This document shows, in pieces, positions 1 through 55,571 of a DNA stretch of 55,571 nucleotides (positions are counted from its first letter, which is position 1; the number at the start of each line of letters is the position of its first letter). Source of the DNA: Elusimicrobiota bacterium. GTDB taxonomy: Bacteria > Elusimicrobiota > Endomicrobiia > Endomicrobiales > Endomicrobiaceae. The position numbers were made by a program, and so were the translations under genes. The stretch lies in contig JAITSO010000002.1 of the NCBI GenBank assembly GCA_031287735.1, forward strand, positions 1-55,571. The letters run 5' to 3'. Below the pieces are notes generated by a model, which saw nothing but the letters and a program-made list of their open reading frames with translations, did no database searches and was not told the origin of the DNA.

Positions 1-183
1 CCAATGCAAACGCGTGGTTATGAAGAAGAAAAACTGCAATGCACTTTAAAAAGTGCAATAAACATAGCACTAACCAAAAATTTAAACTTATCGGCAAACG
101 CAAAATACTCTAAATCTACCACACAAAACAACCTCGCCGCCTCCACTTCAATATCTTATAAGTTCTTAACTAAAGCTGATTGA
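1..183 (+). CDS. C-terminal end of a probable outer-membrane beta-barrel protein (partial)
   Basis: An open frame runs from the first base of the window to a TGA at 181-183, giving about 60 residues, so the gene begins to the left. The visible part has alternating polar and hydrophobic residues (for example NIALTKNLNLSANAKYS and STSISYKFL), the pattern of amphipathic beta strands at the end of an outer-membrane barrel. The chain ends TKAD rather than in the usual C-terminal aromatic residue, which weakens the barrel reading. A hairpin terminator follows 10 bases after the stop. The family cannot be identified from this fragment. The open frame is seen; the barrel is inferred. Confidence 0.5.
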   Translation, partial: PMQTRGYEEEKLQCTLKSAINIALTKNLNLSANAKYSKSTTQNNLAASTSISYKFLTKAD

Positions 184-192
184 TATGTAAAT

Positions 193-226
193 CCTAAAAC
201 TGAATGTTAAAACATTCAGTTTTAGG
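193..226. terminator. Perfect 16-bp inverted repeat between converging genes
   Basis: Arms at 193-208 and 211-226 are exact reverse complements around a two-base loop, flanked by A/T-rich sequence. It lies between the plus-strand fragment ending at 183 and hemW, whose stop codon at 222-224 is inside the right arm. It can therefore terminate both converging transcripts. Confidence 0.75.
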
Positions 227-1322
227 TTAAATTAACGAATTTTTCGGCAATTTGATTAAAAACAAAAATATATTTCTTTGAAATTTTTATTCTGTTGTTT
301 TCATTGTATAAAGTTTTATCTTTTAAACATTCTGAAAGAATTTTATAGAAAGGGTCCTGCAAAAAACTTTCTACTTCCACACCTTCATTTAGTAACCTTA
401 AACCCAAAATTATACGTTCAGTTTTATATAAATTATCATCAATAAATTCAGATTCTGAAACATTTAAGTTTTGGTTTGAAAAATCTATGTATTTTTTAAT
501 GTCACTTATGTTTTTGTATCTTTTTCTTTTGAAATACCCACTTGCACTTGCACCCACGCCGATGTATTGGCAATTACGCCAATAATTTGAATTGTGAAAA
601 GATTCTTTATTTTCTTTTGCCCAATTAGAAATCTCATAATGATTAAACCCTTTTCCGTGCAAAAACGAAACCGCTTCTTCATACATATTTCTTTGTAAAT
701 CATCGTCAGTGCAAACACCGTTTGTGTAAAAAAAAGTTCCTTTTTCTATAGATAAAGGGTATAGAGATAAATGAGTGCTTTCAAAAATGGCAGTTTGGTT
801 TAAGGTTTGCTTCCAAGAATATAAGTCTTGTGTTGGAATACCGTAAATTAAATCTATGTTGATATTTTCAAACTTGAAGTTTTTTATAAGTTCATAAGAT
901 TTGCAAAACGTTTTAAAATCATGGGGCCTACCTAAAATCTGAAGTATTTTATCATCAGTAGATTGCAAACCTACGCTTAACCTTTCAACGCCAAAATTTT
1001 TTAAAACTGCTAATTTTTCTATATCTACAGATTCAGGGTTTAGCTCAAAAGTGTACTCTTTAAGTTCCGACAAATTGAGAGTTGTGTTTATGGCATTGAG
1101 AAGCTTTTCTATTAAATTAACAGGTAAAACGGAAGGTGTTCCGCCGCCTATGTAGATGGAAGTAACATGATAATTTTTAAAATCTTGTAGGTTTTTTATT
1201 AAAGCGTTTATGTAGCTTTTAGCTATTTCTGAAGAATAATTTGATGAAAAAAAGTCACAATAGAAACATTTGCACCTACAAAATGGTATATGAACATAAA
1301 GACCTAAAATTTCACTATTCAT
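222..1322 (-). CDS. hemW: Radical SAM heme chaperone HemW (formerly HemN-like)
   Basis: 366 residues, the usual length for HemW. The N-terminus carries YVHIPFC followed by the radical SAM cysteines C15, C19 and C22 (CX3CX2C), then the glycine-rich IYIGGGTPS motif that contacts S-adenosylmethionine. HemW proteins resemble coproporphyrinogen III dehydrogenase HemN but act as heme-binding chaperones. The shorter N-terminus and CX3CX2C ending in C-D-F fit HemW better than true HemN. It is the last gene of the long minus-strand run starting at cimA, 26 bases after the AlkD-like gene, and its stop codon lies inside the terminator hairpin. Family assignment is firm; the chaperone role is by homology. 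Confidence 0.92.
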   Translation of the reverse strand: MNSEILGLYVHIPFCRCKCFYCDFFSSNYSSEIAKSYINALIKNLQDFKNYHVTSIYIGGGTPSVLPVNLIEKLLNAINTTLNLSELKEYTFELNPESVDIEKLAVLKNFGVERLSVGLQSTDDKILQILGRPHDFKTFCKSYELIKNFKFENINIDLIYGIPTQDLYSWKQTLNQTAIFESTHLSLYPLSIEKGTFFYTNGVCTDDDLQRNMYEEAVSFLHGKGFNHYEISNWAKENKESFHNSNYWRNCQYIGVGASASGYFKRKRYKNISDIKKYIDFSNQNLNVSESEFIDDNLYKTERIILGLRLLNEGVEVESFLQDPFYKILSECLKDKTLYNENNRIKISKKYIFVFNQIAEKFVNLT

Positions 1323-1348
1323 AACTTATAGATTTTAAAACATGGATG

Positions 1349-2059
1349 TTATTTTTTCATGTAAAGCTTTTTTTCATTTACAGAAAGTTTTTCTATTGAA
1401 TATCTTAACATTGTTCTTGGCATAGATTTTGAGTATTTGTTTAAGAATGTAGTTAAGACTTTTAAATTTTTTTTGCCAACTTCTCTTAACATCCAACCAG
1501 TTGCTTTATGTATTAAATCGTGTTTATGGGTCAAAAATAACTTTGCAAGTTCTATTGTTTCTTCAAATTTATCCTTTTTTATGAAATAGAGCGTTGATAC
1601 CATTGCAATTCTTTCTTTCCAAAGGTCGCATGATTTTGCAAATTGCCAAAAAATTTTTAGATTATTGCTGTACCAGAATTCTCCGGCAATGTTTGGAGCG
1701 GATAAATCTACTAGATCCCAGTTATTGATGTGTTTTGAATTTCTAATATATGTTTTCATTATGGGAGGTTTTTGTTTTTCAGCAGATTTGTATTTTTTTA
1801 TCAAAATAAAAATAGCACTTAAACGAACTTCATGTATCTCATTTTGCAGCAATATTTCTGTTTCTTTAAGAGAAATATTTTTCCAATACTTTTCTGAAAC
1901 AAGCCTTATTTGAGGAACTTTTATCCCCCAAAATTTATCACCTTCTCCATAACCACTTTTAAAAGCTTTGAAAAATTTATAATTGTGTTTTGCAAATGTA
2001 GCATCTGAAAATTTTTTTAAATCATTTAAAATTTTGCTTTTAAAGTTAGAGGTCGACAT
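1349..2059 (-). CDS. DNA alkylation repair protein, AlkD-like glycosylase
   Basis: 236 residues, all-helical with repeated HEAT-like helices, the expected size for the AlkD family. These enzymes excise 3-methyladenine and 7-methylguanine without flipping the base. The active-site residues known from Bacillus cereus AlkD have counterparts: W114 and D118 in NNWDLVDLSAP and R150 in WKERIAM. The start overlaps the end of the upstream 60-aa membrane orf by 14 bases, suggesting translational coupling. Placement among central-metabolism genes says nothing about function. The family is confidently recognised; the exact lesion specificity is not visible. Confidence 0.88.
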   Translation of the reverse strand: MSTSNFKSKILNDLKKFSDATFAKHNYKFFKAFKSGYGEGDKFWGIKVPQIRLVSEKYWKNISLKETEILLQNEIHEVRLSAIFILIKKYKSAEKQKPPIMKTYIRNSKHINNWDLVDLSAPNIAGEFWYSNNLKIFWQFAKSCDLWKERIAMVSTLYFIKKDKFEETIELAKLFLTHKHDLIHKATGWMLREVGKKNLKVLTTFLNKYSKSMPRTMLRYSIEKLSVNEKKLYMKK

Positions 2060-2228
2060 ATTTTCTCAAAAGAATTGATAAAACAAAAAATAGAATTGTG
2101 CCAAAGAAGAAAAGAGAAGCTAAATTGATTTTAATTATTCTCAATATTTTATGGAAAACTAAAAACAGCAATGCAAAAACAATGCCAAAAACTATAGAAT
2201 GAACTATTAAAGCCAAAGATGTTGTCAT
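2046..2228 (-). CDS. Small two-helix membrane protein of unknown function
   Basis: 60 residues, almost entirely hydrophobic, with two predicted membrane helices at about residues 7-28 and 36-55 separated by a short basic turn (HKILRIIK). The tail LLRKYVDL is charged, so the positive-inside rule is ambiguous. A good ribosome site (TAGGAG) lies seven bases before the ATG. The end overlaps the AlkD-like gene by 14 bases. I do not recognise a family. The ribosome site, the coupling and the membrane-like composition support a real gene. Confidence 0.6.
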   Translation of the reverse strand: MTTSLALIVHSIVFGIVFALLFLVFHKILRIIKINLASLFFFGTILFFVLSILLRKYVDL

Positions 2229-2251
2229 TTGAAACTCCTAAATTTTATTTT

Positions 2252-3082
2252 TTAAAAGTTAACTATGCTTGCTTCAATTTCAGACATTGCTTTTTCCGCT
2301 AATTCTTGCGATGGTGCTTTACCATGCCAATCTGCGGAATTTTCCATAAAAGAAACGCCTTTTCCTTTGATGGTTTTTGCGATGATTGCGGTCGGTTTTT
2401 CTTTATTGTTTTTGAATTGATTATAAGCTTTGTCTATTTCTGGCAAATTATGACCGTCAACGGATAATGTGTTCCAACCAAAAGATTTGTATTTTTCTGC
2501 CAAAGGCGCAATATTTAAAACATCCTTTGTCCAACCGTCTATTTGTAAACAGTTATCGTCGATAACTGCACACAAATTGTCAAGCTTGAAGTGTGCTGCA
2601 GACATTACAGCTTCCCAAACACTGCCCTCTTGTTGTTCGCCATCGCCCATAAGAACGTAAACTTTGCTGTCTTTTTTCAACCGTTTTAGACCGATGGCAA
2701 TTCCGGCGCCTATTGACAACCCATAGCCCAAAGAACCTGTTGATATTTCAATCCCAGGCAATTCCTTATCGCTTGCTGGATGTCCTTGCAATCTACTGCC
2801 ACTTTTCCTTAAAGTCCATAACTCGTTGTTATCAAAACAGCCAATTTGCGATAGAACTGCATACAATACCGGACAAACATGACCTTTTGACAAGACAAAG
2901 TAGTCTCTGTTTTCATCTTTATAATTTTTGCTGTTAAGGTTTATGTGATTAAAATATAACGACACCATCAATTCTACCGCTGAAAGACTACCGCCTGGAT
3001 GTCCTGACCCAGCAATTGTAATCATTTTTATAATATCTTTTCTAACATTAGCCGATATTATTTTTAAGTCTGTTTCTTTCAT
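2252..3082 (-). CDS. Transketolase, N-terminal (thiamine diphosphate-binding) subunit
   Basis: 276 residues, covering only the N-terminal third to half of a classical 650-residue transketolase. It has the catalytic SGHPGG region with H28, LSKGHVCPVLYA, the phosphate-contacting LQGHPA, and the cofactor motif GDGEQQEG at 147-154 paired with IDDNCLQIDG near 175-184. Split transketolases have a separate C-terminal pyrimidine-binding subunit, normally the next gene. Here the next gene is a 60-aa membrane orf, so the partner must lie outside this window. With tpiA and rpiB nearby this places sugar-phosphate interconversion in one operon. It could alternatively serve an unknown transketolase-like reaction. 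Confidence 0.88.
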   Translation of the reverse strand: MKETDLKIISANVRKDIIKMITIAGSGHPGGSLSAVELMVSLYFNHINLNSKNYKDENRDYFVLSKGHVCPVLYAVLSQIGCFDNNELWTLRKSGSRLQGHPASDKELPGIEISTGSLGYGLSIGAGIAIGLKRLKKDSKVYVLMGDGEQQEGSVWEAVMSAAHFKLDNLCAVIDDNCLQIDGWTKDVLNIAPLAEKYKSFGWNTLSVDGHNLPEIDKAYNQFKNNKEKPTAIIAKTIKGKGVSFMENSADWHGKAPSQELAEKAMSEIEASIVNF

Positions 3083-3119
3083 TATAGCCTCTTTTTATTG
3101 GCTGTTTTATTTTACCTTT

Positions 3120-4031
3120 TTAAGCACTTATAATTTTCCTTGCCAATCCAAAATCAAGCCGTCTGCGGTAAAGTCCATCTTTTCTTAAACCTTTAAATGC
3201 CGTTAAAAAAACATCTTTTGTTTTATTTCTAAAATCATTTAAAATTTCATTTAAATCGTCAACTTTAATTTTTTTATTTACTTTGATTTTTATTATTGAG
3301 CGGCAAGAAGTTGAAACTTTGTAATTTGTTAATTCTTTTACATTACAAAATCTAATTGAAGCAGAATCTGTATTATCTATTGCAAAAAGACCTAAATTGG
3401 CGCCATTAGAGTTAAATTCAATTCTATCGTTGTTGTTTATTTGTGGAATAAGTTTTTGCATATCATAGTATTTGCCGAGATAATTACTATTTCTATAAAT
3501 TTCAAAGTCATAAGTTAAATTCGGCGACCAAAGAGCTAAACAAGCCGGTGCCTCTGTATCGTCAAAGATTTCATAAGCTAATGATATAACGCGAGAAAGT
3601 CTGTCATGAAATATGCCGGCTGTAATAAAACTTTCAGGAATTATTGCGGCAACATATTCGCAATTTTGAAGGCATTTTGCTATGGCAAATTTATACAAAT
3701 CATCAAATTCAGGGTTGGGAAAAGGCAAATTCCTGCGTGTTGCTGAATTTTTGGCAAGCCAAGGTGGATTTGTTATGCAAACCTTATGATTTTTAGGAAA
3801 ATCTTTTAAGCTATTGCGATACATAACATCATCTGAATTTGGCGAAATATCATAACTTTTAAAACATTTTGCGTAACCTAAATTCTGTAGCAAAGAAATT
3901 ATATTATTTGCACCTGCAAATGGTTCTAAAACGATCTCGTTTTTGAGATTAGCTTTTTTTGCCCATTGCTTGAAAGGTTTTAAAGAAAAAGGATTGCCTA
4001 CTGTATAATACTGTCCTAATTCTCTTTTCAT
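3120..4031 (-). CDS. Orphan N6-adenine DNA methyltransferase
   Basis: 303 residues. The S-adenosylmethionine-binding motif I region is EPFAGANN (36-43), followed by the acidic motif II residue D61 in SYDISPN and the catalytic motif IV NPPW at 88-91. This order marks the N6-adenine class. The N-terminal GQYYT motif is common in type II methyltransferases. The C-terminal 150 residues should hold the target-recognition region. No restriction endonuclase-like gene is next to it: the neighbours are rpiB upstream and transketolase downstream. It therefore looks like a solitary, possibly regulatory methyltransferase or a remnant of a restriction system. The catalytic class is seen; the target site and role are unknown. 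Confidence 0.85.
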   Translation of the reverse strand: MKRELGQYYTVGNPFSLKPFKQWAKKANLKNEIVLEPFAGANNIISLLQNLGYAKCFKSYDISPNSDDVMYRNSLKDFPKNHKVCITNPPWLAKNSATRRNLPFPNPEFDDLYKFAIAKCLQNCEYVAAIIPESFITAGIFHDRLSRVISLAYEIFDDTEAPACLALWSPNLTYDFEIYRNSNYLGKYYDMQKLIPQINNNDRIEFNSNGANLGLFAIDNTDSASIRFCNVKELTNYKVSTSCRSIIKIKVNKKIKVDDLNEILNDFRNKTKDVFLTAFKGLRKDGLYRRRLDFGLARKIISA

Positions 4032-4064
4032 AAAATTAAATCCATTAAAGTAAAATTGTGCTTT

Positions 4065-4505
4065 TTATTGTTCCAAACGTTTTATTTTTTCTATTCTTTT
4101 CAGATGTCTTATTTCAAACGGAGTTTCAAGAAAAATTTTTATTCTATGGCAAATTTCATCGGCTGATGCTGTTCTTGCACCTAAACATAATACATTTGCA
4201 CAATTATGTTTGGCCGCAAGTTTTGCACTGCTTTCATCCCAACAAACTGCTGCGATAATTCCATTGATTTTATTGGCCGCAATAGACATGCCTATTCCTG
4301 TCCCGCAAATAAGAATGCCTTTGTCAGATTTTTTCCCCGCTACAGCTTCTGCTACTTTCTTTGCATAATCAGGATAATCGCAGCTTTCTTTACCGCTGAA
4401 ACCAAAATCTTCTACTTGATAACCGCTGTTTTTAAGATAAAATTTTACACTATTTCTAATCTCTGCAGCACTATGATCTGTACCAAAGGCAATTTTTAAA
4501 GGCAT
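4065..4505 (-). CDS. rpiB: Ribose-5-phosphate isomerase B
   Basis: 146 residues, the standard length of the RpiB/LacAB family. The N-terminal FGTDHSAAE gives D10 and H11, and C67 in ILICGTGIGMSIAANK is the expected catalytic base of RpiB-type enzymes. It interconverts ribose 5-phosphate and ribulose 5-phosphate in the non-oxidative pentose phosphate pathway. It lies 21 bases after tpiA in the same operon, with a transketolase half further downstream. Some family members act on allose or galactose 6-phosphates. The general metabolic context makes ribose 5-phosphate the best guess. Confidence 0.93.
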   Translation of the reverse strand: MPLKIAFGTDHSAAEIRNSVKFYLKNSGYQVEDFGFSGKESCDYPDYAKKVAEAVAGKKSDKGILICGTGIGMSIAANKINGIIAAVCWDESSAKLAAKHNCANVLCLGARTASADEICHRIKIFLETPFEIRHLKRIEKIKRLEQ

Positions 4506-4526
4506 AACTTAAATTGGTTCAGAAAT

Positions 4527-5279
4527 TTATTTTGCGAAATTGATGAGTTTTGCAAAATCTTCTATTTTCAAACTTGCTCCGCCTACAAGTCCGCCGTCAA
4601 TATCATTTTTTTTCATAAGATCTGACACATTGCAAGGGTTTACAGAACCACCGTAAAGAATCCTTACTTTATCTGCGGCAGTTGCATACATTTGTCTGTA
4701 TATTTTTCTAATAAACTCGTGAACTTCCTGTGCTTGTTCTGGAGTTGCAGTTTTCCCTGTTCCAATTGCCCAAACCGGCTCATAAGCGATAACTATGTTT
4801 TCAGCTTCCTGTACACTTAAATTTGCAATTCCTTCTTTTACTTGTTTTTCTATAATTTTAAAAGTTATGTTTTCTTCTCTTTCTTTAAGAGTTTCACCTA
4901 CGCAAACAATAGGAATAAGCCCGGCAGCTATTGCAGCTTTTGTTTTTTTGTTGACTGTTTCATCTGTTTCGCCAAAATATTGTCTACGTTCGGAATGTCC
5001 TATTATTACATAAGAGCAGCCAGCATCTTTTAGCATTGAAGGCGAAATTTCACCTGTGAAAGCTCCTTTTTCTTCCCAAAAAATGTTTTGGGCACCTAAT
5101 TTAGCACTTGAATTTTTAAGTTCATTGTTTACTGCATAAAGTGCTGTAAAAGTAGGACATACTAAAATTTCAACATCTTTTACATCTGCAACAGTGTTTT
5201 TAAGTTCTTTAATAAACGATACTGCGTCTGGAATAGTTTTGTTCATTTTCCAGTTTCCAGCCATCAATGGTTTCCTCAT
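4527..5279 (-). CDS. tpiA: Triosephosphate isomerase
   Basis: 250 residues, full length for this TIM-barrel glycolytic enzyme. All catalytic residues are present: N9 and K11 in GNWKMNK, H95 in IIGHSERR, and E167 in AYEPVWAIGTG, which leads into the flexible loop 6. The phosphate-binding GGS motif is in ILYGGSVNP and the GGLVGGASL signature is near the C-terminus. It interconverts dihydroxyacetone phosphate and glyceraldehyde 3-phosphate. The gene follows porB by 47 bases, with an AGGGAG-type ribosome site, and precedes rpiB. Other glycolytic genes are not beside it. Confidence 0.97.
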   Translation of the reverse strand: MRKPLMAGNWKMNKTIPDAVSFIKELKNTVADVKDVEILVCPTFTALYAVNNELKNSSAKLGAQNIFWEEKGAFTGEISPSMLKDAGCSYVIIGHSERRQYFGETDETVNKKTKAAIAAGLIPIVCVGETLKEREENITFKIIEKQVKEGIANLSVQEAENIVIAYEPVWAIGTGKTATPEQAQEVHEFIRKIYRQMYATAADKVRILYGGSVNPCNVSDLMKKNDIDGGLVGGASLKIEDFAKLINFAK

Positions 5280-5326
5280 AAAATCTCCCTTATAATTGTA
5301 TTTTTTGCGTTTAATGTTTTTTGTTA

Positions 5327-6262
5327 TTATGCCTGGTTATTTTCAGCAGCTCTTTTGTTTAAAAATTCCCAATTTCTATCAACTTCCTTTTGAATCTCTT
5401 CAATAACCCCCGCATTTTCAGGTTTAAATAAATGTTTAAACCTACCTTGTAGTTTTAAAAATTCCGTTACCGGCTTTTTTTCTTTTGGCTTGACATTGAT
5501 TTTATAAACTCCGTTTTCAATTTCGTAAGAAGACCAAATGCAAGTTTCAATTGCAAGTCTTGCAAGATTCATCGTTTCTTCCGGGTTATAGTTCCAGCCG
5601 AGCCGGCAAGGGGTAAAAACATTTATAAAAGTCGGTCCGTCGACGGCTAAAGCTTTTTGGACTTTTGTGATAAAATCATTCCAATTTCCAATGTAAGATT
5701 GCGCAACGTAAGGGATATTATGAGCTGCGATAATAGCGGTCAAATCTTTTCTGCTTTGTTCTTTTCCATGTTTTGCTTTTCCATCTGGTGCTGTGGTAGT
5801 GGTAGCACCTCTGGGGGTAGCACCGGAGCGTTGAATGCCGGTATTCATATAAGCTTCATTGTTATAACAGATATAAAGCATTCTATGACCTCTTTCCATT
5901 GCACCGGATAAAGACTGCAATCCAATATCATAAGTTCCGCCGTCACCTCCAAAAGCTATAAATCTTATATCATCTTTGATTTTGCCTTGTTTTTTTAAAC
6001 TTTTGTAAGCGGCTTCAATACCGCTACAAGTAGCGGCTGAATTTTCAAAAGCGCTGTGAAAAAATGAATTTTTCCAAGCAGTATAAGGAAAAACAGTAGT
6101 AGATACTTCTAAACAACCAGTTGCACTTGTTACAACAACAGGTGTGTTACCCACTGCGATCATCGCTTGTCTTGCCATAATGCCTGCTCCGCATCCAGCA
6201 CAAAGTCGATGCCCGCCGGTTAGATGTTCAGGATTTTTGCTGAGTTCTTTTAAATTTGCCAT
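5327..6262 (-). CDS. porB: 2-oxoacid (probably pyruvate):ferredoxin oxidoreductase, beta subunit
   Basis: 311 residues. This subunit binds thiamine diphosphate, through GGDGGTYDIG and the downstream YNNEAYMNTG. It also binds a 4Fe-4S cluster through cysteines in LCAGCGAG, TGCLEV and TPCRLGWNY. With PorA, PorD and PorG it oxidises pyruvate to acetyl-CoA and CO2 and reduces ferredoxin. The motif order and cysteine pattern match the pyruvate-type beta subunits of four-subunit enzymes. The order here is G-D-orf-A-orf-B, with two unknown small genes interposed. Pyruvate is the likeliest substrate because cimA heads the operon, but 2-ketoisovalerate enzymes look similar. Confidence 0.93.
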   Translation of the reverse strand: MANLKELSKNPEHLTGGHRLCAGCGAGIMARQAMIAVGNTPVVVTSATGCLEVSTTVFPYTAWKNSFFHSAFENSAATCSGIEAAYKSLKKQGKIKDDIRFIAFGGDGGTYDIGLQSLSGAMERGHRMLYICYNNEAYMNTGIQRSGATPRGATTTTAPDGKAKHGKEQSRKDLTAIIAAHNIPYVAQSYIGNWNDFITKVQKALAVDGPTFINVFTPCRLGWNYNPEETMNLARLAIETCIWSSYEIENGVYKINVKPKEKKPVTEFLKLQGRFKHLFKPENAGVIEEIQKEVDRNWEFLNKRAAENNQA

Positions 6263-6307
6263 TTTAATTCTCCAAATTAGGGTAAAAAGTAACCCATTTT
6301 TTATTTT

Positions 6308-6625
6308 TTATGCGGATAATAACTCTTTTATTGCCGCAAATGCAGAAAGCAACAAAGTAGCAATATTTAAATACAACATGTGAGCTTCAAATTTTGAAGA
6401 AGCACTGCTTTTAACAGACTTTATCCATACGAATATGCCGGTTGCGGAATTTAATATCGCAAATATCCACAATAAGACGATAATTTTAGGTTCAAAGATG
6501 GGAACATTAAAAATATAAAAATATATATCATCTACTACTCCTATTGTGTCAAGCAAAAATATAAGCAACGACACCAAAGATACTGAGCTGCACAAGAGCA
6601 ATAAAAATTTTTTAAGAGTGTTCAA
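6308..6625 (-). CDS. Small membrane protein of unknown function within the por operon
   Basis: 105 residues with three likely membrane segments at about residues 6-28, 46-68 and 83-102, and a basic stretch (WIKSVKSSASSKFE) between the second and third. It sits between porA and porB, which are normally adjacent, with 72 and 45 bases on either side and an AGGAGGC ribosome site before the ATG. I recognise no family and see no redox-cofactor motif. Its place between two subunits of one cytoplasmic enzyme suggests co-expression, possibly membrane anchoring, but that is speculation. Confidence 0.6.
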   Translation of the reverse strand: MNTLKKFLLLLCSSVSLVSLLIFLLDTIGVVDDIYFYIFNVPIFEPKIIVLLWIFAILNSATGIFVWIKSVKSSASSKFEAHMLYLNIATLLLSAFAAIKELLSA

Positions 6626-6697
6626 ACAGATGCCTCCTATAAAAGTTCACTATATAACCAACAATAAAGTCTAACTTCCAAACATGCATCAATAATT

Positions 6698-7912
6698 TTA
6701 CATTGTTTTCTTAATTCTAACATTTACATATTCAGGCGATATAGGTGGTGTTTTGTTTCCGTCTTTAATTTTTACAAGATCTTCAAAAATTCCTGAAATA
6801 TGAGAAATGCTTATTTCTCTTCCACCAAGGCCGTAAACATAGTTTGCAAGTTTTGGAACAGTAGCACCTGCTGCATACAAGGAAGCTGCTACATCTGAAT
6901 AAAGAGGAGCAAAAGCACCTGAACAAGCATCGGCTTTATCCATAATTCCTATAGCCTTAACATGTGCTAAATCTTTCGCAATCTCTTCAACTGGGAAAGG
7001 TCTAAAAAGACGTATTTTTAAAAGTCCAGCTTTAATCCCATTTTTACGCAGGCTATCTACAACAACTTTTGTTGTTCCGGCTGTTGAACCTATTGCTACT
7101 ATTGCAATTTCAGCATCGTCAAGTTTGTATTTTTCATAAAAATCATATCTACGTCCAAAAGTTTTCTCAAAATCTTTTGCGACTTCTAAAACTATTTTTT
7201 TAGAATCTCTCATAGCTTGTGCAACTTGAAATCTATGCTCAAAATAGTAATCCTGCAAATCAATAGAACCTAGTGTGTATGGTTTTTTTAAGTCTAATAA
7301 ATATCTTTTTGGTTCATATTCTCCAATGAAGTTTTTAACATCTTCATCTGGATAGGTTTCTACAACTTCCATGCAATGAGAAATTATAAAGCCGTCTGTT
7401 GTAACAAGTGCTGGCAACTTTGCTTTTTCAGCAATTTTGACAGCTTGGATTAGGTTATCGTAAGCTTCTTGAGAATTTTCCGAATAAATTTGTATCCAAC
7501 CTGAATCTCTTGCACCCATAGTATCTGACTGATCACCATGAATATTTATAGGTGCAGAAATTGCTCTATTAACTTCAGCCATTACTATAGGAAGTCTTAA
7601 GCCGGCAGCTATATAAAGCATTTCCCACATAAGGCTTAAACCTTGCGAAGATGTGCCGGTCATTGCTCTGGCTCCGGCAGCAGAAGCTGCTATAGTTGCA
7701 GACATAGCTGAATGTTCGCTTTCTACTGCGACATACTCGCTTTTTACAATACCGTCAGCTACAAACTGAGAAAATATTTGGACAATTTCTGTTGCGGGTG
7801 TTATAGGATAAGCGGCGACAACATCTGGTTCTATCTGCCGCATTGCTTCAGCCATTACTTCATTTCCGGTTTTTGCAGCAAGTTTTCCTTTTGAATATAC
7901 TGGTTTTATCAT
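6698..7912 (-). CDS. porA: 2-oxoacid (probably pyruvate):ferredoxin oxidoreductase, alpha subunit
   Basis: 404 residues, normal for a separate alpha subunit. It has the conserved AYPITPATEIV near residue 36, the GTSSQGLSLM stretch, and INIHGDQSD near residue 124, typical of the pyrimidine-binding domain that completes the active site with PorB. A C-terminal transketolase-like domain (VAIGSTAGTTKVVVDSL) follows. The ATG shares one base with the stop codon of the upstream coiled-coil orf (TAATG), a strong sign of translational coupling. An AGGAGG-type ribosome site overlaps the end of that orf. Substrate is inferred from context. Confidence 0.95.
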   Translation of the reverse strand: MIKPVYSKGKLAAKTGNEVMAEAMRQIEPDVVAAYPITPATEIVQIFSQFVADGIVKSEYVAVESEHSAMSATIAASAAGARAMTGTSSQGLSLMWEMLYIAAGLRLPIVMAEVNRAISAPINIHGDQSDTMGARDSGWIQIYSENSQEAYDNLIQAVKIAEKAKLPALVTTDGFIISHCMEVVETYPDEDVKNFIGEYEPKRYLLDLKKPYTLGSIDLQDYYFEHRFQVAQAMRDSKKIVLEVAKDFEKTFGRRYDFYEKYKLDDAEIAIVAIGSTAGTTKVVVDSLRKNGIKAGLLKIRLFRPFPVEEIAKDLAHVKAIGIMDKADACSGAFAPLYSDVAASLYAAGATVPKLANYVYGLGGREISISHISGIFEDLVKIKDGNKTPPISPEYVNVRIKKTM

Positions 7913-8196
7913 TATAAACCTCCCGGTTCTTTTATTTTCTCTTCTATTTCTTTTATGCTTTTGGTCAAGCTTTTTATTTGTTCGGCTATTATCCTTATTT
8001 TGAATTTTATGGCTTCAGGTATTTTTAACTTTTCTAATTTTTCTAATGCTTTATTGCTACCAAACAGCTGTTTTTGGTTTTCTATTCCGTTCTCACTTAG
8101 TATGGTACGCATTTCTTTTTTCAGACCATCGCATGACCTTGCTAATTTGTCTTGAGCATCAATCAGATTTTCAAATTCAACTTTTGCTTTACCCAT
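7912..8196 (-). CDS. Short coiled-coil protein translationally coupled to porA
   Basis: 94 residues, highly charged and helical. There are two heptad-like stretches, about residues 5-40 and 60-90 (ending SIKEIEEKIKEPGGL), and no cysteine cluster or membrane segment. C23 is its only cysteine. Its stop codon shares a base with the porA start. The gene lies between the ferredoxin-like subunit PorD and PorA, where known por operons have nothing. It may be an assembly factor or a structural helper of the oxidoreductase; this is inference from coupling alone. I do not recognise a family. Confidence 0.65.
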   Translation of the reverse strand: MGKAKVEFENLIDAQDKLARSCDGLKKEMRTILSENGIENQKQLFGSNKALEKLEKLKIPEAIKFKIRIIAEQIKSLTKSIKEIEEKIKEPGGL

Positions 8197-8247
8197 TTAA
8201 TTTACCTTTCTTTCTATTTTTTGATAACTCATAATTTATTTATGAAA

Positions 8248-8553
8248 TCATTTTCTTTCTACTTCCATAGATAAAGCTGCAATTTTAGGTGGGCACTCTC
8301 TTGCACAAATGCCACATCCTTTGCAATAGTTATAATCTATTCCTGTCACAACTGTACCTTTCTTTTCGTCGGGGGCGGTTTTAATTGCACTGTCAGGGCA
8401 AGAAATCCAACAAGTTAAACAATGAATGCATTTATCCTTGTTCCAAACAGGTCTTTGAGAACGCCAACTTCCAGTATGAAATTCCGCGGCTGTTCCTGCT
8501 TCAACAAGTCCGCCAGCTTCTAATTCTGCTGCACTTAATTTTTTATCCGCCAT
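8248..8553 (-). CDS. porD: 2-oxoacid:ferredoxin oxidoreductase, delta (ferredoxin-like) subunit
   Basis: 101 residues with two complete 4Fe-4S binding motifs, CIHCLTCWISCP and CKGCGICARECP, about 30 residues apart. This is the layout of the bacterial-type two-cluster ferredoxin fused into four-subunit oxoacid oxidoreductases. The 35-residue N-terminal extension with TGSWRSQRPVW is typical of PorD and distinguishes it from free ferredoxins. It passes electrons from the PorB cluster to soluble ferredoxin. It follows porG by 23 bases. Confidence 0.95.
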   Translation of the reverse strand: MADKKLSAAELEAGGLVEAGTAAEFHTGSWRSQRPVWNKDKCIHCLTCWISCPDSAIKTAPDEKKGTVVTGIDYNYCKGCGICARECPPKIAALSMEVERK

Positions 8554-8576
8554 TTTTTCCTCCAGCTTTAAATATT

Positions 8577-9155
8577 TTAATTTTTAACTTCATTAAAAGC
8601 ACGTTTTATAGATTCTATGTTTCCATCAATAACCTCAGGTTTGTGTCTGAACTTTTTTGTGAGCTTTTCTTTTGTATCGTTTAATACTCCGTCAATATCT
8701 AATGTGCCGATAACTTTCACTAAAGCTCCAAGCATAGGAGTATTTGGTTTGTCTTGCTTAATTGTTTCAAGTGCGATTTGGCTTGCATTGACTGTATAGA
8801 CTTGCTTTGCGTCGATGTGGAGTTGTTTGGCAACTTCTTGTGGCGAAAACGAAGAATTCACAATAACTTTTCCTCTTTCTCCAATTCCTTCTGCTACAGG
8901 AACAGTTTCCATAAGCGTTGGATCAAGAATTACTACATACTGTGGATTTGTAACACCTGAATGTGTGGTGATAGGATTTTCGCTAATTCTGTTAAAAGAC
9001 TGAACTGGTGCGCCCATCCTTTCGGGGCCGTACTCAGGAAACGCTTGTACATATTTACCAGTAGACAGAGCGGCTTCAGCAAACAAAAGAGCTGCTGTCT
9101 TTGCACCTTGACCGCCGCGTCCATGCCAACGAATTTCAATCATACTTGATGACAT
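8577..9155 (-). CDS. porG: 2-oxoacid:ferredoxin oxidoreductase, gamma subunit
   Basis: 192 residues from the ATG at 9155. The open frame extends 18 bases further to a TTG, but the ribosome site AGGAGAGG lies just before the ATG, so the shorter start is preferred. The N-terminal EIRWHGRGGQGAKTAA, then FPEYGPERMGAPV, define the gamma domain that binds coenzyme A in these enzymes. It is the first por gene after cimA (61-base gap). The length is typical of separate gamma subunits. Confidence 0.94.
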   Translation of the reverse strand: MSSSMIEIRWHGRGGQGAKTAALLFAEAALSTGKYVQAFPEYGPERMGAPVQSFNRISENPITTHSGVTNPQYVVILDPTLMETVPVAEGIGERGKVIVNSSFSPQEVAKQLHIDAKQVYTVNASQIALETIKQDKPNTPMLGALVKVIGTLDIDGVLNDTKEKLTKKFRHKPEVIDGNIESIKRAFNEVKN

Positions 9156-9216
9156 TTTTCCTCTCCTTTTCAAACATAATGGACATAATACTTTGTCGAA
9201 TTATAAAATGCTATGT

Positions 9217-10800
9217 TTATTTTTGTACCTGGTTCAGAATAAAAAGTTTATACTCAATAGAATCTACTAATGCTTGCCAAGAGGCGTCTATTATATTTTC
9301 ACCTACCCCAACAGTACCCCATATTTTCTTGCTATCACTGGTTTCAATTAAAACCCTTACTTTTGCGGCCGTATTTGCGTCGCTGTTTATAACACGGACC
9401 TTAAAATCAGTTAAGCGAATGTTTTTAATTTCTGGGTAGTGCCGTATAAGTGATTTTCTCAAGCAGTTGTCCAAAGCGTTAACTGGTCCTTCGCCTTCTG
9501 CGACTGTGTATTCTTCATTACCGTTTATATCAAGTTTTATAGTAGCTGTAGAAGTTATTTTTCCAGAAAAATCTTTTTCTATACGAACGTCATAATTTTT
9601 TAATGAAAAGAAAGTAGATTTATTTTTGTATAGTACTTTTTTAGCAAGAACAAAAAACGAAGCATCGGCGTTTTCGTATTGATAACCCTTGTTTTCCATT
9701 GCTTTTACTGCTTCCATAACTTTTTTAGAACTAACAGCATTGTCGCTTTCTTCAAACCCGTCAAAACCTTTAATTTTTACACAAATATTACTTTTGCCAG
9801 ACATATCGCTTATCAAAATTTTTCTTTCGTTGCCTACTGAAGCCGGATCTATGTGCTCATAAGTTTTTTGCAATTTTGCAACAGCACTTGCGTGAATTCC
9901 TGCCTTGTGTGCAAAAGCGTTCCTGCCGACATAAGGCAAATCGTCATTTGGGACCAGATTAATAATTTCATATATATAACGAGAAACGTCTGTTAATTTT
10001 GAAATGTTTTTAGATGGAATGCAAGTAAAGTTATTCTTAATTTGCAAAGCTGGTATTATAGAACAGATATTGGCGTTTCCGCATCTTTCGCCTATCCCGT
10101 TAATTGTTCCTTGGACAAAAACACAACCTTCTTCTACGGCAATTATAGAATTTGCAACTGCACAATCGGCGTCATTGTGTGCATGTATACCAAACTTCAC
10201 TCCCGGGAACGTCAAAATGGTCGCTTTTACTATAGTTTGCATTTCCGATGGTAAAATAGAACCATTTGTTTCGCAAAGGCATACAATGTCAGCATTTGCT
10301 TTTTGCACAGTAGCGATAACTTCAAAAGCATAATCTTTGTTATTTTTAAATCCGTCAAAATAGTGTTCAGCATCAAAAATGACTTCAATTTTTTTTGATT
10401 TTAAAAAAGAAATGCTGTCGTAAATCATGCGGAGATTTTCTTTATTGGTGGTATTTAAGGCACATCGAACATGCAAGTCCCAGGCTTTGCCGAAAATGCA
10501 GGCAGTTTTAACACCGGATTTAATAATTTCTTGCAAATTAGAATCAGCACTTGCTTTTGTATTCTTCTTTCTTGTAGAACCAAAAGCTGTGAGTTTTGAA
10601 TTTCTCAACTCTATTTCTGCCATCCTGGCGAAAAACAACCTGTCTGTAGGATTTGCACCTGGCCAACCACCTTCAACGTAAGTAACTCCGAAATCGTCTA
10701 AAATTTTTGCTACTTTTACCTTATCTTCGACACTAAAAGAGACATTTGCACTTTGGGCACCGTCTCTCAAAGTTGTGTCAAATATATCTATCTTATTCAT
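9217..10800 (-). CDS. cimA: (R)-citramalate synthase
   Basis: 527 residues. The N-terminal DTTLRDGAQ holds the catalytic arginine and metal-binding aspartate, and HAHND provides the metal-ligand histidines of the LeuA-like TIM barrel. The C-terminal part (about 400-520) matches the allosteric domain. Overall length and EGGWPGANPTD near the N-terminus favour the CimA branch over isopropylmalate or homocitrate synthase. It condenses pyruvate with acetyl-CoA to start the threonine-independent isoleucine route. Its position at the head of the por operon is fitting, since Por makes acetyl-CoA from pyruvate. A promoter lies at 10838-10866. Isoleucine feedback through the C-domain is likely by family. 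Confidence 0.93.
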   Translation of the reverse strand: MNKIDIFDTTLRDGAQSANVSFSVEDKVKVAKILDDFGVTYVEGGWPGANPTDRLFFARMAEIELRNSKLTAFGSTRKKNTKASADSNLQEIIKSGVKTACIFGKAWDLHVRCALNTTNKENLRMIYDSISFLKSKKIEVIFDAEHYFDGFKNNKDYAFEVIATVQKANADIVCLCETNGSILPSEMQTIVKATILTFPGVKFGIHAHNDADCAVANSIIAVEEGCVFVQGTINGIGERCGNANICSIIPALQIKNNFTCIPSKNISKLTDVSRYIYEIINLVPNDDLPYVGRNAFAHKAGIHASAVAKLQKTYEHIDPASVGNERKILISDMSGKSNICVKIKGFDGFEESDNAVSSKKVMEAVKAMENKGYQYENADASFFVLAKKVLYKNKSTFFSLKNYDVRIEKDFSGKITSTATIKLDINGNEEYTVAEGEGPVNALDNCLRKSLIRHYPEIKNIRLTDFKVRVINSDANTAAKVRVLIETSDSKKIWGTVGVGENIIDASWQALVDSIEYKLFILNQVQK

Positions 10801-10837
10801 GGTACAAATCCTTCAATCTGAAAGCACTACTGCAGGT

Positions 10838-10866
10838 ATTCTACTTTATTTTGCTTTTCTTGTAAA
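10838..10866 (-). promoter_or_regulatory. Promoter of the cimA-por operon
   Basis: On the minus strand, a -35 TTTACA (10861-10866) and -10 TAGAAT (10838-10843) are separated by 17 bases, the spacer ending in ATAAAG. The leader to the cimA ATG is about 30 bases. The gpsA and lpxD promoters have nearly the same arrangement. Confidence 0.7.
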
Positions 10867-10912
10867 ATTTTTCTAACAGAGTGTTCATAGAGGTTGGAGT
10901 GCTTTATGCAGT

Positions 10913-10941
10913 TTTACCAAACTATCAAAATAAAGTATACT
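10913..10941 (+). promoter_or_regulatory. Promoter of yajQ
   Basis: On the plus strand, a -35 TTTACC (10913-10918) and -10 TATACT (10936-10941) are 17 bases apart, with the same ATAAAG block before the -10. It is divergent from the cimA promoter 47 bases away. The leader to yajQ is about 145 bases, with no gene in it. Confidence 0.6.
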
Positions 10942-11093
10942 GCCGGGTATGCAGTCGGGATGGTTATCGCAGAAGCAAGTGCAATGCTGTTTTTTAACAA
11001 TTTGCTCTTGCATAAATTGATGGGTAGCTATGCTTTTATATTTGGTAAAAATGTTAAACATGATGCAACTAATTTAAATCTTTGGAGGTTAAT

Positions 11094-11591
11094 ATGGCTG
11101 ATAAGTTTTCATTTGATATTGTTTCAGAAGTCAATATGATGGAAGTGGAAAACGCGGTAAATCAAGCACAAAAAGAACTTTCTACAAGGTTTGATTTTAA
11201 AGGAAGCAAATCATCTATAGAATTAAATAAAAATGACAAAAAAGTAACTTTAGTGGCAGATGATGACTATAAAATGAAAGCATTAAAAGATGTCCTGGAA
11301 AGTCGTTTTGCTAAAAGAGGTGTATCCATTAAGTCTTTAGATTACAAAAGCCAGGAAAATGCTTTTGAAGGGTATGTCCGGCAAACTGCCGAAATTATTT
11401 CTGGACTTCCAGCAGACAAAGCTAAAGAGCTTTCAAAAATCATTAGGGATTCCAAAATAAAAGTTCAAACTCAAATAGATGGGCAAAAGGTAAAAGTTAC
11501 TTCATCTAAGAAAGACGATCTACAACAGGTAATAGCGTACTTGAAAAACACTGCTTTTCCACTGCCATTGCAATTTACAAATTACAGATGA
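11094..11591 (+). CDS. YajQ family nucleotide-binding protein (UPF0234)
   Basis: 165 residues from the ATG at 11094, which has a GGAGG ribosome site right before it. An upstream in-frame TTG at 11082 overlaps that site and is not the start. The N-terminal FSFDIVSEVNM, the FDFKGSKSSIEL stretch and the C-terminal KKDDLQQVIAYL are family hallmarks. YajQ proteins have two ferredoxin-like domains and bind nucleic acid or, in some species, cyclic di-GMP. No c-di-GMP enzyme is visible nearby. It is transcribed alone and converges with the rsmH operon. Confidence 0.93.
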   Translation: MADKFSFDIVSEVNMMEVENAVNQAQKELSTRFDFKGSKSSIELNKNDKKVTLVADDDYKMKALKDVLESRFAKRGVSIKSLDYKSQENAFEGYVRQTAEIISGLPADKAKELSKIIRDSKIKVQTQIDGQKVKVTSSKKDDLQQVIAYLKNTAFPLPLQFTNYR

Positions 11592-11806
11592 GTGAGCGGA
11601 GATGGGTTTTTTCTAAAAAAACTTATTCTGCGATCAAAGTGCTGGGTTAAAATTTTTTGCTTGCCGTAAGAACACCAAATTAACGATTGAATGATAGCTT
11701 TTAGATTAAAGGTTTTTTGTGCTTGGTTAGACTTTTCGTAGATTTGTCGTAAACTCAATAGCCAATCCTTGTTGCACCGGTTTGTATAATTAAATTTTTT
11801 CAGCAA
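11582..11806 (-). CDS. Doubtful 74-aa orf overlapping the end of rsmH
   Basis: The frame opens with a TTG inside the last codons of rsmH and continues to 11582, where it runs into the end of yajQ. The composition looks protein-like (LRQIYEKSNQAQKTF, SLIWCSYGKQKIL), but there is no ribosome site, no ATG and no family I recognise. It may be the remnant of a decayed gene or a chance frame in the 200 bases between rsmH and yajQ. I see no terminator in this gap. Confidence 0.2.
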   Translation of the reverse strand: MLKKFNYTNRCNKDWLLSLRQIYEKSNQAQKTFNLKAIIQSLIWCSYGKQKILTQHFDRRISFFRKNPSPLTHL

Positions 11807-12659
11807 CTCTTAATTTCGCACTTCTTGAACGCACATTGGTTTTTATTTCTTCTAATGAAGCAGTGACTATTTTTTTTGTTAAAATTTTATAAATGCTTTT
11901 ATTAGAATTTTCTTTAAAGTTCTGTTTAACAATGGTATCCTCTAAAGAATGAAAACTTATTATGGCAATTCTTGCACTTGTGTTTAAAATTTCTGGAGCA
12001 CTTTCTAATAGAATCCTTAAATTATCCAACTCGTTATTAACAACAATTCTTAAAGCCTGAAAAGTTTTTGTAGCCGGATTTATTTTGCCTTCCGCTCTTT
12101 TTACAGAGCAGATTATTTCTTTTAACTCGCAGGCTGAATTTATGACGCCGCTCTTGCATCTCTTAATAATTGCTTCTGCAACGGTTCTTGACTTACGTTC
12201 CTGCCCATATTTATAAAAAACATCGGCAAGTTCTTCTTGAGAATAAGTGTTTATTATTTCTTTTGCTGTCACAGCTTGTCTATTGTCCATACGCATATCA
12301 AGATTTGGAGAATCAAAAGAAAAGCCTCTGCTTAAGTTGTCAAACTGTTTTGAAGATACGCCTATATCAGCTAAAATTCCATCTACTTTTTGAATGCCTA
12401 AAGTTTCTAAATTTTTTTTTATATTTTTAAAATTATCTCTTATAAATTTCACTCGTTTATTAAAAACGGACTCTTTGCTTTTAAACTGCTCAAAGGCATC
12501 CTCGTCGCAATCAAAAGCTATGATTTTTACGTCTTTAAATTTTGACAAAATGTAAGAGGAATGCCCGCCGCCGCCAAATGTGCAGTCAACGTAAATTCCG
12601 TCTCTTTTATTTATTAAGAGTTCTGAAATTTCTGATGGCATTACAGGTATGTGATACAT
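11790..12659 (-). CDS. rsmH: 16S rRNA (cytosine-1402-N4)-methyltransferase
   Basis: 289 residues, typical of RsmH (MraW). The N-terminus HIPVMPSEI and the S-adenosylmethionine-binding DCTFGGGGHS are diagnostic. GILADIGVSSKQFD and ISFHSLEDTIVK are further family motifs. It methylates C1402 in the decoding centre of 16S rRNA. RsmH usually lies in the division and cell-wall cluster just before ftsL. Here that context is absent: it follows the half-size TauE gene by six bases in an operon with purQ and xth. Confidence 0.95.
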   Translation of the reverse strand: MYHIPVMPSEISELLINKRDGIYVDCTFGGGGHSSYILSKFKDVKIIAFDCDEDAFEQFKSKESVFNKRVKFIRDNFKNIKKNLETLGIQKVDGILADIGVSSKQFDNLSRGFSFDSPNLDMRMDNRQAVTAKEIINTYSQEELADVFYKYGQERKSRTVAEAIIKRCKSGVINSACELKEIICSVKRAEGKINPATKTFQALRIVVNNELDNLRILLESAPEILNTSARIAIISFHSLEDTIVKQNFKENSNKSIYKILTKKIVTASLEEIKTNVRSRSAKLRVAEKI

Positions 12660-12665
12660 AAATAT

Positions 12666-13019
12666 TTACTTGAAAAACAAAATTTTAGCAGCACTAAATA
12701 TCATCAATCCTGCAAAAATTTTTTTTAAAATTTGTTCAGGGATATAGCTCGCAATATTGGCACCTAAAATTCCACCTACCATAAACCCTAACCCTATAAT
12801 CGACGCCGTGCTTACGTTTAAATATCCTTTTTTATAATATACAAAAGCAGAGGCAAAACTAAAAAATATTATAGCAAGCGAAGTGCCTTGCGCTTGATGA
12901 TGCTCCATTTTTAACAAAAAAGTCATAAGCGGAATTAAAATAATTCCGCCACCTATACCGATAAGTCCGCTAAAAATCCCACCAAGAAACCCTATTGCCA
13001 AACACACTAAAAATTCCAC
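12666..13019 (-). CDS. TauE/SafE-type membrane permease, half-size
   Basis: 117 residues with about four membrane helices. The glycine-rich GLIGIGGGIILIPL near residue 20 and the HHQAQGTSLA segment are hallmarks of one TauE/SafE repeat. Classical members have about 250 residues and two such repeats, so this protein would have to pair with itself or another copy. The family exports sulfonates or sulfite or moves other organic anions across the inner membrane. The substrate cannot be read from the sequence. No frameshift is visible: rsmH begins directly after its stop. Confidence 0.8.
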   Translation of the reverse strand: MEFLVCLAIGFLGGIFSGLIGIGGGIILIPLMTFLLKMEHHQAQGTSLAIIFFSFASAFVYYKKGYLNVSTASIIGLGFMVGGILGANIASYIPEQILKKIFAGLMIFSAAKILFFK

Positions 13020-13036
13020 TTTATCCTCTTTTATCT

Positions 13037-13810
13037 CTACAGACAGGAATCAACCGCATTTTGAAATATAAATTTTCCCCAACCGAATTGCTCTTTTGCA
13101 CTCTCTTTTAACGGGTGTTGTAAAGAAAAAATATATCTTTCTGGGTGAGGCATGAGTCCAAAGATGTTCCCTTTTTTATTGCAAATACCGGCAATTTGCT
13201 CAATAGAACCATTTGGGTCTAAAGGATATTGCGGCGTATTTCCATTTCTGTCACAATATCTGAAAACTACTTGGGATTGTTTGTTTAGTTCGTCTAAAAC
13301 ATTTTTATCTTTAGGGATAAATTTTCCCTCGCCATGTGCTATCGGCAAATTTATGACATCAGGCAGATTTTTTGTCCAAAGACAATTAGAATCTTTTTGA
13401 GTTTGCAAATAAATCCAACGGCATTCAAACTTATTGCTGTCATTATGAGAAAGTGTTGTTGTTTGTTCAAAAGTGTGCGGATCAGGCAATAGACCCATTT
13501 TCACTAAAACTTGAAAGCCATTGCAAATTCCAATTATCGGATTTCCATTTATCGCGAATTTTTGCAGAGTATCTTTAAGCTGATATTTTATTTCATTTGC
13601 CAAAATTTTCCCTGAGGCGATATCGTCACCATAGCTAAAACCACCTGGCAAAGCTAAAATGTTATACTCAAAAATTTTATTTTTATCCTCTATCAATTCG
13701 TTTACATGTACTCTGTCTGCCTTAGCTTTACAAAGCTCAAAAGCGACTTGAGTTTCATAATCGCAATTTGTGCCTGCAGTTCGTAAAACTAAAACTTTTA
13801 TTTTTTTCAT
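13037..13810 (-). CDS. purQ: Phosphoribosylformylglycinamidine synthase, glutaminase subunit
   Basis: 257 residues. It is a class I glutamine amidotransferase with nucleophile C96 in GICNGFQ and the catalytic pair H222/E224 in MPHPERYIF. The N-terminal LRTAGTNCD and the ALPGGFSYGDD region are typical of PurQ. It supplies ammonia to PurL in the fourth step of purine synthesis. PurL and PurS are not in the window. The protein is about 30 residues longer than the Bacillus enzyme. purF is at 47389, so the pathway genes are scattered. Confidence 0.92.
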   Translation of the reverse strand: MKKIKVLVLRTAGTNCDYETQVAFELCKAKADRVHVNELIEDKNKIFEYNILALPGGFSYGDDIASGKILANEIKYQLKDTLQKFAINGNPIIGICNGFQVLVKMGLLPDPHTFEQTTTLSHNDSNKFECRWIYLQTQKDSNCLWTKNLPDVINLPIAHGEGKFIPKDKNVLDELNKQSQVVFRYCDRNGNTPQYPLDPNGSIEQIAGICNKKGNIFGLMPHPERYIFSLQHPLKESAKEQFGWGKFIFQNAVDSCL

Positions 13811-13846
13811 TTGTTCCTCCGTATCTTACGAAATTACAAGTTTTTG

Positions 13847-14602
13847 CTAAAAAATAGTTATTGATACTGGACAATGATCCGAACCTAAAACTGACGATTC
13901 TATATTTGCCGTCTTTACATCTTTTAAACAATCGTTTGAGACAAAGAAATAATCTATGCGCCAGCCAATATTTCTCTCTCTTGAAAAAGTTTTGTAGTCC
14001 CACCAAGTATATTTATAAGGTTCTTTGTGAAAATATCTAAAAACATCTGTAAATCCCAAAGATGTAAGTTTGTCAAGTCTTTCTCTTTCTGCCGGCAAAA
14101 AACCGCTGTTTTGCTCATTTTCTTTAGGTCTTGAAAGATCTATTGGAAAATGTGCGGTATTGTAATCGCCGCAAATTATTATCGGTTTGCTTTTGAAGTT
14201 TTTAAGATATTCTATCAAGTAATCGTAGAAGTCTAATTTATATTTTAGACGTTCCGGCGAACTTCCGCCGTTCGGAAAGTAAATATTAAATAGCGTAAAT
14301 TTTTCAAAATCAAATCGTAAAACCCGTCCTTCGCAATCAAAAATTCTTTTTTCAATACTTGTGAAAATTGAATTAGGGTTTTCTTTTGTCCAAGCAGCCA
14401 CTCCGCTGTAACCTTTTCTTTGTGACCAAGAACAATAAAAATTGTAATCTCCCATGTTTTTCAACTCATCTGGAAATTGCGATATTTCGGCTTTGCTTTC
14501 TTGAATGCAAACGATATCGGCGTTTTCTTTTTTTAACCAATCTGCAAACCCTTTTTTATAAATTGCTCTTATTCCATTAACATTCCATGAAATAATTCTC
14601 AT
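13847..14602 (-). CDS. xth: Exodeoxyribonuclease III / AP endonuclease
   Basis: 251 residues, the length of the ExoIII family. N7 in ISWNVNGIRA, E34 in CIQESK, GDYNTAH and the C-terminal GSDHCPV make up the metal and catalytic site. WRIDYFFVS is also conserved. It cuts DNA at abasic sites and trims 3' ends in base excision repair. It lies 36 bases before purQ and 14 after the TPR-like gene. An AlkD-like glycosylase, which would create abasic sites, is encoded at 1349-2059. Confidence 0.94.
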   Translation of the reverse strand: MRIISWNVNGIRAIYKKGFADWLKKENADIVCIQESKAEISQFPDELKNMGDYNFYCSWSQRKGYSGVAAWTKENPNSIFTSIEKRIFDCEGRVLRFDFEKFTLFNIYFPNGGSSPERLKYKLDFYDYLIEYLKNFKSKPIIICGDYNTAHFPIDLSRPKENEQNSGFLPAERERLDKLTSLGFTDVFRYFHKEPYKYTWWDYKTFSRERNIGWRIDYFFVSNDCLKDVKTANIESSVLGSDHCPVSITIF

Positions 14603-14616
14603 ACCAAATTCCTCTT

Positions 14617-15033
14617 TTAAAATTCCAACAATTTTTTTGCATTTTGTAAATTTTTCATAGTTTCTTGCGCAGCTATGGTGCTTTTTGTTTCTTCGTATAA
14701 AGCTAAAGCTTGTTCAAAAAATAAAATTGACTTTTGCTTAAATTCATCTCTGCGTTCTTTTTCATATAGATAAAAATAACATAACCCCAAGTTATTTTTA
14801 ACCTTAGCAAGGAGTTTTTTGTTATCTTCTTTTATGTGCGGCAAAGATTTTTCGTATTTAGCAGCGGCTTTTAAATAGTTTTCTTGAGCAGTTAATTTTT
14901 CAGCAGAAGAAACTTCGACAGCAGTATAAATTCTTATAGCTAAAATTTTAACTAAACCAATAAAATCCCATAAAACACCAGATATTGCAAGACCTGCTAT
15001 AAAAAGAATAAAAAAATTTAACGCTAATTTCAT
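14617..15033 (-). CDS. Membrane-anchored TPR-like protein of unknown function
   Basis: 138 residues. The first 30 residues form a hydrophobic helix, best read as an uncleaved anchor. The rest is helical with tetratricopeptide-like spacing: AQENYLKAAAKYEKSL, VKNNLGLCYFYLYE and SILFFEQALALYEE, ending in a further helix. TPR proteins mediate protein contacts. There is no clear ribosome site before the ATG, and the terminator of the preceding operon ends only 20 bases upstream. Expression may need a promoter within that hairpin or read-through. No specific family is recognised. Confidence 0.7.
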   Translation of the reverse strand: MKLALNFFILFIAGLAISGVLWDFIGLVKILAIRIYTAVEVSSAEKLTAQENYLKAAAKYEKSLPHIKEDNKKLLAKVKNNLGLCYFYLYEKERRDEFKQKSILFFEQALALYEETKSTIAAQETMKNLQNAKKLLEF

Positions 15034-15053
15034 AGAATCTTTATTTTAGCCTC

Positions 15054-15093
15054 AAAAAATGACGCTCAAACCGGGTGTTTAGATTTGAGCGCC
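15054..15093 (-). terminator. Rho-independent terminator of the yggS-proC-yggU operon
   Basis: Read on the minus strand, GGCGCTCAAA and TTTGAGCGTC pair around a 13-base loop and are followed by a run of six T. It lies 43 bases after the yggU stop codon. Confidence 0.8.
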
Positions 15094-15135
15094 AATAAAA
15101 ATTTTACTTTTAAATCAACCTGCATAAAAAACAAT

Positions 15136-15399
15136 TTAGGGGATAGAATCCAAAACTTCTAAAAATTCTTCTTCAGAGCGACCAGTAAGTTCAATAGTTT
15201 TTTCTCTACCTCTTTCGCCTTTTCTTAACAGGACCATTGATCTCTTTATGTCAAAAACTTCTGACAAAAAGTCGCATAATTCTTCATTGGCTTTACCTTC
15301 GACAGCAGGTGATACCACTCTAACACGTAAAGTAGAGCCAATCCGCCCAGCCATTTCATTTTTTGAGGCATTTGGGATAACTTTTACTTTTAAAATCAT
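15136..15399 (-). CDS. DUF167 (YggU) family protein
   Basis: 87 residues with the family core: VIPNASKNEM at the start, LRVRVVSPAVEGKANEEL in the middle and KRSMVLLRKGERGREKTIEL after it. Structures show a small alpha/beta fold; the function is unknown, though the gene often stays with proC and yggS-type genes. Here it follows proC by 37 bases, preserving that conserved neighbourhood. A terminator closes the operon behind it. Confidence 0.9.
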   Translation of the reverse strand: MILKVKVIPNASKNEMAGRIGSTLRVRVVSPAVEGKANEELCDFLSEVFDIKRSMVLLRKGERGREKTIELTGRSEEEFLEVLDSIP

Positions 15400-15436
15400 A
15401 TTTCCTCCTATTTATAAAACCAAAAACAAACAAACA

Positions 15437-16252
15437 TCACTTTCTCAATTCTCTTGATCTGTCAGCAGCTCTTTGCATAGCATTTGCAACAATCGTTTCA
15501 AAATCTGCATTTTTGAAAACAGTCAGAGCAGCTTCTGTTGTTCCTTTGGGCGACTTAACTTTTTCTTTTAAAATTTCTGGGCTATCTTCTGAAATCGAAA
15601 GCATTTTGCCTGCACCGTAAATAGTTTGAATTGCTAAATTTTTAGAAATGTCAGCATTAATGCCAAGTTTCTCCCCGGCTTTTTGCATAAGTTCACAAAG
15701 ATAAAACACATAGGCTGGTCCTGAACCAGATAAAGCTGTAACAGCATCGAAATACTTCTCTTCGAGGATCTCAGTTTTTCCTATTGCGTCAAATAAGATT
15801 TTTGCAGTTTCAACATCTTTTTTGCAAGCATGCTTGCCTTTGCACAAAACTGACATCGCACAAAGCACAAGAGCTGGCGTATTAGGCATAACTCGCACAA
15901 CGGGAATTTCTCCACCTAAATAATGCTCAATAAATTGAGTAGTAATTCCTGCAGCTATTGAAATTATTAAAGTTTTAATATTAATAAAGCTTTTTACAGC
16001 TTCAAGAACTTCGCTTATATTTTGAGGTTTTACCGACAGAAAAATAATATCTACAAAAGAAACAGCGTCAGATAAATCCTGTTTTGAATTTACGCCGAGT
16101 TTATTTTTAAAATCAATTTCGGCGTTTTTGTTGATATCAAAACACAGGATATTTTCAGCTTGTGTAACATTCGACTTTATAAGACCGGAAGCAATAGCGA
16201 AAGCCATATTCCCAGCACCTACAAAAAGTATTTTTTTATTTATCGGTTCCAT
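15437..16252 (-). CDS. proC: Pyrroline-5-carboxylate reductase
   Basis: 271 residues from the ATG at 16252, preceded by an AAAGGA ribosome site. An in-frame TTG 15 bases upstream is less likely. FVGAGNMAFAIASGL is the Rossmann nucleotide-binding motif, VMPNTPALV is conserved in the family, and ALSGSGPAYVF is the signature near residue 170. It makes proline from pyrroline-5-carboxylate with NAD(P)H. It overlaps the end of yggS by 17 bases, so translation is probably coupled. Confidence 0.94.
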   Translation of the reverse strand: MEPINKKILFVGAGNMAFAIASGLIKSNVTQAENILCFDINKNAEIDFKNKLGVNSKQDLSDAVSFVDIIFLSVKPQNISEVLEAVKSFINIKTLIISIAAGITTQFIEHYLGGEIPVVRVMPNTPALVLCAMSVLCKGKHACKKDVETAKILFDAIGKTEILEEKYFDAVTALSGSGPAYVFYLCELMQKAGEKLGINADISKNLAIQTIYGAGKMLSISEDSPEILKEKVKSPKGTTEAALTVFKNADFETIVANAMQRAADRSRELRK

Positions 16253-16931
16253 AATTCCTTTCTCCAAAAATTGCCGAACCTATCCTAACAAAATTTGCAC
16301 CTTCTTCAATTGCAATTTCAAAATCACCCGACATTCCCATAGATAAACAATTGAATTCATTTTTGTTAAAAGTTTTTTGAATGCTTTCAAACAATTTACG
16401 GGTCCGTTTAAAATAAGGTCTGCTATCTTGCGGGTTTTGGCAATTTGGTGCTATCGACATCAGACCTTTAATTCGGATATTTTTAAAAGCTAAACATCTT
16501 TCATAAAAACTTATAATTTCTTCTGCAGAAATACCGGTTTTCGCATTTTCTTCTGAAACTTTAACCTCAATAAAACAGTCTTGTATTTTTCCTATAATTC
16601 TTGCGTAATGATCTATACTTTCACAAAGATGTAAAGAATCTAAAGACTGGATTAAATCAAAATTTTCTACGGCTTTTTTTACTTTATTAGTTTGCAAATG
16701 ACCGATGAAGTGTTTTTGAATGTCTACAAGAGAGTCGTTAAGTTCATTGAATTTAGGAAGTGCTTCCTGAATTTTGCTTTCTCCAATATGCCTAATGCCG
16801 CATTGCAAAGCCGCTAAAACATCTTGTGCGGGAAAAGTTTTTGTTACAGCTACAATAGTAATTCTGCCATTTGTTTTGATAAAATTTATACATTTTTCAA
16901 TAGATTTTATATTTTCCAGAATACTCTTCAT
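16236..16931 (-). CDS. yggS: PLP-binding homeostasis protein, YggS family
   Basis: 231 residues from the ATG at 16931. A longer in-frame start at 16991 overlaps the promoter -35 and is ruled out, and AGGAGGG lies just before the chosen ATG. The pyridoxal phosphate lysine is in TIVAVTKTF, and HFIGHLQTNK and LSMGMSGDFEIAIEEGA match the single-domain PLP barrel. YggS keeps free PLP in balance and affects amino-acid metabolism without a known catalytic reaction. It heads an operon with proC and yggU, the usual company for this family. Confidence 0.94.
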   Translation of the reverse strand: MKSILENIKSIEKCINFIKTNGRITIVAVTKTFPAQDVLAALQCGIRHIGESKIQEALPKFNELNDSLVDIQKHFIGHLQTNKVKKAVENFDLIQSLDSLHLCESIDHYARIIGKIQDCFIEVKVSEENAKTGISAEEIISFYERCLAFKNIRIKGLMSIAPNCQNPQDSRPYFKRTRKLFESIQKTFNKNEFNCLSMGMSGDFEIAIEEGANFVRIGSAIFGERNYGTDK

Positions 16932-16962
16932 TGACCCTCCTGACCCACCCGAAGGTCCAGCC

Positions 16963-16991
16963 AGTATACTATATTTTATCTCTTCCGGCAA
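16963..16991 (-). promoter_or_regulatory. Promoter of yggS-proC-yggU
   Basis: On the minus strand, a -35 TTGCCG (16986-16991) and -10 TATACT (16963-16968) are 17 bases apart, with TATAG immediately before the -10. The leader to the ATG is about 25 bases and contains the AGGAGGG ribosome site. Confidence 0.6.
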
Positions 16992-17515
16992 ACTGCTTGG
17001 GTCGACGCATAAATTACGACAAAGTATATTTTATATATAAGAACTAAAACTGATGATAGCAAGTTAATGTTAACAATCGTCCCATTAATTGACTACACTG
17101 CACCAGTTTTTAGTTGCTTTTATTTAAAAGTTGGGGTTCAAAAGAAAATTATAACGGGTCTTTTAAATGCAAAGGTAACATAAGCATGAGCAAAATTATA
17201 GTCACTAAAGTAATCTACGACTCTGTTATTTGTTGTGTTAAAAATTTTTTGGCGTGTGGCGTTGCAACTTATTACAGCATAATTTGGCTATAGGTTTTTG
17301 AAAATAAACATCAAAAAAAGTAGTATTGTGTATGGGTCGTGTGCAGTTTTTGATTGCAATCGTGGCAAAACGTTGCTCTTTCTTTGTCGGACAATACAAG
17401 AATGACTTGCTGTATTGCGTTTTGTTAGATTAACTTAAGTGCCTACTTTTAGGCAACACTACGGATGTTTCTGATAAGAACGCATCTGAATATAAAGCGT
17501 ATAGGAGGGAAAGTT
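16992..17515. other. 524-base stretch without a gene between yggS and the alcohol dehydrogenase
   Basis: No frame of convincing length or composition and no recognisable structured RNA was found. The right end holds the dehydrogenase leader: a weak candidate promoter (ATGACT at 17402, TAGATT at 17426, 18-base spacer), then an 8-base palindrome and a hairpin at 17433-17455. The left 400 bases show nothing I can name and may be decayed coding sequence. Confidence 0.5.
17433..17455 (+). promoter_or_regulatory. Palindrome plus hairpin in the leader of the alcohol dehydrogenase
   Basis: The perfect 8-base palindrome ACTTAAGT (17433-17440) is joined to a hairpin whose arms TGCCTA and TAGGCA (17440-17455) enclose a four-base loop. 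It lies 60 bases before the ATG and could be an operator or a 5' RNA stem. This is a structural observation only. Confidence 0.3.
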
Positions 17516-18580
17516 ATGAAAGGTTACGGTATGTTGAAAGTTGACCAAGCAGGGTGGTTCGAGTCTGAAAAACCAAAAGCTGGTTCACTTGATGCTATTG
17601 TTCGTCCTACATTGATAGCGCCTTGTTCTTCTGATACACATGCACTTCACGGAGGTTTGGGAGATACACAGAACTTGATTTTAGGTCATGAAGCTATTGG
17701 CGAAATTGTAGAAGTTGGAAATTTAGTAAGAAAATTCAAGCCGGGCGATAAAGTTGTTGTTCCGTGTTGCAATCCTAATTTTTTAGAGAAAGATGTCCAA
17801 GGAACTGGTTGGGCAAATGCACATGATGATGGAACTTTTTTTGGGAGTTTTAAATTTTTAGCTAAAAAAAATGGAGTTTGGGGTGAGTTTTTCCATGTAA
17901 ACGAAGCAGACGCCAATCTTGTAATTTTGCCCAACGATGTGTCAGCAGAGTCGGCGTTAATGACTGTAGATATGATGTCAACTGGGTTTCATGGAGTAGA
18001 GCTTGCAGAAGTCGGTTTTGGTGATAATGTTGTTGTAATGGGAATAGGACCGGTAGGTCTTATGGTTGTAGCTGGTGTTAAATTGAGAGGTGCCGGTAAA
18101 ATTATTGTTACAGGAACAAGGCCAAATTGCATAGCTGTGGCAAAAGAGTATGGAGCGACTGATGTTGTAAATTATAAACTTGGCGATGTTGTTGAACAAG
18201 TTAAAGATATTGTGCATGGTCAAGTTGACAGAGTGATTATTGCTGGTGGTGGTCAAGAAACTTTAGCACAAGCACTTAAAATGGTAAAGCCTGGCGGAAT
18301 TGTGTCTAATGTGAATTTTTTTGACACAAAAGATGTTTTTACGATTCCAGCAGGACTTTGGGGACTTGGAATGGGTAATATTTCTATACGTGGCGGTTTT
18401 TGCCCCGGAGGTGCTTTAAGAATTGAAAAATTGCTTAATGTTATCAGAAATAAAAGAGTTGACCCAAGTAAATTGATAACTCACCGTTTTGATGGTTTTC
18501 AAAAAATAGAAGATGCTTTTATTCTGATGGGCAAAAAACCCGCTGATTTAATCAAACCTGCAGTATCAATCAAGTGGTAA
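17516..18580 (+). CDS. NADP-dependent secondary-alcohol (isopropanol-type) dehydrogenase
   Basis: 354 residues from the ATG at 17516, which has a TAGGAGGG ribosome site. The frame is open 17 codons further upstream but without such a site. It closely follows the Thermoanaerobacter/Clostridium beijerinckii secondary alcohol dehydrogenase, as I recall that sequence. Zinc ligands are C37, H58 and E59 (GHE) and D152 in DMMSTGFHG. The nucleotide motif is GIGPVGLMVVAG. The NADP-selective G-S-R-Y set appears as G200, T201, R202 and Y220. The family reduces acetone and other ketones, or acetaldehyde, with NADPH. It is monocistronic. A fermentative or redox-balancing role is likely; the natural substrate is not visible. 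Confidence 0.88.
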   Translation: MKGYGMLKVDQAGWFESEKPKAGSLDAIVRPTLIAPCSSDTHALHGGLGDTQNLILGHEAIGEIVEVGNLVRKFKPGDKVVVPCCNPNFLEKDVQGTGWANAHDDGTFFGSFKFLAKKNGVWGEFFHVNEADANLVILPNDVSAESALMTVDMMSTGFHGVELAEVGFGDNVVVMGIGPVGLMVVAGVKLRGAGKIIVTGTRPNCIAVAKEYGATDVVNYKLGDVVEQVKDIVHGQVDRVIIAGGGQETLAQALKMVKPGGIVSNVNFFDTKDVFTIPAGLWGLGMGNISIRGGFCPGGALRIEKLLNVIRNKRVDPSKLITHRFDGFQKIEDAFILMGKKPADLIKPAVSIKW

Positions 18581-18606
18581 TTTAATAAATTCGACCCAGC
18601 GGGCTT

Positions 18607-18636
18607 GCGGTTGCAATGTAAAAATATTGCAACCGC
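18607..18636. terminator. Hairpin downstream of the alcohol dehydrogenase
   Basis: An 11-bp perfect inverted repeat (GCGGTTGCAAT and its complement) around an eight-base loop starts 27 bases after the stop codon. There is no T-run, so it may protect the 3' end or terminate with help from a factor. Confidence 0.55.
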
Positions 18637-18785
18637 ATTGAGTTTGAAGAATTGTGTTAGATGCTGTTTTAAAGCGGATAAGAAATATTGCAATTAAAAG
18701 TTTGGTTATGTAGCAGTATGTTTATTACAAATTCTTTTTACTTGAATTTCAATTTTATGCTGAAACGTTTATGATATTGCAGAAC

Positions 18786-20582
18786 CTATTCGTCTATTTT
18801 TAAAACTGCCACAAAAGCTTCCGGCGGTATTTCTACTCTTCCAAATTGACGCATTTTCTTTTTTCCTTCTTTTTGCTTCTCTAGAAGTTTGCGTTTTCTT
18901 GTTATGTCTCCGCCATAACATTTTGCAAGAACGTCTTTTCTCATTGCAGAAATTGTTTCGCGAGCTATAATTTTATTGTTAACTTTGGCTTGTATTGGAA
19001 TTTCAAACATATGTCTTGGGATAATGCTTTTCAATTTTTCAGTTAAATAATGAGCAGCTGACTGTGCTTTATCTTTATGAGTTATTACTGTGAAAGCGTC
19101 TACAATCTCTCCGTTTATCATAAATTCCAATTTTACTAATTCTCCTTGCTGCGGTTCTATATGTTCATAATCAAAGGAAGCGTAACCTTTAGAAACCGAC
19201 TTTAGAGCGTCATAAAATCCGACGATAATTTCGGCTAGCGGCATGTGGTATTTCAAAAGAACAATTTTAGTGTTCATATATTTCATAGAGGTTTGAATAC
19301 CTCTTCTTTTTTGGCAAAGTTCAAGCAAAGCACCTATGTATTCTACCGGGCAAATGATAGTGGCTTCAACGTAAGGTTCCCAAATTTCCTCAATTTCAGA
19401 ATTATAAGGAAATTTTGCAGGGTTGTCTATTACTAACATTTTGCCTTTTGTCTTTACTTGGTAGACAACATTAGGAGCGGTAACTAAAAGGCTTAAACCA
19501 AACTCTCTTTCAAGTCTCTCTTTTACAATTTCCAAATGGAGTGATCCTAAAAAACCGCTTCTAAAACCAAACCCTAATGCAACAGAAGTTTCTGGAAAAT
19601 ACGCAAGCGAAGAGTCGGAAAGTTTTAATTTTTCAAGAGAAGTTTTTAAAGAATCATAATCAGAAGCACTATTTGGATAAAGACCAGCAAAAACAAATGG
19701 GTTTATTTCTTTATATCCCGGATGGGGATGTTTGGTAGGATTTGAACTTTCAGTAATTGTGTCGCCTATTTTTATGTCGTGAATATCTTTAATGCCGGCA
19801 ACTACATAACCAACTTCGCCAGAAGATAACTCTTTAGCTTCTGCCATTTTTACTTTCATAAAACCAACTTCTAAAACTTCATATTCAGCATTACTCGCCA
19901 TAAATTTTACTTTCATTCCTTTACGGATTTTTCCGTCAAAAACTCTGATGATTACAATAACTCCTCTGTAAGTATCGTAAAAAGAATCAAATATTATGGC
20001 AGACAGCGGTTCGTTTACGATTATTTTTGCAGGTGGGACATTTTCTATAATGCTATCAACAATTTCATTTATACCAATTCCCTCTTTGGCACTTGCAAGA
20101 ATAGGTTCGGCGTCTACGTCAAGACCTTCTTTCATTTGCTCGTAAGCACTGTCAACGTCGGCGGTGGGCAAATCTATTTTATTTATTACTGGGATTATTT
20201 TTAAATCAGCATTTTTGGCAAGCATTGTGTTTGCAAGAGTTTGTGCCTCAACGCCTTGTGTAGCGTCTATAACTAAAATAGCTCCTTCGCAAGCTGAAAG
20301 TGCTCTTGAAACTTCATAAGTAAAATCAACATGCCCGGGAGTGTCAATCAAATTCAAGACATAATTTTTTCCGTCTTTAGCCGTATAATCCATTCTGACA
20401 GCTTTGGCTTTGATAGTAATTCCTCTTTCTCTTTCAAGTTCCATTCCATCAAGAATTTGTTCTTTCATTTCTCGTTTGGAAATCGTTCCCGTGTATTCAA
20501 GTAGCCTATCTGCCAAAGTGCTTTTTCCATGATCAATGTGGGCTATAATGCAAAAATTTCTAATATTTGACAGGTTTAACAT
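18786..20582 (-). CDS. lepA: Elongation factor 4 (ribosomal back-translocase LepA)
   Basis: 598 residues from the ATG at 20582, just before the conserved [21 protein letters not shown] longer frame begins with a TTG at 20615, only three bases from the promoter -10, and cannot be the start. GTPase motifs are AHIDHGKST (G1), ERERGITI (G2), DTPGHVDF (G3), NKIDLPTAD (G4) and ASAKEG (G5). The C-terminal [17 protein letters not shown] and [11 protein letters not shown] belong to the LepA-specific domain. It acts on ribosomes during stress and initiation. It stands as a single gene with its own promoter. Confidence 0.97.
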
Positions 20583-20617
20583 TTTATGAGTCCTTATTGG
20601 TAATCTACGAGCCAAAT

Positions 20618-20646
20618 ATTGTACTAAATTTAGTTATTTGTTCCAA
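20618..20646 (-). promoter_or_regulatory. Promoter of lepA
   Basis: On the minus strand, a -35 TTGGAA (20641-20646) and -10 TACAAT (20618-20623) are 17 bases apart, with TTTAG before the -10. The leader is about 30 bases. Confidence 0.6.
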
Positions 20647-20718
20647 ACATACTACTTTTTTGTCCTGATAGCAGCTAAGTTTCATATAGTGCACACTAAA
20701 GTACTTAAAAATTTATAA

Positions 20719-20747
20719 TTGACAAAAATAGATAAATTACTTACAAT
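20719..20747 (+). promoter_or_regulatory. Promoter of amt-glnK
   Basis: A consensus -35 TTGACA (20719-20724), a 17-base spacer and a -10 TACAAT (20742-20747) precede amt, giving a leader of about 150 bases. I looked for a sigma-54 site (GG-N10-GC type), as is common before amt, and saw no good match. Confidence 0.7.
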
Positions 20748-20834
20748 TCTGCTGCTGAATCCGCATTTTATTATGATTTTGCGATAATTTACATTAAGAA
20801 AATATCATATATTAAAAAATGTAAAGTTAGGCGT

Positions 20835-20850
20835 ATGCTGTTTTCAGCAT
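20835..20850 (+). promoter_or_regulatory. Small stem-loop in the amt leader
   Basis: ATGCTG and CAGCAT pair around a TTTT loop in the roughly 150-base leader of amt, 54 bases before the ATG. It may matter for control or may be incidental. No known riboswitch is recognised in the leader, and the divergent gap 20583-20903 holds no gene. Confidence 0.25.
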
Positions 20851-20903
20851 TTTGTGCATATTTTACTTCATACTTTAAAGTTAACTGAAAGGAGGTAGTT
20901 AAG

Positions 20904-22130
20904 ATGAATGCAGGGGATACAGGATTTATTCTTATTTGTACAGCACTTGTTTTTATTATGACGCCAGGTCTTGCACTTTTTTATGGAGGGTTAGGACGTA
21001 GGAAGAACATGGTAAACAATATGATGAATTCTGCATTCATCATGGGTCTTGGAATTATTTTGTATATGTTAATTGGGTACTCCTTATCTTTTGGAGAAGG
21101 TGGTGGAAAATTCATAGGGTCATTGAAAAACTTTGGGCTTGCAAATATTACAAAAGATACATTATCAAACTCTATTCCTACATTTACTTTTGCTGCTTTT
21201 CAAATGATGTTTGCCTTGATTACTCCGGCTATTATAACAGGTTCTGTAGCTGGAAGAATGAAATTTAAAGCTTTATTTCTTTTCATAGGGTTATGGTCCA
21301 TAGTTGTATACTACCCTTTAGCACACATGGTTTGGGGTGGTGGGCTTATTGGCGAGACTATCGGAGCGCTTGATTTTGCGGGCGGGGATGTTGTGCATAT
21401 AAGTTCAGGGTTGACCGGTCTTATTCTTGCCATATTGATTGGTAAAAGAGTTGGGTATGATCAAATGTCATACAGGATGCATAATATACCGTTTGTTTTG
21501 ATAGGTATGGCGCTTTTGTGGTTCGGTTGGTTTGGGTTTAACGCAGGTTCTGCGCTTGCTGCAAATGGGTTAGCAGCTCATGCTTTTATGACTACGGCAA
21601 TATCGGCAGCAGCGGCAATGGTAACATGGATGTTTATAGATGTTATAAGACAAGGGAAGACTACATTGATTGGGGCTTGCACGGGTGTAATTGCAGGCCT
21701 TGTAGGAATTACTCCAGCGGCAGGTTTTGTGGATATGTGGGCAGCACTTATTATTGGTATCACGACAAGTCCTATCTGCTATTTTGGAATTATTCTTATA
21801 AAGAAAATTTTTAAAATTGATGACGCATTAGATGCTTTTGGATGTCATGGGATTGGTGGAATATGGGGTGGAATTTTAACTGGAGTTTTTGTAAATCCAA
21901 ATATTAATAGTGGACAGCCTGGTTTAATTTATGGGTATTTTCAACAATTTGTAGCTCAAATTGAGGGTATTTTTATAACAGTAGTGTTTGTGATTATAGG
22001 TACTTTGATTTGTGTTGGAATTGTGCGCATATTTACGCCTCTTAGAGTGGATAAAAAGGAAGAACTTGTGGGATTAGATGTTACAGAGCATGGCGAAAAT
22101 GCTTATCCATCTTTTACAGGGTTGGATTAG
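20904..22130 (+). CDS. amt: Ammonium transporter
   Basis: 408 residues with about eleven membrane helices, full length for the AmtB family. Characteristic stretches are PGLALFYGGLGRRKN near residue 21, NIPFVLIGMALLWFGWFGFNAGS, and DAFGCHGIGGIWGGILTG, which holds the second pore histidine. The first pore histidine is in GGDVVHISSGLTGL. The GGAGG ribosome site is strong. It forms an operon with glnK, the usual partner whose T-loop blocks the channel when nitrogen is plentiful. It imports ammonium under nitrogen limitation, which suggests the cell assimilates or fixes nitrogen. Confidence 0.97.
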   Translation: MNAGDTGFILICTALVFIMTPGLALFYGGLGRRKNMVNNMMNSAFIMGLGIILYMLIGYSLSFGEGGGKFIGSLKNFGLANITKDTLSNSIPTFTFAAFQMMFALITPAIITGSVAGRMKFKALFLFIGLWSIVVYYPLAHMVWGGGLIGETIGALDFAGGDVVHISSGLTGLILAILIGKRVGYDQMSYRMHNIPFVLIGMALLWFGWFGFNAGSALAANGLAAHAFMTTAISAAAAMVTWMFIDVIRQGKTTLIGACTGVIAGLVGITPAAGFVDMWAALIIGITTSPICYFGIILIKKIFKIDDALDAFGCHGIGGIWGGILTGVFVNPNINSGQPGLIYGYFQQFVAQIEGIFITVVFVIIGTLICVGIVRIFTPLRVDKKEELVGLDVTEHGENAYPSFTGLD

Positions 22131-22168
22131 CTTAAAATTATAGAATTCTTTTATAGGAGAGAAAAATT

Positions 22169-22513
22169 ATGATAAAAATTGAAGCTATTGTGCGTGAAGA
22201 AAAGTTAGAAGATATAAAAGAAGCACTTGGGAAAATTGGTATTAATGGAATTACGGTTTATCAAGTCATGGGTTGTGGAAAACAAAAAGGTTATAAAGAA
22301 GTTGTTAGAGGAACAGAAATTGACATAACAATGCTGCCTAAAATTAAATTTGAAATTGTCGTTTCGTCAGAGGAATGGGAACAAAAAACAATTAAAGCAA
22401 TAGAAGAAGCAGCGTATACTGGAAATCCTGGTGATGGGAAAATATTTAGCTATGAGCTTAGAAATATTTTGAGGATTCGTACAAAAGAAACTGGGACTGA
22501 AGCCATAAACTAA
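22169..22513 (+). CDS. glnK: Nitrogen regulatory protein PII (GlnK type)
   Basis: 114 residues, standard length. The core is intact: GCGKQKGYKEVVRGTE leading into the T-loop, PKIKFEIVV, and the ATP-site TGNPGDGKIF and ILRIRTKETG. However, the uridylylated tyrosine 51 of proteobacterial PII is an isoleucine here (RGTEIDI), and Tyr46 is a valine, so GlnD-type modification at these sites is impossible. Control must come from binding ATP, ADP and 2-oxoglutarate, as in several anaerobe and archaeal PII proteins. It follows amt by 38 bases and most likely gates that channel. Confidence 0.94.
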   Translation: MIKIEAIVREEKLEDIKEALGKIGINGITVYQVMGCGKQKGYKEVVRGTEIDITMLPKIKFEIVVSSEEWEQKTIKAIEEAAYTGNPGDGKIFSYELRNILRIRTKETGTEAIN

Positions 22514-22517
22514 CTGT

Positions 22518-22577
22518 GTCTGTATGGCTGTGCTTATTTCTATGTATAGTCTTTATAAATAAGTGCAGCAGACAGAC
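22518..22577. terminator. Imperfect hairpin between glnK and mfd
   Basis: Arms near 22518-22539 and 22557-22577 pair in three blocks (GTCTGT, GCTG and TTATTT with their complements), separated by small mismatches around an 18-base loop. It lies between two converging genes and probably serves both. Confidence 0.6.
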
Positions 22578-22599
22578 TGTTGCGTTGTTTTTGAATTGG

Positions 22600-25500
22600 C
22601 TATTTAATATCTATTAGGTGTAAAAATTCTTTCAGGTTGTCGATAAAAGGATAAGAAATTCTGGATTTATTTAGCTTTATTATGAAGTGCTCGTCTGAAA
22701 CAAATTCTACCATTGTGTGGTATTTTGCAATGATATTTTGAATATTTAGCTTTTTTAGGTCTATGTTTGTGCAAAAGCACAAGCATATATAGTTTTTATC
22801 TTCGGAAATTTCACTTATATCTTTATCTTTTGCAAGTAGTCTCAGATTTGCAACTTCAAAAAGGTTTTCCACTTCTGTTGGCATTTTTCCAAAACGGTCA
22901 AGAAGCTCGGTGTGTACGTTTTTGATGTCTTGGCGTTTTTGGCTCTCGGACAACTTCCTATAAAACAAAATTCTTATATCATCATCTTCAATATAAGTAC
23001 TTGGAATAAAAGCTTTTATTAACAGATTTATCCGCACGCTTTTTTCCTCTAAATTTACTGGTGACTCCTCGCCTTTTATTTTTTGCCTTTCAGCTTCGAG
23101 CATTTTTGCAAACATGTCATAGCCTATATCGCCAACGAAACCATGTTGACTTGCCGAAAGTATGCTGCCCGCTCCTCTTATTTCTAAATCTTTCAAAGCG
23201 AGTTTAAAACCTGAGCCAAGTTCGCCAAAATCCTTGATAGCACTAAGTCGTTTTAGTGCTGGTTCACTCAAATTCTTATCTTTATAAAGCAGATAACAAT
23301 ACGCTTTTTTTCTTGCCCGTCCGATACGTCCTCTTAATTGGTAAAGTTGTGAAAGTCCAAATTTTTCAGCTTCCTCAATTATCATTGTATTTACAGACGG
23401 AATATCTAAACCGGATTCTATTATTGTGGTTGCAAGTAAAATATCAAGTTCAAAATTTAAAAATTTCCACATAACTTCTTCTATTTCTTGAGAGCCCATT
23501 TGTCCGTGGATGACGCCCAGCCGTGCATCAGGCACTAGATTTTTTAGCGTTTTAGCTTTTGTAAGAATAGTTTCAACTCTATTGTAAACATAAAAAACTT
23601 GACCATTTCTTGAGAGTTCCGCAGAAATTATCTTTTGTATTAAATCTTCATCGTACAATGATAAAGATGTTTCTATTGGAAGCCTGCCAAATGGTGGCGT
23701 TTCTATTAAGGATAAGTCTTTAAAACCTGACAACGCCGATGATAAAGTTCTTGGAATGGGAGTTGCCGAAAGCATTAAAATATCTACATTTTTTTTAATG
23801 GATTTTATTTTTTCTTTTTGTTTTACGCCAAACCTGTGTTCCTCATCCACAATAAGTAGACCGAGATTTTTAAAAAAAACATCTTTTTGCAAAAGTCTGT
23901 GCGTTCCTATAACTATATCAATTTCACCTTTTTCAAGTTTTTCTAAAATTTTTTTTTGATCGGACTTTGTTTGAAACCTGCTAAGTAATGATAGCTTTAC
24001 AGGAAAAGGCAAAAGTCTATCTGAAAATGTGTTGAAGTGCTGCTGTGCAAGAACGGTCGTTGGTGATAATACTGCACATTGTTTGGAATTGCTTGCCATT
24101 TTAAAAGCGGCGCGTAAAGCGACTTCAGTTTTCCCATACCCAACATCACCGCAAATTAAACGTTCCATAGGAAAGCTTCTTGCGAAATCTTTTTTTATAT
24201 CCTCTATCGCTTTTAATTGGTCGGGGGTTTCCGTATAAGGAAACGCATTTTCCAAATCTTTTTCCATAGCAGTTTCCTCATCCAGAGGTTCTCTTAAAAT
24301 TTTACTTCTTTGTGCATAAAGTTCTAAAAGCTCTTTGGCAAACTTGGCCGCTTCCTCTTTGGCTCTGGATTTTACTCTTTCCCACGTCGCACCGTCCATA
24401 GAATAAAGCTTCGGTTTAACGCCTTCAACACCTATATATTTTTGAACAGTTTTCATTTCTTCAGGTGGCACGTAGAGTTTGTCGTTATTTTTGTACTCTA
24501 TGCAAAGGTATTCTGACGCAACTTTTTCGCGGGCAATGGTTTTTAACCCTTTGTAACGGCCAATTCCATATTTTTCGTGAACAACTAAATCTCCTGTGTT
24601 TATTTCCCAAATTCCTTCAATGCGCCTGCCGCCTTTGATTTTAGGGAAATTCATAGGTTTTTTTTTGTAAAGCATTTCACGGCTTGAAACGCAAGCGAGC
24701 TTTTCTTTTTCAAAGTAAAAGCTTTGTGATAAATTGCCGTAAAGAAAATCAGGTGCTTTGTGATTCCACTTTTCGTCATCAAAAATGTTAATTATACGTT
24801 CGCGTTCGACCTCATTTGCACAAAAAATTTTTAAATTAACCGATTGTTTAGCGAAACCTTTCAAAGAATTTATAAAAAATTTTATATCGCCTTGAAACCC
24901 GCTGAAAGATTTATATCCTTGAGGTAAAATTTTAGGGTTTAGCGGGTCATTTATAAAAACATCAAAACTGCTGTAGTCAGCTTCATCGTCTTTACTTAAC
25001 GGATAATCAAAAAATAAAAGTGTTTTCAAAGCTTTGGAGCTATGTTTAAAATAGTCTTTGATGGTGCAGCTATTTTTTGGTGCTTGCATACTTAAAATTT
25101 TGATTTCATTGAGAGTAGTTTTTGTGGAGAGCTGAGATGACGGTTCAAAAGTTTTTATAGTCTCTATTAAATCGTATTCAAAAAAAATTCTAAATGGCAA
25201 ATCGTGTGCAGCAGCCCATATGTCTATGATGTCGCCTCTGACGGCAAATTGTAGTTTATCCTCAACAAAAGCAGTTTTTGTATAGCCAAAAGCTATAAGT
25301 TTTTGGATTATATCTGAAAAGCTGTAAGTTTTTTTTGTAAAAAGTTTTAGGGAAGTTTCTTCATTTGGGTTTTCAAGCGGCAAATCTAACGCATCTTGAC
25401 TTGCACAAACTATGAAAGTGTTTAAGGTTTTTATTTTATCGGCGGTTTTTACTCTTTCTTGAACATCGTCAGTGGGGAAATTTAAAATTTCAAATTTACC

Positions 25501-25656
25501 ATCGCTAAAAAAAATATTCATATCTTCGTAAAAAGAATTTAATTGTTCATCTTTTACAAAAGCAAAAACACGTAAGTCTGCAATGCTGCCGATATTTTTT
25601 AATAAGAAGTGACTCTTTGCTGAACCGCTTATTTGAGAAATATACTGTATAGACAT
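22600..25656 (-). CDS. mfd: Transcription-repair coupling factor
   Basis: 1018 residues, somewhat shorter than the 1148 of E. coli Mfd. The order is a UvrB-like N-terminal region (about 1-330), the RNA-polymerase-interaction domain starting at GDLVVHEKYGIGRYKGL (about 355), then the translocase with Walker A GDVGYGKTEVALRAAF, DEEHRFGVKQKEK and the second RecA lobe QLRGRIGRARKKAYCY. The C-terminal TRCF domain is present (RLSAIKDFGELGSGFKLA is still helicase; LLDRFGKMPTEVENL is TRCF). It strips stalled RNA polymerase and recruits UvrA. It is the last gene of the lpxD operon, seven bases after lpxA. Confidence 0.97.
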   Translation of the reverse strand: MSIQYISQISGSAKSHFLLKNIGSIADLRVFAFVKDEQLNSFYEDMNIFFSDGKFEILNFPTDDVQERVKTADKIKTLNTFIVCASQDALDLPLENPNEETSLKLFTKKTYSFSDIIQKLIAFGYTKTAFVEDKLQFAVRGDIIDIWAAAHDLPFRIFFEYDLIETIKTFEPSSQLSTKTTLNEIKILSMQAPKNSCTIKDYFKHSSKALKTLLFFDYPLSKDDEADYSSFDVFINDPLNPKILPQGYKSFSGFQGDIKFFINSLKGFAKQSVNLKIFCANEVERERIINIFDDEKWNHKAPDFLYGNLSQSFYFEKEKLACVSSREMLYKKKPMNFPKIKGGRRIEGIWEINTGDLVVHEKYGIGRYKGLKTIAREKVASEYLCIEYKNNDKLYVPPEEMKTVQKYIGVEGVKPKLYSMDGATWERVKSRAKEEAAKFAKELLELYAQRSKILREPLDEETAMEKDLENAFPYTETPDQLKAIEDIKKDFARSFPMERLICGDVGYGKTEVALRAAFKMASNSKQCAVLSPTTVLAQQHFNTFSDRLLPFPVKLSLLSRFQTKSDQKKILEKLEKGEIDIVIGTHRLLQKDVFFKNLGLLIVDEEHRFGVKQKEKIKSIKKNVDILMLSATPIPRTLSSALSGFKDLSLIETPPFGRLPIETSLSLYDEDLIQKIISAELSRNGQVFYVYNRVETILTKAKTLKNLVPDARLGVIHGQMGSQEIEEVMWKFLNFELDILLATTIIESGLDIPSVNTMIIEEAEKFGLSQLYQLRGRIGRARKKAYCYLLYKDKNLSEPALKRLSAIKDFGELGSGFKLALKDLEIRGAGSILSASQHGFVGDIGYDMFAKMLEAERQKIKGEESPVNLEEKSVRINLLIKAFIPSTYIEDDDIRILFYRKLSESQKRQDIKNVHTELLDRFGKMPTEVENLFEVANLRLLAKDKDISEISEDKNYICLCFCTNIDLKKLNIQNIIAKYHTMVEFVSDEHFIIKLNKSRISYPFIDNLKEFLHLIDIK

Positions 25657-25662
25657 ATGTAC

Positions 25663-26424
25663 TTAAGGTCTTGCAAGTCCTCTTTGAGATTTTTTTATGA
25701 ATTCTACTATTTCTTTGACGTGAACAGATTCTATTTCTTGGAGTCTTGCGAGTGCATCTTCTAATCCTAATTTAGACATAAATAGAATTTTATAAGCGTT
25801 TTTTATCTCGTCAATTTCAGAAAGATTAAGTTTTTGACGCTTTAAACCCACAAGGTTTAACCCGCTTAAAACTGCCCTATCGCCTTGTGCTATAACAAAT
25901 GGTATTACATCCATAACAATTATCGAGCCGCCGCTTAGCATTGCGGATTTTCCAATTTTGCAAAATTGATGAACGCCGACGCTTCCGCTAAAAATTGCAT
26001 TGTCACCTACTTCAACATGTCCTGCCAGACCAGTAGCATATCCTACAATTACATTGTCGCCGATAATGCAGTCATGAGCAACGTGCGAACAGGACATAAG
26101 CAGACAATTTTTGCCCACGATAGTTTTGCCGGAAGCGGCCGTGCCTCTGTTCAAAGTTACGCACTCTCTAATAGTGGTTCCGTCGCCTACAACCACTTCG
26201 GTTTTTTCACCTTGGTATTTTAAATCTTGTGGTCGTTTTCCAATGGACGAAAAGTTAAAAATTTCGCAGTTATGTCCAATTGCTGCGTACTCAATAACAG
26301 ATTGACCGTGTATTTTTGTTCCGCTTTTGATAGTGACACCAGGACCTATTACAACATATGGACCTATTTCTACATTGTCCTCAATAGCTGCATTTTTGTC
26401 TACTACTGCGGTTTGGTGTATCAT
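25663..26424 (-). CDS. lpxA: UDP-N-acetylglucosamine acyltransferase
   Basis: 253 residues, a left-handed beta-helix made of hexapeptide repeats (for example IGPYVVIGPGVTIKSG) with a helical C-terminus. The catalytic histidine corresponds to H136 in GLAGHVEVG, and the insertion loop SSIGKRPQDLKYQGEKT is typical. It transfers a 3-hydroxyacyl chain from acyl carrier protein to UDP-GlcNAc, the first step of lipid A synthesis. It follows fabZ by 29 bases in the lpxD-lpxC-fabZ-lpxA order. Acyl-chain length cannot be read with confidence. Confidence 0.96.
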   Translation of the reverse strand: MIHQTAVVDKNAAIEDNVEIGPYVVIGPGVTIKSGTKIHGQSVIEYAAIGHNCEIFNFSSIGKRPQDLKYQGEKTEVVVGDGTTIRECVTLNRGTAASGKTIVGKNCLLMSCSHVAHDCIIGDNVIVGYATGLAGHVEVGDNAIFSGSVGVHQFCKIGKSAMLSGGSIIVMDVIPFVIAQGDRAVLSGLNLVGLKRQKLNLSEIDEIKNAYKILFMSKLGLEDALARLQEIESVHVKEIVEFIKKSQRGLARP

Positions 26425-26453
26425 CCTTACCTCTATTTAATGCGAAATTATTT

Positions 26454-26930
26454 TTAAGAGCTTGATTTGTCTACGATGATGAACATAAATTCAGCTTCTG
26501 TAGCAAGATTTCCATCGACAAAAGCTTCGCCTTTTACTTTTCCGCGTCTTCCGACATCTTTTAAAATTTCAATTTTTAACTCAAGCAAATCACCGGGCTT
26601 AACGGGTTTTCTAAACTTTACATTATCTATTGACATAAAATAAGCAAGACAATTTTTCATTTCAGGTTTTGATAAAAACATTACGCAAGAAGTTTGTGCC
26701 ATTGCTTCCACTATCAGCACCCCAGGCATTATCGGTGCTTCTGGAAAATGACCTTGGAAAAAACTTTCATTGCCGCTTACGCATTTATAGCCAACGGCTT
26801 TAGTTGGGTCATCTTTAAAAATTTTTACTTTGTCTATCATTATAAAAGGGTACCTATGTGGAATGCATCTTAAAACTTCTTCATGTGTCATAAATATTTC
26901 GTTTTGATTTTCAGTTGGGCAATTTTCCAT
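26454..26930 (-). CDS. fabZ: 3-hydroxyacyl-[acyl-carrier-protein] dehydratase
   Basis: 158 residues. The hot-dog fold carries the catalytic H61 in GHFPEAPIMPG and E75 in VEAMAQ, with the HRYPFIMIDK motif at the N-terminus. It dehydrates 3-hydroxyacyl-ACP in fatty acid elongation and so competes with LpxA and LpxD for the same pool, which explains its place between lpxC and lpxA. The arrangement parallels lineages where lpxC and fabZ are fused; here they are separate genes 65 bases apart. Confidence 0.96.
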   Translation of the reverse strand: MENCPTENQNEIFMTHEEVLRCIPHRYPFIMIDKVKIFKDDPTKAVGYKCVSGNESFFQGHFPEAPIMPGVLIVEAMAQTSCVMFLSKPEMKNCLAYFMSIDNVKFRKPVKPGDLLELKIEILKDVGRRGKVKGEAFVDGNLATEAEFMFIIVDKSSS

Positions 26931-26995
26931 TAAACCTCCTAAATTAACTGTAAATTTTATTCTTGTGACAAAACAATAGTTTTTAAAAGCGAACT

Positions 26996-27850
26996 TTATT
27001 TTTCGACAATTGCTTTTTTCAAAAATTCTTTGACGAATCTTATGTTATTTTGGTGGCCGGGTTTATCGGCACTAATGCGTGCTTTTATGGGTTTGCCCGC
27101 TAAGTATAAATCACCTAGCAAATCCAAAATTTTATGACGGACAAATTCATCTTCATAGCGCAAAGGTTCTTTGTTGTGAATTCCGTTTGGTGAAATAACT
27201 ATTGCATTTTCTAAAGAACCGCCGCGTGCAAGACCTTTGGACTGCAAAGCTTCTATTTCATAATCAAAACAAAAAGTTTTTGCACAAGCTAATTCTTTAA
27301 GATAAAAGTCCTGACTGATGTTTTTTATAGATTTACTTTGAAATTTTACTTGCGGATGTGAAAAAGATATAGAACACTCTATTGCAAGCTCATTTGACGG
27401 AAACGCTGAAATTTTTGTTTTTCCGGCTTCAAAAATAACGGGTTCGTTTAAAATGTAAAACTCACGCAAAATGTCAAATTCTTTTATCCCGGCCTCTGAA
27501 AGTGCTTCGGCAAAATGTCTTGCACTTCCATCCAAAATTGGTGGTTCGCTGTTGTTGATATCCACAATCAAGTTGTCTATTCCCAAAGCAAAAGCACAGG
27601 ACATTATGTGTTCAATAGTGTGAATCCTAACTTCATCTTTTTCAATCACCGTTCCTCTAACGGCAAGACCAAAAGCCGCATTAGACCAAATAGCTTCAAC
27701 CACGGGCTTATTTTTCAAATCTGTTCTTATAAATTTTATTCCATGATTTGCAAATGGCGCCGGCTTGAAAACAACGATACTTTTATTTCCTGTGTGAAGA
27801 CCTATTCCCTCTACAGAAATTTCGCTATTTATTGTGGTTTGTTTAATCAT
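26996..27850 (-). CDS. lpxC: UDP-3-O-acyl-N-acetylglucosamine deacetylase
   Basis: 284 residues. Zinc and catalytic residues are conserved: E80 and H81 in HTIEHIMSCAFALGIDN, H239 and D243 in RHKILDLLGDL, and H266 in KPGHQNN. GIGLHTGN begins the first domain, and PPILDGSA is the characteristic substrate-site stretch. It removes the acetyl group in the committed step of lipid A synthesis. Its start overlaps the end of lpxD by eight bases. Confidence 0.96.
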   Translation of the reverse strand: MIKQTTINSEISVEGIGLHTGNKSIVVFKPAPFANHGIKFIRTDLKNKPVVEAIWSNAAFGLAVRGTVIEKDEVRIHTIEHIMSCAFALGIDNLIVDINNSEPPILDGSARHFAEALSEAGIKEFDILREFYILNEPVIFEAGKTKISAFPSNELAIECSISFSHPQVKFQSKSIKNISQDFYLKELACAKTFCFDYEIEALQSKGLARGGSLENAIVISPNGIHNKEPLRYEDEFVRHKILDLLGDLYLAGKPIKARISADKPGHQNNIRFVKEFLKKAIVEK

Positions 27851-28880
27851 TATTAGATTCTCTTAGTTTTGCTTTTATGTTTTTTAAATCTTGGTAAAAT
27901 TCTGGCAGTCGTCTAATTAGAGATCTGATTTTTATGCTTTGCTTAAGCGGTGCACTTGGATTTCCGCCGATTTGTTCGCCATTTGCGACATTGCCGCCTA
28001 TTCCAGATTGGCTTGATATGAGGGCACTGTTTCCTATTTTCAAATGACCTGCAATTCCGGTCTGTCCGCCTATTATTACATTGTCGCCGATCTCTGTAGA
28101 CCCCGCGATTCCTGTTTGTGCGACTATTAAGCAATTTTTACCTATGCAAACATTGTGAGCGATTTGTACGAGGTTATCAATTTTTGTTCTATCTCCAATT
28201 TTTGTGGCGTCAACAGTAGCTCTGTCTACGGTAGTGTTAGAGCCTATTTCAACATCATTTCCAATTTCTACCCTACCGATTTGCGGTATTTTTTCCGCTT
28301 TTCCATTGACAGTCGTAAAACCAAAACCATCGCCGCCAATAGTAACGTTTGGCTGGATTATTACCCTATCGCCGATTTTTGTCTCTTCCCTGATTACAAC
28401 ATTAGGATAAATCAAACAATCGTTGCCAATTTCAACATTTTTCCCAACATAAACATTAGGAAAAATTTTAGCATTGCAGCCTATTTTGGCGCCGTCTTCT
28501 ATAACGACATTTTGCCCTACATAAGCATCTTTGCCGATTTTTGCTTTATCAGAAATAGAAGCGGAACCGTGGATTTCTTTTTTTAAATCTCCAATTTTTT
28601 CTTTTTCAATGATGCTTAAAACAATAGCATAAGCATACTGTGGATTTGGGACCTTAATAAGGGTCCTATCTTTAAACTGCGTAATGTCGGCATTGGAATT
28701 TATTAAGAGAACACCGGCGGAAGTCTTTAAAGAGTCTGAAAAATACTTCGGATTGCCTAAAAAAGAAACTTCGTTTTCTTTGGCTTGTTTTAGCCCGGCT
28801 GCTCCTGTTAGAATGGTATTTTTGTTGCCAATAAGTTCACCAGACACAAGCAGTGCAAGTTTCTCAGAGGTGATTTGCAT
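27843..28880 (-). CDS. lpxD: UDP-3-O-(3-hydroxyacyl)glucosamine N-acyltransferase
   Basis: 345 residues from the ATG at 28880, which has an AAGGAAAT ribosome site. A frame open 19 codons further upstream lacks one. An N-terminal uridine-binding domain (about 1-100) is followed by many hexapeptide repeats and a short helical tail. The catalytic histidine lies in VQIAHNVCIG, and a second conserved one is in GIAGHLKIG. It adds the N-linked acyl chain to the LpxC product. It heads the operon lpxD-lpxC-fabZ-lpxA-mfd. Confidence 0.96.
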   Translation of the reverse strand: MQITSEKLALLVSGELIGNKNTILTGAAGLKQAKENEVSFLGNPKYFSDSLKTSAGVLLINSNADITQFKDRTLIKVPNPQYAYAIVLSIIEKEKIGDLKKEIHGSASISDKAKIGKDAYVGQNVVIEDGAKIGCNAKIFPNVYVGKNVEIGNDCLIYPNVVIREETKIGDRVIIQPNVTIGGDGFGFTTVNGKAEKIPQIGRVEIGNDVEIGSNTTVDRATVDATKIGDRTKIDNLVQIAHNVCIGKNCLIVAQTGIAGSTEIGDNVIIGGQTGIAGHLKIGNSALISSQSGIGGNVANGEQIGGNPSAPLKQSIKIRSLIRRLPEFYQDLKNIKAKLRESNND

Positions 28881-28967
28881 TTTTATTTCCTTCGATTTTA
28901 TGGTTTGATAATATTGAACGAACCAAACAACTGCCAAATACTACTTAGAGCAAATCCTTTGGAAGGT

Positions 28968-28997
28968 AGTCTACTTTATTTCCGAAAACATTGTAAA
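28968..28997 (-). promoter_or_regulatory. Promoter of the lpxD operon
   Basis: On the minus strand, a -35 TTTACA (28992-28997) and -10 TAGACT (28968-28973) are 18 bases apart, with the ATAAAG block directly before the -10. The leader to lpxD is about 80 bases. Confidence 0.6.
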
Positions 28998-29430
28998 ATT
29001 CAGCGGTTGCATCAAGCGTTGTGTTTTGAAATTTTAAAATATCTGATCTGTTTAATAATAGGAATTCTTGTGTTTTTCAAACAAATTGGATGAAATAGCT
29101 ATTGTGAGTTTGCTGGAAAAGGTTTTTGCTAGTAGCGTTTTTGGATTGTTCATTAAAATTACCTTTATGCAGGAGTTATCGGTAACTTTTTGTTTTCTGC
29201 ATATATTCTATGACGCAATGTCCATTCTCATTACTGGTCAGTTCTAGTATATGCAATAATTTTGGCCGAACGGACCGCAAACACAAACATGGTGTTTGAT
29301 GTTATTGCCAACAACTGACAGGTCAAAATAAGCGAAATAATCCAGAAAACTATGCTATTGAATTTTAAGGTGAGCTGCAGTCCGTGTTTGCAGTTTTTAA
29401 TAAAGCACAAAGCCGTTTATGCTTGGGAAT
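28998..29430. other. 433-base stretch without a gene between lpxD and tsaB
   Basis: I find no credible coding frame. A 7-bp hairpin lies at 29278-29298 (CAAACAC and GTGTTTG around a seven-base loop) without a T-run, and could end the tsaB transcript coming from the right. The rest shows no repeat or known RNA and could be a decayed gene. Confidence 0.45.
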
Positions 29431-30090
29431 TTAAATGCTTGCTATTTTTTCTTCTGCCCAAGATTTGCGAATGTATAAAGGTTCAACTTGGTCATAGGAA
29501 TAATTTTTTTTTGAAAGGTATGCAAGTTGTGCAAGTTTATGTGCTTGGGGCATGTTGTCAAAATCTGAAACAAAAATCACTTTGCCTTTTAAATTTTTTT
29601 CTACTGCTTCTCTGTAAATTGCAGAAGCATTCCCAATAAGCATAACCTGCTCTTTAATTTTTTTTAAACTTTCTATGAACACGTGTATGTTTTTAATAAT
29701 TACTTTCTTTCTTTCTTTCACATACACTTCATTTCTCAATGCGTCAATCGCAGTGATTATTTTTACGCCGGAAATTTCTACAAAAGAGCTTTCTAAAATT
29801 TCTAAAGTATTTGCGGCAAAGACAGGTTTATTCAAAAATTGGGCTAAAGTTTTTACAACCGTCATTCCTATTCTTATACCTGTAAAGCTACCCGGACCAG
29901 TAGAAACAGCAAATTTGTCTATATCTTTTAGGCTAGTATTTGCATCGCTAGTAATTTTTTCTATAGATGACAACAAATTTTCAGAATGCATATTACCGTT
30001 GTTATAGTAAAGACTTGCTAAAGTTTTTTTGCCTTCACTTAAAGCGATACTGAAAGTCTTACCTGATGTTTCAACTGATAGAATTTTCAT
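29431..30090 (-). CDS. tsaB: tRNA threonylcarbamoyladenosine synthesis protein TsaB
   Basis: 219 residues of the ASKHA fold. LSVETSGKTFSIAL begins the first domain, and VSTGPGSFTGIRIGM is the family signature at about residues 63-77. TsaB is the partner that holds TsaD and TsaE in the complex making t6A37 in ANN-decoding tRNAs. It overlaps tsaE by 20 bases, so the two are co-translated. TsaD is not in the window. The methylthiotransferase mtaB, which further modifies t6A, is encoded at 51355. Confidence 0.95.
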   Translation of the reverse strand: MKILSVETSGKTFSIALSEGKKTLASLYYNNGNMHSENLLSSIEKITSDANTSLKDIDKFAVSTGPGSFTGIRIGMTVVKTLAQFLNKPVFAANTLEILESSFVEISGVKIITAIDALRNEVYVKERKKVIIKNIHVFIESLKKIKEQVMLIGNASAIYREAVEKNLKGKVIFVSDFDNMPQAHKLAQLAYLSKKNYSYDQVEPLYIRKSWAEEKIASI

Positions 30091-30553
30091 TTTTCTTCTC
30101 TATAATTATTTTTCTTTTGGCATCTAAGATTTCAAACTTTATACTCCAAACATTATCGTCTTGAGAATCCATTAGTTTATCCGCCCATTCTACAAGCGCA
30201 ATGTTTTCACCGCTGTAAAGGTACTCTTCTATACCGATATCCCAAAGATTAGATGAATTTAGTCTATATAAATCTATGTGAAATAATTTCAGTCCATTTA
30301 ATTGATATTCATTGACAAGCATAAAGCTGGAGCTTCTTACAAAATCTTTTTTATTGAATCCTCGCAAAACACCCTGGCAGAAAATTGTTTTGCCGCTGCC
30401 TACCTCTCCATATAAAAAAACCATGTCGCCTGGCTTTAAAAGCTTAGCTAGTTGTATACCTAAATTTCTTGTTTGGTATGGAGTACGAGAAATAAACGGT
30501 TGAACTTTAAAAGTGTTTAAAACCTTTGTACTTGCTGTTTTGTTCTTTTCCAT
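30071..30553 (-). CDS. tsaE: tRNA threonylcarbamoyladenosine synthesis ATPase TsaE
   Basis: 160 residues. The Walker A motif is LYGEVGSGKTIFCQG; FHIDLYRL and ALVEWADKL complete the P-loop fold typical of TsaE. It powers turnover of the TsaB-TsaD complex. The start overlaps the end of thiL by 47 bases, unusually long, and no better start is visible before the P-loop region. There is no clear ribosome site, which fits coupling from thiL. The first 20 residues may be poorly assigned. Confidence 0.93.
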   Translation of the reverse strand: MEKNKTASTKVLNTFKVQPFISRTPYQTRNLGIQLAKLLKPGDMVFLYGEVGSGKTIFCQGVLRGFNKKDFVRSSSFMLVNEYQLNGLKLFHIDLYRLNSSNLWDIGIEEYLYSGENIALVEWADKLMDSQDDNVWSIKFEILDAKRKIIIEKKNENSIS

Positions 30554-31493
30554 TTTCTATAACTGTGATATTGTTTGAATTATTAATTTCTCCGATATAC
30601 GAAATTTCCGGAGCTATTTTTTTTAAAAATTGTGCTTTAGATTTTGACACGCTAAAAACTAGTTCATAATCTTCACCGCCAAACAAAGCGAAATTTTGCT
30701 GCAGTTTTTTCTCTTTAAAAACTTTTCTTAAGTTTTGCGAAATAGCAATGGTATCTACGAAAATTTTTGCACCTTTCATAGATGATTTTGCAATCAAATC
30801 TACGGCTGACCATAGCCCGTCAGAAGCATCTGTTAAGGCGGTAATATGATTGGATATTTTTTGTGCAATTTTTAGTCTAGCTTGAGGAGCATTTTGTTTT
30901 GCAATTAAGTTTTTTTGGTAAGCATTATAAATGTGTTTTTGTCCATATTTACACAAAAGGGCTACACCGGCCGCTGCATCACCAAAAGTGTTTGTTACGC
31001 CTATCAAATCTCCATTTTCGGCACCGCTTCTCTTAATGATATTTCCCTTCGCAACGCCAACGACCGTTACAGAAATTGTAAGTTTATCAGACTTGACTGT
31101 ATCGCCGCCTGCAATTATTGCTTTGTATTTATCGCAAGATTTTTTTAACCCTTTGTATAATTCATGAAAAAAATGGTGTGGCGTCTTTTTTGGTAAACAC
31201 AATCCTATAAAAACATATTTTGGAGTAACGTTCCCCATGGCTGCAATATCGCTGATATTCACTTCAATAGCTTTTTGCCCAAGCTCAAAAGGAGTAGTCC
31301 AATTTTTTTTGAAATGCACATTTTCGACTAAAACATCTTTGGTAATGCAAATATTTTTAGTGCCAATTTTAAAACAAAAGCAATCGTCTCCTATATTTGC
31401 AGTTATAATTTTATTTTTCTTAGGTTTAGCAAAAATTTTTTTAATTTCATCTATTAAAGCAAATTCGTCGATGGAAGAAATTGATGTGTTCAT
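30507..31493 (-). CDS. thiL: Thiamine-monophosphate kinase
   Basis: 328 residues, typical length. The PurM-like ATP-binding fold shows NIGDDCFCF near the N-terminus, the metal-binding ISDIAAMG, AGGDTVKSD, and TDASDGLW, and FGGEDYELVF near residue 265. It phosphorylates thiamine monophosphate to the diphosphate cofactor needed by Por and transketolase in this window. No thiamine riboswitch was seen upstream, where only 55 bases separate it from bamA. Confidence 0.93.
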   Translation of the reverse strand: MNTSISSIDEFALIDEIKKIFAKPKKNKIITANIGDDCFCFKIGTKNICITKDVLVENVHFKKNWTTPFELGQKAIEVNISDIAAMGNVTPKYVFIGLCLPKKTPHHFFHELYKGLKKSCDKYKAIIAGGDTVKSDKLTISVTVVGVAKGNIIKRSGAENGDLIGVTNTFGDAAAGVALLCKYGQKHIYNAYQKNLIAKQNAPQARLKIAQKISNHITALTDASDGLWSAVDLIAKSSMKGAKIFVDTIAISQNLRKVFKEKKLQQNFALFGGEDYELVFSVSKSKAQFLKKIAPEISYIGEINNSNNITVIENGKEQNSKYKGFKHF

Positions 31494-31548
31494 TGTGATT
31501 TATTTTAAGCGGTTTTTTGAGATTTGTATATTAGTAAGAGTAAAAAAA

Positions 31549-33858
31549 TTAGAAAATATTACCAATTGTAAAATAAAACTGCTGCAGTTGCTCGCCCTCT
31601 TTGTGATCTAATCCATAACCCCAATCAAGTCTTAAGGGAAAAACAGGAGTCGCAAACCGTATTCCAAACCCAACGCCGGAATGTAAATTTGTTTGCTTTT
31701 TTCCAATAGTAAAGTCTACATCGTTGAACTTATCCCAAATTCCGCCAATATCGTAAAATATTGCACCTTGTAAAACGGTTCTGCCTCTTTCAGAAACGAT
31801 AGGAAATTTATATTCTATATTCATAACAGCCATGATTTTCCCGCCATCTTCTGCTCCAATTTCTGTTCTATATTTATATCCTCGCACAGTGTCAGCACCT
31901 CCAATATAATATTTTTCATACAAAGGAACTTTTTCGGAAACTCCATAATTTGTCACTAGTCCACCAGCTATATTAACGCTTAAAACAAATTTCCAGAACG
32001 TTGGGAAAAACCATGTTGTTTTTACATTGGCTTTTAAGTAATCCACATTACCGCCTAAGTAACTATCGGCACAAACTAAAGCCAAAGAGTGTCGGCTTCC
32101 ACTTGAAGGATCAAAAATATAATCCCTTGAATCATAAGCTATTTGTGCGGAAAGACTTGAACTTTTATCTTGAGAAATATCTGTAGCATTATGGATTAAT
32201 TGCTTAACAGTGTCGTTTGTGTAATCATACATATCGACGTATTCGTAACTGTACCCAAATAGCAACCCTATGCGTTCGCTGATTCTTGGACCTACTTGTG
32301 CTGAAAACCCAATTCTATTTTCTTCATAAGCATCAGTCCAACTGCCATAATCTCTTAATCTTTGGATATCATAAACACTTAAGCTTAAGCTCGCGTTTTT
32401 ATTTAAAATCCAAGGGTCGGTCCAACCTATTTCATAATTTTGTCGTCTTTCACCAAATTCCCAAAGTAAATTTAATCTTTGGGCAAGTCCAAATAAATTC
32501 ATATGTTGCAGCTGAATAGAGCCTATAAATTGATCTACAGAAGAATAACCGGCACCTGCTGTGATCATTCCGGGTCTACCTTCGGCTATCAAAAGTGATA
32601 ATTCCATCACACTTGGGTTATTTGTAGGCAAAACATTAGGCTCTACTCCGTCTATAAAACCTAAATTGTAGATTCTTTCAATGCTACGTCTTATTTTTGA
32701 TGATGAGAAAACATCGCCAGATTTGAGAAGCAGTTCTCTAATTATTACTTTTTCTTTTGTTGAAGTAAGACCTTCAATGTAAACATTGCCGAGGAACACT
32801 ACGGAGTTTTCTTTAATTTTTACAACAACATCTATTACACCTTTTTCTTCTTCTTTTTTAAAATCGGGATTAATATCTACATGCATATAACCTTTATCCG
32901 AATAAAGTTCATAAATTTCCTGGATGCTTTGAATGATTGCACTCTGATTATAAATATCTCCCTTCTTGATTTTGATATGCTTGAATATTTTTTTTCTGTC
33001 AATACCGTCAATACTCAAAACTCCATCACTGCCTTCAACATCTAAAGCAATGTCGCCGAAGCAATATCTCTGTCCTTCTTGGATAGCTACCGTTAAAAAC
33101 ATTTCCGTTCTTTCTGGATTGTAATCAGTTGTTGACTCTATGACTTTGTAATCAAAAAAACCTTTGTCTTTATAGAACGTTTCTATTGTTTTTAAATCCA
33201 GCTGAAAAATTTCACTATTAAAAATCTTTTTCTTTTTCGTTTTTAGAGTATTTAAAATCTTTTTTTCACTAAAAGCCAATACCCCGTCCACGTGCACCCC
33301 ACCCAAAATCACCCTATTGTTTTCAGTAATAAAAAACGTCAAATTTATTTTATTAGTATCTGTATCTATCACAGGATAAACTTCAAGGAGCATATCCGCA
33401 TAACCTTTTTCTGCATACAGAGAGATTATTTTTCTTTTTGCATTTTCTAATTTTATGACATCGTAGAAGCTCTTTCCTTTAAGTCCTATCTCATCTTTCC
33501 CTAATTCGTTTTTTAACTTATTTTCTTTGAAAGCATTATTCCCCTTAAAAACTATCTTCTCCAGACATGGTTTCTCGGTAACAGTGTATGTGAGCAACCC
33601 ATTTTTTTCATCGTAGTTACTATCTACAATTTCGAAACTACCAAGCGACAGAATAGACCGTACATCATCCCTAACTTTTTCTTCAGAATATATTTTATTC
33701 TTTTTTAATGATATAACGTCCCAAACTTTTCGCGGCTTGACGTTTCGCAACCCCTCAACAGTAATTCCTGAAATCCTATCTGCTAGAGCAAAAACACTAA
33801 CAGGAAGCACGAAAAACAAAACCAGGACAAAACAAATCCTACGAAAAACTCTATTCAT
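31549..33858 (-). CDS. bamA: Outer membrane protein assembly factor BamA
   Basis: 769 residues. A signal peptide (about 1-25) is followed by a series of about five POTRA repeats (about 28-425), with repeating GxxYSEEKVRDDVRSI-type helices, and then a C-terminal 16-strand barrel. The barrel ends FTIGNIF with a terminal phenylalanine. The L6 loop motif appears as VRGYKYR. BamA inserts beta-barrel proteins into the outer membrane. Downstream are thiL, tsaE and tsaB; upstream is a secreted sugar-binding-like protein. Strong evidence for a two-membrane cell. Confidence 0.96.
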   Translation of the reverse strand: MNRVFRRICFVLVLFFVLPVSVFALADRISGITVEGLRNVKPRKVWDVISLKKNKIYSEEKVRDDVRSILSLGSFEIVDSNYDEKNGLLTYTVTEKPCLEKIVFKGNNAFKENKLKNELGKDEIGLKGKSFYDVIKLENAKRKIISLYAEKGYADMLLEVYPVIDTDTNKINLTFFITENNRVILGGVHVDGVLAFSEKKILNTLKTKKKKIFNSEIFQLDLKTIETFYKDKGFFDYKVIESTTDYNPERTEMFLTVAIQEGQRYCFGDIALDVEGSDGVLSIDGIDRKKIFKHIKIKKGDIYNQSAIIQSIQEIYELYSDKGYMHVDINPDFKKEEEKGVIDVVVKIKENSVVFLGNVYIEGLTSTKEKVIIRELLLKSGDVFSSSKIRRSIERIYNLGFIDGVEPNVLPTNNPSVMELSLLIAEGRPGMITAGAGYSSVDQFIGSIQLQHMNLFGLAQRLNLLWEFGERRQNYEIGWTDPWILNKNASLSLSVYDIQRLRDYGSWTDAYEENRIGFSAQVGPRISERIGLLFGYSYEYVDMYDYTNDTVKQLIHNATDISQDKSSSLSAQIAYDSRDYIFDPSSGSRHSLALVCADSYLGGNVDYLKANVKTTWFFPTFWKFVLSVNIAGGLVTNYGVSEKVPLYEKYYIGGADTVRGYKYRTEIGAEDGGKIMAVMNIEYKFPIVSERGRTVLQGAIFYDIGGIWDKFNDVDFTIGKKQTNLHSGVGFGIRFATPVFPLRLDWGYGLDHKEGEQLQQFYFTIGNIF

Positions 33859-33912
33859 CTTAATTTAAAAAAGCAACCTTACAAATTTAAAACAAAAACC
33901 AAAAATAAAACA

Positions 33913-34521
33913 TTATTCATAAGCTATGTCATCGAAAAATATAACCGCCCCAGTAGGATTATCGTCTTTTGAAAGTGCAAAACAAAAACCACCAATTATA
34001 GATGACATATCTTTCTCATCGAGTGGGATAGAATACTTAGTCCATTCTTTTGAAAGTGTTATGGGGCCAATCGCAGCAGTACAAGAATCTGGGTATTCCC
34101 CAGTAATTCCACCTACTTTGAATTCAGCAATTTTTTCTCCGCCTTTTTGCCCCCTTACCCAAAAGGTAAGTTTTTCGGCACCAGTTAAATTATATCCGGC
34201 TCCTCTTTTGTCACCCCAATTATTTGCCGGTTGTTGCCAATATATTCCTGCCCATCCAGCACCTTGTGCCATCCTACCAGAATAAGCAATTTTTATACAT
34301 GTGTTTCCACTGTGGGGACTTTCAGCATTAGCAGGATTTATTTTGAGATCTCCAAAATCACCCATCCAACCTGATGGAGCAAAATGATTCTCCCTTGAAG
34401 AGCTTTCGACATAAATAACAAATGGCAATCTTGCCCGGGGTTTCTGTGCGTATATCTCTGAGCAAACGGAAAAAGAAAGAACGAAAACAAAGACGGCAAC
34501 GACAAACAACTTAATTCTCAT
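33913..34521 (-). CDS. Secreted carbohydrate-binding-like protein
   Basis: 202 residues. A signal peptide of about 25 residues (MRIKLFVVAVFVFVLS, cleavage near EIYA-Q) is followed by one domain rich in tryptophan and glycine: SGWMGDFGDLKI, WAGIYWQQPANNWGD, LTFWVRGQKGGEKIAEFKVGG, and a final beta strand FFDDIAYE. This matches the galactose-binding-like beta-sandwich layout seen in carbohydrate-binding modules that end in FDDI. No catalytic domain is attached, so it would be a free periplasmic or surface binding protein. It lies 54 bases before bamA with an AGGAGAT ribosome site. The upstream 250 bases (34522-34772) hold no gene; an 8-bp inverted repeat (CACAAAATGT type) lies there. Binding to sugar is inferred from fold resemblance only. 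Confidence 0.7.
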   Translation of the reverse strand: MRIKLFVVAVFVFVLSFSVCSEIYAQKPRARLPFVIYVESSSRENHFAPSGWMGDFGDLKINPANAESPHSGNTCIKIAYSGRMAQGAGWAGIYWQQPANNWGDKRGAGYNLTGAEKLTFWVRGQKGGEKIAEFKVGGITGEYPDSCTAAIGPITLSKEWTKYSIPLDEKDMSSIIGGFCFALSKDDNPTGAVIFFDDIAYE

Positions 34522-34772
34522 AAAACATCTCCTTTTTTATTTTTACGGTGCAAGCACGTACTCACCACTGCTTCTGATGATTTATTATTGCGACCACCCA
34601 AAACCACGCACACGGTAGCACAAAATGTAGCAAAACTCAAACTTGGAACATTTTGCCACTCCGAATCCGAGCAAGCCGGTCCAAATTTACCTTAGATAAC
34701 ATTAATGTAAAAAAACTAAAGCAGAACAAACTGGGAGACAATTTATTCAGCGACAAAAAGCACATTTAATTT

Positions 34773-35849
34773 TCAGTTAACAACTATGCCACCGCCGAGA
34801 ACGGTGCATGCATCATAAAACACAGCGCTTTGTCCAGGAGTTACAGACATCTGGGGATTTTCAAAATCGACACTAGCAGTGTTGTTTTTTTGAACTGTGA
34901 TGAGTGCCATCGCCGGGGGGTGTTGTTGCCGTATTTTTACCTGTGCCTTAATTGGTTTTTTAGGTGCGAGTACAGAAACCCAATTCACGTTTCTGACAAT
35001 GAAAGAACGTGAGTACAAATCTTCTTTACCACCCACCACAACAGTATTATTTTTTTGGGATATTTTTACAACATACAGCGGTTCCTTAAAGCCACCAGAA
35101 AGCCCGAGACCTTTACGCTTTCCTATAGTGTAATTCCAGATTCCAGAATGTTTTCCAAGTACTTTTCCATTTTTGTCTACAATGTTGCCATGTTTTTCAT
35201 TGAACTGCAAAACGTCATTGTAGTTTCCACAATAAAAATCCTGACTATCTGATTTTTCGGCAACAAAAATTCCCGCTATTTTTGCTATATTCCTTACTTC
35301 TGACTTTAAGTAGGTTCCAAGCGGAAAGATAACTTGCGAAAGTATGTCTTGGCTTAACCTATAGAGGAAATAGCTCTGGTCCTTGCTTGCATCAACAGCT
35401 TTTCTTAATTGGTACATTTGCAACGCTTCATTAAGCTCTACATTCGCATAGTGTCCTGTAGCAAACTTGTCAAAAGCAATTCCTTGTTTTCTTGCAACTG
35501 ATGGCAGGATACCAAATTTAATGGCAGCGTTACACCAAATGCATGGATTGGGTGTGCGACCTTCCCTATATTCGTCTCTGAAATCTCCGATTACAATTTT
35601 TTTGTATGCTTCCTTGCAGTCTATTACATGGAATGGAATGTTGAGAAAGTTTGCTATTTTTCGTGCCGATTCTATGTCTTCTTCATCAGGTCCAAAACAA
35701 GTGTTTGCTGATTCATTTGACTTCTTGTATGGCATTGTTGTGTCCCAAATAGACATCATTGCTCCTGAGACACTATATCCTTTTTTTTTTAACAAGTAGG
35801 CGCAAACGGCAGAGTCAACGCCACCACTTAGACCGACTAATACATTCAT
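34773..35849 (-). CDS. mnmA: tRNA-specific 2-thiouridylase
   Basis: 358 residues. The PP-loop LSGGVDSAV at the N-terminus binds ATP. Catalytic cysteines are in PNPCIWCN (about 102) and SQDFYCGNY (about 206). It places the sulfur at position 2 of U34 in tRNA for Lys, Glu and Gln. It lies 28 bases behind tRNA-Thr on the same strand and is probably transcribed together with tRNA-Phe and tRNA-Thr. No sulfur-relay gene is beside it. Confidence 0.96.
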   Translation of the reverse strand: MNVLVGLSGGVDSAVCAYLLKKKGYSVSGAMMSIWDTTMPYKKSNESANTCFGPDEEDIESARKIANFLNIPFHVIDCKEAYKKIVIGDFRDEYREGRTPNPCIWCNAAIKFGILPSVARKQGIAFDKFATGHYANVELNEALQMYQLRKAVDASKDQSYFLYRLSQDILSQVIFPLGTYLKSEVRNIAKIAGIFVAEKSDSQDFYCGNYNDVLQFNEKHGNIVDKNGKVLGKHSGIWNYTIGKRKGLGLSGGFKEPLYVVKISQKNNTVVVGGKEDLYSRSFIVRNVNWVSVLAPKKPIKAQVKIRQQHPPAMALITVQKNNTASVDFENPQMSVTPGQSAVFYDACTVLGGGIVVN

Positions 35850-35876
35850 AATTTGCCTTAAAAAATAATTTCGGAC

Positions 35877-35949
35877 AGCCGACGATAGGACTTGAACCTA
35901 CGACCAATTGCTTACGAAGCAATTGCTCTACCAACTGAGCTACGTCGGC
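35877..35949 (-). tRNA. tRNA-Thr(CGU)
   Basis: A complete cloverleaf on the minus strand: acceptor GCCGACG pairing with CGTCGGC, D arm GCTCAGTTGGTAGAGC, anticodon loop TTCGTAA (anticodon CGU), T-loop TTCAAGT. CCA is not encoded. It is 15 bases after tRNA-Phe and 28 before mnmA. Confidence 0.95.
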
Positions 35950-35964
35950 AACGAAACAAAGAAA

Positions 35965-36037
35965 TGCCGAGGGGCAGAATCGAACTGCCGACACACGGTT
36001 TTTCAGACCGTTGCTCTACCGACTGAGCTACCTCGGC
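35965..36037 (-). tRNA. tRNA-Phe(GAA)
   Basis: A complete cloverleaf on the minus strand: acceptor GCCGAGG with CCTCGGC, D arm GCTCAGTCGGTAGAGC, anticodon stem ACGGT/ACCGT with loop CTGAAAA (anticodon GAA), T-loop TTCGATT and discriminator A. CCA is not encoded. It is first of a tRNA-Phe, tRNA-Thr, mnmA unit. Confidence 0.96.
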
Positions 36038-36355
36038 ACTAAACAACCCGACTATGCTACCAAGATGATTCACCATGCGTGAACTAAGCAAAGAACAAGT
36101 CGACGTTAATTGTTTTTGTGCAGCAAGCTACATCTTTAATAAACAAAAAAAAATTTAAAAAACACAGCTGACAGCAGCTTAATGTTGCTGTTTTTGGTTT
36201 TCAGCAATAACTCTTTTTGTCAAATACTTTCCTGTTTCGCAATATTTTCAGCAAATTTTGTTCCAAGAGTACGAAGCTTTATGTTACCACAAAACACATA
36301 ATTTTTCTACAATTTTTTTGGCTAAAAATTTTTTGTGCTTACGCAAAAGCCTGCG
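36038..36355. other. 318-base stretch without a gene between tRNA-Phe and atpC
   Basis: No convincing coding frame. It should contain the promoter of the tRNA pair at its left end (a weak TTCACG and TAGCAT pair on the minus strand is possible) and the end of the atpC transcript at the right. After the atpC stop is a small stem (ACGCA and TGCGT, six-base loop) followed by A and T runs. A second small stem lies near 36173-36200 with T-runs. None is strong. Confidence 0.4.
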
Positions 36356-36775
36356 TCATCTTACATTTTTTTTAATACTTATTCCAGACCTTAAAGATGA
36401 TACTGAGTTTTTTAATTGGGTTTCTACCGACGAAACCACGATAAACTCCTTTCTTTTCTTCTTTATTTCCTTAGCAAGGTCTATCGCCCGATCAATTTTA
36501 TTGTTATTTGCTTCGTCAGACTGAATAGCAAACTCTGCTACAATATTTACATTGTTTTTTGAGATTTCTATAAAACCACCTACTACAGATATCTTTTTTT
36601 GTAAACCGTTGGACAGGTTAATTATTATTTCTCCATTGCCAAGTTTCGAGACTAAATTTAGGTGCCCAGCAAAAATTCCAATTGTGCCACTTATAGTGGG
36701 AAAAGAAGCGTATTCTACTTTTTCTTTAAAAATCAACCCTTCAGGAGATAAAATTTCGAGATTAAATTTTTTCAC
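36356..36775 (-). CDS. atpC: F1 ATP synthase epsilon subunit, separated from the rest of the complex
   Basis: 139 residues from a GTG at 36775 with an AGAGG site upstream. The frame is open 24 codons further, but that part is tRNA-Pro and its spacer. The N-terminal beta-barrel is recognisable by FNLEILSPEGLIFKEKVEYASFPTISGTIGIFAGH, close to the family pattern that ends in G-H-x-x-x-x. It is followed by NGEIIINL and the GGFIEISKNNVNIVAE strand pair, then two C-terminal helices. Normally atpC ends the ATP synthase operon directly behind atpD. Here the upstream neighbours are tRNA-Pro and merR, so it is detached. Alternatively it could serve a second or divergent ATPase; the other subunits are not in the window. 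Confidence 0.88.
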   Translation of the reverse strand: MKKFNLEILSPEGLIFKEKVEYASFPTISGTIGIFAGHLNLVSKLGNGEIIINLSNGLQKKISVVGGFIEISKNNVNIVAEFAIQSDEANNNKIDRAIDLAKEIKKKRKEFIVVSSVETQLKNSVSSLRSGISIKKNVR

Positions 36776-36810
36776 ATTGGTGCCTCTTTTGTTGGGATTT
36801 TTATTACCTA

Positions 36811-36884
36811 TCGGGGCGACTGGACTTGAACCAGCGACCTCTCCCACCCCAAGGGAGTGCGCTAGCCAACTGCGCTACGCCCCG
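36811..36884 (-). tRNA. tRNA-Pro(GGG)
   Basis: A complete cloverleaf on the minus strand, 74 bases: acceptor CGGGGCG with CGCCCCG, D arm GCGCAGTTGGCTAGCGC, anticodon stem CTCCC/GGGAG with loop TTGGGGT (anticodon GGG), T-loop TTCAAGT and discriminator A. It lies 52 bases after merR and 35 before atpC, inside one minus-strand run. Confidence 0.96.
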
Positions 36885-36936
36885 ATTTTGCTAGAACGAA
36901 TGCTAACGAGCTTGGATACGCCTAGCTTATGCTGCA

Positions 36937-37284
36937 CTACAATTTTTCTAAAAGCTCTAAAATCCCACTGATTTCTCTTTTAATTACTTTTAATAGATTG
37001 GTCTCTATAAAAACTTCGGGGGATAGAGGATAATCATTGTTTTTTTTATTTTTGCCTGCTTTTAGGTACTTTTTTACGCCTTCAATTCTTATCTTTTTAC
37101 TATAAAGCAAATCCTTGATTTTAAAAACAAGCTCCTCGTCTTTTTCATCATAAATCCTTTGTCCAGAACTCTTCCTTACAGGAAACAAAAGCTTCTCATT
37201 TTCCCAATACCTCAAAGTGTAACCGGGAACATCCGTGTTTCTGGACAATTGACCTATGGTAAAGTATTTTTTAGATTCAGACAT
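36937..37284 (-). CDS. MerR-type transcriptional regulator
   Basis: 115 residues. The winged-helix DNA-binding region is at 7-75: YFTIGQLSRNTDVPGYTLRY, then WENEKLLFPVRKSSGQRIYD, typical of the class that reads W-E-x-E at the second helix. The C-terminal helix is short and holds no cysteine metal site. It overlaps the IHF-like gene by eight bases. The same ihf-merR-tRNA-Pro order is known, as I recall, from proteobacteria such as Pseudomonas. The regulated genes are unknown. Confidence 0.93.
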   Translation of the reverse strand: MSESKKYFTIGQLSRNTDVPGYTLRYWENEKLLFPVRKSSGQRIYDEKDEELVFKIKDLLYSKKIRIEGVKKYLKAGKNKKNNDYPLSPEVFIETNLLKVIKREISGILELLEKL

Positions 37285-37591
37285 TTGAACTATTTTCTTC
37301 TAAAAAGTTATTAGATTGCTTAAACCTTATTTTTTTCATTGGAGGAATTAAAAGTTTCTCGCCAGTTTTTGGGTTTCTGCCTCTTTTAACTTTTGTGTCA
37401 AAACTTTCAAAGCTTCCAAGTCCTTTTATAACAACTTTCTTAAAACCATTTCTTAATGTGGATATCATTTCGTCAAAAATTTTATTGACTATGACAGATG
37501 CCTCTTTTTTAGATGTTAATAAATGTTCCTCTAATAAAATATCCGACAATTTATCTTTAGTTAAATTTTTCGGTTCATAGCTTTTACTCAT
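37277..37591 (-). CDS. Integration host factor / HU-like DNA-binding protein
   Basis: 104 residues, close to IHF-alpha length. The N-terminal helices (KDKLSDILLEEHLLTSKKEASVIV) are followed by the beta arm with GRNPKTGEKLLIP, where the proline that wedges into DNA is expected, and the preceding GLGSFESFDTKVKRGRNP strand. Its neighbour merR and the tRNA-Pro context favour the IHF-alpha branch, but whether it works as a homodimer or with a partner is not visible. It overlaps the end of gpsA by eight bases. Confidence 0.92.
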   Translation of the reverse strand: MSKSYEPKNLTKDKLSDILLEEHLLTSKKEASVIVNKIFDEMISTLRNGFKKVVIKGLGSFESFDTKVKRGRNPKTGEKLLIPPMKKIRFKQSNNFLEENSSNV

Positions 37592-38576
37592 ATTTTGGAT
37601 CCCTAGTCATTAAATCATTTAAAGCTTTGAGGGGGTCTTTTCGTTCAAATAAAATTTTGTAGGTTTCATTTATTATTGGCAGTTCTACATTTATTTTTTT
37701 TCCTATTTCATAGGCGCTTATTGTATTCCTTACGCCTTCTGCTACTACTCCAAGATTGTTTTCCGCTTCTTCTAAGCTTTTTCCTTCGCCTACGGCTTGT
37801 CCGACGGAACGATTCCTGGAATGTTTTGAAAAACAAGTTACCATAAGGTCGCCAGCACCGGAAAGTCCATAAAAGGTTTCTCTATTCGCTCCAAGTTCAG
37901 AGCCAACTTTTGCGAGCTCTTTAAGACCTCTTGCGACCACCAAAGCTTTTGTGTTATCACCGAGTTTTAGACCATCAACAATCCCTGAAGCAATGGCAAA
38001 AACATTTTTCAATGCACCTCCGATTTCAACGCCTACAATATCGCAATTGGTGTAAACTCTAAAGTAATCATTCATAAAAACATCTCTTGCTTTTTTAGAA
38101 ATTTCAGCATTTATAGAGGCTGAAACTACAGCAGTAGGGACCTTTACACAAACTTCTTCGGCATGGCTTGGCCCAGATAAAACAGCAATGTTTTTATACG
38201 AACCTTCAAAAACATCGTCTATTACTTCGCTCATACGCAGTAAGGTTTTATTCTCAATACCTTTTGTGGCGCTGACTATAAGTTTTTTGTTGAGTGAGAT
38301 TCCTTTGTTTTTTAGGAATTCGCAAGTTGACCTGATGTGTTGAGATGGGACGGCGAACAAAATTGACTCACTACGTGCAACATTTTCTAAACTATTTGTA
38401 ATAAGTAAATTCGGCGGCAAATCTGCCCCGCCTGCAAAGGGTCTCATTTTTCTATCCTGCAGGGCTTGTGCTCTTTCGGGGTCGAATTCCCATACGACAG
38501 TATCGTTACCGTTTTCAAGCAGAAGTGCAGCAAGTGTTACACCCCAAGAACCTGCTCCAAGTACTGCAATTTTCAT
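37584..38576 (-). CDS. gpsA: Glycerol-3-phosphate dehydrogenase [NAD(P)+]
   Basis: 330 residues. LGAGSWGVTLAALL is the nucleotide-binding Rossmann motif, followed by AVPSQHIRS and LSGPSHAEEV. The catalytic lysine lies in GALKNVFAIASGIVDGL, and GAGDLMVTCFS is the conserved C-domain segment. It reduces dihydroxyacetone phosphate to sn-glycerol 3-phosphate for phospholipids. It is first in the unit gpsA-ihf-merR-tRNA-Pro-atpC, with a promoter at 38613-38641. Confidence 0.96.
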   Translation of the reverse strand: MKIAVLGAGSWGVTLAALLLENGNDTVVWEFDPERAQALQDRKMRPFAGGADLPPNLLITNSLENVARSESILFAVPSQHIRSTCEFLKNKGISLNKKLIVSATKGIENKTLLRMSEVIDDVFEGSYKNIAVLSGPSHAEEVCVKVPTAVVSASINAEISKKARDVFMNDYFRVYTNCDIVGVEIGGALKNVFAIASGIVDGLKLGDNTKALVVARGLKELAKVGSELGANRETFYGLSGAGDLMVTCFSKHSRNRSVGQAVGEGKSLEEAENNLGVVAEGVRNTISAYEIGKKINVELPIINETYKILFERKDPLKALNDLMTRDPKYE

Positions 38577-38612
38577 ATTTTTTCCTTGTATTTAGCTACA
38601 AAGTTCCCGGTG

Positions 38613-38641
38613 ATTCTACTTTATTGAAATTTTAATGTAAA
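38613..38641 (-). promoter_or_regulatory. Promoter of the gpsA unit
   Basis: On the minus strand, a -35 TTTACA (38636-38641), 17-base spacer and -10 TAGAAT (38613-38618), again preceded by ATAAAG. The leader is about 30 bases. It is nearly identical to the cimA promoter. Confidence 0.7.
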
Positions 38642-38773
38642 GTTTTTTACAACACATCGCGTCACGTCATATTTTTCGCAACGTTTTCGTTCTCTGTCCA
38701 TATCGCAAAATATGTTTTGTTCCAGTAGTGCAAAAAATTGCGAAGCTTACGATGTTTTATGATGTTGCGAAAG

Positions 38774-40888
38774 CTATCTCGTGTTATTCTTTTCAGTAGC
38801 ATTGGTTCCAGTATTTTTTAAGAGATAGTCTACTACTGCATTTTGGGCTATGAAATGTTTTATGAGACGTTTGTGATTTTCGGTTGGAGTTTGCCAATGA
38901 ATTAACTTTGAACGTGTGTTTTTATCCCAAAGAAAATAGGACGCGTTCTTTCCTAAAAAATTATACCGAACAACGCAAGTTTTATCCGCGATTAAATCTC
39001 CGCCGTTAAAAGCTATATTATTTTCGGCGTCTTGCGACAACAAATTTATCCCCATCGACATATATTCAACGTCTGACAAAGAAAGATTATAAAGTGTCGG
39101 CATAATATCTGGATGAGAACCAAAAACAGAAACATTAACATTTTTTGGACATATCTTTTTAGGAACATAAATATAAAAAGGAACTTTTTGAGAGTTGAAA
39201 AAATCTTGTGTTGGAAATTCAAATAAACCCCAAAAGTTATGATCGCCGGTTAGAGCAATTATAGTGTTGTCTGCAAATTTTGAGTTTTTAATCCTTGTTA
39301 TGAAATTTCCGACCGCATTATTTGCATATTGATAAACTACAAATCTTTTATTTCCTAAATCTTTGTCTAAAAGTCTATTCTCTAATTCAGGCGGAACGTC
39401 TAGTGGTAAATTTTGATAATCTTTTGGAATAGAATAAGGCGGATGATTTGTTGTGGTCATTACAAGTATAAATTTACTTTTGCCGCCTTGATTTAAATAA
39501 TTAAAAACAAAATCCAGCAAATGCTCGTCATAAACTCCCCATTGATTTCTAGGATATTCGGGGTTCATAGAACCTGCTCCTATCACTTTTTGAAAACCCA
39601 CATTGCTCATAAAAACTCCGGCATTTCTCCAACCTATGCCGCCGCCGTATATAAAAGCAGTTTCGTAATTGTTTTTGTTGTAAGGGGTGGGAGCACTGAA
39701 AGGATATTTTTTGTAAGCAAATTGCGATTGCGACAAAACCATAGAGATTGGACGACGTGCTAAATTTAACGCTATAGTTTCCAAACTCACCATTGTGCCG
39801 CCTCCGCCGGGAAGATAATTATAAAACACAAAATCTTGGTCAAAATGTTTTTTCAATTCGACTAAAAGATTAAATTGTTCAGAGTTATATTTTAATAAAT
39901 CGCTTCCAAAACTTTCCATAACAATTAAAATAACATTAGGTTTTATTTCTTCAATAGTTTGATTAAACGACGTCTTATTTATTAAAACGTTTTGCGGATT
40001 TTCAGGTATTTCGTCTATGTTTTTTTCAAAAAAATCTGCAAAAGCTTGACGTGCATCTTTAAAACCCGACGTTGTCACTAAATCTATGCCTTTACTTTCG
40101 CGGTTTCTTGCGGTAATTGCCGCCATAAAAGTAAAAAAGCCATTGATAGCAACTTTGTTTATAAACATATTTTGCGAAACATCCGCATCGTCAACTTCTA
40201 AAGGAACGTTGCGGATAGTTCCTCTTGCGCATAGAAAATTAAATGCAAGCAGAAAAATGGCAATTGAAATTTTTAATGCGATATTTGGTGAATAGTTTCT
40301 AATATGAATTGGTTCAGGTTTTAAATTTTTTTCTAATACGGAAAAATTTTTAAAAATATGACCTTGTAAAATTTTTTTTGAAATGGCAAAAGTCAAAACA
40401 AAAATAAGTATAAATCCTGAAAATATTAAAAACACATTGTAATTTTCATAAATTGTTGAAATCAAAGCTTTTGTGTCGTCTTCAAAAAATCCAAAAATCA
40501 ATATATTTATGTGATTTTGAAAATATGAATAAAACCCAAAATCAACACACAAAAATACAAAAATAAGACTTGCAAAAAACGCATAATACCATTTTGCCAC
40601 AGATAGAAATTTAATAAGAATTTCTTTTTTGTCTACAAACATCAAGACAACTACCGTCAATGTGATAAGTGCACTCATTTCTGAAACAACCGTAAGATCA
40701 TAGCGAAAACCCATAAAAAAAGCTTTTAGAATATCTTTTGAAAGACCTGCAAAATCAATCCCTTTACCAAAGTAAAAAAAGAAAACGCCTCTAAAAAGAG
40801 ACATTAAACATAAGAATATAAAGTTCAGCTTAAATATCTTTAGTAATAAAAGTAGTAGCAAAAACGCAAAACTTTTTGCTTGATTCAT
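38774..40888 (-). CDS. LTA synthase-like / phosphoglycerol transferase family membrane enzyme
   Basis: 704 residues. The N-terminal 190 residues hold about five membrane helices; a further one lies near 212-225. The rest (from about 310) is an extracytoplasmic sulfatase-fold domain. Metal and nucleophile positions of this class are seen in NVILIVMESFGSDLLK (the glutamate), the GGGGTMVSLETIA loop (the candidate threonine) and IALTGDHNFWGLFE (the aspartate-histidine pair). In Gram-positives such enzymes build lipoteichoic acid; in Gram-negatives relatives (OpgB or EptA types) transfer phosphoglycerol or phosphoethanolamine to periplasmic glucans or lipid A. In a two-membrane cell the second role is more likely. 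The acceptor is unknown. Confidence 0.87.
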   Translation of the reverse strand: MNQAKSFAFLLLLLLLKIFKLNFIFLCLMSLFRGVFFFYFGKGIDFAGLSKDILKAFFMGFRYDLTVVSEMSALITLTVVVLMFVDKKEILIKFLSVAKWYYAFFASLIFVFLCVDFGFYSYFQNHINILIFGFFEDDTKALISTIYENYNVFLIFSGFILIFVLTFAISKKILQGHIFKNFSVLEKNLKPEPIHIRNYSPNIALKISIAIFLLAFNFLCARGTIRNVPLEVDDADVSQNMFINKVAINGFFTFMAAITARNRESKGIDLVTTSGFKDARQAFADFFEKNIDEIPENPQNVLINKTSFNQTIEEIKPNVILIVMESFGSDLLKYNSEQFNLLVELKKHFDQDFVFYNYLPGGGGTMVSLETIALNLARRPISMVLSQSQFAYKKYPFSAPTPYNKNNYETAFIYGGGIGWRNAGVFMSNVGFQKVIGAGSMNPEYPRNQWGVYDEHLLDFVFNYLNQGGKSKFILVMTTTNHPPYSIPKDYQNLPLDVPPELENRLLDKDLGNKRFVVYQYANNAVGNFITRIKNSKFADNTIIALTGDHNFWGLFEFPTQDFFNSQKVPFYIYVPKKICPKNVNVSVFGSHPDIMPTLYNLSLSDVEYMSMGINLLSQDAENNIAFNGGDLIADKTCVVRYNFLGKNASYFLWDKNTRSKLIHWQTPTENHKRLIKHFIAQNAVVDYLLKNTGTNATEKNNTR

Positions 40889-41005
40889 ACATATTCACCA
40901 CAGAGTGATTAGGTTTACTTAAGCAGCTTAAGCACGACGATGTGCTTTTAAAAGATACCACATGATTATTTGGTTGTGCTGTTTTTCAGGTACTTTGACA
41001 ATGCA

Positions 41006-41755
41006 CTAAGAAATAAAATTTTTTTTAGATTGGAGCATTTTGAAAGGGAGTATTTTCCATTTATGCAAAACATACCTAAAACAAAGCCACAAAACTTCGA
41101 ATCCATATTTAAAGCTTCTTATAAGACTTATAGACGAAGATTCTTTAAAATATTTTGTAGGAACGGGAATGTCACCTACTGTCAATTCGCAAATTGCGGC
41201 TTGGGCTACAATATGCTGATCAAAGACAAAATCGTCAGAACACCTATCAAAATCAATAGTTTCAAGTGATTTTTTTGAAAACGCTCTATATCCAGTATGG
41301 TATTCGCCAAGGTTAAGACCAAAAGTTAAATTTTCTATTATGGTAAGAAATCTGTTTGCCAGGTACTTATAAAAAGGCATACCACCTCGTAACGTTTCTT
41401 TACGAGTTCTTATGCGGCAAGCAAATACTATGTCACAAACACCTTCCTTAATTAGTCCTGAGAGAAAAGGTACCAGCCGGGGATCGTATTGATTATCTGG
41501 GTGCAGCATAACAACGATGTCAGCTCCCATTTCTAAAGCAATTCTATAGCAAGTTTTTTGGTTGGCGCCATATCCTTTATTCTTCTCATGGCAAATTACT
41601 GTTAAATTCAGAGCTTTTGCTATGCAAACAGTACTATCAACGGATAAATCATCTACAAGCACTATATCTTCGCAGCAGCCAACTGGGATGCTATTTACAG
41701 TCTGCTCTAGAGTTTTGGAAGCATTGTAAGCTGGGAGAACTACAATGGTTTTCAT
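41006..41755 (-). CDS. Family 2 glycosyltransferase, dolichyl-phosphate mannosyltransferase-like
   Basis: 249 residues from the ATG at 41755. The frame is open 44 codons further, but that overlaps rpsT. No strong ribosome site is visible; the start is 20 bases after rpsT. VVLPAYNASKTLEQ is the nucleotide-sugar binding motif, with the metal-binding DD in VLVDDLSVDST and DNQYDP as the second acidic motif. GYRAFSKKSLE and RDFVFD-like SDDFVFDQHI follow. No membrane domain is attached. Such enzymes transfer a sugar to a lipid or lipid-phosphate carrier. The sugar and acceptor are not visible. The next gene is the LTA synthase-like enzyme, so an envelope role is plausible. Confidence 0.87.
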   Translation of the reverse strand: MKTIVVLPAYNASKTLEQTVNSIPVGCCEDIVLVDDLSVDSTVCIAKALNLTVICHEKNKGYGANQKTCYRIALEMGADIVVMLHPDNQYDPRLVPFLSGLIKEGVCDIVFACRIRTRKETLRGGMPFYKYLANRFLTIIENLTFGLNLGEYHTGYRAFSKKSLETIDFDRCSDDFVFDQHIVAQAAICELTVGDIPVPTKYFKESSSISLIRSFKYGFEVLWLCFRYVLHKWKILPFKMLQSKKNFIS

Positions 41756-41774
41756 ACTTTTAAGCGGCAAATCG

Positions 41775-42059
41775 TCAAGAAGGTTGTATCCCAACGACAA
41801 GTTTTGAAAGCCTTGCTTTTTGATTGTCTGCTGTTTTTGAGTGAATAATATTTCTTTTAGCAGCTCTATCCCATTTTGAAAAGGCAATAGATAGTAATTC
41901 TGGGATATTTTTAAAATCTTTGTTTTTCACTGCAGTTTCGAGTTTTTTAACATAAGTTTTCATTTCGCTTTTAATTGATGCGTTTTTGGCGGTTCTTTTT
42001 GTGGTTTTCCGCACCTCTTTAATGGCAGAAGTGTGTCTACCGGTTTTTAGTTTTGACAT
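41775..42059 (-). CDS. rpsT: 30S ribosomal protein S20
   Basis: 94 residues, very basic and helical, with the family layout: KLKTGRHTSAIKEVRKTTKR at the N-terminus, IKSEMKTYVKKLE, and IIHSKTADNQKARLSKLV at the C-terminus. S20 binds 16S rRNA early in 30S assembly. A GGAG ribosome site precedes the ATG. It is followed by a glycosyltransferase and an LTA synthase-like gene. A candidate promoter lies at 42109-42137. Confidence 0.93.
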   Translation of the reverse strand: MSKLKTGRHTSAIKEVRKTTKRTAKNASIKSEMKTYVKKLETAVKNKDFKNIPELLSIAFSKWDRAAKRNIIHSKTADNQKARLSKLVVGIQPS

Positions 42060-42108
42060 TACCTACTCCTTCATTTATTTTATAAGATTTGCAACAAAAC
42101 TTATGTCT

Positions 42109-42137
42109 ATTGTGCATTTTTGGTATGGGATAGTCAA
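42109..42137 (-). promoter_or_regulatory. Candidate promoter of rpsT
   Basis: On the minus strand, TTGACT (42132-42137) and CACAAT (42109-42114) are 17 bases apart, about 40 bases before the rpsT ATG. The -10 is weak. The surrounding 290-base gap to gatB holds no gene. Confidence 0.4.
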
Positions 42138-42282
42138 ATTATTGCATCATTTTGATAGTATGTTTGTAAGTGCAAACTTAGCGTTGTGTAAAACTTTGTT
42201 GTGCTTTAGACTACCCGTTTGGTAGACTGTAAAAAATATTGTGTTGTGTGTGGTTGACTGCATATACGAGTATGCTGGTTTT

Positions 42283-42311
42283 TTGTTTAAATAATTTTTT
42301 TTTAGTAAAAT
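42283..42311 (+). promoter_or_regulatory. Promoter of the gatB operon
   Basis: TTGTTT (42283-42288), a 17-base T-rich spacer ending TTTAG, and TAAAAT (42306-42311). The leader to gatB is about 35 bases. Confidence 0.5.
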
Positions 42312-42351
42312 ATTCGGGTCTGATTTGGGAATGTTAAGGCGGAGCAGTTGA

Positions 42352-43806
42352 ATGTTTAATTACGAAACAGTTGTTGGACTTGAAGTTCATATGCAGATAA
42401 ACACTAAATCAAAAGTTTTTTGCGAATGCTCTACGGAGTTTGGAGCAGAACCAAACACAAACATTTGTGTAATTTGCACATCTCAACCCGGTACAATCCC
42501 TATCCTAAACAAAAAAGCTGTTGAAGCTATTGTAAAAACAGGTCTTGCCTTGAATTTCACAATAAACAAGCAATGCACTTTTGCAAGAAAACAGTATTTT
42601 TACCCTGATGTGCCTAAGAATTACCAGATAACGCAGTCTGAACCTCCCTTATGTTCAAAGGGAAAACTCAAGATTTACATAGATGGAAAAGAAAAAATCG
42701 TGAATCTTGCAAGAATTCACCTTGAAGAAGATGCGGGAAAGCTAGTTCATGAAATAGGGAATAGGAAATTAGACTACTCTCTATTAGATTTAAACAGGGC
42801 AAGTGTTGGACTTATGGAACTTGTTACTGAGCCGGAACTGTCTTCACCTCAAGAAGCATTGGAATTTTTAAATGAATTAAAAACTATCGTTGAATATCTT
42901 GGAACTTCTCAGTGCAGTATGGAAGAGGGAAAAATGCGTTGCGATGTCAATGTTAGCGTGCGGTCTGCCGGGCAAAAAGAGTTGGGAACGAGAATAGAGA
43001 TAAAAAATATGAATTCTATCTCAGGCGTTAGAGATGCGATAGCTTATGAAGTTGAAAGGCAAATAGAAGTTTTAAATTCCGGTGGTAAACTTATTCAGGA
43101 AACGAGGCTTTGGGAAGCGGAAGAAGGAATAACGAAATCTATGAGAACAAAAGAAGGAGCTTTAGATTACAGATATTTCCCGGAACCAGATTTAGTTCCT
43201 TTTGAACTGTCCGATTCTTTTATTGAAGATTTAAAAAAAGATATTCCCGAACTTCCAATGATGAGAAAACAAAGGCTTATAGATGATTATGCTTTGTCAG
43301 ATTATGATGCTGGTTATTTAACTTCAAAAAGAGAAATAGCAGATTTTTATGAGGAAAGTTTAGGTTTTACAAAAGATAAAAAAATTTGTGCCAAATCTTT
43401 GTCAAATTGGCTGTCAACAGAGCTTAATGGAAAATTGAATGCAGATAAAAAAGAAATTTCACAATCGCCAGTGTCTTCTCAAAGTTTAGCGAAACTTGTT
43501 AATCTAATAATTGACGGTAAAATTTCTGGTAAAATAGCAAAAATCGTTTTTGAAGATATGTATTTGAAGTCACTTGATCCTGAAATTGTAGTCAAAGAAA
43601 AAGGTCTTGCACAAATATCAGATGAGGGTGAACTTGCAAAAATTTGTCAAGAAGCCATAAATGAAAGTCCTAAAGTTGTTGAAGAATTTAAAGCTGGAAA
43701 AGAAAGGGCGATAGGTGCTATTGTTGGACTTGTTATGAAAAAATCAAAAGGACAGGCTAACCCTGGTCTTGCTAACAAAATTATATTGGAAAAATTGAAA
43801 AATTAG
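42352..43806 (+). CDS. gatB: Asp/Glu-tRNA amidotransferase subunit B
   Basis: 484 residues, full length. [19 protein letters not shown] opens the kinase-like cradle domain. The zinc-binding cysteines appear as CECS and CVIC, around residues 24-45. [11 protein letters not shown] and [22 protein letters not shown] are conserved, and the C-terminal helical YqeY-like domain (about 330-484) ends with KKSKGQANP. With GatA and GatC it amidates misacylated Glu-tRNA-Gln and Asp-tRNA-Asn. Those subunits are not in the window. The next gene starts 12 bases after the stop codon. Confidence 0.97.
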
Positions 43807-43818
43807 GATAAGTTTTTG

Positions 43819-45009
43819 ATGAAAAATAGGGATATTATTATAAAATTTAAATTGATTATTCAGTCTGCAATAATGTTTTCGCTGCTCCTTTTTCAAAGTT
43901 GCAATTCAGATTCTCCAGCTGCTGTTGCTTCAAAGACGCGTTCAGTGCTGAAGAAAACAATGCCTTACCAAATGAAAGATGGCAAAATCAAAGTGCTTAT
44001 TATTGCCAATACAATTTGGTCGCCTTACATAGAACGTTTCATAGAGGGTTGTGCTTCAGAAGGCAATGCTCTAGGATTTAATGTCGATACGCTTGTTACA
44101 GGTGGTAACTCTGAGAGCTGCAAAGAAGCTATTTCTAAAGCTGCTAAAGATAACTATGATGGGATAATTCTCTCGCATAGCGGTCCAGTTTACACCTACG
44201 ATTCGCTGCTGCCTATCACAAACAAAGGAATAAAGGCTGTGACCTTTGATTCTTACCCTTACACGATAGTGTTGGGCAATATAAAGTACAATGAAATGGT
44301 CAAGAATGTGACAAGCACTGCACTTAAAGACGAAAAACTTGCTCGACTTTCACTACAGAGTTTGGTTAATTCTTTTCCCGGTAAAAAACCTATTAAAGTT
44401 ATAAGATCACATATGGGTCCTGGAATTATGCCCATTGAGGCGCGAAAAAGAGTATATGACACATTTGTGAAAAATGGGTATATCGAAGAAGTGGGGGCAG
44501 TAAAAGCCCATCACAGTAGTGGCAACCCATATAGGGAAGTCCAAGAGCAATTATTATGGCTTTTAGATTCTGATTTGAAGGATAAAGAAATTGATGCAGT
44601 GTGGTCGCCTTACGATGAATTGGCAAAAGGTTGTTTAGAGGCGTTGATTGCGGCTAATCGTCGCGATATTAAGCTATTTTCCATTGATATATGTGATGAA
44701 GATATTAATTTAATGCGTTCTAATAAATCTCAGTGGATTTCAACAGCGGCAGCTGATCCCAGACAAATAGGTGTTGTGAATATGCGCATACTTGCAGCTA
44801 AATTCGCAAATGAACGTACTCCAAAAGAAATTTATTTTGATGTTTATCTTATAGAAAGCGATAAATTAAAAGATGGTGTAAATATGTCAAATATTACGAA
44901 TGTTATTCCAAGATTAGGTGATAGCGGAAAACTTTTTTCTAATTATGAATGGATGAGAAAAATTAGAGTAATTAGAGGTGGTCGGCAAGGGCAAAAGGAT
45001 AAAAAGTAA
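43819..45009 (+). CDS. Sugar-binding-type periplasmic lipoprotein
   Basis: 396 residues from the ATG at 43819; the preceding TTG gives one extra codon only. A lipoprotein signal with lipobox LLLFQSC predicts lipid-anchored cysteine near residue 28. The mature part resembles the ribose/galactose family of periplasmic binding proteins: KVLIIANTIWSPYIERFIEG, DTLVTGGNSESCKEAI, YDGIILSHSGPV, then a long second lobe with AVWSPYDELAKGCLEALIA and LFSIDICDEDINLMR. No ABC permease or ATPase gene is adjacent, so its partner is unknown. It lies between gatB and greA in one run. The substrate is probably a sugar; this is by fold resemblance. Confidence 0.78.
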   Translation: MKNRDIIIKFKLIIQSAIMFSLLLFQSCNSDSPAAVASKTRSVLKKTMPYQMKDGKIKVLIIANTIWSPYIERFIEGCASEGNALGFNVDTLVTGGNSESCKEAISKAAKDNYDGIILSHSGPVYTYDSLLPITNKGIKAVTFDSYPYTIVLGNIKYNEMVKNVTSTALKDEKLARLSLQSLVNSFPGKKPIKVIRSHMGPGIMPIEARKRVYDTFVKNGYIEEVGAVKAHHSSGNPYREVQEQLLWLLDSDLKDKEIDAVWSPYDELAKGCLEALIAANRRDIKLFSIDICDEDINLMRSNKSQWISTAAADPRQIGVVNMRILAAKFANERTPKEIYFDVYLIESDKLKDGVNMSNITNVIPRLGDSGKLFSNYEWMRKIRVIRGGRQGQKDKK

Positions 45010-45036
45010 CTTTACTGATCTAAAAAGGAGTAATTT

Positions 45037-45501
45037 ATGTCAGAAATTTATTTAACAAGAGAAGGTAGAAAAAGTCTTATCGTCGAATTTGAAAAACTTC
45101 AAAACAGAAAACCAAAAATACAAGAAGAGATAGCACGGGCCAGAGAACATGGAGATTTAAAGGAAAATGCTGAATACCATGCGGCGAAAGAAACACTTAC
45201 AAATCTCATGCGCCGAATTGCAGAAATAGATTCCAAATTATCTCGTTCAAAAATCATTGAAGATTTAGATATTGACCCAGATAAAGTTTTTATTGGCGTA
45301 ACCATTCAACTTCAGGACGAGGACGGCGATGATTACAATTACTCTGTAGTTGATTTGGAAGAGGCTGATCCACTGTCCAATAAAATTTCTGTTCAATCAC
45401 CGCTTGTACAAGGTCTTTTAGGTCATAAAGCTGGCGAAACTGTTGAGGTAGATCTCCCATCTGGAAAAACTAAGTTCAAAATACTAAAAATTTCGAGATA
45501 A
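45037..45501 (+). CDS. greA: Transcription elongation factor GreA
   Basis: 154 residues, standard. The N-terminal coiled coil runs to about residue 75, with the acidic tip in the segment AREHGDLKENAEYHAAKE. The C-terminal FKBP-like domain includes VDLEEADPLSNKISVQSPL and GLLGHKAGETVEVDLPSG. It rescues backtracked RNA polymerase by stimulating transcript cleavage. An AAGGAG ribosome site lies before the ATG. mfd, another factor acting on stalled polymerase, is encoded at 22600. Confidence 0.97.
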   Translation: MSEIYLTREGRKSLIVEFEKLQNRKPKIQEEIARAREHGDLKENAEYHAAKETLTNLMRRIAEIDSKLSRSKIIEDLDIDPDKVFIGVTIQLQDEDGDDYNYSVVDLEEADPLSNKISVQSPLVQGLLGHKAGETVEVDLPSGKTKFKILKISR

Positions 45502-45546
45502 TTTTTTTGATGTTTACACGCATACAGGTAACAAAAAATAGAAATT

Positions 45547-47352
45547 ATGAGAAAAAAACACAGAAATAAAAAAGATTTAAAATTTAAGGTTAAGTTTCTG
45601 TACAGAAAGTATATTTTGCAGAATTTGTTTGTGTTAAATTACAGACGTATGTATCCTTTCGTAAAACCTTACTGGATAAGAGCTTGCTTAGGAGTTTTTC
45701 TTACTATCCCTGTTGGTGCATTAGATTCAGCAGCCGCGTTGCTTTTAAAACCTTTCATAGATAATGTTCTTGTAAAAAAAGAAGTTTCTTTTTCTGTGTA
45801 TTTGCCTTTTTTAGTAATAGCTTTTACTTTGCTTCAAGGCGGGTTCACCTATGCTGCTGCTTATATGAATACGTGGGTTGGCAATAAAATTGCTTTTGCG
45901 ATTAAAAGAGTTCTGTATATGAAACTCATTTCTATGGATACATCGTTTTACGATAAATCAAATTCAGGGTTGATACTCCAAAGGTTTTCAGCAGATGCGG
46001 ATATAGCTGCTAGTGGTTTGATAAGCAACTTAAAAATGTTCATAACAAAGTTTTTTTCATCGTTGTCGCTTATTGGCGTTTTGATTTACAATTCTTGGAT
46101 GCTTTCAATTTTTGCAGTTGCTGTGCTGCTTGTTGCAGTTTATCCATTGTCGTTAGTTAGAAAAAAAATTAAAAACATAACGCAAAAAACAGTGGTTGGT
46201 GGTGCACAACTTACAACCTTGTATAATGAAACTTACAGTGGCAACAAAGTTATACATTCTTTTACTTTAGAAGATTTTAAAACGCAAAATTTTGACAAAA
46301 TAAGTGACGGTATTTTTCATTTATCTATGAAAATGGTTCAAAGCAGCAATTGGCTTTCGCCTTTTATGCATTTTATTGGATCAGTGGGTGTTGCAATAGT
46401 TTTAGGCCTTGGTAGTTATTTAATACTAAAAGGTGTCATAACTAGTGGAAACTTTGTTTCTTTTGTTGCTGCTTTGATGATGTTGTATACACCTCTACGG
46501 TCTATCGGTGGAAATTTTATTGCTGTCAATTCATCATTTTTGGCGATGGACAGGGTTTTTTCTATTTTAAACACCAATCCATCAATAAGTTCAAAAAATG
46601 GAGCTGTAAAGCTCAAAGTTATAGAAAAAAACATAGAATTTAAAGACGTTTATTTTGGCTATGATGGCAAAACTAAAATTTTAAAGGGTTTAAGTTTTGA
46701 AATTAAAGTTGGTCAAACTGTTGCTATAGTTGGCCCTAGCGGAGGTGGAAAAACTACAATTAGTAGCTTGTTGCCCAGACTCTACGATATTCAAAAAGGT
46801 GAAATTTTAATTGATGGAATAGATATCAGAGAGTATACGATAGAGTCTTTGAGAAAAAATATAAGCATGGTTTTTCAAGATAACTTTTTGTTTTCGGGAA
46901 CAATCAGAGACAACATCTTGCTTTCAAATTTACAAGTTTCTCAAGAGGAAATAGCGAATGCTTTGAATAATTCGTATCTTGAAAAATTTGTAGAATCTTT
47001 ACCTAATAAATTAGATACAGAAATAGGTGAAAGAGGAATTCTGCTTTCTGGCGGGCAAAAACAAAGAGTAGCGATAGCAAGGGCTTTCTTAAAGAACGCT
47101 CCGCTTGTGATTTTAGATGAGGCCACAAGTGCTCTTGACAATAAAGCCGAACAAATTGTTCAAGACGCTTTGGATAATCTTATGAAAAGCAAAACAGTTA
47201 TTGTGATAGCTCATAGATTAAGTACCGTTCAAAATGCTGATAAAATTATAGTAATTGACGATGGTAAAATTGCAGAACAGGGAACGCATAAAGAGTTATT
47301 GATGTTGTCAAATGGTATTTACGCATCTTTATACGGTCGGCAGTTCAAATAA
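45547..47352 (+). CDS. msbA: MsbA-like lipid A exporter ABC transporter
   Basis: 601 residues, with a six-helix membrane domain (about 40-330) fused to an ATPase domain. Walker A is VGPSGGGKTTISSLL, the Q-loop MVFQDNFLFSG, the signature LLSGGQKQRVAIARA, Walker B LVILDEATSALD and the H-loop IAHRLST. It functions as a homodimer that flips a lipid across the inner membrane. MsbA is the best match because lipid A genes are present, but related multidrug half-transporters look the same. The basic 30-residue N-terminal extension before RRMYPFVKPYW is unusual, and there is no clear ribosome site, so the true start could lie later. Confidence 0.85.
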   Translation: MRKKHRNKKDLKFKVKFLYRKYILQNLFVLNYRRMYPFVKPYWIRACLGVFLTIPVGALDSAAALLLKPFIDNVLVKKEVSFSVYLPFLVIAFTLLQGGFTYAAAYMNTWVGNKIAFAIKRVLYMKLISMDTSFYDKSNSGLILQRFSADADIAASGLISNLKMFITKFFSSLSLIGVLIYNSWMLSIFAVAVLLVAVYPLSLVRKKIKNITQKTVVGGAQLTTLYNETYSGNKVIHSFTLEDFKTQNFDKISDGIFHLSMKMVQSSNWLSPFMHFIGSVGVAIVLGLGSYLILKGVITSGNFVSFVAALMMLYTPLRSIGGNFIAVNSSFLAMDRVFSILNTNPSISSKNGAVKLKVIEKNIEFKDVYFGYDGKTKILKGLSFEIKVGQTVAIVGPSGGGKTTISSLLPRLYDIQKGEILIDGIDIREYTIESLRKNISMVFQDNFLFSGTIRDNILLSNLQVSQEEIANALNNSYLEKFVESLPNKLDTEIGERGILLSGGQKQRVAIARAFLKNAPLVILDEATSALDNKAEQIVQDALDNLMKSKTVIVIAHRLSTVQNADKIIVIDDGKIAEQGTHKELLMLSNGIYASLYGRQFK

Positions 47353-47388
47353 AAGTTTGTGTGTTTACTTTTTAGGAGTAAAGATTTT

Positions 47389-48768
47389 ATGTGCGGAATT
47401 ATTGGGGTGGAAAATAATGAAAATGCCGCCGTTTTAGTGTCAGCTGGGCTACTCAATCTTCAGCATAGAGGCGAGGAGTCGGCAGGTATTACGATAAGCG
47501 GTAAAGAGAAAATGAAAACCTTTAAAACGATGGGTCTTGTTTCCACTCTTTTTAATGAGGATATTCTAATAAACAAGTTGCCTGGTACCGCCGCTATTGG
47601 GCATGTACGCTACACCACTTCTTCTAAAAGTTCTTTGTTAAATGCTCAGCCTTTTCAGATCAGCTGTATCCATGGCAATCTTGCTGTAGTACATAATGGG
47701 AATATCACAAATTTTCACCAGTTAAGGAAAGAATTGCTAAAAAAGGGTTCTATTTTCAACCACACTTCTGATACAGAGATTCTATTACATTATATTGCAA
47801 TGTCAAAAGGCAACTTATCATCTATTGTTGCAAACTCGTTAAAAAAGCTTGAGGGCGCTTTTTCCATAATTATTTTAAAAGATAAAACGCTTATTGGTGT
47901 GCGGGACAAAAATGGATATAGACCATTGGTTCTCGGAAAAATTGGGAATTCGTACATAATAGCGTCCGAGAGCTGTGCTATTGAAGCCTTAAGTGGTAAA
48001 TATGTTAGAGATATTGCACCAGGAGAAATTATCATTATAGAGAATGGACAAATTAGAAAGTCCTTCTTTTATGGGAAGTCCAAAAAGCAAAACACTTGTA
48101 TTTTTGAACAGGTTTATTTTTCCCGTCCAGACAGCGTAATGTTTTCGAAAACAGTTAGAAAAGCCAGATTGAAAATGGGAGAATATCTTGCCGAGCAGAT
48201 GAGAGGTATAAAGGCAGATATTGTTATGCCGGTTCCGAATTCTGGCTATTTTGCTGCTTTAGGATTCTCTAGATATTCAAACATAATTTTTGAAAATGGT
48301 TTTATAAGAAACTATTATGTGGGCAGATCTTTTATAAAACCATCGCAAAGCTTGAGAGATTTGACAGTGAAATTAAAACTTCTTCCAATTAAAGAAGTTG
48401 TTAGCGGGAAAGAGATTATTGTAATTGACGACTCAATAGTTAGAGGAACGACGTCAAAAAGATTGATAGATGTTTTGAAAAGAACTGGTGCAAAAAAAAT
48501 ACATTTTGCATTTTCATGTCCACCGATAATTTCACCCTGTTATTACGGTATAGACACTCCTAGCAAAGAACATTTGATAGCTGCGAATAATTCGACTGAA
48601 AGAATCAAAAAATACCTTGGGGTAGATAGTTTAACTTTTTTGAGATTAGATAACCTTATCAAAGCTTGTGCACCAGAAAGCAGAAAAGAAAATCTGTTTT
48701 GTTGTTCTTGCTTTAACGGAAAATATCCCACTAAGGTACCAAAAAAAATTTACAAAGAAATTGTTTGA
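47389..48768 (+). CDS. purF: Amidophosphoribosyltransferase
   Basis: 459 residues from the ATG at 47389, which places the catalytic cysteine at residue 2 (MCGIIGVENN) so that methionine removal exposes it. A longer frame would bury it. An AGGAG site precedes this start. The glutaminase domain shows HVRYTT and the NGNITN stretch; the synthase domain shows VIDDSIVRGTTSKRL, the PRPP-binding motif. Cysteines at TCIFEQVYFSRPDS, PCYYG and CSCFNGKYP fit a Bacillus-type enzyme with an iron-sulfur cluster, which would suit an anaerobe. It is the first enzyme of purine synthesis. It follows msbA by 36 bases. Confidence 0.95.
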   Translation: MCGIIGVENNENAAVLVSAGLLNLQHRGEESAGITISGKEKMKTFKTMGLVSTLFNEDILINKLPGTAAIGHVRYTTSSKSSLLNAQPFQISCIHGNLAVVHNGNITNFHQLRKELLKKGSIFNHTSDTEILLHYIAMSKGNLSSIVANSLKKLEGAFSIIILKDKTLIGVRDKNGYRPLVLGKIGNSYIIASESCAIEALSGKYVRDIAPGEIIIIENGQIRKSFFYGKSKKQNTCIFEQVYFSRPDSVMFSKTVRKARLKMGEYLAEQMRGIKADIVMPVPNSGYFAALGFSRYSNIIFENGFIRNYYVGRSFIKPSQSLRDLTVKLKLLPIKEVVSGKEIIVIDDSIVRGTTSKRLIDVLKRTGAKKIHFAFSCPPIISPCYYGIDTPSKEHLIAANNSTERIKKYLGVDSLTFLRLDNLIKACAPESRKENLFCCSCFNGKYPTKVPKKIYKEIV

Positions 48769-48986
48769 TAGTTGAATAATAGATTTCCAAAATTTTAACA
48801 TGCTGGTAGTGGCAATTTTTAATCAGTCTACAGATTAGGAAAATCCTTTCTGGCCTAAGCCAATTGGGTATTTTGCTGCTATCTTAAAAGTTTGAGGGGG
48901 ATTATCAATAAGTTTATATGGTAGTGCGCAAGCAGAGAATAAAGTTGTTATAATTAAAAGAAAGGAAGTTGGCGTTTAAATATCGT

Positions 48987-49493
48987 ATGAGTAAATTTGA
49001 AATAAGAAAATATGGCGATCCGATATTGCGTAAAAAAACACAGCATATTTGTGAAATTACAGAATATATCAAAAATTTATGCAATGATATGCTTGAAACT
49101 ATGTACTCTGTTTCTGGTGTCGGTCTTGCGGCTCCTCAAATTGGTGTATCTTTGCGACTTTGTGTCGTAGATGTTGATCCTAATAAAGAATCCCCATTCA
49201 TTTTAATAAATCCTAAGATTATAGGTACCGAGAATAAAGTTGAGGGTCAAGAGGGTTGCTTGTCGTTTCCTGGTTTCTATGAAAAAGTAAAGCGCTTTGA
49301 GAGCATAGAAATAGAGTTTCTAAGTATAGATGGTCTATTGACACGTCTTAAAGCGAAAAATTATTTTGCAAGGGCTGTTCAGCACGAAGTAGATCATTTG
49401 GATTGTAAGTTATTTATAGATTATCTCCCGGATTGGAAGAAGCGTATGCTTGAAAAGGAAATTAGAAAGCGAAAAAAGATGGCCAACTGGTGA
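48987..49493 (+). CDS. def: Peptide deformylase
   Basis: 168 residues from the ATG at 48987. An in-frame TTG at 48969 lies directly against the AAGGAAG site, whereas the ATG is 18 bases behind it, so the start remains a little uncertain. The three family motifs are present: GVGLAAPQIG (44-53), EGCLSFPG with metal ligand C91, and QHEVDHL with H133, E134 and H137. It removes the formyl group from new proteins. The stop codon overlaps the fmt GTG. The 218-base gap before it (48769-48986) holds no gene; a TATAAT at 48949 may be its -10 but no good -35 is seen. Confidence 0.95.
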   Translation: MSKFEIRKYGDPILRKKTQHICEITEYIKNLCNDMLETMYSVSGVGLAAPQIGVSLRLCVVDVDPNKESPFILINPKIIGTENKVEGQEGCLSFPGFYEKVKRFESIEIEFLSIDGLLTRLKAKNYFARAVQHEVDHLDCKLFIDYLPDWKKRMLEKEIRKRKKMANW

Positions 49494-50443
49494 AAATTTT
49501 GTTTTTCGGTACAGCTTCAATTTCAAGAATTTATTTAGATCACCTGTATAAAAGTGGTTATGAGATTTTCGTAATTACGGGAACGGATAAGCGTGCTGCA
49601 AGAGGTCAGAGGTTGGTAATACCAGAAGTAAAAGTTTACTGTCAAGAAAAAAACATAAGCTATATTCAGTCTGAGTCTTTTTCTCCTGAAGTTGTTGCTA
49701 TTATAAGGAATTTAAATGCTGATATTGGGGTTGTTGTGTCTTATGGCAAATTATTGTCTGAAGAAGTTTTCACAGCTACTAAGTCAAAAGTTTTCAACAT
49801 TCATTTTTCCTTGTTACCAAAATACAGAGGTGCTTCCCCTGTGCAATATTCTTTAATTAACAACGATAAAGAAACTGGGGTAACGTCTTTTTTTGTTGAA
49901 AAGAAACTTGACTGTGGGGATATTATAGCCCAAGAAAAAATCGCTATCAGTAAAGACGAAAACGCAAAAACCTTATTTGATAAGTTAATTCCACTAGGAG
50001 TAAGCGTTATGGATAAAGCAATTGCACTTTTGCAAACAAATGGTTTTAAAGCCAAGCCGCAAATTGGAGAAGCTACTTTTGCTCCTACTATAGGAAAAAA
50101 AATGGGTCTTGTTAATTGGAAAAAAAGTGCTAAAGAAATTTACAATTTGTTTAAAGGGTTGTATTTGTGGCCTGGTCTGTATTCGGTATTTTCTACTGGG
50201 TTGTTAAGTGGAAAAAGAATAAAGTTTTCAAATATTGAGATAGCGGATGATATATCTAAAAACCTGAATTTTGGTCAAATTTGCTCTTTTGAAAAAAACA
50301 AAGGCTTTACGGTTACTTGCTTCTGTGGGAAAATTTTGGTGCTGGAAGTTCAGCCTGAAAACAAACGCACAATGTCTGCGTGGGATTTTTTGCAAGGCGG
50401 AAATGTTGCAATTGGAGATAAGTTTACAACTACAGTTTTTTGA
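49490..50443 (+). CDS. fmt: Methionyl-tRNA formyltransferase
   Basis: 317 residues from a GTG at 49490 that overlaps the def stop codon (GTGA), so the two are coupled. The N-terminal FFGTASISRIYLDHL opens the Rossmann-like domain. NIHFSLLPKYRGASPVQYS carries the conserved SLLP signature, and DCGDIIAQE is typical. The C-terminal barrel-like domain begins near residue 205 (NLFKGLYLWPGLY). It formylates initiator tRNA with 10-formyltetrahydrofolate. def and fmt act at opposite ends of the same process and are commonly paired. Confidence 0.96.
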   Translation: MKILFFGTASISRIYLDHLYKSGYEIFVITGTDKRAARGQRLVIPEVKVYCQEKNISYIQSESFSPEVVAIIRNLNADIGVVVSYGKLLSEEVFTATKSKVFNIHFSLLPKYRGASPVQYSLINNDKETGVTSFFVEKKLDCGDIIAQEKIAISKDENAKTLFDKLIPLGVSVMDKAIALLQTNGFKAKPQIGEATFAPTIGKKMGLVNWKKSAKEIYNLFKGLYLWPGLYSVFSTGLLSGKRIKFSNIEIADDISKNLNFGQICSFEKNKGFTVTCFCGKILVLEVQPENKRTMSAWDFLQGGNVAIGDKFTTTVF

Positions 50444-50619
50444 AATTAGGGTGCTCTATTAAAATATTTGTCTTTGAATTTAAAGAAACTCGTTTTTGAA
50501 TGTGCTATACAATGTAGCGATGGTTGCATATCTTTTTTTGAACAAGCATGTGACTTATTTCCCTATATTCTTACAATTTATTTTATCCAATTTCTAAAAA
50601 TTACAAAAGGGTCTTTGCC

Positions 50620-51351
50620 ATGGCGCATTTTTACGTTTGTCCGGAAGATGTTAGCGGGAAAAGATTTAAAATTTATGGCGAATATGCACATTATGTTGGT
50701 AATGTTCGGCGTTTTAAAACTGGCGACGAAATAATGCTTTTTGATGGGCGTGGCAATTCTTATAGAGCACGTGTTTCTAATATGCTGAAGAATGAAATTT
50801 CAGGGGATATTTTAGAGGCTTTTTTTAAAATGCCAGAATTTAGACTGTGTCTTTTTTGTGCTCTTGCAAAAGGTACAAGGTTCGAGTGGCTTGTGGAAAA
50901 ATGTGCCGAAATAGGCGTTTGTTGTATTATTCCTATTAGCACAAGACGCAGTGGTGTTGAGACGCTTTCCCAAAACAAACTCAAACGTTTAAAAAAAATT
51001 TCGATTTCGGCAAGTTCCCAGTGCGGTCGAAACGACATTTTGGAAATTTGTGATATTCAAGATTTTAGAGAATCTTGTCTTAATGCTTTCAAAGCACTGC
51101 ATTTTGAAAATGTTTTGCTTTGGGAAAGCGAAGAAAAAAATAAAACTTTGAGAAGTTTATTAGAGAATAAAAACAAAAAAGGCGTCAATGCGTTCATAGG
51201 ACCTGAAGGCGGATTTGAAAGTGATGAAGTAGAACTTGCAAAGTCTTTAAATTTCAAAACTGCTTCTTTAGGCAAAAATATACTTAGAATTGAAACTGCT
51301 GCTATATGCGCCTCTGCTTTAATTTTAGACGCAATGTCGTCTTGCGAATAA
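50620..51351 (+). CDS. rsmE: 16S rRNA (uracil-1498-N3)-methyltransferase
   Basis: 243 residues, typical RsmE. The N-terminal PUA-like domain (HFYVCPE, EYAHYVGNVRRFKTGDEIMLFDG) is followed by the SPOUT knot: LAKGTRFEWLVEKCAEIGV, FIGPEGGFESDEV and SLGKNILRIETAAICA. It methylates U1498 near the decoding site. An AAAAGGG site precedes the ATG. The 176 bases between fmt and rsmE contain no gene. It is followed by mtaB after only three bases. Confidence 0.95.
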   Translation: MAHFYVCPEDVSGKRFKIYGEYAHYVGNVRRFKTGDEIMLFDGRGNSYRARVSNMLKNEISGDILEAFFKMPEFRLCLFCALAKGTRFEWLVEKCAEIGVCCIIPISTRRSGVETLSQNKLKRLKKISISASSQCGRNDILEICDIQDFRESCLNAFKALHFENVLLWESEEKNKTLRSLLENKNKKGVNAFIGPEGGFESDEVELAKSLNFKTASLGKNILRIETAAICASALILDAMSSCE

Positions 51352-51354
51352 AAA

Positions 51355-52494
51355 ATGAAATATTTTATTTATAGTTTTGGCTGTAAAGTAAATCAATATG
51401 AAAGCCGGCTAATTTCTCAGGAATTTAAAAAGCTCGGCTTTGCAAATGCTCAAGACATCAAAAACGCTGATATTGTCGTAATAAATTCCTGTGCAGTTAC
51501 AAAATCTGCCGAAAAAGAATGTCTTTATTTGCTACGCAAGATTTCTAAGTTTTCGCAAAGAATTAAGATACTTCTTACAGGTTGTTTTGCAAAAATAAAA
51601 TTTCAAGAGATAGCACAGAATTTTCCAGATATTGAGATAATAACGGATAAAACAAAACTTTGGACTAAAGAAACATTGTCAATTTTTGAAAAACGTTCTC
51701 GTGCATTTGTGAAAATTCAAGACGGCTGCGATAGCTTTTGCAGTTATTGCATAGTGCCTTATATTAGAAATGTTCTTTGGAGCAAACCAGAAAGAGATGT
51801 TATTTTAGAAATTTCAGAACTTGTCAAAAATGGATACGCTGAAATAGTCTTGTCTGGTATCCATATAGGAAAATACGAAGGTGGACTTTCAAAAATAGTT
51901 AGAAAAATAATAGAGATACCCTTAAATTTTAGAGTTAGAATTTCTTCTGTGGAATTGAATGAAATAGATGCTGATATTATAGAGCTTATGAAAAAGTATC
52001 CGGATAAAATATGTCCTCATTTACATATACCATTGCAATCCGGAAGCGATGCAATTTTGGCGTTAATGAATAGAAAATACAGTGCAAAAAATTATTTTGA
52101 TAAGACGGCTGAAATTTTAAATTCAATTCCAAATTTTAGCCTCACTGCCGATATTATTTCCGGTTTTCCTTTTGAAACTTTAGAAAACCACATAGAAACT
52201 TGTAAATTCGTAGAAAAAACCTCTTTTTCACGGCTTCACATTTTTAGCTATTCAGACAGAGAGGGAACAAAAGCTTTTTCCTTTAAAAAAAAAGTTGTTC
52301 CAGAAGAAATCAAAAGAAGAACAACCCAACTTTTAGAAATGGATAAAGTTAAAAGACAAGAATTTTTTAGTGCAAATGTTGGTCAAAAAAGGAAAGCTGT
52401 CAGTATAGGTCAAACTAAAGCTTTAACGGATAACTACATAATCGTAGAAAACATGAAACCCCAAAATGGAATTTTTGAAGTGGATGTAGTGTAA
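51355..52494 (+). CDS. mtaB: tRNA t6A37 methylthiotransferase MtaB-like
   Basis: 379 residues. The N-terminal UPF0004 domain carries C10, C46 and C77, ligands of one 4Fe-4S cluster. The radical SAM cluster is bound by C125, C129 and C132 in DGCDSFCSYCIVPY. The C-terminal TRAM-like tail is short (from about 325). FGCKVNQYES at the start is typical of MtaB rather than MiaB or RimO. It adds a methylthio group to t6A37 of tRNA. The tsaB/tsaE genes that make t6A are at 29431-30553. It converges with pdxA, and the 81-base gap shows no strong terminator. Confidence 0.92.
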   Translation: MKYFIYSFGCKVNQYESRLISQEFKKLGFANAQDIKNADIVVINSCAVTKSAEKECLYLLRKISKFSQRIKILLTGCFAKIKFQEIAQNFPDIEIITDKTKLWTKETLSIFEKRSRAFVKIQDGCDSFCSYCIVPYIRNVLWSKPERDVILEISELVKNGYAEIVLSGIHIGKYEGGLSKIVRKIIEIPLNFRVRISSVELNEIDADIIELMKKYPDKICPHLHIPLQSGSDAILALMNRKYSAKNYFDKTAEILNSIPNFSLTADIISGFPFETLENHIETCKFVEKTSFSRLHIFSYSDREGTKAFSFKKKVVPEEIKRRTTQLLEMDKVKRQEFFSANVGQKRKAVSIGQTKALTDNYIIVENMKPQNGIFEVDVV

Positions 52495-52575
52495 ACCGTA
52501 AGTTATTTGGGTATAAAAAATTCTCATCAGGGTCTTTTCAGGAATACTATGTGTCGCAAACAAATTTGGGTATAT

Positions 52576-53490
52576 TTATTTCGTAGATGCAGCAGTAAGT
52601 ATAGATTGTATCATAGGTGTTGGGTCCGCTTTATTTTGCCCGGCTATATCAAACGCTGTGCCATGACCTGGAGAAGTTCTGGTAAAAGGTAGCCCGGCTG
52701 TAACATTGACTATTTTTCTTGCATCAATGCATTTTAGCGGTATCATGACTTGGTCGTGATACATTGCACAAACTAAATCGTACTCATCGTTTTTTGCCTT
52801 AAGCCATACGCTATCAGCACTCCGGGGGGAAACAATGTTGGGATAATGTTTTTTCAAAATTTTAAATGCTGGCAGTATTATGTCCTTTTCTTCACTTCCC
52901 AATATAGAATTTTCGCCACAATGAGGATTTAACCCGCATAAAGCAATTCTGATTTTTTTTTTAGCGATTCTATTTTTTAAAAAATCAGCACCAAGATGTA
53001 CATTTTCGACAATGTCTTTTGTATTTAATATTTTTGGAATTTGAAATAACGGAATGTGCCTTGTTACCATGACAGAGTTTAGCTTCCCACAAATCATTAA
53101 CATTGCGACTTTTTTTGATTTTGTAAGATCACAAAGCAATTCGGTATGCCCGAGGTATTCAGTGCCAGCTGCTTTGAAAGATTCTTTCGATACCGGAGCA
53201 GTTGTTAAAGAAGCACATTCTTTTTTTAAGCAAAATTGAACGGCTTTTTCGATTGCTAAATAAGAACAAACCCCACCAATTTTAGATGAAGTTCCCAAAT
53301 TTAAAGTTCTTATCAGTGCACTTGTCTCTACGAACTCAAAGTTTTTAAAGTATTTTTTAAAGTAAGAATCTCCGAAAATAAAAGGACTACAACACTTTCT
53401 TACTATAGAATGATTTACAGCTTTACGAACTACTTCAGCTCCAATTCCTGCTGGATCTCCTAAAGTGACAGCTACTTTGGTTTTAATCAT
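52576..53490 (-). CDS. pdxA: 4-hydroxythreonine-4-phosphate dehydrogenase
   Basis: 304 residues. VTLGDPAGIGAEVV opens the protein; TAPVSKESF, GHTELL and VTRHIPL follow; CGLNPHCGENSILGSEE and the C-terminal MYHDQVMIPLK and TRTSPGHGTAFDIA carry the metal-binding residues. All are conserved in PdxA, which oxidises 4-phosphohydroxy-L-threonine in the DXP-dependent vitamin B6 pathway. A paralogue, PdxA2, works on other 4-hydroxy acids and cannot be excluded. PdxJ is not in the window. The ATG overlaps the end of the SurA-like gene by eight bases. Confidence 0.93.
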   Translation of the reverse strand: MIKTKVAVTLGDPAGIGAEVVRKAVNHSIVRKCCSPFIFGDSYFKKYFKNFEFVETSALIRTLNLGTSSKIGGVCSYLAIEKAVQFCLKKECASLTTAPVSKESFKAAGTEYLGHTELLCDLTKSKKVAMLMICGKLNSVMVTRHIPLFQIPKILNTKDIVENVHLGADFLKNRIAKKKIRIALCGLNPHCGENSILGSEEKDIILPAFKILKKHYPNIVSPRSADSVWLKAKNDEYDLVCAMYHDQVMIPLKCIDARKIVNVTAGLPFTRTSPGHGTAFDIAGQNKADPTPMIQSILTAASTK

Positions 53491-54523
53491 TTATCTTTAT
53501 ATTGGATTTGCGTTTTAATTCTGTAACATAAACTTCATAAGCTTTGCTTGCATTTTGCTGATAAAGAATGTTTGCGACATCATTTTTTAAAACATCATAC
53601 GTTATGTCCCTTTTGGCACGTTCTTCAGTGATTTTTATAAAACAATAGCCATTGTCTGTTCTAACAGGATCCTTTGTTTGCTCTCCAAGCTTAAGAGCGG
53701 ATATAGCTTTATTCAATTCTTGAGATGGCAAAGCACCTTTTGGGACAAATCCTATATCACCACTCCTTGCTTTAGAAGGATCGTCGGAGTATTGAGAAGC
53801 AACAGTTTCAAATGATTTGGATTTGAGTTCTTTTTTTATTATGTCAAGTTTTGCTTTTGCTGCACGTTGGTCGGCATCGGAAGCATTCTTAGGACAATTC
53901 ACAAAAACCAAACTAATTCTTACCTGCTCCGCAAAAACTCTTTTAATTTGTGCGGCAATGTCGTTTACCATCATCTCGTCTTGAGGTGAAAGACTATTTT
54001 TGCTTCCGCGAATGTTGTTTTGAATTTTATTGTACAAATCTCGAATTTCAGCCTCTGAAGGTTGCTTTATTTTATGTTCCACTTTTTGTTTTATAAGTTT
54101 CTGTATGGACAATGTGTCACCTATTCTGGTTTCATAGGCATTTCTGGTGAGACCATTTTTCTTTAACTCGGCATCAAAAGTTGCAGCATCTACTTGCAAA
54201 TTCATTTCCTGATTCTTAATAAAATCTTGAATTTCTTTTTTTGAAACGCTTATTTTATTAGATTTGACCTCTTGCTTCAAGATAACCTCATCAAGCATTT
54301 GGTTCAAGATGTTGTTTCTCAATTCTTTTTCTTTTTCTGGTGTTTGTTGGTTTGCAGGAATGCTTCTTTTGTACTGTTCAAAGATAGGGTTAAAAACTTT
54401 GTTAAATTCCGAAGCGAAAATTGGCTCATTATTGACCGTAGCTAAAGTTTTATCGGATTGAGCAAAAGCAACATTTACTGTAAACGCAAATGTAATCAAC
54501 AAGCAAAATATTGATTTTTTCAT
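53483..54523 (-). CDS. SurA-like periplasmic chaperone / parvulin-type prolyl isomerase
   Basis: 346 residues. A signal peptide ends near VAFA-Q (about 22). A SurA-type N-terminal helical region follows (about 25-185: EFNKVFNPIFEQYKR, LNQMLDEVILKQEV). A single PpiC rotamase domain (about 190-310) contains FVNCPKN, YSDDPSKARSGDIGFVPKGALP and DNGYCFIKITEE. Such proteins escort outer-membrane proteins to BamA. SurA of E. coli has two rotamase domains, so this is a shorter form. It forms a pair with the parvulin lipoprotein gene upstream, 79 bases away. Confidence 0.88.
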   Translation of the reverse strand: MKKSIFCLLITFAFTVNVAFAQSDKTLATVNNEPIFASEFNKVFNPIFEQYKRSIPANQQTPEKEKELRNNILNQMLDEVILKQEVKSNKISVSKKEIQDFIKNQEMNLQVDAATFDAELKKNGLTRNAYETRIGDTLSIQKLIKQKVEHKIKQPSEAEIRDLYNKIQNNIRGSKNSLSPQDEMMVNDIAAQIKRVFAEQVRISLVFVNCPKNASDADQRAAKAKLDIIKKELKSKSFETVASQYSDDPSKARSGDIGFVPKGALPSQELNKAISALKLGEQTKDPVRTDNGYCFIKITEERAKRDITYDVLKNDVANILYQQNASKAYEVYVTELKRKSNIKIND

Positions 54524-54602
54524 TTTTTGGCAATTCCTCCGTTTTTTTTATTATATCTGTCCCAAATCCACTGGCTACTTTAGGCAATGTGAGTTATGTG
54601 GG

Positions 54603-55520
54603 CTATATTTTATTTTCAGCTGTTGTTGCCGAGGAAGTTTCTGTTAAATAATTTACTTCAACGCCAATATTTTTAGTCTGTTGATTTACAAATTCTTCGA
54701 GATTGTTTCTTTCAAGTAAAATTTTTATGGAATCCTTGACTTCGTCAAGAGCTATTGCTGGCAGCTTCTGGCTAGAAACTTTATAGATGATACAATAACC
54801 GTATTGGGTGGAAACCACTTCTGATACTTCACCATTTTTCAGCGACAGTGCTGCTTTTTCAAATTCTGGAACAAGCTCGCCACTCCTTACAGGACCTATA
54901 CGCCCGCCACTCTCGGCCGAACTAGCGTCTTGTGAAAATTCTTTAGCGAGATTAGCAAATTTCTCCTCATCTCCGATGTTTCTTGCTTTTTCATAAACCT
55001 CTTGTGCCGATTTTTCATCAAAAGATAGAATATAGCGCACAGTGTAAGCAACGGGTTCCACATATACATCTTTGTGCAAATCATAATAATTTTTGATATC
55101 GTTTTCTGAAGGGGTAAAATCAGTTTGCTTATTTTTCAAAAACAGCTCTATTAGCAAATTGTTTTCATATTCAGAAAGTTGGGATTGTTGATTAGATTTG
55201 AATTTGTTTAAGGAATCCGTATATTCTTCTCCCTTATCTATTCCGGTTTGTTTGGCAAGTTCATAAATGACTTTCTCTTTTACAAGTGCATCTATGAATT
55301 GTTTTCTCCCAGACTCAGTGTTTTCATAGTGGTTCCTGTATTCAGCTGGCAAATCTGACAATTTTTGGTTGAGATCTGTTTCTGTGATAACAGAATTACC
55401 TATTTTGGCAATAACATTGCCTTCTGGTTCTGGTTCTTTAATTTTTTTGCAAGAAAAACAAAAAACAGCAAACAACATCATTAAACCTAATAACAAATTT
55501 TCTGCTACACGGATATTCAT
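54603..55520 (-). CDS. Parvulin-type peptidyl-prolyl isomerase lipoprotein
   Basis: 305 residues. The lipobox VFCFSC gives a lipid-anchored cysteine at residue 24, as in PrsA-type foldases. An N-terminal helical region contains LSDLPAEYRNHYE and ALVKEKVIYELAKQ. The PpiC domain (about 160-275) shows YTVRYILSFDEKSAQ, FSQDASSAESGGRIGPVRSGELVPEFEKAAL and TQYGYCIIYKV. It probably helps outer-membrane or secreted proteins fold. It is upstream of the SurA-like gene, and only the first 51 bases of its promoter region are in the window, with a CGGAGG ribosome site. Confidence 0.88.
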   Translation of the reverse strand: MNIRVAENLLLGLMMLFAVFCFSCKKIKEPEPEGNVIAKIGNSVITETDLNQKLSDLPAEYRNHYENTESGRKQFIDALVKEKVIYELAKQTGIDKGEEYTDSLNKFKSNQQSQLSEYENNLLIELFLKNKQTDFTPSENDIKNYYDLHKDVYVEPVAYTVRYILSFDEKSAQEVYEKARNIGDEEKFANLAKEFSQDASSAESGGRIGPVRSGELVPEFEKAALSLKNGEVSEVVSTQYGYCIIYKVSSQKLPAIALDEVKDSIKILLERNNLEEFVNQQTKNIGVEVNYLTETSSATTAENKI

Positions 55521-55571
55521 AGTACCTCCGATAGAATTTTTACAGCAATTGCAATACTACATATTTTGCTT

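Follow-up and report, generated by a model that had tools for sequence, protein, structure and literature searches.

The gene for the epsilon subunit, atpC, is normally the last gene of the ATP synthase operon, itself a textbook case in which the order of the genes serves assembly and keeps subunit ratios fixed. Why, then, does a gut bacterium of the family Endomicrobiaceae (Elusimicrobiota), with a small genome, carry atpC behind a tRNA-Pro gene, in a unit headed by gpsA? The window, by which we mean the whole 55,571-nucleotide stretch of DNA analyzed here (assembly GCA_031287735.1, contig JAITSO010000002.1), had been described from its letters alone. That preliminary description proposed that epsilon, having been moved out of the operon, could be decoupled in amount from the rest of the enzyme, and that atpC in a reduced genome might also be a lone survivor.

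The atpC gene and its setting

The product of atpC matches PF02823 over all 80 positions (1-80) at 73 bits against a cut-off of 27, and it matches the TIGR01216 equivalog model over positions 2-127 of 130 at 82.4 bits against a cut-off of 67.25; atpC is a real gene. Solved epsilon chains (including 2e5y) align in sequence with residues 1-127, across the sandwich and the helical part, and AtpC is predicted to comprise the full N-terminal beta-sandwich and the C-terminal helical part. The motif AAGAGG, which resembles a ribosome-binding site, lies directly before the inner GTG. A longer open reading frame (36356-36847), also with a GTG start, overlaps tRNA-Pro and is thus unlikely to mark the start of atpC.

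The span singled out in the preliminary description (36356-36884) consists of atpC and tRNA-Pro, and its account of the setting was borne out: atpC has a GTG start, follows tRNA-Pro at a distance of 34 bases (35 had been given), and belongs to a unit headed by gpsA, with gpsA, an IHF/HU-like gene, and a merR-like gene all upstream on the minus strand (Table 1). The promoter-like site before gpsA is the likely start of a putative transcript ending with atpC. Promoter-like sites in this region of the window numbered 15 against 7.6 expected, and terminator-like hairpins in the atpC region numbered 2 against 2.0 expected from shuffles.

Table 1. Positions of the atpC neighborhood in the window and of related loci in the same assembly
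Feature	Contig or locus	Coordinates	Strand	Remark
purQ	C37 (window)	13037-13810
mnmA, tRNA 2-thiouridine synthase	C37 (window)	34773..35849	-	27 bases behind tRNA-Thr
tRNA-Thr(CGT)	C37 (window)	35877..35949	-
tRNA-Phe(GAA)	C37 (window)	35964..36038	-	next downstream gene after atpC
Weak terminator-like hairpin and T run	C37 (window)	36166..36179	-	between atpC and tRNA-Phe
atpC (F1 epsilon subunit)	C37 (window)	36356..36775	-	139 aa, GTG start; sole copy found in assembly
tRNA-Pro(GGG)	C37 (window)	36810..36885	-	upstream of atpC by 34 bases
MerR-like regulator gene	C37 (window)	36937..37284	-	belongs to gpsA-ihf-merR-tRNA-Pro block present in relatives
IHF/HU-like DNA-binding protein gene	C37 (window)	37277..37591	-	PF00216
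gpsA, NAD(P)H-dependent glycerol-3-phosphate dehydrogenase	C37 (window)	37584..38576	-	heads unit
Promoter-like TTTACA-17-TAGAAT	C37 (window)	38613..38641	-	before gpsA; consensus match only, 10/12
gatB	C37 (window)	42352-43806
a-c-b-delta	C27, L040	2322-4216
delta	C27, L040	2322-2684		within a-c-b-delta
alpha	C48, L034	7278-8807
gamma	C54, L039	9557-10408
beta	C15, L035	12980-14389
Repeat block behind accB	L035	12308-12470		within L035:11895-12470
purS-like	C15, L035	14517-14969
purC	C31, L126	7748-8659
gatA	L130	9304-10851

The same neighborhood recurs in the family. A search of 24 same-family genomes yielded 19 loci, and tRNA-Pro stands directly behind merR in 16 of them (anticodon GGG in 13, CGG in 3); ARAGORN found no tRNA-Pro behind merR in the other three (G002, G010, and G020). 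Within the stretches seen, atpC follows the merR-adjacent tRNA-Pro only in the window genome.

Five ATP synthase loci and the intact clusters of relatives

Family searches of the whole assembly returned single matches for epsilon, gamma, a, delta, and c, and PF02823 thus revealed no second atpC. PF00006 gave three matches, reading as alpha, beta, and rho. The assembly yielded no further PF00006 protein and hence no V-type ATPase catalytic pair. Scores for alpha, beta, gamma, and c lie above the NCBIfam cut-offs. Subunit a falls below that of TIGR01131 (93.6 versus 102.6) and exceeds that of PF00119; subunit b is the open reading frame between c and delta, just below the TIGR01144 cut-off (64.1 versus 65.5); and delta is below the NCBIfam cut-offs and above that of PF00213 (24.9 versus 22.3). 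Since all of the other subunits are encoded, the suggestion that atpC is a lone survivor is refuted, and epsilon may serve here as the part that regulates rotation of a complete F1Fo enzyme.

These genes occupy five loci, with the cuts at delta/alpha, alpha/gamma, gamma/beta, and beta/epsilon, or four of the seven joints. No locus comes closer than 2.3 kb to a contig end, the shortest distance being that of the delta end on C27. As in other split loci, all core subunits are encoded and no single cluster holds them; beta and epsilon do not adjoin as they do at the close of a standard operon, and an accB-like gene stands behind atpD in the place of atpC. Beta is flanked by this gene and a purS-like gene, and gamma by a two-component system (from kinase models) and by fabF-acp (named by reading). 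Alpha lies 34 bases behind tRNA-Glu(CTC), the same spacing as that of epsilon behind tRNA-Pro. The detachment of atpC, with the other subunits on other contigs, is thus confirmed. The picture of an epsilon gene moved out of an operon is only half right, as the operon was not left intact: alpha, gamma, and beta are each detached too, and only a-c-b-delta are still joined. A special decoupling of epsilon is therefore not indicated.

Delta itself (OSCP) is short throughout the family. Among 36 same-family genomes searched, the window genome included, 14 had a PF00213 match, with frames of 118-123 residues in 13 and of 144 in one; these matches begin at profile position 35 of 172 or later. In three genomes of the same order delta has 179-192 residues. 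The N-terminal part of delta binds alpha, and this part may be reduced in Endomicrobiaceae.

We searched 35 other Endomicrobiaceae genomes, and in 28 of them a, c, alpha, gamma, beta, and epsilon share one contig. All 28 of these clusters, when fetched, read a-c-b-delta-alpha-gamma-beta-epsilon on one strand, with beta and epsilon side by side at the end. In the other seven (G011, G014, G015, G019, G021, G032, and G034) the pieces lie on two contigs or are missing, and by their coordinates the genes beside the gaps are apparently cut off or near contig ends. Three outgroups from the same order were included; one has the identical gene order, and two had no delta match at E 1. In a FastTree phylogeny built from a concatenation of a, alpha, gamma, beta, and epsilon, the window genome and the six genomes of its sister genus, g7, form one group (support 0.994) that falls inside the family. 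As the window genome is nested among relatives with intact clusters, the intact cluster is ancestral and the scattering derived. The six g7 genomes are only 1.0-1.3 Mb in size and all keep the cluster whole; small genome size alone therefore does not break it, which leaves the reduced genome invoked earlier a poor cause.

Endomicrobium proavitum Rsa215, with a chromosome of 1,588,979 bases (PMC4505116), offers a close comparison. It belongs to the same family and has the same subunits encoded by orthologous genes (epsilon 56% and beta 89% identical), but its atp genes form one cluster of about 6 kb, followed by genes reading as yebC and as ruvC, ruvA, and ruvB (named by reading). For epsilon, identity to E. 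proavitum and to three of the g7 genomes is 54-57%, and to seven other relatives it is 40-53%; across these 11 relatives beta is 76-89% identical.

Several side observations concern the relatives. A tRNA-Ala(CGC) gene lies upstream of subunit a in 6 of the 28 intact clusters (L046, L047, L221, L222, L227, and L229), its end 42, 47, 71, 144, 335, or 399 bases from the matched start of a. Of 11 loci scanned in relatives, 4 carry tRNA-Phe and tRNA-Thr on the upstream side of the intact atp cluster. G007 (C101) and G041 (C63) have a PF00006 pair of about 430-445 and 590-600 residues, like a V/A-type ATPase in size and pairing; G041 had no epsilon or gamma match.

How the cluster probably came apart

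The explanation that we regard as probable is that an ancestral atp cluster was cut at four joints by rearrangement into five units, and that this breakup was near-neutral rather than an adaptation of epsilon dosage. The ancestor would have possessed an ordinary F-ATPase cluster, a-c-b-delta-alpha-gamma-beta-epsilon, and chromosomal rearrangements in the window lineage would have made the four cuts, each fragment surviving by falling under a working promoter. Epsilon would be expressed by read-through from gpsA-ihf-merR-tRNA-Pro, the 5' end of its mRNA presumably a product of tRNA 3' processing, and alpha would be expressed from the tRNA-Glu promoter; such processing would leave 34-base leaders on both atpA and atpC. 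Gamma may have been rescued by a copied promoter (alternatively, a-c-b-delta received the copy), and beta probably has its own promoter, with accB carried behind. We infer these promoter and read-through steps from the arrangement of the genes. The enzyme would then be assembled from five mRNAs, with epsilon keeping its normal role.

Other gene clusters are broken in this genome as well. The accB-like gene behind atpD on C15 has BCCP as its best model (84 bits, below the cut-off of 115), and accB is followed by a frame of 437-473 residues in all 29 of the relatives' loci fetched. In the window genome, accC lies on C44 beside other genes; it was found with a relative's frame (L083) as query, at 82% identity, and its identity is supported by a model. 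The purQ, purS-like, and purC genes lie on three contigs, while in E. proavitum their best matches lie no more than about 5 kb apart, and gatB is apart from gatA, whose frames adjoin in E. proavitum. We examined conserved gene pairs (same strand, no more than 100 bases apart, identity at least 40%, atp genes excluded) from 400 kb of E. proavitum, testing both directions of each pair, so that the tests are not independent. With lost partners counted as broken, 37 of 83 tests were positive in the window genome, versus 41/58 in G023, 63/72 in G012, and 29/45 in G010; where the partner was seen in the sample, the figures were 37/52 here versus 41/44, 63/63, and 29/37, respectively. G010, the most distant sample, retains its pairs only modestly better than does the window genome.

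A dispersed, self-complementary palindromic repeat may have contributed. It has 47 hits on both strands (seed included) in 431 kb of the window genome, which we merged into 14 blocks, and none in the samples of three relatives. Copies lie at several contig ends, and one block stops some 50 bases behind accB, at the position expected for accC. The accB end of this one unit is the only place where the repeat touches an atp unit; no copy turned up at the junctions of epsilon, alpha, gamma, or a-c-b-delta. The repeats are a possible cause of the breakup, and a near-neutral course, aided by repeat-driven rearrangement and unrelated to the dosage of epsilon, seems most likely.

Gamma and a are both preceded by the same 26-base promoter core with a perfect TATAAT, and by TTGA-type -35 boxes at a spacing of 16. 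A 20-base part of it, with up to three mismatches allowed, has two hits in the 1.357-Mb assembly, both before atp units, whereas its reversed control has none. We compared 322 upstream regions in a 32% sample of the window genome (51,681 pairs), and the 26-base word is the longest shared outside repeat blocks, the next being 16 bases; one other pair shares 26 bases and one 17, both inside dispersed-repeat blocks. The region before a in 18 relatives bears no recognizable resemblance to the core (best 17-21 of 36 positions), and the promoter therefore looks new in the window lineage and afterwards copied. The beta unit has a promoter-like site, TTGAGT-16-TATACT. Comparison by eye gave no grounds to claim a promoter shared with the beta unit or with tRNA-Glu. 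Promoter-like sites are near chance in number (7 found versus 8.3 expected in the beta region and 9 versus 9.2 in the alpha region); the counts are 6 versus 4.5 in the gamma region and 5 versus 7.9 in the a region.

It is possible, if doubtful, that coordinated expression was re-created after the breakup, by the copied promoter for gamma and a-c-b-delta and by the placement of alpha and epsilon 34 bases behind tRNAs. Were this true, tRNA processing would yield the ends of the alpha and epsilon mRNAs, and balanced assembly would have been kept as a distributed regulon.

The copied core could also stem from duplication of the whole cluster followed by complementary loss, a history that would account for gamma's copy of the a-c-b-delta promoter. 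In its favor are the identical core itself, the lack of a third site with the 20-base part, and the absence of a recognizable core in the 18 relatives. Against it, tblastn at E 5 over the five loci and the rest of the 32% sample, with subunits other than c as queries, found no decayed atp copies: beyond the atp genes and cross-matches among alpha, beta, and rho, there were only weak matches with E of at least 0.04. A short insertion or gene conversion explains the promoter copy equally well, and we hold duplication to be unlikely.

The tRNA genes raise the question of selection for separate control, in which epsilon, along with alpha, would stand behind tRNAs so that its supply tracks growth-linked transcription of stable RNAs, not the other subunits. 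In two of the five atp units a tRNA ends 34 bases before the first atp gene, compared with 7 of 352 open reading frames just behind a tRNA in the 32% sample (0/324, 1/348, and 2/312 in samples of three relatives), where a frame behind two overlapping or neighboring tRNAs counts as one; the tRNA-Ala upstream of a in six intact clusters points the same way. This count was made post hoc, however, and mnmA and other genes also lie behind tRNAs. Alpha, moreover, is present in three copies per enzyme and epsilon in one, and alpha nevertheless sits just as epsilon does, so that epsilon is not singled out. Separate control appears to us improbable, and the near-neutral breakup remains the preferred reading.

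That the five pieces are misjoined or belong to different organisms is highly unlikely. The assembly does consist of 60 contigs, with repeats at several contig ends, but all five pieces are interior to contigs, the block gpsA-ihf-merR-tRNA-Pro beside epsilon is that of the relatives, the subunits are single copies with the range of identities given above (40-57% for epsilon), and completeness is 99.98% with 0.02% contamination; an artifact would call for several misjoins, each independent and each falling at a gene border. Least credible of all is that epsilon was acquired from elsewhere, or that the scattering goes far back and other lineages parted with the usual cluster on their own: the set searched included no second genome of the same genus, but the identities to relatives look as expected under vertical descent, and the concatenated tree places the genome inside the family, beside genomes with intact clusters.

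Split ATP synthase loci and subunit balance

Split F-ATPase loci are known from Aquificae and Beggiatoa, where the cuts fall at gamma/beta, beta/epsilon, and alpha/gamma (Koumandou and Kossida 2014, PMC4154653, in the parts covering these groups). All three cuts are common to the window genome, and since the beta/epsilon cut is published, a detached epsilon gene is not new. Going by the same parts of that paper, Aquificae have further cuts at c/b and I/a, whereas the window genome keeps a-c-b-delta together on C27; it also has a delta/alpha cut, intact clusters in the relatives examined, a copied promoter shared by two units, and two units behind tRNAs. The two-cluster F-ATPase of cyanobacteria, as presented there, resembles the window genome in its gamma/beta cut, which separates beta-epsilon from the remaining genes; no beta/epsilon cut is given for cyanobacteria, and in the window genome these two genes are apart. 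Among the papers listed in searches on the Endomicrobium and Elusimicrobia ATP synthase and on split operons, none was seen to report such scattering; in the parts of PMC11257099 consulted, the terms ATP synthase, ATPase, synteny, and operon do not occur, and none of five such terms occurs in PMC8809381. As far as the listed papers show, the novelty lies in the lineage, in four such cuts occurring together, in near relatives whose clusters are intact, and in the copied promoter.

With four of seven joints cut in one genome and the cluster whole in its near relatives, this lineage provides a direct test of whether subunit balance needs an operon. The window genome also lets one ask whether promoters get copied as a replacement for the operon, and so offers a test set by nature of how a cell balances the components of a single machine when no operon joins them.
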